Below, piece by piece: positions 1 through 20,301 of a stretch of DNA of 20,301 nt. Location: positions 1-20,301 of the IMG/VR virus record IMGVR_UViG_3300043469_000961. The stretch is one strand, 5' to 3'. The notes below the pieces were generated by a model. It saw nothing but the letters and a program-made list of their open reading frames with translations. It was not told the DNA's origin and did no database searches. Each line of letters starts with the position of its first letter. Position 1 is the stretch's first letter. The position numbers and the translations under genes were made by a program. This stretch comes from a virus.

Positions 1-1335
1 CTGAGTCGTGACATCTACTGGCTCAGCCTCTACAGCGGCGATGACCTGGCTGGAAGTCTCCCCGACCTTGAGGCCAGTCACCGTCCCGGCGATGACGCGC
101 TTGCTGATACCCGTAGAAGACAAGGTGTGCTTCACCAGGCTGTCAGCAACGGTGATCGCTTCTCGTGGCCACTCAGTGTTGATCGCCCGGCCTACCACCC
201 AAGGGTCGACGTTGTTGTACCCGCTGTCGTAGAGCTCGCTAAAGAAGTCAAAGAGGTAGCGACAAGAGTCTTTGTCTGCGCTGCTCGCCGGCACCATCAA
301 GCCAATGTAGGCCTGGGCCACATCCCCAATGTCTGGGTTGGCATGGATGGCCTCATCGAGCTCGTCGTAGCTCACGCCCAGCTTCTTGCAGATCTTCACT
401 GAATCCAGGTACTGAACGGAGTTCTGGTTCACAGAGATCCGCTGCTTGTTCGTCCGAAAGTGGATGAACGGAAAGAAGTCCTTGCTGAGATCCTCTGCTG
501 TCGAAGTGCCCGTGAGCACATTGTCCAGAGTCGGATGCACAGCAGAACCAACCTCGTAGATCCAGTACTTCTTGACACCCCCCACGTAGTAGCTCACCTG
601 CACAAAGTCGCTGGAGTCTGCGTACTCACTGTTGGTGATGTCAAAGCTGCCGCTGATGACAGGCCCAGTAGGCGTGTCGTCGTAGGCGTACAGCACCCTG
701 GCGAAGTCGTCTGTAGCCGCAGGATCGACTCGCACAGCACTGTGCTTGTTGACCATGTCGTTGAGCTCAGGGTACAAAAACTGGGCCTTGCGATTGGGGC
801 TTGGCCGAGTGTTCGGAGGCTGGCCCCACTGCGCTGTAGCGATAGGCAAGTAGCTCCCTGCCCTGCTCTGCGGAATCACCACCAGGATGTCATCCAGGTA
901 CACGTCCTTGCCCAAGGTCGTGCTGAGAGTGTTCAGTCTGTTGTTGGCTGTGTTGTAGCCATGGTTCTGCACCAGCTTGAGCCAGGTGATGTGCAAGATG
1001 TTCGGTGCCCCGATGTGCAGGTATTCAATGCTGACCGGCTGGCCTTCAAGCGTGTCGAGTACCGCCTGAACAGCAGGTTGATGCGCTGAGCTTGCAAAGC
1101 GCTTCACACCAGGGGTGCCGAAGACGTAGCGGTTCTTTGCGAAGTTGTGCATCGAGCGCACGCGAGAGCCCACGCTCCGGAACAGATCGGTCAGGATGGC
1201 ATTGGGCAGATCCTTGTCTTGCAAGATCCCCCGAAGCGTTCCTGAGATGACCGAGCTGGGGATCAGATCATCTTGGATCAGCCGGCTGGCACTCGTGCCC
1301 ACATAGGTCTTGTACTTGCTGCTGAACAGGCCCAT
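1..1335 (-). CDS. virion structural protein, C-terminus off the left edge
   Basis: The minus strand is open from ATG at 1335 to the window edge, giving 445 residues without a stop, so the C-terminus is missing. The start is well supported: GGGAG lies 6 nt before the ATG, directly after the T-run of a terminator. The protein begins MGLFSSKYKTYVGTSASRL. It has no signal peptide or obvious membrane segment, mixes alpha and beta character, and is rich in Asp and Tyr. Known layout: in N4 the genes downstream of the gp54-like coiled-coil protein encode virion proteins (gp53, gp52) before the giant virion RNA polymerase gp50. By position this should be one of those structural or ejected proteins. 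I cannot assign a biochemical function. The several overlapping plus-strand open frames are shadows. Confidence 0.8.
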   Translation of the reverse strand, partial: MGLFSSKYKTYVGTSASRLIQDDLIPSSVISGTLRGILQDKDLPNAILTDLFRSVGSRVRSMHNFAKNRYVFGTPGVKRFASSAHQPAVQAVLDTLEGQPVSIEYLHIGAPNILHITWLKLVQNHGYNTANNRLNTLSTTLGKDVYLDDILVVIPQSRAGSYLPIATAQWGQPPNTRPSPNRKAQFLYPELNDMVNKHSAVRVDPAATDDFARVLYAYDDTPTGPVISGSFDITNSEYADSSDFVQVSYYVGGVKKYWIYEVGSAVHPTLDNVLTGTSTAEDLSKDFFPFIHFRTNKQRISVNQNSVQYLDSVKICKKLGVSYDELDEAIHANPDIGDVAQAYIGLMVPASSADKDSCRYLFDFFSELYDSGYNNVDPWVVGRAINTEWPREAITVADSLVKHTLSSTGISKRVIAGTVTGLKVGETSSQVIAAVEAEPVDVTTQ

Positions 1336-1345
1336 TTGCTTCTCC

Positions 1346-1372
1346 CAAAAAAGAAGGGGCACAAGGCCCCTT
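1346..1372 (-). terminator. rho-independent terminator after the coiled-coil gene
   Basis: On the minus strand the stem AAGGGGC/GCCCCTT (7 bp, 5-nt loop) is followed by CTTTTTT. It lies 26 nt after the stop of the gene at 1398-2537. Its T-run merges directly into the Shine-Dalgarno sequence of the next gene, so transcription of the gene at 1-1335 needs read-through or a new start. Confidence 0.8.
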
Positions 1373-1397
1373 GTTTTGTTTCACCAGGGCAGATTGA

Positions 1398-2537
1398 TCA
1401 GGCCCCGACACCTTCAAGCAGCTTGTTGACTGCCCGGCCCACCGATGCGTCATCGAGCTTGTTGGTGGCGTTGGCCTGGGTGCCTTCGTCAGTCGTGCGC
1501 CGCACGTTCCAGCTGTCCACCATGAGCTTGGCAGCCTTCTGCTCAGCGTCTCGGGTGAAGCCGTTGGTTTGAGCCACGTACAGAGCCTTCTGACGCCCCA
1601 CCACGCTGTCGGCATCCACCGCCACAGCAGAGACCTGAGCACGCTCTGTGACGATCTTCTGAGCCAGCAGATCGGTCTCGGCAGTGGTCTTGCCTTTGGT
1701 CAGCATCAAGACATCGTATTCAGCCCGCAGCTTGCATTCCTGGGCCACCAGGACAGTGCCTTCGGTTTCAGCGTTGGTGGTCTTCACCACAGTCAGCGCT
1801 TTGTCCAGCACCATCTGCTCGTTCTGACGCACCAGGTTAGAAGTCTGCTGTTCGATCTGGAGCTTCTGGGCCACCAGATTGGTGGTCTGCTGGGACACCT
1901 GTGCAGCTTGAGCGTCCAGCACAGCCCCTTGTTTGGGGATGTTGAGAGCTTCCGCCACCAGGTTCGTGGTTTGCTGCAGCACCTGAGCTGCCTGACGATC
2001 CATCAGAACACCCTGCTTAGGGATGTTCAGGGCTTCGGCTTCCAGGTTGGCAGTCTGCTGCTCAACCTGAGCAGTTTGAGCGCCAACACGAGCGGTCTCA
2101 GCTTCGATCTGCAGCTTCTGACTGGCCAAGTTGGCTGTCTCTTGAGTGAGACGGGCACGTTGAGCGGTGGCGGTCAGAAGCTCGTCTTGCAGGTTCAGCA
2201 GTTGCTGGTTCAGCACTGCGGTCTGCTTCTCCACCTGAGCTCGTTGAGCAACAGCGGTCAGACGCTGCTCTTCAAGAAGCTCAAGGTTCTTCTCTTTCAG
2301 CACGGCATCCTGGTTGGTTGCCGTCTGGTTCATCAGGAACTGCAGGGCCGTGCCCATGACGGCTTGCACAGAACCCAGGTACACCTGAGCGTACTCTGCA
2401 CCCTTGATCCGACCTTTCTCGAACTCCTGCTCCAGGTGCGCTTTCGTCGTCCGCATGAGGACATCGAACACACCTGCACCAGCGATGTTCGCAGCAGTGA
2501 GGTCAGCCAGTTGGATCGGATTGAAGGGTGCAGTCAT
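1398..2537 (-). CDS. coiled-coil virion protein, N4 gp54-like by position
   Basis: A 379-residue protein. Residues 1-70 are a compact N-terminal domain (includes [19 protein letters not shown] and [13 protein letters not shown]). Residues 75-270 are almost uninterrupted coiled coil rich in Gln, Ala and Leu with recurring QQT(T/A)NL blocks, and contain two tandem 28-residue repeats (168-195 and 196-223). The C-terminal 100 residues are mixed. It is the second gene downstream of the major capsid gene, matching the N4 gp54 position; similar coil-containing proteins are common in podovirus structural modules. The start ATG at 2537 has only a weak GAGA ribosome site. Probably a virion or ejected protein; the precise role is unknown. 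Confidence 0.8.
1869..2036 (-). repeat. two tandem 84-bp repeats encoding a 28-residue coiled-coil unit
   Basis: Residues 168-195 and 196-223 of the coiled-coil protein are near copies, each starting EALNIPKQG and ending QQTTNLVA. Partial copies (QQTANLEAE before, [13 protein letters not shown] after) flank them, which suggests growth by duplication of a unit of 28 residues (four heptads). Confidence 0.8.
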
Positions 2538-2574
2538 TCAGGTTCTCTGGGTTCTGTGTAAGCCGCGGACTTGA

Positions 2575-3150
2575 TCAGTCCACCGACTGGGCCATGGCTT
2601 GGCGACGAGCCAGGTCAGCCAGTTCTTCCTTAGTCAGCTGGGGCAGGATTTCGATGGCGAACTCCTTGATCAGCTTGCCCTTGCGCACCTTCTCGCCACG
2701 TGCGCCCGTGACCGTGTAGAAGCTCTGGCACTGACGGGCTTCCAGCATGTCGAGCATGATCTGGGGGATGTGCCAGCCATCGTCGGCGTTGAACGGGATG
2801 TACTTGCGCACGGTGCCGATCACACGGTTGCTCACCGAGAAGATCTCGCCTTCCCATTCCTTCTTGTTCGGGTTCATGCACTGCAGGCGCACACGGATCA
2901 GCTTCATGGCTGCGTCGTAGTGGGCCTTGGCCAGCTCGTCGGCAGTCGGAGGACGCACCGTAGGAGCGACACCGGCAGTCTGTTCGGCCACTGCAGCTTC
3001 GGGTGCAGCCTGGCCTTGGATCTTGGCGTTCACCTTCTCACGCAGCTTTTCCAGGCCGATGGAAGGGTGGTAGCTGATGCCCAGCAGATCGGCACGTGCC
3101 TTCAGGGCACTCAGTTCGTCTTGGGGAGCATCGTCGTGAAGGGAGTCCAT
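2575..3150 (-). CDS. gp55-like structural protein
   Basis: A 191-residue protein directly downstream of the capsid gene. Residues 10-45 (SALKARADLLGISYHPSIG onward) read like a helix-extended-helix (HeH/SAP-like) segment. An Ala/Pro/Thr-rich linker follows (about 46-72), and then a conserved-looking domain with IRVRLQCMNP, an aromatic stretch around KYIPFNADDGWHIP, and QSFYTV. Gene order (capsid, then this, then coiled-coil protein) matches N4 gp56-gp55-gp54. Many unrelated phages carry a similar linker plus IRV.C.NP domain next to the capsid gene. The assignment as a head-associated protein is by context and pattern; the ribosome site is weak and the start at ATG 3150 is the first available. 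Confidence 0.75.
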   Translation of the reverse strand: MDSLHDDAPQDELSALKARADLLGISYHPSIGLEKLREKVNAKIQGQAAPEAAVAEQTAGVAPTVRPPTADELAKAHYDAAMKLIRVRLQCMNPNKKEWEGEIFSVSNRVIGTVRKYIPFNADDGWHIPQIMLDMLEARQCQSFYTVTGARGEKVRKGKLIKEFAIEILPQLTKEELADLARRQAMAQSVD

Positions 3151-3186
3151 GTGTCTGTCTTGTCTTTCAGTTGGGAGAAATCTTTC

Positions 3187-3218
3187 AAAAAGGGGAGCCA
3201 GTTGCCCAGCTCCCCTTT
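3187..3218 (-). terminator. terminator after the major capsid gene
   Basis: On the minus strand GGGGAGC pairs with GCTCCCC (extended by A-T pairs to about 10 bp, 10-nt loop), followed by TTTTTG. It is 18 nt after the capsid stop codon. It would lower expression of downstream structural genes relative to capsid. Confidence 0.8.
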
Positions 3219-3235
3219 CTTACTTCACTGCTGGC

Positions 3236-4717
3236 TTACAGCAGAGCTGCCGTCATGATCAGGCCCAGACGCTCCGAGCGGAGGATCATGAAGCCGTAGT
3301 ACCACTTGATCGACATGAAGCCGGTCTCACCGTAGGGATCGGTGCGGTCAGCCCTTTCCAGGCCAGGCTTCTTGTTGTGGATGGTGAACTTCGTCGACTT
3401 GCCGTCCGTCTGGAACGAGATGGTCGTGAAGGCACCTTCACCGATCGCCAGCATCGGGAACACGTCGTAGCGACCGTTGGTGCGGTAGTACAGCGGATCC
3501 GAACCGTAGGCACCAGCGCCGGCCCACTTCGTCATCTCGGGGACGACGATGATGCGCCAGTTGTCCACCGCGCCCACCTCACCCATCATGGTTGCACCAC
3601 CAGCGGCGTACTTCTCGATGGAGATGAACGCCGGGTTGTTGTGCAGATCCTTCATCGCCTTGATGGTCGGCAGCAGCTCCGAGCCGATGTACAGCGGACG
3701 CGCACCGGGGATGACACGGGTGTCCACCATGCGGGTGCCGGTGAACATCGTGGTCTGCTTCGGCGTGCGAGCGTTGTCCAGGTCGATGGACAGGCGCATC
3801 AGGTCACCGTAGTCGACCAGGCCCTGGTTGGCACCGGCAGCAGCGGGATCGATGGTCTGACGGCTCGTGGCGTTGCCAGGCCAGCGGATCGTGCTTGCCG
3901 AGGTCAGCAGGTCGATCTGCAGGGCATCTTCCGTCATCTCGGCAGCGCCGTTGACCATCTCACGGGTCACGTGCTGTTCGAGGTCGGCGTCCGAGTCGAA
4001 GTCCAGCGATTCCTTGGTGTACTCGTCGAAGAAGCCGAACTTCTCCAGCGAGCCTTCCAGTTCACGGCGCTTGAAGCCGACACGGTTCACCCGGCCACCG
4101 TTTTCCGACAGCACCGGCATCTTGCCGTTGATCAGGCCGATGTCCTTGGACGAGCCGTACAGGTTGCCCGAGCCACGCTGCACCGTCGCACCGAAGCCCA
4201 GAGCCGCCACCGCGTTGGCGTTGGTCAGGTTCAGGTACTTCACGACACGGTTGGGGGCCATAGTCGTGTTCAGCGAGATCAGCGTGCGGCCAGCACCACC
4301 CGAGCCACCGGCACCAGCGGTAGCGACGTTCTGCTGACCGTTGGAGGGACCGTTGACGTTCAGGTTGATGGCGGTCACCGCAGCAGCAGCCGTCGCATCG
4401 GTCACCGTGATGAAGTCCGGGAAGCTGACGTAGTACTCGGTGATGGCGATGGTGGCGCCGGCAGCGTCGATGCCCTGGTCGTTCAGGTTGGCGTCGTCGA
4501 GCAGCGGCAGGTAGTGGTAGCGCTTGATCTTCTTGCCCATGTTCTTGGGCATCGAGATGGCGTCAGCGACCTGGGTGAAGTACTGCTCCTTGCGGGCCTC
4601 GATCAGCGCCTGCTTGATGAAGTAGTGCGGCTGGAGTTGGCCCTGCTGCACGACACCGTTGACGGTGCCACCAGTGTTGATGTCCGAATCCGGACCTGCT
4701 TTGAATTCACGAGTCAT
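3236..4717 (-). CDS. major capsid protein (N4 gp56-like)
   Basis: A 493-residue protein that builds the icosahedral head. It begins MTREFKAGPDSDINTGG; the ATG at 4717 has a good ribosome site (AAGGAA, 5 nt spacing). Features seen include an N-terminal arm with a helix (QALIEARKEQYFTQVADAIS), a Gly/Ala-rich insertion (about 125-145), the segment RELEGSLEKFGFFDEYTKESLDFD, and a late segment (GEVGAVDNWRIIVVPEMTKW) of the kind found in N4-family capsid proteins. It lies directly downstream of the scaffold gene and upstream of a strong terminator, as expected for the most abundant virion protein. It is longer than N4 gp56 (about 400 residues, from memory). The HK97 fold is inferred, not shown. Confidence 0.88.
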   Translation of the reverse strand: MTREFKAGPDSDINTGGTVNGVVQQGQLQPHYFIKQALIEARKEQYFTQVADAISMPKNMGKKIKRYHYLPLLDDANLNDQGIDAAGATIAITEYYVSFPDFITVTDATAAAAVTAINLNVNGPSNGQQNVATAGAGGSGGAGRTLISLNTTMAPNRVVKYLNLTNANAVAALGFGATVQRGSGNLYGSSKDIGLINGKMPVLSENGGRVNRVGFKRRELEGSLEKFGFFDEYTKESLDFDSDADLEQHVTREMVNGAAEMTEDALQIDLLTSASTIRWPGNATSRQTIDPAAAGANQGLVDYGDLMRLSIDLDNARTPKQTTMFTGTRMVDTRVIPGARPLYIGSELLPTIKAMKDLHNNPAFISIEKYAAGGATMMGEVGAVDNWRIIVVPEMTKWAGAGAYGSDPLYYRTNGRYDVFPMLAIGEGAFTTISFQTDGKSTKFTIHNKKPGLERADRTDPYGETGFMSIKWYYGFMILRSERLGLIMTAALL

Positions 4718-4760
4718 TTCGATTCCTTGGAGAGATTTGAGAAAAGTTCAGGGTGAAAGA

Positions 4761-5963
4761 TCAGATGCGACGCGAAGTCATCTTCTGGAACTCTTCATCC
4801 GACATCGACAGAGGGTTGAACTCTTCTTGCGGAGCGGAAGAGACAGGAGTTGGCTTGGCCGGAGCCGCTGCGCGCTTCTTGTCTTTGATCAGCTGTTCCT
4901 TCGTGGCCGTCTGAGGTTTCGGCTGGATGAAATCACCAGGCTTGGCTTCTTCGGTTTTCCCCTGGCGTCCCAGGTGGTCGAAGCCGCCACGTGCATTGAT
5001 GTCATCCCCGACTTGCTTGTAGGCCTGCAAAGAACTCAGCCCATTGAGTTGGCCGAAAAGGCTCTTGCGCTCGATCTCCTTGGCGATCACGTCATAAAAG
5101 CCAGCTTCGATGTGGCTGTTGATGAGCTTGAGCAACTGAGGAGACTGCGCAACAACCTTTCGGCTTTCTTCGTCCCACTGCTTGGTCACCACATCGATCG
5201 TTCGTTGGAAGGACGGGGTGCTCTGGATCTCGTCCAGCACCTCATCCAACTCGACCTCACGAGCGTCGACCTTGCGAGCGGTTGGCGTGTAGCCATCGGC
5301 TTGCTTAGCGTCCAGATCCATGGGATCTAGACCGCTTTCCTTGACCAGCTTGTTGACCGCACCCGGAACCTTCTTGTCCAAGTCGATCAAGTAGCTGAGC
5401 TTTTCTTCGCTGAGCAGCCCGTTGTTCTCGAGCATCTTCAGCAGCATCAGGTTGGGCTTGAGCGCCGCCATCTTCTTGGCGTAGTTCGCACCCATCTGCA
5501 TCAGCTGGATTGCCTCGTCCACGTTCTGGACAGAGATTTCCTTGCCGTTGGCTTTGAACGGAGCCGTGAGCTGCTTGTAGGCAGCCTCGTAGTCCACCGC
5601 AGCAGCCTCTTGAGCAGGCTTGTCCTTAGGGATTTCAGCTTCGGTCTTCTTGTCTTCTGCCTTGGTGGCATTCGCTGCTTCGCCCTCGCCCGTGTGAGCT
5701 GCGTCGCCTTCGGCGGCTTGCTCACCAGGCTCGGTTGTCGCAGCTTCGCCACCTGCGGTAGCAGCAGGAGCTTCGGTCTCACCAGGTGCTTCTTCTTCCT
5801 CGACGGTCTCGGCTGCAGGAGCAGCTTCCTGAACGACCACAGCAGCGGGCTTGGTCACAGGGCCAGTCGGGGTGTAGTTCACCAGCTCTTCGTCCGGAAG
5901 ATCCAGGAACGAAAAGGCATCGTCAGCGACGGTGGTGTCTTCTTGAAGATTCTGGGCAGACAT
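4761..5963 (-). CDS. scaffolding protein candidate (N4 gp57-like)
   Basis: A 400-residue protein between the portal and capsid genes. Residues 1-125 are acidic and low complexity (runs of Glu, Ala, Thr and Pro). Residues 126-300 are helical and charged (VDEAIQLMQMGANYAKKMAA and onward). The tail is Pro/Lys-rich and ends in NPLSMSDEEFQKMTSRRI. This acidic, helical and basic-tail layout, plus the position one gene before capsid, is typical of head scaffolds, which line the procapsid and leave before DNA packaging; the NPL-MSDEEF ending is common in such proteins. No protease motif is visible. The ribosome site is weak, and the gene starts 5 nt after the stop of the upstream small gene. Confidence 0.75.
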   Translation of the reverse strand: MSAQNLQEDTTVADDAFSFLDLPDEELVNYTPTGPVTKPAAVVVQEAAPAAETVEEEEAPGETEAPAATAGGEAATTEPGEQAAEGDAAHTGEGEAANATKAEDKKTEAEIPKDKPAQEAAAVDYEAAYKQLTAPFKANGKEISVQNVDEAIQLMQMGANYAKKMAALKPNLMLLKMLENNGLLSEEKLSYLIDLDKKVPGAVNKLVKESGLDPMDLDAKQADGYTPTARKVDAREVELDEVLDEIQSTPSFQRTIDVVTKQWDEESRKVVAQSPQLLKLINSHIEAGFYDVIAKEIERKSLFGQLNGLSSLQAYKQVGDDINARGGFDHLGRQGKTEEAKPGDFIQPKPQTATKEQLIKDKKRAAAPAKPTPVSSAPQEEFNPLSMSDEEFQKMTSRRI

Positions 5964-5968
5964 TCTGG

Positions 5969-6307
5969 TTAGGTATCCTGGACGAGTAGTTCGATGCGGG
6001 TTTGTTCAGCAGCATTCAGGGACATCCGAGCAAGTTCTGCTTGCGCTCGGATGCCTTCAAAGTACTGATGGAGCTGGCCAATCGAATCCAACTTGGACAC
6101 GATGGCCTGCTGGGCTTCAGGAGATTGCTCACTCTTGGCAGCTTTCAGGTGCACCAGCCGAACAGCTTCCTTTTGGAGGTAGCCAGTCAGCACGACTTCT
6201 TGGAAGTCCCGGCTGTTCATCAAACGCTCCAGTGTTGCAGCGAGTTTCACTGCAGCACTGTAGTGCTCAATATCTTTGTCCAGGCTCTGAAGTAGTTTGG
6301 TGCTCAT
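5969..6307 (-). CDS. small helical protein between portal and scaffold genes
   Basis: A 112-residue, almost entirely helical protein (MSTKLLQSLDKDIEHYSAAV at the start). It has the pattern LERLMNSRDFQEVVLTGYLQ then EAVRLVHLKA, seen in small proteins next to portal or scaffold genes of many podoviruses; the function is not known to me. The start is uncertain. I chose ATG at 6307 although CTCGG is a weak ribosome site. A GTG at 6355 would add 16 residues, but the strong AAGGAG at about 6336-6341 lies inside that extension and suits neither start well. Position suggests N4 gp58. Confidence 0.7.
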   Translation of the reverse strand: MSTKLLQSLDKDIEHYSAAVKLAATLERLMNSRDFQEVVLTGYLQKEAVRLVHLKAAKSEQSPEAQQAIVSKLDSIGQLHQYFEGIRAQAELARMSLNAAEQTRIELLVQDT

Positions 6308-6322
6308 CCGAGATACTGTTTC

Positions 6323-6360
6323 AACGGGGTATAACTCCTTGGGCGGAATATACACCGGAA
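6323..6360 (-). promoter_or_regulatory. candidate late promoter region before the scaffold-capsid unit
   Basis: The 63-nt gap after the portal stop contains, on the minus strand, GTGTATATTCC and GTTATACCCCG. The latter resembles the element TATAACCCCG before the first late gene (about 13661-13670). It is a candidate -10 region only; no good -35 hexamer is visible. Confidence 0.25.
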
Positions 6361-6370
6361 AATCAGAATA

Positions 6371-8560
6371 TCACGCTGCCTTCTTCATCATCCTGGCTTT
6401 CATGTACTCCTTGACCAGGTCCATTTGTTTCTCTTCGCGCCGTGCCCCCATATCCAAGACCTTGAGTTGAGCCTGGCTACGGGCTTGCTCACCATGGAGT
6501 TGGAGATCACGAGCTTGAGTAACCCCAGATTCCTGCTCAACAAACTGCAGGTTCTTGAGATCAGCGGCTGACTGCAAATCACCCGCCTTGGCTGCCTCAG
6601 TGCCCACCTTGGCGCCTGCCAGTTGGCTGTCGGCTTGGAGCTTCATAGCCTTGGCCATGGTTTCTTGCACCTGAGCCTGCAGCAGTTGAATCTGCAGTTG
6701 CTGCATCTGCTGCTGCATCGGGTCAGGCTGCGGCTGATAGCTCTCAATCCGCTTGGCCAGATCAGGCATCTTGCGCAGGCGAGCGATGTCGCTGAGGATC
6801 ATCTTGCTCATGCCAGGGTCCATGTCGTTGCCGATGGTCTGCAGCATGAAAGCCAGTTCACGGGCTTTGTTGTCGTCCTCTTCTGCCGTCGAAATCGACA
6901 GCTTCAGGTCGAAGTTGCCGGCCAGGTCATCACGACGAACCAGCACAAAGTCTTCGTTGGTGATCCGAATGACCTCTTCTTCGGACAGAAACTCCGCGTT
7001 CATGGCAATGAACTTGCGGCCGATCTGAACGATGCCTTCAGCAAGTCGGCGCAGGATGCCGAGCTCACGCTTGGATGCAGCATCCAGAGCGCCACGAACA
7101 CCGGCAGCCACATCACCCAGGCTCTGGCCAGAGACCCCACCGGCAAAGCTCTTCACACCGGTCAGGGACTCCGAGTCCATGTTCACCATCTGGAGCATGA
7201 ACTGGGCTGATTGAGGAATCTCCGGGTAGGTGTGCATGTGGACGCCCACACGAGGGTCCACGTTAGCGTTGAACTCGTAGTCCTGACCAGCCTCGAACTT
7301 GCGACGGTTGGTGGTGTCCAGCATGTCTTTGCGCATGCCGGTTTGGCCGTTGGCTGACTTGCCCAACAGATCGATCATCCCTCGGGTGACTGCACCCATC
7401 ACCTTCTGGTTGTCCTCCAGCAGCGCACCGTCAGGCTCACCATGGGTGCTCTTGCGCTTGGGCAGGTACTGCACCAGGACGAAGGGCAGTTCCTTGTCCG
7501 GGAACGGGCTTTCTTCCATGCGGATGAGCACATCACCCACCCAGGCTGCAACGAACGGCACGGTCTTGCCACTGCCGTCGATGTCCCAGAAACCCCAGTA
7601 CTCCTGAACCACGAACTTCTGCCGGGCCTTGTCCTTGAAGTTGAAGTTCTCAGCCCCGGAATCCTTGCTGGATCCGTGGTCCGGAGTCGCCAGCACCGAG
7701 TGGTTGCTGGGGTTCACGAAGTTCAGGTTCTTGTACTTCGAGTCTTTGCTCAGCTCAGAAATCGAGCTCTCGAATGAGAACGAGATGAACTGGGCTTTGC
7801 GCAGGTTCCCGTGACAGGTGGGATCTACAACCACGTTTCGGTAGTCGCAGATCTCAACAGTCGGGCGGTTCTTGACGGTCTTGAAGCCCCTCTCTTTGGT
7901 GAACTTCTGGACATCAGGACGAACAGGGGCACCGTGCTCTTGCGAAAGCAGATGAGCTTGCTTGAGCTCATCGGGCACCTCGAACTTGTAGCGCACCGGA
8001 TCCTGCTGCTTGAGTTGCTCCAAGAACTCGATGGTTGAGCCGAAGTTGGGGTCGATGACATACCTGGCATCAGCCACGGTTTCTTCAACTTCGACTTCTT
8101 CAAACTCCCAGCCCACTCGAACCAGAACAGTACCTTCGTCGACAGCAGTACGGACGTACTCGTCGATGAATCGAACCTTGTCGATCTGAGTATTGAACTG
8201 GTGGTTCAACACAAGCTGGTTTTGCTGTGCTGCTTTGCGGTCTTCCCAGGTCACAGGGGAGACGTTGAACACATCTGGAGTGCTGAGAAACGGCTCGCTC
8301 AGGGCTGGATACCGCCACTCAGCCTGCTTCCGAATCAGTTTCGGGGCGATCTTGGAAGCGTTTCCAGGAGTTCCAGCAGGAGCCGTGCCGCCCTCTTCCA
8401 GGTTCTTCAGCCACTGGGTGATCTTGCCCGTTTTGGCATCATGAATCGGTTTTGCTTCGACCAGGTCAGCTTTCAAATCTGACAGCTTCGGAGCATTTGC
8501 CCAATTCACCAGTTTCTCTGGCATACCCTGGTTTTGGGTAGTATCAGCTTGGTTTTCCAT
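6371..8560 (-). CDS. portal protein (N4 gp59-like)
   Basis: A 729-residue protein that would form the dodecameric portal for DNA entry and exit at one head vertex. It lies upstream of scaffold and capsid and is close in length to N4 gp59 (about 760, from memory). Seen: an N-terminal region with PALSEPFLSTPDVFNVSPVT, a segment VDEGTVLVRVGWEFE, a central QYLPKRKSTHGEPDGALLED region, a Gly-rich FAGGVSGQSLGDVAAGVRGA, and a long Gln/Ala-rich coiled-coil C-terminus (about 630-729). The start is ATG at 8560 (MENQADTTQ) with AGGA about 9 nt upstream; a GTG at 8608 would extend into the divergent promoter region and is less likely. It has its own upstream region because the opposite-strand cassette separates it from the terminase unit. 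Confidence 0.85.
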   Translation of the reverse strand: MENQADTTQNQGMPEKLVNWANAPKLSDLKADLVEAKPIHDAKTGKITQWLKNLEEGGTAPAGTPGNASKIAPKLIRKQAEWRYPALSEPFLSTPDVFNVSPVTWEDRKAAQQNQLVLNHQFNTQIDKVRFIDEYVRTAVDEGTVLVRVGWEFEEVEVEETVADARYVIDPNFGSTIEFLEQLKQQDPVRYKFEVPDELKQAHLLSQEHGAPVRPDVQKFTKERGFKTVKNRPTVEICDYRNVVVDPTCHGNLRKAQFISFSFESSISELSKDSKYKNLNFVNPSNHSVLATPDHGSSKDSGAENFNFKDKARQKFVVQEYWGFWDIDGSGKTVPFVAAWVGDVLIRMEESPFPDKELPFVLVQYLPKRKSTHGEPDGALLEDNQKVMGAVTRGMIDLLGKSANGQTGMRKDMLDTTNRRKFEAGQDYEFNANVDPRVGVHMHTYPEIPQSAQFMLQMVNMDSESLTGVKSFAGGVSGQSLGDVAAGVRGALDAASKRELGILRRLAEGIVQIGRKFIAMNAEFLSEEEVIRITNEDFVLVRRDDLAGNFDLKLSISTAEEDDNKARELAFMLQTIGNDMDPGMSKMILSDIARLRKMPDLAKRIESYQPQPDPMQQQMQQLQIQLLQAQVQETMAKAMKLQADSQLAGAKVGTEAAKAGDLQSAADLKNLQFVEQESGVTQARDLQLHGEQARSQAQLKVLDMGARREEKQMDLVKEYMKARMMKKAA

Positions 8561-8627
8561 CCGTGTTGTCCTGAGTATGTTGGGATACACTTCATCCACT
8601 TTCCACACTGTAAAGGAAACTTTCCCA
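8561..8627. promoter_or_regulatory. divergent intergenic region, portal (-) and dUTPase (+)
   Basis: These 67 nt must drive two units in opposite directions. On the minus strand TTTACA (about 8609-8614) is a plausible -35 element with GTGTATC further on. On the plus strand GGATACACTTC (about 8583-8593) is TATA-like. The ribosome site AAAGGAA of the dUTPase gene is at its right end. No strong consensus promoter can be called. Confidence 0.3.
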
Positions 8628-9059
8628 ATGCGAGTAAAAGCGCTCCACCCAAACTTCAGAATGCCGACAAAAGGTACTGATGGTGCGGGTGCCTTCGATA
8701 TTTACATGCCAGTTGCTGGCAGTGTTGGCTACAACCAGCACAAAACCATCCCTCTGGGGTTTGCTGCTGAGGTTCCGCCTGGGTATGTGGCGCTTTTGCT
8801 GCCTCGTTCGGGCGCTGGTGCCAAGCACGGCCTGGAACTGAACAACACCTGCGGCGTCATCGACTCCGACTACCGGGGTGAGTGGAAAGCAGTTCTCCGC
8901 ACCAAGTCGCCTACTCCGTTCCTGTGGAACGAAGACGACCGTGTTCTCCAGTTCCTTCTGGTGCCCGTCCTGGACGTGCGCCTTGAAGAAGTCTCCGAAG
9001 ACGAAGAGCTCACGGCCACAGGCCGGGGGGTCGGAGGCTTCGGTTCCACGGGCGGCTAA
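8628..9059 (+). CDS. dut: dUTPase (trimeric dUTP pyrophosphatase)
   Basis: A 143-residue enzyme that hydrolyses dUTP to dUMP and pyrophosphate, keeping uracil out of phage DNA and supplying dTMP synthesis. All five motifs of the trimeric family are present in order: AGAFDIYMP (about 20-28, catalytic-site Asp24), PRSGAGAKHGL (59-69), NTCGVIDSDYRGEW (73-86), DRVLQFLLVPV (104-114) and the C-terminal Gly-rich TGRGVGGFGSTGG. Motif II has Gly-Ala-Gly after PRS rather than the usual Gly-Leu-Ala. The start MRVKALHP at 8628 has AAAGGAA 7-8 nt upstream. It is the first gene of a plus-strand cassette inside the minus-strand late region. Confidence 0.95.
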   Translation: MRVKALHPNFRMPTKGTDGAGAFDIYMPVAGSVGYNQHKTIPLGFAAEVPPGYVALLLPRSGAGAKHGLELNNTCGVIDSDYRGEWKAVLRTKSPTPFLWNEDDRVLQFLLVPVLDVRLEEVSEDEELTATGRGVGGFGSTGG

Positions 9060-9080
9060 GCCCATCACCTGAAAGAAACC

Positions 9081-9371
9081 ATGACCACTCCCGAAACCCA
9101 AGCCCCCGACGCTGCTGCTCCGGCAGCTACCCCCAAGCAGTCGAAAGCTGCTGCTGAGCCCAAGACCTGGCAAGGTCGCCTGGCTGTCGAAGCCAAAGAT
9201 CTGAAAGGCAACATCCTCAAGCTGCAGGACTTCTTCGCCAACCCCGACTGGCTGAAAGTCGAGCCTGCTCAGCAAGAGCTGATGAAGCGCCAGTACACCT
9301 TCATGGAGCTGTACCTGGGCGTGCTCGAAGAGCGCCTGGCTCTGGTCAAGCAAGCCGAAGCCAAGGAGTGA
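9081..9371 (+). CDS. small conserved helical phage protein
   Basis: A 96-residue protein. Residues 1-28 are Ala/Pro/Thr-rich and probably disordered. Residues 29-96 hold a helical core, RLAVEAKDLKGNILKLQDFF then QQELMKRQYTFMELYLGVLE. The pattern E..DL...L.KL..F...Q..L...Q...M..Y...L..R resembles a small phage family often described as crAss001_48-related and often found beside Gp49-type genes (from memory, not searched). Function unknown. The ribosome site is weak (GAAAGAAACC). The gene lies 21 nt after dUTPase, and its stop is 2 nt before the next start, so the cassette is probably one transcript. Confidence 0.75.
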   Translation: MTTPETQAPDAAAPAATPKQSKAAAEPKTWQGRLAVEAKDLKGNILKLQDFFANPDWLKVEPAQQELMKRQYTFMELYLGVLEERLALVKQAEAKE

Positions 9372-9373
9372 CA

Positions 9374-9745
9374 ATGGAACGCATCCAATCTCCCCGCACC
9401 GACGACAGCGCCATCGAGGCCGAGATCAAGGCCAAGGGCCTGACCGCGCCGCGCGTCACGCCGGCTGACATCGAAGCCAACATCGTCAGCGAGCACTACT
9501 TCACTGGTGAAGATGGCGTCTTTGGCGCTCGTGGCCAGGTGACGATTCCTGTCGAGCTCACTCTGCTGACCTTCTGTGTCTTGGTTCTGGCCAATGGCTT
9601 CACCGTCACTGGCGAATCCGCGTGCGCCAGCCCCGAGAACTTCGACGCCGAGGTGGGCCGCAAGGTGGCACGTGCCAACGCAGTCAACAAGATCTGGCCG
9701 CTGATGGGCTACGCCCTGAAGCAGAAGCTCTCGGAGGCAGCATGA
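9374..9745 (+). CDS. N4 Gp49 / Sf6 gp66 family protein
   Basis: A 123-residue protein with the family's signature: RVTPADIEANIVSEHYFT, then LLTFCVLVLANGFTVTGESA, CASPENFDAEVGRKVARANA and VNKIWPLMGYAL. This family is spread over many tailed phages and prophages; its role is unknown. The start at ATG 9374 is fixed by AAGGAG 5 nt upstream; a GTG at 9368 overlapping the previous stop is less likely. The end overlaps the next gene by 4 nt (ATGA), a sign of translational coupling. In N4 the homologue lies in the rightward gene block, not inside the virion genes, so its location here is different. Confidence 0.9.
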   Translation: MERIQSPRTDDSAIEAEIKAKGLTAPRVTPADIEANIVSEHYFTGEDGVFGARGQVTIPVELTLLTFCVLVLANGFTVTGESACASPENFDAEVGRKVARANAVNKIWPLMGYALKQKLSEAA

Positions 9746-10056
9746 TCTTCGGCCTTCGTCACGACTGGGGTCTGCACTTCCTGGTGGGCATGGCTGCACG
9801 TGTGGCGGTCACCCCCAGCGTCTTCTTGATCTTGGTCAGTCTGAAGTGGCCTCTGCACTGGGCCATGGCGGTCTCGTTCATCTCCGGTGAACTTGTGACT
9901 GCAATGCTGGCCAAGCTGAAGGAGAACTACGACAGAAAGTACCCGGCCAAGCACAACGAAGACGGGTGGGACGCTTTCTGGACTCAAGCAGGCGGAACTG
10001 CAGGTGGCGGCATCACCCTGGTTCTGTTTGCCCTGTACTACTTCTTCCGAAGCTGA
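9742..10056 (+). CDS. small membrane protein, holin or VanZ/DUF2279-like candidate
   Basis: A 104-residue protein with about three hydrophobic segments (roughly residues 11-32, 36-54 and 85-101). Between the second and third is a charged loop with YDRKYPAKHNEDGWDAFWTQ followed by AGGTAGG. The order of His in DWGLHF, a Gly-Glu helix, a Tyr-Asp-Arg motif, an Asp-x-x-x-Thr motif and a Gly-rich membrane segment resembles VanZ/DUF2279-type phage membrane proteins, often placed in lysis regions. This is pattern recognition only; it could equally be a holin. GGAGG 5 nt upstream supports ATG 9742. No endolysin or spanin is visible in the cassette. Confidence 0.8.
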   Translation: MIFGLRHDWGLHFLVGMAARVAVTPSVFLILVSLKWPLHWAMAVSFISGELVTAMLAKLKENYDRKYPAKHNEDGWDAFWTQAGGTAGGGITLVLFALYYFFRS

Positions 10057-10072
10057 GCAGCTCCCAGCAACG

Positions 10073-10099
10073 AAAAAGCCCCCAATCGGGGGCTTTTTT
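10073..10099. terminator. bidirectional terminator between convergent units
   Basis: AAAAAGCCCCC pairs with GGGGGCTTTTT across a 4-nt loop (AATC), with a T-run on both strands. It lies between the end of the plus-strand cassette (10056) and the end of the minus-strand terminase/gp67 unit (10115), so it can stop both. Confidence 0.92.
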
Positions 10100-10114
10100 C
10101 ATGGGAAAAAGGCC

Positions 10115-10789
10115 TCAAGGGAAGCCTTTTGCAGCCTTTCGGTTGACCGTCGCAGCCTGGTCGATCTCGTAGTTTTCGAGCTTCAGGCGCATGCATTCCC
10201 CCTCGTATTTGGCATACCACGTGTTCCCAGCGTGAAATTCGTTGCTCATGCCCGCAGGGTTGTGGGCACGGGAAGCCACGAAGTACATCAGAGCCTGCAT
10301 GTAGACCCCGGGAAGCTCGAGTTCCACGCTATTGACGCCGTTGTTGACGACTTCTTCGACTTCAAGTTGGGCGTGTGAAGCCCGGTACTCGACCGTCAGA
10401 GCAGCAGTTTTGTAGCCATCCGGCAGATCAGGCCCCTGCCCCACCACCACTGCCGGAACATCGAGCAGCTTCACCCGTGGGGTGTGCAAGCTGTAGGGGT
10501 TGCCCTTGTCGTTGATCGGGAAAGGCATGCCAGTGTCGGTCTTGACCGACTCCACCTTCAGCAGATCTTCTGCGGCCAAGGGGTACTGCAGCACGCCTTC
10601 TTCGATCGGCACAATCAGCTTGCCTTCCTTGAGCTTGAAGCGAGAGTAGATCGCCATCAGCCCCAGGTTCACGTGGCCCACCAGGATCGCCAAGTTGGCG
10701 TCGCTGATGTTCTCCGAATTGGAAGTGCCGAGAGAGATCTGTGCCAGCTCCGAAGCGGCCAGGTTGTCGATGAGAGTGGAGAGTTGCAT
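10115..10789 (-). CDS. N4 gp67-like virion protein, head-tail adaptor candidate
   Basis: A 224-residue protein immediately downstream of the large terminase (10 nt gap), the position of N4 gp67. N-terminal helices (MQLSTLIDNLAASELAQISL, then LVGHVNLGLMAIYSRFKLKE) lead into a beta-rich middle (LIVPIEEGVLQYPL, VEYRASHAQLEVEE) and a helical end (YMQALMYFVASRAHNPAG). The helix followed by IYSRFKLKEGKLIVPI is typical of adaptor/connector proteins in several podoviruses. A structural role at the head-tail joint is inferred from position; I see no catalytic motif. The ribosome site is weak. Confidence 0.78.
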   Translation of the reverse strand: MQLSTLIDNLAASELAQISLGTSNSENISDANLAILVGHVNLGLMAIYSRFKLKEGKLIVPIEEGVLQYPLAAEDLLKVESVKTDTGMPFPINDKGNPYSLHTPRVKLLDVPAVVVGQGPDLPDGYKTAALTVEYRASHAQLEVEEVVNNGVNSVELELPGVYMQALMYFVASRAHNPAGMSNEFHAGNTWYAKYEGECMRLKLENYEIDQAATVNRKAAKGFP

Positions 10790-10799
10790 AGGGATCCGA

Positions 10800-12446
10800 T
10801 CAGACGATGTAAGAGCTCATTCGATTCGAGGAAGCAGGGCCAGACTCGACTTCCCAGATGCCGGCGCCATCTCCGAGGCCCAGGGGGGCCTCTTCGCTGG
10901 GCCGCCAGGGCTGGAGTGAAGACAGCATGGAGATGGTGTCGCTGCAGTCGTTGTGCTTGGACTTGAAGCCGCCAGGCGTCACCAGGCTCAGTTCGTTCAT
11001 GAACTGCTGGATCTCCGGGCTGTTCTTCTTCTCGATGGGGAAGAAGATCTTCCGTGCCTTGAACAGTGGAACCATGGTGTTGAAGCGCACCAACTTGTTT
11101 GTGTTCGGGCGGATGCCAGGCTTGCTGTCGTTGCCTTCGCTAGCCAGCGGGAAGTAGATGTTCCGGTTGAGCATCTCGTTCTGCAGCCAGGTAACGAAGC
11201 CACCCTGCTGACCACTCACTTCAACCCCCACCTGTTGGGGCCGGTACATCTGAGAGAACCGGAACAAACCGTCGATGTTCTTGTCCATCAACTGACGCTT
11301 CACCAGGCCATCCACCCACAACCAATCACCAGCGTTGTTGTAGGCCCAGACAGAGATGACAGAGAAGTCGGACTTCTCCTTCTCACTGGTAGCAAAGTCA
11401 GTCGTGATGTAGAAGTTGAACTTGCCCTTGTTCCGCAGAACAGAGTCGATCCTGTACCAGGCAATGTCGTGGTCACGGATCAGGCGCTCATCGTCGCTCA
11501 TGATCCGGAGCATCAGCTCCTGGTTGAAGGTGTCCAGCTTCCCGAGCTGCACAGCCTTGGTGTACTGGTTCTGAACGTAGTCGTAGGTGAACCGGTCAGG
11601 CCAAGATCCACGGAAGTCCTCTCTGGGGCACGGGAACTCCTGAGCCACAGGGAACACGTTGACCGCCCAGGCACCCGATTCCACCGCCTTGTACAGAGGA
11701 TCCTTCGCATTGAAGGGAGTGCCCGACCAGATGATCATGTTCTTCTTCGGGTGCAGGGCGTACTCAACCGCCTTGTAGACGGTGTCTTCCACAGCTGCAA
11801 TGACCGTTGCGGAACGGGCATCCTCGTCCGAAATCAGGTCGTCGAGCACCGCCATTTGGGGCCGTTGCCCCATTTCCTTGGCTCCCCGCACACCGGTCTT
11901 GGCACCGTAGCCCTTGACGATGAAGACCTTGCCGTCAGCGTTCCGGAACTCCCACCGGATGTCAGTGAAGTGAGTCTCCGGCACGTACTTCTTCAGGAAG
12001 TCTGAGTTCTCCCAACGGAACTCCAGGTTCTTCCGCATGTTCTTGACACCGTTCTCGATGGAGTCAGAGACATACAGGGCCAGGCTCACGCTGCCAAAGT
12101 TCGGCAGCTCACCGTAAGTGGCAACGTAGAGGAACAAGTACTCACCCATCAGGGTGGTCTTGGCAATGCCCCGGTGGCACAAGTTGATGATTCGCCTGCC
12201 GCCACAGACCAACGTGTCCAGCATGTAGTAGTGAACCAGGGGGGTCAGGTTCTCCTCCCCCTGCTCACCGTTCACCAGCTTGATGAAAGTGATGAACCCC
12301 AGAGCGAAGTCCGAAGGGACATAAGCAGGGTCGACTTCGTAGTCCGTGGCGTTGAGGTAATCCTCGACCTTCCACGGAGTGCCGTCTTCATGGACCCGTG
12401 CCCCAGCCGAAGCCAGGGCCTTCGCTACTGAGGTGCCTGCAGCCAT
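10800..12446 (-). CDS. terL: terminase large subunit (N4 gp68-like)
   Basis: A 548-residue DNA-packaging motor. ATPase part: the modified Walker A CHRGIAKTT (90-98), Walker B MAVLDDLISDED (198-209, Asp202/Asp203) and the coupling motif SGTP (241-244). RNase H-like nuclease part: YITTDFATS (Asp350), VGVEVSGQQ (Glu409) and HNDCSDTIS (Asp500, Asp503) supply the acidic residues for cutting concatemers. The start ATG shares one base with the stop of the upstream HslV-like gene (TGATG), so translation is coupled. Length matches N4 gp68 (about 530, from memory). N4 packages DNA with direct terminal repeats. Confidence 0.95.
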   Translation of the reverse strand: MAAGTSVAKALASAGARVHEDGTPWKVEDYLNATDYEVDPAYVPSDFALGFITFIKLVNGEQGEENLTPLVHYYMLDTLVCGGRRIINLCHRGIAKTTLMGEYLFLYVATYGELPNFGSVSLALYVSDSIENGVKNMRKNLEFRWENSDFLKKYVPETHFTDIRWEFRNADGKVFIVKGYGAKTGVRGAKEMGQRPQMAVLDDLISDEDARSATVIAAVEDTVYKAVEYALHPKKNMIIWSGTPFNAKDPLYKAVESGAWAVNVFPVAQEFPCPREDFRGSWPDRFTYDYVQNQYTKAVQLGKLDTFNQELMLRIMSDDERLIRDHDIAWYRIDSVLRNKGKFNFYITTDFATSEKEKSDFSVISVWAYNNAGDWLWVDGLVKRQLMDKNIDGLFRFSQMYRPQQVGVEVSGQQGGFVTWLQNEMLNRNIYFPLASEGNDSKPGIRPNTNKLVRFNTMVPLFKARKIFFPIEKKNSPEIQQFMNELSLVTPGGFKSKHNDCSDTISMLSSLQPWRPSEEAPLGLGDGAGIWEVESGPASSNRMSSYIV

Positions 12447-12931
12447 CAGTGCTTGGTGTCCGTGGATCGAATGTCGCTGAAGCCCAGCACATCCGTCCCG
12501 TTTCCACAGTCCACATTGAACAGGCAGGCCACTTCCACTGCCTTCAGGGCGTCGTGGCCCAGGTGCATGGCTGCCAGGGCAAAGTCACGGCCAGAGCCCC
12601 AGGCACCGGTTTTGTCCTCGAACAGCATGGGGTACGGACCAGCGGTGTAGAGGCGGATGCCCTGCTCTTTGCTGATCGCCACCAGCGAAGCCCTGCGGTC
12701 AGGATCCAGAGGAGGAAACTCTTCCGGGTTGGCCCCGTCCTTGAACCACTGCAGCAAGGCTGCAGAGGTGCAAAAGTCACCGCACACACCCACCAAGACT
12801 TCTTCCACCGTCTCGTCTTCGTAGTGGAAGTCGAAGCGTTCGATCTTCGTGACGGTGCCCTTGAGCCCACACGAGTCAGTCGCCTGTTTGTCAGCGACCA
12901 AGTTCTTTCCATCCCAAGCAATGACTGTCAT
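12446..12931 (-). CDS. HslV / proteasome-beta-like Ntn hydrolase
   Basis: A 161-residue protein that reads as a phage member of the HslV/20S-proteasome beta fold. Thr2 follows the initiator Met (MTVIAWDGKNLVADKQAT), so methionine removal would expose a catalytic N-terminal Thr. DKQAT aligns with HslV DGQAT (Asp17), TVTKIERF carries a Lys at the Lys33 position, VGVCGDF matches the Gly47 loop, and GSGRDFALAAMHLG matches the HslV GSGGNYALAA helix. HslV itself is about 175 residues. The gene overlaps the upstream gene by 4 nt (ATGA) and terL by 1 nt, so it is embedded in the packaging operon. Substrate unknown: it may act on head proteins or host proteins. No ATPase partner (HslU) is seen in the window. 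Confidence 0.88.
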   Translation of the reverse strand: MTVIAWDGKNLVADKQATDSCGLKGTVTKIERFDFHYEDETVEEVLVGVCGDFCTSAALLQWFKDGANPEEFPPLDPDRRASLVAISKEQGIRLYTAGPYPMLFEDKTGAWGSGRDFALAAMHLGHDALKAVEVACLFNVDCGNGTDVLGFSDIRSTDTKH

Positions 12932-13638
12932 GGTGAGATCTCCTTGGCTTGCACATCTACTACAGAACCGGTAGCCAGCACCTTGCTGTGGGCCACCTGT
13001 TGCGCATTCATCACACCAGCCTGCAGGATGAGCTTCTGCTGCTGCACCAATTCCAGGGTGGCCTGCCGCAACTGGCCAATGGAGCTGTCTTCCTTGACCG
13101 TCAGATCGAGCTCAACCGTCTGCTTCTCAGGCATCTTCAGGTGCGAGAGCAGCGAGTTGGCCGCATCCGATCGCACCTTTTCACTCTTGGCCGTCACCAT
13201 CAACTCGGCCTGGACATTCAAGGCCTTCTGGTACAGATCCTGGTTCAGGACATAGCTGGGAATCAGCGTCTGCTCGAGAATCAGGTTGACCAGCTTGGAC
13301 TTGTTGTAGGCCGTGACGTAGGACGCAATGTCCTTAGACGACACCCCTTCGCTCTGGAAGCGAAGTATCTTGTCCGGGAATGTCTTGCTGTAGGCATCGA
13401 TATTGGTGCAGCCCATGAGCTTGTGGCTCACATACTTCACCGCATTGATGTACTCAGACACCTTGAACCGCCCATCAGCCATCACCTTGGTATAGCTGAG
13501 GAGGTTGTCCCGGTATGCCTCGAACAACTCAGGCTCTGACAGAGTGGCATTCACCTGGTCAACCAGCTGTTGGTTGACAGATTTCTTCACTTTGTCAGGC
13601 AAAGCTGCCCGAAACTGTTCGACAGTGAGTGCCGACAT
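12928..13638 (-). CDS. putative terminase small subunit (N4 gp69 position)
   Basis: A 236-residue, mainly helical protein, first gene of the late packaging operon. The C-terminal part (TAKSEKVRSDAANSLLSHLK, then KQTVELDLTVKEDSSIGQLR and a coiled-coil helix) resembles the C-terminal half of small terminases in several phage groups, in which the part before LLSHLK is a helical, repeat-packing segment. The N-terminal half lacks an obvious helix-turn-helix that I can define. The start is ATG at 13638; a TTG at 13644 is possible. It would recognise the packaging site and load terL, if the assignment is right. The operon order small terminase, Ntn hydrolase, large terminase is tight, with overlapping codons. 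Confidence 0.65.
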   Translation of the reverse strand: MSALTVEQFRAALPDKVKKSVNQQLVDQVNATLSEPELFEAYRDNLLSYTKVMADGRFKVSEYINAVKYVSHKLMGCTNIDAYSKTFPDKILRFQSEGVSSKDIASYVTAYNKSKLVNLILEQTLIPSYVLNQDLYQKALNVQAELMVTAKSEKVRSDAANSLLSHLKMPEKQTVELDLTVKEDSSIGQLRQATLELVQQQKLILQAGVMNAQQVAHSKVLATGSVVDVQAKEISP

Positions 13639-13653
13639 ATTCAACCCAGAGTT

Positions 13654-13672
13654 GGTATATCGGGGTTATACC
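13654..13672 (-). promoter_or_regulatory. perfect inverted repeat GGTATA-n7-TATACC before the late operon
   Basis: The arms GGTATA (13654-13659) and TATACC (13667-13672) flank a 7-nt spacer, 16 nt upstream of the first late gene and downstream of the tRNA terminator. It could be an operator or the -10 region of the late promoter; TATAAC lies within it on the minus strand. No clear -35 is seen. Confidence 0.4.
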
Positions 13673-13685
13673 GTAGAACCAAAAC

Positions 13686-13711
13686 AAAAGCCCCATACTC
13701 TGGGGCTTTTT
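13686..13711. terminator. terminator between the tRNA unit and the late operon
   Basis: AAAAGCCCCA pairs with TGGGGCTTTT (10 bp, 5-nt loop TACTC), with T-runs on both strands. On the minus strand it lies just after tRNA-Asn, so it ends the tRNA transcript and isolates it from the late operon. Confidence 0.88.
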
Positions 13712-13717
13712 GTATTC

Positions 13718-13793
13718 TGGCTGGCAAACCTGGGCTCGAACCAGGGACCGCTCGGTTAACAGCCGAGTGCTCTACCGACTGAGCTATCTGCCA
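13718..13793 (-). tRNA. tRNA-Asn (GTT)
   Basis: The minus strand folds as a full cloverleaf: acceptor TGGCAGA/TTTGCCA with one G-T pair, D arm TAGCTCAGTCGGTAGAGCA, anticodon stem-loop CTCGG-CTGTTAA-CCGAG with anticodon GTT, and T arm CCTGG-TTCGAGC-CCAGG. The discriminator is G and the CCA end is encoded (13718-13720). Confidence 0.97.
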
Positions 13794-13799
13794 AGAGAA

Positions 13800-13852
13800 A
13801 AGTGGTGGTTGGGGTACAGATCCAACTACTGAGGGCTTGGCCGCTCGTCACC
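13800..13852 (-). pseudogene. tRNA-like remnant between the two tRNAs
   Basis: The spacer between the tRNAs reads on the minus strand GGTGACGAGCGGCCAAG then a stem-loop and CCAACCACCA. GAGCGGCCAA is the D-loop sequence of type II tRNAs such as tRNA-Tyr, and the block ends in CCA. The anticodon arm and a proper T arm are missing; a GTAGTTGG/CCAACCAC stem with 9-nt loop (one mismatch) takes their place. This may be a decayed third tRNA. Confidence 0.3.
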
Positions 13853-13859
13853 ATAAAAC

Positions 13860-13945
13860 TGGTGGATGCTCTAGGTATCGAGCCTAGTGGGCGCAAAGTC
13901 AGCTGCTTTACAGGCAGCTCCCGCTCCTTAGGGGTCTACGCATCC
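13860..13945 (-). tRNA. tRNA-Tyr (GTA)
   Basis: An 86-nt type II tRNA. The acceptor is GGATGC/GCATCC with a G-A mismatch at the seventh pair, the D stem is CCC/GGG, the anticodon arm is GCTGC-CTGTAAA-GCAGC (anticodon GTA), the variable region is 14 nt, and the T arm is CTAGG-CTCGATA-CCTAG. The discriminator is A with encoded CCA. Oddities: the T loop starts with C instead of T (position 54), and the variable arm pairs poorly, so activity is less certain than for tRNA-Asn. Confidence 0.85.
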
Positions 13946-13955
13946 AATGAGAGGG

Positions 13956-13961
13956 AGTATA
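13956..13961 (-). promoter_or_regulatory. candidate sigma70 -10 box of the tRNA unit
   Basis: TATACT on the minus strand lies 10 nt upstream of the mature 5' end of tRNA-Tyr. No convincing -35 hexamer is found 16-18 nt before it. Confidence 0.35.
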
Positions 13962-14001
13962 GCCAGAAAATAGCCGCGAGTTTTTCAGAATTTTGTGAGC
14001 T

Positions 14002-14056
14002 GGGTACGGATGCAGTACTGACTGCAGGGCGCCAATCTTCGGAAGTACCCCCCCCC
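14002..14056. repeat. nested inverted repeat ending in a nine-C run
   Basis: GGGTAC (14002-14007) pairs with GTACCC (14045-14050). Inside lie TGCAGT-ACTG-ACTGCA (14011-14026) and CTTC-G-GAAG (14037-14045). The right arm runs into nine C residues (14048-14056). It is in the gene-free 13946-14181 stretch between the tRNAs and the first plus-strand gene, which otherwise shows only the palindrome CTCCGGAG (about 14062-14069) and the hairpin at 14126. It may mark a genome end or a regulatory site. Confidence 0.45.
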
Positions 14057-14125
14057 ATCACTCCGGAGAAGTATTTCACAGGCACCTACCCCCTCTTCGT
14101 TCATTGCCCATGCAGCCCAGCATCC

Positions 14126-14136
14126 GTCCTCCGGAC
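14126..14136 (+). promoter_or_regulatory. hairpin GTCC-TCC-GGAC, candidate N4-type vRNAP promoter
   Basis: A 4-bp stem closes a TCC loop, followed by AGGACGCGG, 45 nt before the first plus-strand gene. A competing pairing (CGTCC with GGACG, 14125-14142) is possible. The 3-nt loop with a purine in the centre of the template strand fits the N4 vRNAP promoter rule (known for N4). The stem is short. Confidence 0.35.
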
Positions 14137-14181
14137 AGGACGCGGCGATGTTGCCATTCTTCCCTGATCAGGAGATTTCAC

Positions 14182-14454
14182 ATGGGTTCTATGTTCCGTC
14201 AGCTGTGGGCCATGCTCACCGCATTCTTCAGTGCTGGTGAGGTGCTGGGCCAGGCTACCTTGGGTGGTGCTACTGCACTCAAGCATCTGTCTACCTGGGC
14301 AGAAGAGAGCGCAGGCTCCTTCGCAGACCAAGCTCGACAGCAGCGCCTGCAGAGCAACGCAGTACTCGAGGCCACAACCCGCCAAGCACTGCTGGCCAAT
14401 GGCCTTGCTGCACCTGCACAACAGCCTTCGACCACTCCGGTCACTGCTCCCTAA
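14182..14454 (+). CDS. small early protein of unknown function
   Basis: A 90-residue protein. The N-terminal third is hydrophobic to amphipathic (MFRQLWAMLTAFFSAGEVLG, then Gly/Ala-rich). A charged helix follows (about residues 40-75), then a Pro/Thr/Ala tail. The start ATG 14182 has a strong AGGAG 7 nt upstream. It is the first plus-strand gene after the tRNAs, probably an early host-interaction gene by position. I do not recognise the family. The C-terminal Pro/Thr tail suggests disorder. Confidence 0.75.
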   Translation: MGSMFRQLWAMLTAFFSAGEVLGQATLGGATALKHLSTWAEESAGSFADQARQQRLQSNAVLEATTRQALLANGLAAPAQQPSTTPVTAP

Positions 14455-14463
14455 ACCTTCCCT

Positions 14464-14482
14464 GGCCGGCTAATCACCGGCC
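14464..14482 (+). terminator. hairpin between the two small early genes
   Basis: GGCCGG pairs with CCGGCC (6 bp, 7-nt loop), 10 nt after the stop codon, followed by TTCCTTC rather than a clean T-run. It is a weak terminator or a transcript-stabilising hairpin. Confidence 0.45.
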
Positions 14483-14509
14483 TTCCTTCATCTTCTCTGG
14501 AGTTCCCTC

Positions 14510-14779
14510 ATGCGCTACACCATCACTGTTCTGGTTGCCCTCACGGCTTGTGTCCTGATGGCTCTCTTCGGCCTCTTCGACATGGCTCAGGATTGGCATC
14601 TCATCGGCCAAGGCTTGAATCCCAAGCTGGCTTACAGCCTCATGGCTCTGCTGATCTTCTTCTACGGAGGCTTCCTGGTGCTGAGCATCTTCCGCCTGGA
14701 AGAGCAAGCATCCCAGGTGTGTGAACTCGAAGACGACCTCAAGTGGGTCGATCTCAGGTCTTCTCTCCCTCGGGAGTAA
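14510..14779 (+). CDS. small early membrane protein, two transmembrane segments
   Basis: An 89-residue protein. Membrane segments are at about residues 5-24 (ITVLVALTACVLMALFGLF) and 42-62 (SLMALLIFFYGGFLVLSIF), joined by a short loop (MAQDWHLIGQGLNPKLAY), with an acidic cytoplasmic-looking tail (about 63-89). No signal peptidase motif is evident. TGGAG 7 nt upstream supports ATG 14510. A terminator follows directly, so with the previous gene it forms a short early unit. Function unknown: possibly inner-membrane remodelling or superinfection exclusion, which would be speculation. Confidence 0.8.
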   Translation: MRYTITVLVALTACVLMALFGLFDMAQDWHLIGQGLNPKLAYSLMALLIFFYGGFLVLSIFRLEEQASQVCELEDDLKWVDLRSSLPRE

Positions 14780-14785
14780 CCAACT

Positions 14786-14816
14786 CTCCTCTACCTTCGG
14801 GTAGGGGAGGTTTTTT
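14786..14816 (+). terminator. terminator after the first early unit
   Basis: CTCCTCTACC pairs with GGTAGGGGAG (10 bp, one G-T) around a TTCG tetraloop, followed by GTTTTTT. It lies 6 nt after the stop codon. Confidence 0.93.
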
Positions 14817-14831
14817 CTTCTTATAAAGAAG
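14817..14831. repeat. CTTCTT-ATA-AAGAAG inverted repeat
   Basis: A perfect 6-bp AT-rich stem with a 3-nt loop, immediately after the terminator T-run. It contains TATAAAG. It could be an AT-rich middle-promoter element or part of the terminator; no test is possible here. Confidence 0.35.
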
Positions 14832-14850
14832 AGTGTAGCTTAGCCCTTAA

Positions 14851-14874
14851 ACACACCATACACACCATACACAC
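14851..14874. repeat. tandem ACACACCAT repeats
   Basis: Two full copies of ACACACCAT (14851-14859, 14860-14868) and a partial third (ACACAC), in the gene-free region after the first early terminator. Confidence 0.8.
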
Positions 14875-14981
14875 TGAGATAGTCCAGTATGAACAGAAAG
14901 AGATCGGAGCTCTCTCTTCCTATCTCAGTTCAACTGAATCTCTATCTGCAGGTTTTTGTAGAGAGAGTCCAGATGGGAGTC

Positions 14982-15021
14982 AGTGCACTACATCTGAGCT
15001 ATCTAGCTCTACATCTGCACT
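14982..15021. repeat. two-tier inverted repeat
   Basis: The outer arms AGTGCA (14982-14987) and TGCACT (15016-15021) enclose inner arms GAGCTA and TAGCTC (14996-15009, 2-nt spacer). The two tiers are separated by near-identical CTACATCT and TACATC blocks. The layout fits a cruciform or a protein-binding site. Confidence 0.6.
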
Positions 15022-15060
15022 ATCTCCATCTCTACTACTCATCTCTACTCATCTCAACAT

Positions 15061-15075
15061 GCGTCGTCCCGACGC
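15061..15075 (+). promoter_or_regulatory. hairpin GCGTCG-TCC-CGACGC, candidate vRNAP promoter
   Basis: A perfect 6-bp stem with a TCC loop, followed by TTTTTGAGC. The same arrangement, 6-bp GC stem, TCC loop, then TTnnTGAG at the same distance, recurs at 19247-19261. N4 early promoters have a 5-7 bp stem and 3-nt loop with a central template-strand purine. The T-run means a small terminator is the alternative. Confidence 0.45.
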
Positions 15076-15096
15076 TTTTTGAGCTTTTCTGTCATA

Positions 15097-15116
15097 CCGA
15101 TACTCCGCCGATACTC
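15097..15116. repeat. direct repeat CCGATACTC x2
   Basis: Two identical 9-mers (15097-15105 and 15108-15116), 11 nt apart, about one helical turn, just downstream of the 15061 hairpin. The spacing suits paired protein-binding sites. Confidence 0.7.
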
Positions 15117-15276
15117 ACTAAAGTAGATGCTGAGTAGTTCTCCCTACCTTGTCAAGCTACTAGCTCTGACTTGTAAGGGCATGTGTAGCTCTCCACTCAC
15201 ACCCTCACAATCCTCATCGCTCGTGGTGTAGGGGTTGACAGCTCTGCTTCCTTCCTACTTGGTCTGCTCTCTACCA

Positions 15277-15291
15277 CTGTCCTTCGGACAG
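15277..15291 (+). promoter_or_regulatory. hairpin CTGTCC-TTC-GGACAG, candidate vRNAP promoter
   Basis: A perfect 6-bp stem with a TTC loop, 68 nt before the gene at 15360, followed by GAGATGGG and no T-run, so it is not a terminator. It shares the core GTCCTYCGGACAGGA with the 14126 hairpin. By the N4 rule, transcription would start about 11 nt after the loop centre (near 15295). Confidence 0.5.
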
Positions 15292-15359
15292 GAGATGGGA
15301 CAGGCCGTGGTGGCTTCTCCTCTCCCTCAACTCGCCTACGGGCTTCTCTGGAAACCAAC

Positions 15360-15692
15360 ATGAACTTCAACGTCAACACCAAGAACAACGCCCAGCAAGT
15401 CGCCAACGACAACTGGAAGGCAGCCGGCTTCATCAACCTCTACCTGCCCAAGGCGGAAGGTGGCCAGACCAAGCTGGGTGCCATTGCCTTGCGCATGAGC
15501 AACCCGGACGAGGCTGCTCTCTTCTCCTGGCTGAAGGCCAACAAGCCGGTGCCGGTGGAAGCCGAGGATCCGGACACCGGTGAGGTCATCAATCGCGACA
15601 TGCTGCCCATCGAGATCCTGCTGAGCCAGCTCGTGATCGACTTCCGCGAAGTCCGCACCGATGGCAAGCGGTTCGCACTGCCCGGCATGTAA
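15360..15692 (+). CDS. conserved small protein of unknown function (early)
   Basis: A 110-residue protein. Residues 18-45 (NWKAAGFINLYLPKAEGG, then KLGAIALRMS) look like the start of a beta-rich domain, and a helical end follows (MLPIEILLSQLVIDFREV). The block FINLYLP...KLGAIALR occurs in small proteins of several phages that I cannot name with certainty. It has its own hairpin promoter candidate and its own strong terminator, so it is probably made in quantity as a single-gene unit. The ribosome site is TGGAAA. A single-stranded-nucleic-acid-binding role is conceivable, but I see no supporting motif. Confidence 0.8.
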   Translation: MNFNVNTKNNAQQVANDNWKAAGFINLYLPKAEGGQTKLGAIALRMSNPDEAALFSWLKANKPVPVEAEDPDTGEVINRDMLPIEILLSQLVIDFREVRTDGKRFALPGM

Positions 15693-15709
15693 CTCCTGCC
15701 TCTCAACTC

Positions 15710-15746
15710 AGCCCTCATCCCTCACGGGGTGGGGGCTTTGTTTTTT
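15710..15746 (+). terminator. strong terminator after the 110-residue gene
   Basis: AGCCCTCATCCC pairs with GGGGTGGGGGCT (12 pairs including two G-T) around TCAC, followed by TTGTTTTTT. It lies 17 nt after the stop codon. Confidence 0.92.
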
Positions 15747-15843
15747 CCACCACCAATCGAGACACCAGCAGAGCAGACAGACAGTTCATCGGACTGCTTG
15801 CCTGCTGTGCTTGTTTCTTCCCGCCCTTCCTCTCGCCTACTTG

Positions 15844-15854
15844 CCGCTTCGCGG
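15844..15854 (+). promoter_or_regulatory. hairpin CCGC-TTC-GCGG, candidate vRNAP promoter
   Basis: A 4-bp stem with a TTC loop followed by AGGAACTGGG, 41 nt before the SLOG gene and after a strong terminator. The TYC-loop plus AGGA pattern is shared with the 14126 element. The stem is short, so support comes mainly from position and similarity. Confidence 0.35.
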
Positions 15855-15895
15855 AGGAACTGGGCTTCGCATGTAGCGGAGTACAGGAGAAACCA

Positions 15896-16270
15896 ATGAA
15901 AACATTCAAGCTCATCGTCGCAGGCAGTCGAGGCTTCAGCAACGTAGACGTGTTCAACCTCTACATGCAAGAGACCGTTCGTCACGTGATGCTCAAGTAC
16001 AACCAGCCAACCATTGAGATCGTCAGTGGCATGGCACGTGGTGCTGATGCCATGGGTGCTCAGTTCGCTGAGCTGAATGAACTCAAGCTCTACAAGTTCC
16101 CCGCTGAATGGGACAAGTACGGCAAGAGTGCAGGCTATCGACGCAACGCTGAGATGGGCCGCATGGCCGATAGTCTCGTGGCCTTCTGGGACGGTAAGTC
16201 CAGAGGCACTCAGCACATGATTGAGACCATTCGAGATCTCAACAAAGAACTCATCATCGTCAACTACTAG
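15896..16270 (+). CDS. SLOG-fold (YspA/DUF2493-like) protein
   Basis: A 124-residue protein with the signature of the SLOG/DUF2493 family. The N-terminal strand and glycine loop are KLIVAGSRGFSNVD (about 5-18); then come EIVSGMARGADAMGAQFAEL (41-60), FPAEWDKYGKSAGYRRNAEM (68-87), ADSLVAFWDGKSRGTQHMIE (91-110) and a final strand ELIIVNY. The GSRGF and SGMARGAD loops form a nucleotide-binding pocket in this Rossmann-like family, proposed to bind nucleotides or their derivatives. The role in phages is unknown. AGGAG precedes ATG 15896. The stop is 10 nt before RNAP subunit 1, so it is the first gene of the polymerase operon. Confidence 0.9.
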   Translation: MKTFKLIVAGSRGFSNVDVFNLYMQETVRHVMLKYNQPTIEIVSGMARGADAMGAQFAELNELKLYKFPAEWDKYGKSAGYRRNAEMGRMADSLVAFWDGKSRGTQHMIETIRDLNKELIIVNY

Positions 16271-16279
16271 GGGAATCGC

Positions 16280-17251
16280 ATGGACAACATGCTCCAAGTC
16301 GTCAAGCAAGAGTGGATCGAATCTCGCTACAGCCGCAGGCTCATCGACACCAAGATCCGTGACGAGATCTTTGCCTGTGACCCTTTGGTCGAGAAGGTGG
16401 CCAAGGGTGTGCATCTGCTGGAGCAGTTCTGCGAAGGTCTGTACTACGACTCCAAGCAGCAGCGTGTGCATCAGCTCAAGCAGCTCGATCTCACCGAGCT
16501 GGTGACCCAGGTGTTCATCGGTGTTGCCTACTTCAGTGAGCCAACGCTGTTCACCAGTGTCTGCTCGCAGATCGCAGGCCGTCTCGGCTTCGATGACAAG
16601 AAGGCAGCCATCACCACGTGCAGTGAGATCCTCGCTGTGCTCAGTGAGACCGATGTGTTCGACATCACCAAGGCCAGCCCACAAGCCAGCATCATGCTGG
16701 TGTCACGCATGGAGCTGAGCGCAGAGCTGAAGCAGTTCATCGAGAACAGCGCCTACCTGCCTCCCATGGTGGTGGAGCCACTGGACCTCACCACCAACTA
16801 CTGCTCAGGCTACCTCAGCGAGAAAAGCAGTCTGATCCTGGGTAAGGGCAACCACCACGATGGCGACATCTGTTTGGACGTGCTCAACAAGCTCAACAAG
16901 GTGCGCCTGAAGCTGGACGTTGATCTGCTGAAGAACCTCGAAGAGAACCCGACCAAGGAATTCACTGTCGAGTGGGCCATGGCCAATGCACTGGAGAAAG
17001 GCAAGCACATCACCGAAGCAGAAGCTGCTGAAATTGCGCGTGCTGCCATCGACCAGTGGCATCAGTTCAAGCAGAAGGGCCATGAGATCTACGCACTCAT
17101 GATCAACAGCGGCAACGAGATCTACCTGACCAACAAGGTGGACAAGCGTGGCCGCATCTACGCCCAGGGCTACCACATCACCACCCAAGGAACCAGTTTC
17201 AAGAAAGCGATGCTCGAGCTCGCGCATGAAGAACTGGTGACTGGGATCTGA
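16280..17251 (+). CDS. RNA polymerase subunit 1 (N4 RNAPII gp15-like)
   Basis: A 323-residue protein matching the N-terminal half of a single-subunit T7-like RNA polymerase. The last 40 residues carry TNKVDKRGRIYAQGYHITTQ, equivalent to the T7 segment DWRGRVYAVSMFNPQG near residue 425, and the protein ends before motif A. The rest is helical and diverged. In N4, gp15 and gp16 form a heterodimer (RNAPII) that transcribes middle genes. This protein is somewhat longer than N4 gp15 (about 270, from memory). GGGGA lies before ATG 16280. The catalytic residues lie in the partner at 17576-18838, so neither is expected to be active alone. Confidence 0.92.
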   Translation: MDNMLQVVKQEWIESRYSRRLIDTKIRDEIFACDPLVEKVAKGVHLLEQFCEGLYYDSKQQRVHQLKQLDLTELVTQVFIGVAYFSEPTLFTSVCSQIAGRLGFDDKKAAITTCSEILAVLSETDVFDITKASPQASIMLVSRMELSAELKQFIENSAYLPPMVVEPLDLTTNYCSGYLSEKSSLILGKGNHHDGDICLDVLNKLNKVRLKLDVDLLKNLEENPTKEFTVEWAMANALEKGKHITEAEAAEIARAAIDQWHQFKQKGHEIYALMINSGNEIYLTNKVDKRGRIYAQGYHITTQGTSFKKAMLELAHEELVTGI

Positions 17252-17252
17252 C

Positions 17253-17432
17253 ATGGGCTACGGTCCTGTCATCAACGGCAAGCAGAAGCCCATCACTCCA
17301 TGGAAAGGGAGTTGGGCTGCTGAGCTGGAGCAACAACGCAACGAACAGAGGAAGAACCATGCTGACCAACAAAGAGAAGTTCTCCCAACTCATGAAAGAG
17401 TTCGAAGTCCCGTTGATCGAAACAAGCCGTGA
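17253..17432 (+). CDS. short ORF between the RNAP subunits (uncertain)
   Basis: A 59-codon frame beginning MGYGPVINGKQKPITPWKGS, starting 1 nt after the RNAP subunit 1 stop and overlapping the next gene by 74 nt. The N-terminal part reads like a protein and the charged middle (ELEQQRNEQRKNHADQQ) like a helix. The part that overlaps the next gene is less convincing. GGGA upstream is a weak ribosome site. It may be a real coupled small gene whose tail overlaps its neighbour; function unknown. Confidence 0.4.
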   Translation: MGYGPVINGKQKPITPWKGSWAAELEQQRNEQRKNHADQQREVLPTHERVRSPVDRNKP

Positions 17433-17562
17433 AGCCACGGAAAGCCTGACTATCGAAGACAAGGGAACCACTCCGAAGATTGAGGGGTACACCTGCTTCT
17501 TCAGTGAGTTTGTGTTTGATGCGCGCACTGGTGCGTTCATCAAAGTCTGCATCTTTGAGTGA
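17359..17562 (+). CDS. small protein between the RNAP subunits
   Basis: A 67-residue protein with a strong ribosome site (AGAGGAAG, 4 nt spacing). It starts with a charged helix (MLTNKEKFSQLMKEFEVPLI), followed by an acidic middle and a beta-like end (EGYTCFFSEFVFDARTGAFI). It is 13 nt from RNAP subunit 2 and clearly co-transcribed with both subunits. I do not recognise a family. An accessory role with the polymerase is possible only by location. Confidence 0.7.
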   Translation: MLTNKEKFSQLMKEFEVPLIETSREATESLTIEDKGTTPKIEGYTCFFSEFVFDARTGAFIKVCIFE

Positions 17563-17575
17563 CAAGGGAACCAAC

Positions 17576-18838
17576 ATGAAGACATTCACCGGCTGGCAGT
17601 ATCTGCTGATCGACTTGGCCAACGCCTACGGCCTGGACAAGCTCACCTTCGAGAAACGAATCGAATGGGCTGAAGCTCACCTGCCCTTGCTCGAAAGCTG
17701 CCTGGGTGCAGCTGAGAACCCGCCGCTGTTCTACAAGGCCATGACTGCCATCCGCAAGGCTCAGCAGGGCATTCCCACCGGCCACCTGGTGGGCTTCGAC
17801 GCTGCCTGCAGCGGCATGCAGATCATGAGCGTGCTCATGGGCTGCGAGGCCGGTGCTGCAGCGACAGGCCTGATCCATCAGGATGTGCGCTCGGACGCTT
17901 ACAGCAGCGTCACCCAGGCCATCAACCAGCTGCTCTCAGCAGAAGGCTTGGCCGGTGTGCAGGTGAGCCGCAAGCAAGCCAAGAGCGCCACCATGACCAG
18001 CCTGTACGGTTCCACCCGTCAGCCCAAGCTGATCTTCGGTGAGGACACGCCCGAGCTGAAAGCCTTCTTCGAGGCCATGAAGATCGTGGCACCTGGTGCA
18101 TGGGAGCTGCTGCACATCCTGCTGAACAGCTGGCAAGACATGGCCCTGAGCCATGAATGGGAGCTGCCTGACGGCTTCCAAGCCAAGATCAAAGTCATGG
18201 ACACCGTGGAAACGCGAGTGGAAGTGGACGAGCTGGGCCACAGCACGTTCACCTACCAGTATCGTGAGAACACTGGCCTGCCTGCTGGGCACCACAAGGC
18301 CAAGAGCAATGCAGCCAACGTGGTGCATAGCATCGACGCCTACGTGCTGCGCTCGATCCATCGTCGTTGCAACTACGACTTCAATGAGATCGACGACGCC
18401 AGGATGCTCGTGAGCACCATGCTCACCACCCGTGCGCTCAGCAATGGCCAGCCTGTGGAAGCCAGCAACAAGCGCATCGCTCGCTACATCCGGCTCTGGG
18501 AAGAGACCGGCATGGCTGATGTGGTCATTGCACCGCACCTGACGCCAGCCACGGTAATGATGCTGCCTACGAAGATGCTGCAACAGCTTGAAGGCATCAT
18601 GTTCTCGATGCTGGAGCACAAGCCCTTCGAGGTGGTCACCATCCACGACGAGTTCAAGTGCCATGCCAACAACATGAACCACCTGCGTCAGCACTACAAC
18701 AACATCCTGGCTGAGCTGGCCAACAGCACAGTGCTCGACTCCATCCTGAGCCAGATCCATGGCCAGAAGGGCACTGTCACCAAACGAAGCGCCGACCTTG
18801 CCAGCAAGATCCGCAACGCCAACTACGCACTCTGCTGA
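17576..18838 (+). CDS. RNA polymerase subunit 2 (N4 RNAPII gp16-like), catalytic
   Basis: A 420-residue C-terminal part of a T7-like RNA polymerase. Motif A is GFDAACSGMQ (Asp75, the T7 Asp537 equivalent). Motif B is SRKQAKSATMTSLYGS (Arg132, Lys136, Tyr144, Gly145; T7 Arg627, Lys631, Tyr639, Gly640). The AANVVHSIDAYVLR segment is at about 247-259, and motif C is VVTIHDEF (Asp358, the T7 Asp812 equivalent). Both metal-binding aspartates are present. The start ATG 17576 follows AAGGGAACC; an earlier in-frame start at 17480 would read through the upstream gene. About 105 residues separate HSID from HDE, against about 27 in T7, so there is a large insertion. N4 gp16 is about 400 residues (from memory). 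Confidence 0.94.
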   Translation: MKTFTGWQYLLIDLANAYGLDKLTFEKRIEWAEAHLPLLESCLGAAENPPLFYKAMTAIRKAQQGIPTGHLVGFDAACSGMQIMSVLMGCEAGAAATGLIHQDVRSDAYSSVTQAINQLLSAEGLAGVQVSRKQAKSATMTSLYGSTRQPKLIFGEDTPELKAFFEAMKIVAPGAWELLHILLNSWQDMALSHEWELPDGFQAKIKVMDTVETRVEVDELGHSTFTYQYRENTGLPAGHHKAKSNAANVVHSIDAYVLRSIHRRCNYDFNEIDDARMLVSTMLTTRALSNGQPVEASNKRIARYIRLWEETGMADVVIAPHLTPATVMMLPTKMLQQLEGIMFSMLEHKPFEVVTIHDEFKCHANNMNHLRQHYNNILAELANSTVLDSILSQIHGQKGTVTKRSADLASKIRNANYALC

Positions 18839-18841
18839 ACC

Positions 18842-19018
18842 ATGAACACTATCCTAGTCATCATGGTTTTGGTGGGAAGACAAAATCTTCCCATTCACGT
18901 AGTGGAGTACCCCACTGAAGAGGCGTGTAAAACTGCTGCGAAAACCAACACAGACACTTCTTGGAATGGAAGGCGAAGCGCAGTCTGTGTTCCAAAGTTG
19001 AGCCTACCTAAAGGCTGA
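18842..19018 (+). CDS. short protein with hydrophobic N-terminus
   Basis: A 58-residue frame starting 3 nt after the RNAP subunit 2 stop. It has a short hydrophobic start (MNTILVIMVLVG), then YPTEEACKTAAKTNTD and a CVPK near the end. Many small phage and bacterial exported proteins share this layout of hydrophobic start, Tyr-x-x-x-x-x-Cys, then Cys-Val-Pro; the two Cys could form a disulfide outside the cytoplasm. No Shine-Dalgarno is visible, so coupling to the polymerase stop is likely if it is translated. Confidence 0.6.
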   Translation: MNTILVIMVLVGRQNLPIHVVEYPTEEACKTAAKTNTDTSWNGRRSAVCVPKLSLPKG

Positions 19019-19021
19019 ACC

Positions 19022-19180
19022 ATGGACCGCAGCTACAAAGAAGTTGACCTGGTGCACGTACACCTGGAGCGGGTGCAAGACCCACTCATCAAAGTGTTCT
19101 CCCAAGTTCCCTACAGAGTAGGGGGCATGGACTACTACCTGTACCAGGACAGGCTGTACTACGGCTACCAGCAGCCTTAA
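19022..19180 (+). CDS. short protein, apparently cut by an in-frame TAA
   Basis: A 52-residue frame starting MDRSYKEVDLVHVHLERVQD, with AAAGG 7 nt upstream and overlapping no gene. It stops at TAA (19178-19180) after YYGYQQP. The same frame continues for 21 codons with protein-like content, DGYVYILLSKPVPVHGGIYV then Tyr, to TAG at 19244-19246, directly before the hairpin at 19247. The Tyr/Val/Gly-rich style is the same on both sides of the stop, so the original gene may have been 19022-19246, cut by a Gln or Glu to ochre change. No known family. Confidence 0.55.
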   Translation: MDRSYKEVDLVHVHLERVQDPLIKVFSQVPYRVGGMDYYLYQDRLYYGYQQP

Positions 19181-19246
19181 GATGGGTACGTCTACATCCT
19201 GCTGAGCAAGCCTGTGCCTGTTCACGGTGGCATCTACGTGTACTAG

Positions 19247-19261
19247 GCGCGGTCCCCGCGC
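19247..19261 (+). promoter_or_regulatory. hairpin GCGCGG-TCC-CCGCGC, candidate vRNAP promoter
   Basis: A perfect 6-bp all-GC stem with a TCC loop, followed by TTGGTGAG, matching the layout of the 15061 element (stem, TCC, stem, TTnnTGAG). It lies about 290 nt before the gene at 19553, as the 15061 element does before 15360. A terminator with only two T after it is less likely. Confidence 0.5.
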
Positions 19262-19265
19262 TTGG

Positions 19266-19297
19266 TGAGTCGGGCTTCACCTCCCTGGCCTGACTCA
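19266..19297 (+). other. 10-bp hairpin in the leader
   Basis: TGAGTCGGGC (19266-19275) pairs with GCCTGACTCA (19288-19297), one G-T pair, 12-nt loop, followed by TTTCCC. It would be at the very 5' end of a transcript started by the 19247 element. It may be a weak terminator, an attenuator or a transcript-protecting hairpin. Confidence 0.55.
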
Positions 19298-19318
19298 TTT
19301 CCCTGTACGTTGCCATTT

Positions 19319-19353
19319 GCTGCCTATCCCTCCGGGGGTAGGCAGCTTTTTTT
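19319..19353 (+). terminator. rho-independent terminator after the RNAP operon
   Basis: GCTGCCTATCCC pairs with GGGGTAGGCAGC (12 pairs with one G-T, 4-nt loop TCCG), followed by seven T. It ends transcripts from the RNAP operon and would also stop or attenuate transcripts from the 19247 hairpin. Confidence 0.95.
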
Positions 19354-19552
19354 GTTCAACCTCAGTTCATTACAGCCAAGCATGGCTAGTAGTGGTTGGC
19401 AGATAGTCCAAGCCAACAAAGAGAGCTTGTATAGACCTTCTGAGAAGTTCTGTACAAGTTCTCAAAACATTCAAACCGGGATACTAACTTCAGAGATTTT
19501 CGATTTCTGACTATGTACACCCGATACACCAACCCCCTGTTTCACCCTAACC
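19354..19552. other. gene-free stretch with three consecutive hairpins
   Basis: No gene is seen between the terminator and the gene at 19553. It holds AGCCA-AGCA-TGGCT (19374-19387), GTTGGC-n11-GCCAAC (19395-19417) and a very long hairpin (19421-19463). An AT-richer part follows with GGATACTAAC (about 19480-19489) and CGATACACCAAC (about 19520-19531), which share GATAC with the 15097 repeats. It may be a structured leader, a small RNA, or a promoter/operator region for the ATPase operon. Confidence 0.5.
19421..19463. repeat. 43-nt near-perfect hairpin with a 3-nt loop
   Basis: The arms 19421-19440 and 19444-19463 give 20 opposed positions: 17 Watson-Crick pairs, two G-T pairs (19425/19459, 19432/19452) and one mismatch (19436/19448), around the loop TGA. 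The 5' arm starts GAGAGCTTGTATAGA and the 3' arm ends ACAAGTTCTC. There is no T-run after it (AAAACATTC), so it is not a terminator. Confidence 0.85.
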
Positions 19553-19747
19553 ATGGCCCTCTTCCACGTTGACGAGCCCAAGCCGCTCCGTTCCAACAGC
19601 CTGTTCCCCACCTTCGACACCGTCGAAGAAGCAGAGTCCTACGCATGCTCCCGCGTGCCCGTCTCGACCCACAACGAGATGTTCGGCCTGCTCCAGACCT
19701 ACCAGAACACCATGCTCAAGCAGGTGGGCTCCAGCAACTTCTCCTGA
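19553..19747 (+). CDS. small conserved-looking protein before the MoxR gene
   Basis: A 64-residue protein, MALFHVDEPKPLRSNSLFPT then DTVEEAESYACSRVPVSTHN and a helical end (EMFGLLQTYQNTMLKQVG). No Shine-Dalgarno precedes ATG 19553 (CACCCTAACC), which is unusual for this window. The stop is 8 nt before the MoxR start, so the two are coupled. Codon use (third-position C/G) matches the neighbouring real genes. Family unknown; probably an accessory to the ATPase by location. Confidence 0.7.
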   Translation: MALFHVDEPKPLRSNSLFPTFDTVEEAESYACSRVPVSTHNEMFGLLQTYQNTMLKQVGSSNFS

Positions 19748-19755
19748 GAACAGCC

Positions 19756-20301
19756 ATGACCATTGCAACCAGCATCCGTGAACTCCCCGACCTGGTCATC
19801 GAGTACCTCCAGTGCAACCTGGTGCCGATGATCACTGGCAGCCCTGGCATCGGCAAGAGCGATGTCGTGCGCCAAGTGGCACAGAACTTCAACCTGAAGG
19901 TCATCGACCTCCGCCTGGCCCAGATGGACCCGGTGGACATGATGGGCTTCGCCAGCCGAAACGACAAAACCGGAAAGGGTTATTACCTGCCGATGGAGAC
20001 GTTTCCGCTGGAGAGCGATCCCATTCCTGCCGGTTACGCAGGATGGCTTTTGTTCTTGGACGAGCTCACCTCGGCCAAAGACGCCATCCAAGCAGCTGCC
20101 TACAAGGTCATCCTGGACCGCATGGTGGGCAGCAACCCGCTCCACAAGAACGTGGCCATCGTGGCTGCAGGCAACAAGGAGAGCGACAACGCCATCGTCC
20201 AGCCGATGAGCTCAGCTCTGAAGAGCCGCATGGTCCACCTCGAAGTGGAAGTGAACCCGAACCACTTCTGCGAGTACGCCTCGGCCAAGGGCTGGGACCA
20301 G
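19756..20301 (+). CDS. MoxR-family AAA+ ATPase (N4 gp24-like), C-terminus off the right edge
   Basis: 182 residues are visible and the gene continues past the window. Walker A is GSPGIGKS (28-35), Walker B LLFLDE (98-103), the sensor 1 Asn is in VAAGN (140), and a candidate arginine finger lies in SALKSRMVHLEV (Arg158). The order fits MoxR-type AAA+ proteins, which usually work with a von Willebrand A-domain partner as chaperones; N4 has such a pair (gp24/gp25, from memory), so a VWA gene is expected just right of the window. It probably helps assemble or remodel a middle-stage complex; the substrate is unknown. The ribosome site is weak, and coupling to the upstream gene is likely. Confidence 0.92.
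   Translation, partial: MTIATSIRELPDLVIEYLQCNLVPMITGSPGIGKSDVVRQVAQNFNLKVIDLRLAQMDPVDMMGFASRNDKTGKGYYLPMETFPLESDPIPAGYAGWLLFLDELTSAKDAIQAAAYKVILDRMVGSNPLHKNVAIVAAGNKESDNAIVQPMSSALKSRMVHLEVEVNPNHFCEYASAKGWDQ

Follow-up and report, generated by a model that had tools for sequence, protein, structure and literature searches.

The stretch of DNA analysed here (hereafter, the window) covers the 20,301 nucleotides of the IMG/VR record IMGVR_UViG_3300043469_000961, a 20.3-kb fragment, and comes from a novel phage of the Schitoviridae (N4-like) family. By PHROG matches, the ORFs at 16280-17251 and 17576-18838 encode N4-like RNA polymerase subunits (PHROG 2166 and 2051), i.e., the two RNAP2 proteins, and a gp24-like ATPase starts at 19756; the RNAP2 genes put the window among the N4-like phages to which promoters of the virion-RNA-polymerase (vRNAP) class belong. 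As the record is a fragment, the gene for the vRNAP itself is not part of it. The RNAP2 proteins share less than 60 percent identity with those of any phage in our collection and at most 55-58 percent with those of viral contigs, and, by ATPase DNA, the nearest phages are Schitoviridae of Achromobacter, Pseudomonas, Delftia and others. When viral contigs were queried with the ATPase fragment (P0001), no close relative was matched, while the RNAP2 query did find relatives. Large ORFs occupy the minus strand up to 13644 and would be, by analogy with N4, the late genes; RNAP2 and the ATPase are encoded to their right, on the plus strand. No sigma-70 promoter was found in 13400-20301. A tRNA-Asn(GTT) gene (13718-13793, minus strand) is located between the late and early blocks and adjoins a bidirectional terminator (13686-13710). 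The features discussed in this work are the following:

13643-13676, minus strand: another copy of the operon-start unit, immediately upstream of the first late gene (12928-13644)
15061-15075, plus strand: second TCC-loop hairpin, GCGTCG-TCC-CGACGC, followed by TTTTTGAG; it may serve the RNAP2 operon as its early promoter
17576-18838, plus strand: RNAP2 large subunit, N4 gp16-like; the early operon ends here
19247-19261, plus strand: hairpin with a 6-bp stem and a TCC loop, GCGCGG-TCC-CCGCGC; loop at 19253-19255, loop centre 19254 corresponding to -11
19262-19275, plus strand: conserved motif, putatively the downstream promoter part and the initial transcribed sequence, TTGGTGAGTCGGGC (family consensus TTGGTGAGTTGGAA), with a predicted +1 at G19265
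19265-19353, plus strand: predicted non-coding RNA of about 89 nt, with two hairpins
19265-19298, plus strand: 5' hairpin of the predicted RNA, 12 bp, with a 10-nt loop UCACCUCCCU containing UCACCUCC; an insertion relative to the relatives
19319-19353, plus strand: intrinsic terminator with a 12-bp stem, a 4-nt loop and T7; it would also end the early RNAP2 operon
19368-19417, plus strand: two adjacent hairpins (elements 4 and 5), not conserved
19421-19463, plus strand: long hairpin (element 6), whose right part, GAGAAGTTCTGTACAAGTTCTC, matches the AGAAGT/ACTTCT repeats of relatives
19475-19526, plus strand: bipartite operon-start element (left ACCGGGATACTAACTT, right TTTCTGACTATGTACACCCGATA); candidate middle promoter or regulatory site
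19756-20301, plus strand: AAA ATPase, N4 gp24-like, which opens the middle operon together with a 64-aa ORF at 19553

An earlier note on this DNA had described six structured elements in a row between 19247 and 19463, and all six are present where it placed them. The hairpin at 19266 is longer than the 10 bp that it had been given (12 bp, 19265-19276/19287-19298, around a 10-nt loop), and AGCCA-AGCA-TGGCT at 19374 is only the 5-bp core of a stem that really extends over 19368-19378/19383-19394. The terminator at 19319 (stem 19319-19346, with 8 GC among its 12 bp, then T7) has the G+C-rich stem and T run of an intrinsic terminator, and the two remaining elements are GTTGGC-n11-GCCAAC at 19395 (6 bp, 19395-19400/19412-19417) and the long hairpin at 19421 (15 bp including G-U pairs, 19421-19435/19449-19463). 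What is not supported is a description of them as one array of linked elements; we find three modules instead, hairpins 4-6 lying beyond the terminator and being unconserved as structures. The 312-nt interval folds far better than its dinucleotide shuffles (z -9.6, 0/100 shuffles), as does the 96-nt 5' part that includes the predicted RNA (z -6.7), and the pieces of the hairpin interval folded separately give z values of -5.3, -6.3, -4.2 and -7.7.

We propose that 19247-19261 is a candidate promoter of the N4 vRNAP type. The injected polymerase of N4 reads promoters in which the template strand extrudes a hairpin; the 3-nt loop of this hairpin is centred at -11 and follows the rule -12A, -11 purine and -10G (PMC4496689). 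The 19247 hairpin is perfect and, with the predicted +1 set by analogy with N4 spacing (PMC4496689) at G19265, the first base of the 19266 hairpin, its 3-nt loop is centred at -11 and reads GGA on the template strand and TCC on the non-template strand. Template -8G and +1C are also present (non-template C19257 and G19265), -8G being a position that is not conserved across the family, where the near-invariant stem position is -6. The window hairpin thus resembles the N4 promoters P1-P3, used by the vRNAP (gp50), in being a short perfect hairpin of the early region with a 3-nt TTC/TCC non-template loop on the sense strand, a template central purine flanked by -10G and -12A, a T-rich step and a G start about 11 nt past the loop centre. 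It differs from them by its 6-bp stem, by the family's -8 base, by its location after RNAP2 and before a terminator, by the existence of further copies far from the left end, and by its closing pair: the 3'G:C5' pair that closes the N4 loop on the template is inverted at 19252/19256 and variable in relatives, so that the hairpin may be said to work like, rather than to be, an N4 vRNAP promoter.

Several counts argue that such hairpins form a genuine class. For the window as a whole, counting both strands, 0.17 hairpins with a TCC loop and a stem of at least 6 bp are expected, and two were found (19247 and 15061), both on the plus strand. When the N4 genome was scanned for short perfect stems closing a TCC or TTC loop, all three known early promoters P1-P3 (90, 557 and 4546) were recovered. 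Twelve complete or near-complete genomes were surveyed for the loops of their 6-bp hairpins: on the sense strand TCC leads with 52 (against 9 on the antisense strand), and TTC comes next (15). In 72 Schitoviridae sequences (1.76 Mb), a perfect 6-bp TCC hairpin followed by YN2-5YGA occurs 59 times in sense and 3 times in antisense, and the other 63 loops have a mean of 1.25 in the same scan. In a 27-site alignment, each of the six stem pairs covaries, with 51 double-change cells compared to 12 in shuffles, a count that leans towards structure, the rows having been picked as perfect hairpins.

The pairs themselves show that the palindrome is maintained at the DNA level and not as RNA. Among sites picked by loop, downstream motif and terminator only, then kept if at least 5/6 pairs formed, the TCC hairpins have 210 Watson-Crick, 0 G-T and 6 mismatched pairs out of 216, whereas the terminators of those same modules have 364 Watson-Crick, 57 G-T and 3 mismatched pairs out of 424 (for G-T pairs, 0/216 versus 57/424, i.e., 13 percent; Fisher p 3e-11). 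Since G-T pairs are absent from the hairpin while the neighbouring terminators use G-U, we conclude that the hairpin is selected as DNA. Loop size varies between phages (3, 4 or 5 nt) and goes together within a genome, for instance CTCCT, TTCCG and TTCCC in one genome (G012, L045) and ATCC, TTCC and TTCCT in another (G011, L044). This is what a single protein that reads all copies and evolves along with them would produce, and it suggests a coevolution of the hairpins with the polymerase. To our knowledge, the doctrine established with N4 confines vRNAP promoters to the left end, where they serve only early protein genes. TCC hairpins are nevertheless found far from the left end in LUZ7 (35257 and 39359) and PEV2 (35520 and 39626), with counterparts in G014, G016, G017 and G005; they are often located 26-36 nt before an ORF, and the LUZ7 hairpin at 39359 directly precedes the gp44-like gene. 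Another polymerase may read these distal copies, and the N4 picture of promoters at the left end only may not hold for the family.

Directly downstream of RNAP2, the order hairpin, 'TTGGTGAG', terminator recurs across the family, with a TTGGTGA(G/A)TTGGAA-like linker. Under a relaxed rule, the module is present in 47/77 relatives, a count from which one mis-assigned site (L016) was left out and in which some rows are near-duplicates. Under a strict rule (hairpin, then terminator 30-90 nt later), TCC is found at 31 of the 75 non-redundant loci, the next loop at 4 and the reverse order at 3. By eye, a variant-loop version can be recognised at several loci that have no strict hit, and about one third of the relatives are devoid of the module. 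The end of the terminator stem usually lies 36-57 nt past the hairpin; it is 85 nt in the window because the 19266 hairpin has been inserted. Further TCC hairpins were observed downstream of the module, at +250 from the RNAP2 stop in PEV2-like loci (L072/L076) and at +1190 in L084, the latter having its own terminator and directly preceding an operon-start element.

The module also exists in cultured phages of the same family. LUZ7 carries GCGTTC-TCC-GAACGC at 8238-8252 followed by a terminator, which makes the prediction testable in a cultured phage, and PEV2 carries it too. Hairpin promoters with 4-5 nt stems and 3-nt loops had been predicted in LUZ7, LIT1 and PEV2 before genes 1, 12 and 13 (Ceyssens et al. 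2010, PMC3715699), and the RNAP2-terminator hairpins of LUZ7 and PEV2 are not among the locations named in the text of that paper. In N4, the terminator after gp16 occupies the same place as that of the window and has a similar core, GGCTATCCC-TACG-GGGGTAGCC; unlike the window, this N4 locus has neither the hairpin promoter nor the short RNA. Comparison within the family supports the earlier note in taking 19247 for a promoter: the transcript would start where the 19266 hairpin begins and reach the terminator about 85 nt further on. The comparison also strengthens the idea of a short structured RNA.

The probable product of the module is a tiny non-coding RNA, made very early during infection. 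At many loci, conservation extends to the opening ~12 nt of the transcript and to its length, which stays within a tight range; the sequence beyond ~12 nt is not conserved, and the typical module RNA would be scarcely more than a 12-20-nt tail and the terminator hairpin. In the literature that we surveyed, which did not include two studies mapping LUZ7 transcription, we found no earlier report of this RNA. The window RNA is more elaborate: its loop UCACCUCCCU, unpaired with a probability of 0.98-1.0, contains UCACCUCC, which corresponds to the 16S rRNA 3' end, and is thus an unpaired CU-rich loop of the kind that characterises the anti-Shine-Dalgarno (anti-SD) small RNAs. By chance, a 10-nt loop would match the 16S tail over 7 nt with a probability of 0.002, in a test chosen after the fact. 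Like the ar14 or cuckoo RNAs (RF02344, NfeR1) and the Burkholderia anti-hemB RNA (RF02837), the predicted RNA has an unpaired CCUCC-type loop and then a terminator hairpin; unlike them, it is phage-borne, depends on a putative hairpin promoter and has only one perfect anti-SD loop. Its whole-length Rfam scores (23.1 bits for RF02837 against a gathering cut-off of 49.5, and 22.3 for RF02344 against 58.8) are far too low for membership in either family, and weak matches of this kind recur in many control genomes, so that they denote a resemblance only. Another phage contig (G026) gave a higher RF02837 score, at an unrelated terminator near late genes. NfeR1, an ar14 RNA, silences mRNAs via CCUCC-type loops (PMC10746234). 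The exposed loop suggests that the RNA could pair with ribosome-binding sites in the window phage, an anti-SD role that is possible and is based on one loop in one phage. It is quite doubtful that, beyond this, N4-like phages use the injected polymerase for a dedicated small RNA as early as the first minutes of infection, when no phage protein has yet been made in the cell, and that the anti-SD copy in the window RNA selectively blocks host mRNA translation, phage genes, many of them with a weak SD, escaping it. The median SD pairing energy is -3.5 kcal/mol in the window, compared to -5.8 to -6.9 kcal/mol in three relatives, a difference that is only suggestive because the start-codon choices are unverified. 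Many window starts (15360, 17359, 17576, 18842, 19022 and 19553) stand in an AACC-ATG or ACCAAC-ATG context with a weak SD. We also considered a leaderless GUG peptide from 19265 and rejected it: its frame is open in the window, but relatives stop at codon 3 (GTGAACTAG in L040 and L048, GTGAGCTAG in L042).

Beyond the terminator, 19368-19463 contains three RNA-like hairpins with G-U pairs (z -4.2 and -7.7), hairpins 4 and 5 being short when taken alone. The corresponding interval gives z -3.0 or weaker in 14 of 16 relatives, the exceptions being L055, where it is similarly structured, and L068. Hairpin 6 overlaps AGAAGT/ACTTCT repeats lying before a conserved operon-start element, which, in relatives L015-L093, consists of CCGATANNCTAACT and an upstream ACTATATACA-like block. 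The two halves of the family element, ACCGATATTCTAACTT and TTTTTGACTATATACAGCCGATA, are 29-30 nt apart in 51/52 loci and, with one exception, the element ends 4-55 nt upstream of the next ORF. There is usually one strong sense-strand copy per genome, at the middle operon, and most complete genomes tested have a related unit on the opposite strand, immediately ahead of the first late gene. In the window, these two copies score 32.4 bits (19508, plus strand) and 17.1 bits (13676, minus strand), for a shuffle maximum of 9.1. The element is absent or unrecognisable in N4 and LUZ7. By eye, ACTTCT-like and TATTCT-like hexamers are found 17 bp apart in several relatives, with AGTTCT (19457-19462) and GATACT (19480-19485) as window counterparts. 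The element at 19475-19526 is probably the promoter of the middle (ATPase) operon. A replication origin had been considered for it, as most genomes have it only once and repeats adjoin it; this became less likely because a second copy fronts the late operon and the element lies 4-55 nt before start codons.

The best explanation, in our view, is that 19247-19261 is a vRNAP promoter giving rise to an RNA of about 89 nt ended at the terminator, the ATPase operon being started separately; reading the sequence alone, we give it a probability of roughly 0.6. Negative supercoiling of the early region would extrude the hairpin, and the virion RNA polymerase, injected with the DNA, would bind it as in N4, start near G19265 and stop close to 19353, where the terminator ends. 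A two-hairpin non-coding RNA of ~89 nt would thus be released in each round, minutes into infection and with no need for the host polymerase. The same terminator would also end the long early transcript encoding RNAP2, and the middle operon would start from the 19475-19526 element. The predicted RNA would most likely act as a small regulatory RNA.

A serious rival is that the promoter-terminator pair has a purely mechanical role: the promoter would have no meaningful product, and the pair would reload or park the vRNAP on the DNA during ejection or set local supercoiling. Promoter, order and spacing are conserved, and the transcript sequence barely so, which agrees with such a role; the elaborate fold of the window RNA and the conservation, in many loci, of the transcript start and length range speak against it, and we hold it to be unlikely. 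Alternatively, the 19247 promoter could serve the second polymerase (RNAP2, a gp15/gp16-like heterodimer), the short RNA being a middle product. This would account for the TCC hairpins found 26-36 nt upstream of gp44-like and other middle-region genes, where N4 uses RNAPII, but the RNAPII promoters of N4 are AT-rich and without hairpins, and it is the N4 vRNAP promoters that consist of such hairpins (PMC4496689); we regard it as rather unlikely.

The earlier note had also raised the possibility that the ATPase operon has an attenuated leader. In a reading of this kind, the 19247 promoter would mainly feed the operon and the terminator would be an attenuator relieved later, with hairpins 4-6 in the switch. 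The order of the elements on the DNA and the good folding of hairpins 4-6 as RNA, with G-U pairs, speak for such a leader. Its case is weakened by the conserved operon-start element of the middle operon, a candidate for the separate promoter right of 19463 that the earlier note itself had named as a counter-argument, by the whole genes that intervene between terminator and operon in several relatives and by the lack of conservation of hairpins 4-6. Moreover, attenuation calls for mutually exclusive terminator and antiterminator folds, and the 312-nt fold contains independent hairpins only, the terminator having no alternative pairing partner; we therefore consider attenuation highly unlikely. 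Finally, a hairpin directly before the terminator, in the RNAP2 context, might be an RNA element of the early mRNA 3' end (a double hairpin end, a stability element or a processing site) and no promoter at all, which is hard to believe of a hairpin that has no G-U pair, against 13 percent in the terminators, and that precedes genes elsewhere.

The vRNAP promoter with its short RNA thus remains our preferred reading. The N4 family is the textbook case of phages that bring their own RNA polymerase. A candidate promoter aimed at the terminator after RNAP2 is conserved in dozens of lineages, including the cultured LUZ7 and PEV2, and the DNA-not-RNA signature of its hairpin provides a simple criterion for annotating promoters of this kind in phages from metagenomes. 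If our reading is true, the injected polymerase would also make a short non-coding RNA, or the short transcript would be a mechanical or regulatory device at the switch between early and middle expression, two roles of the module that can both be tested in laboratory phages.
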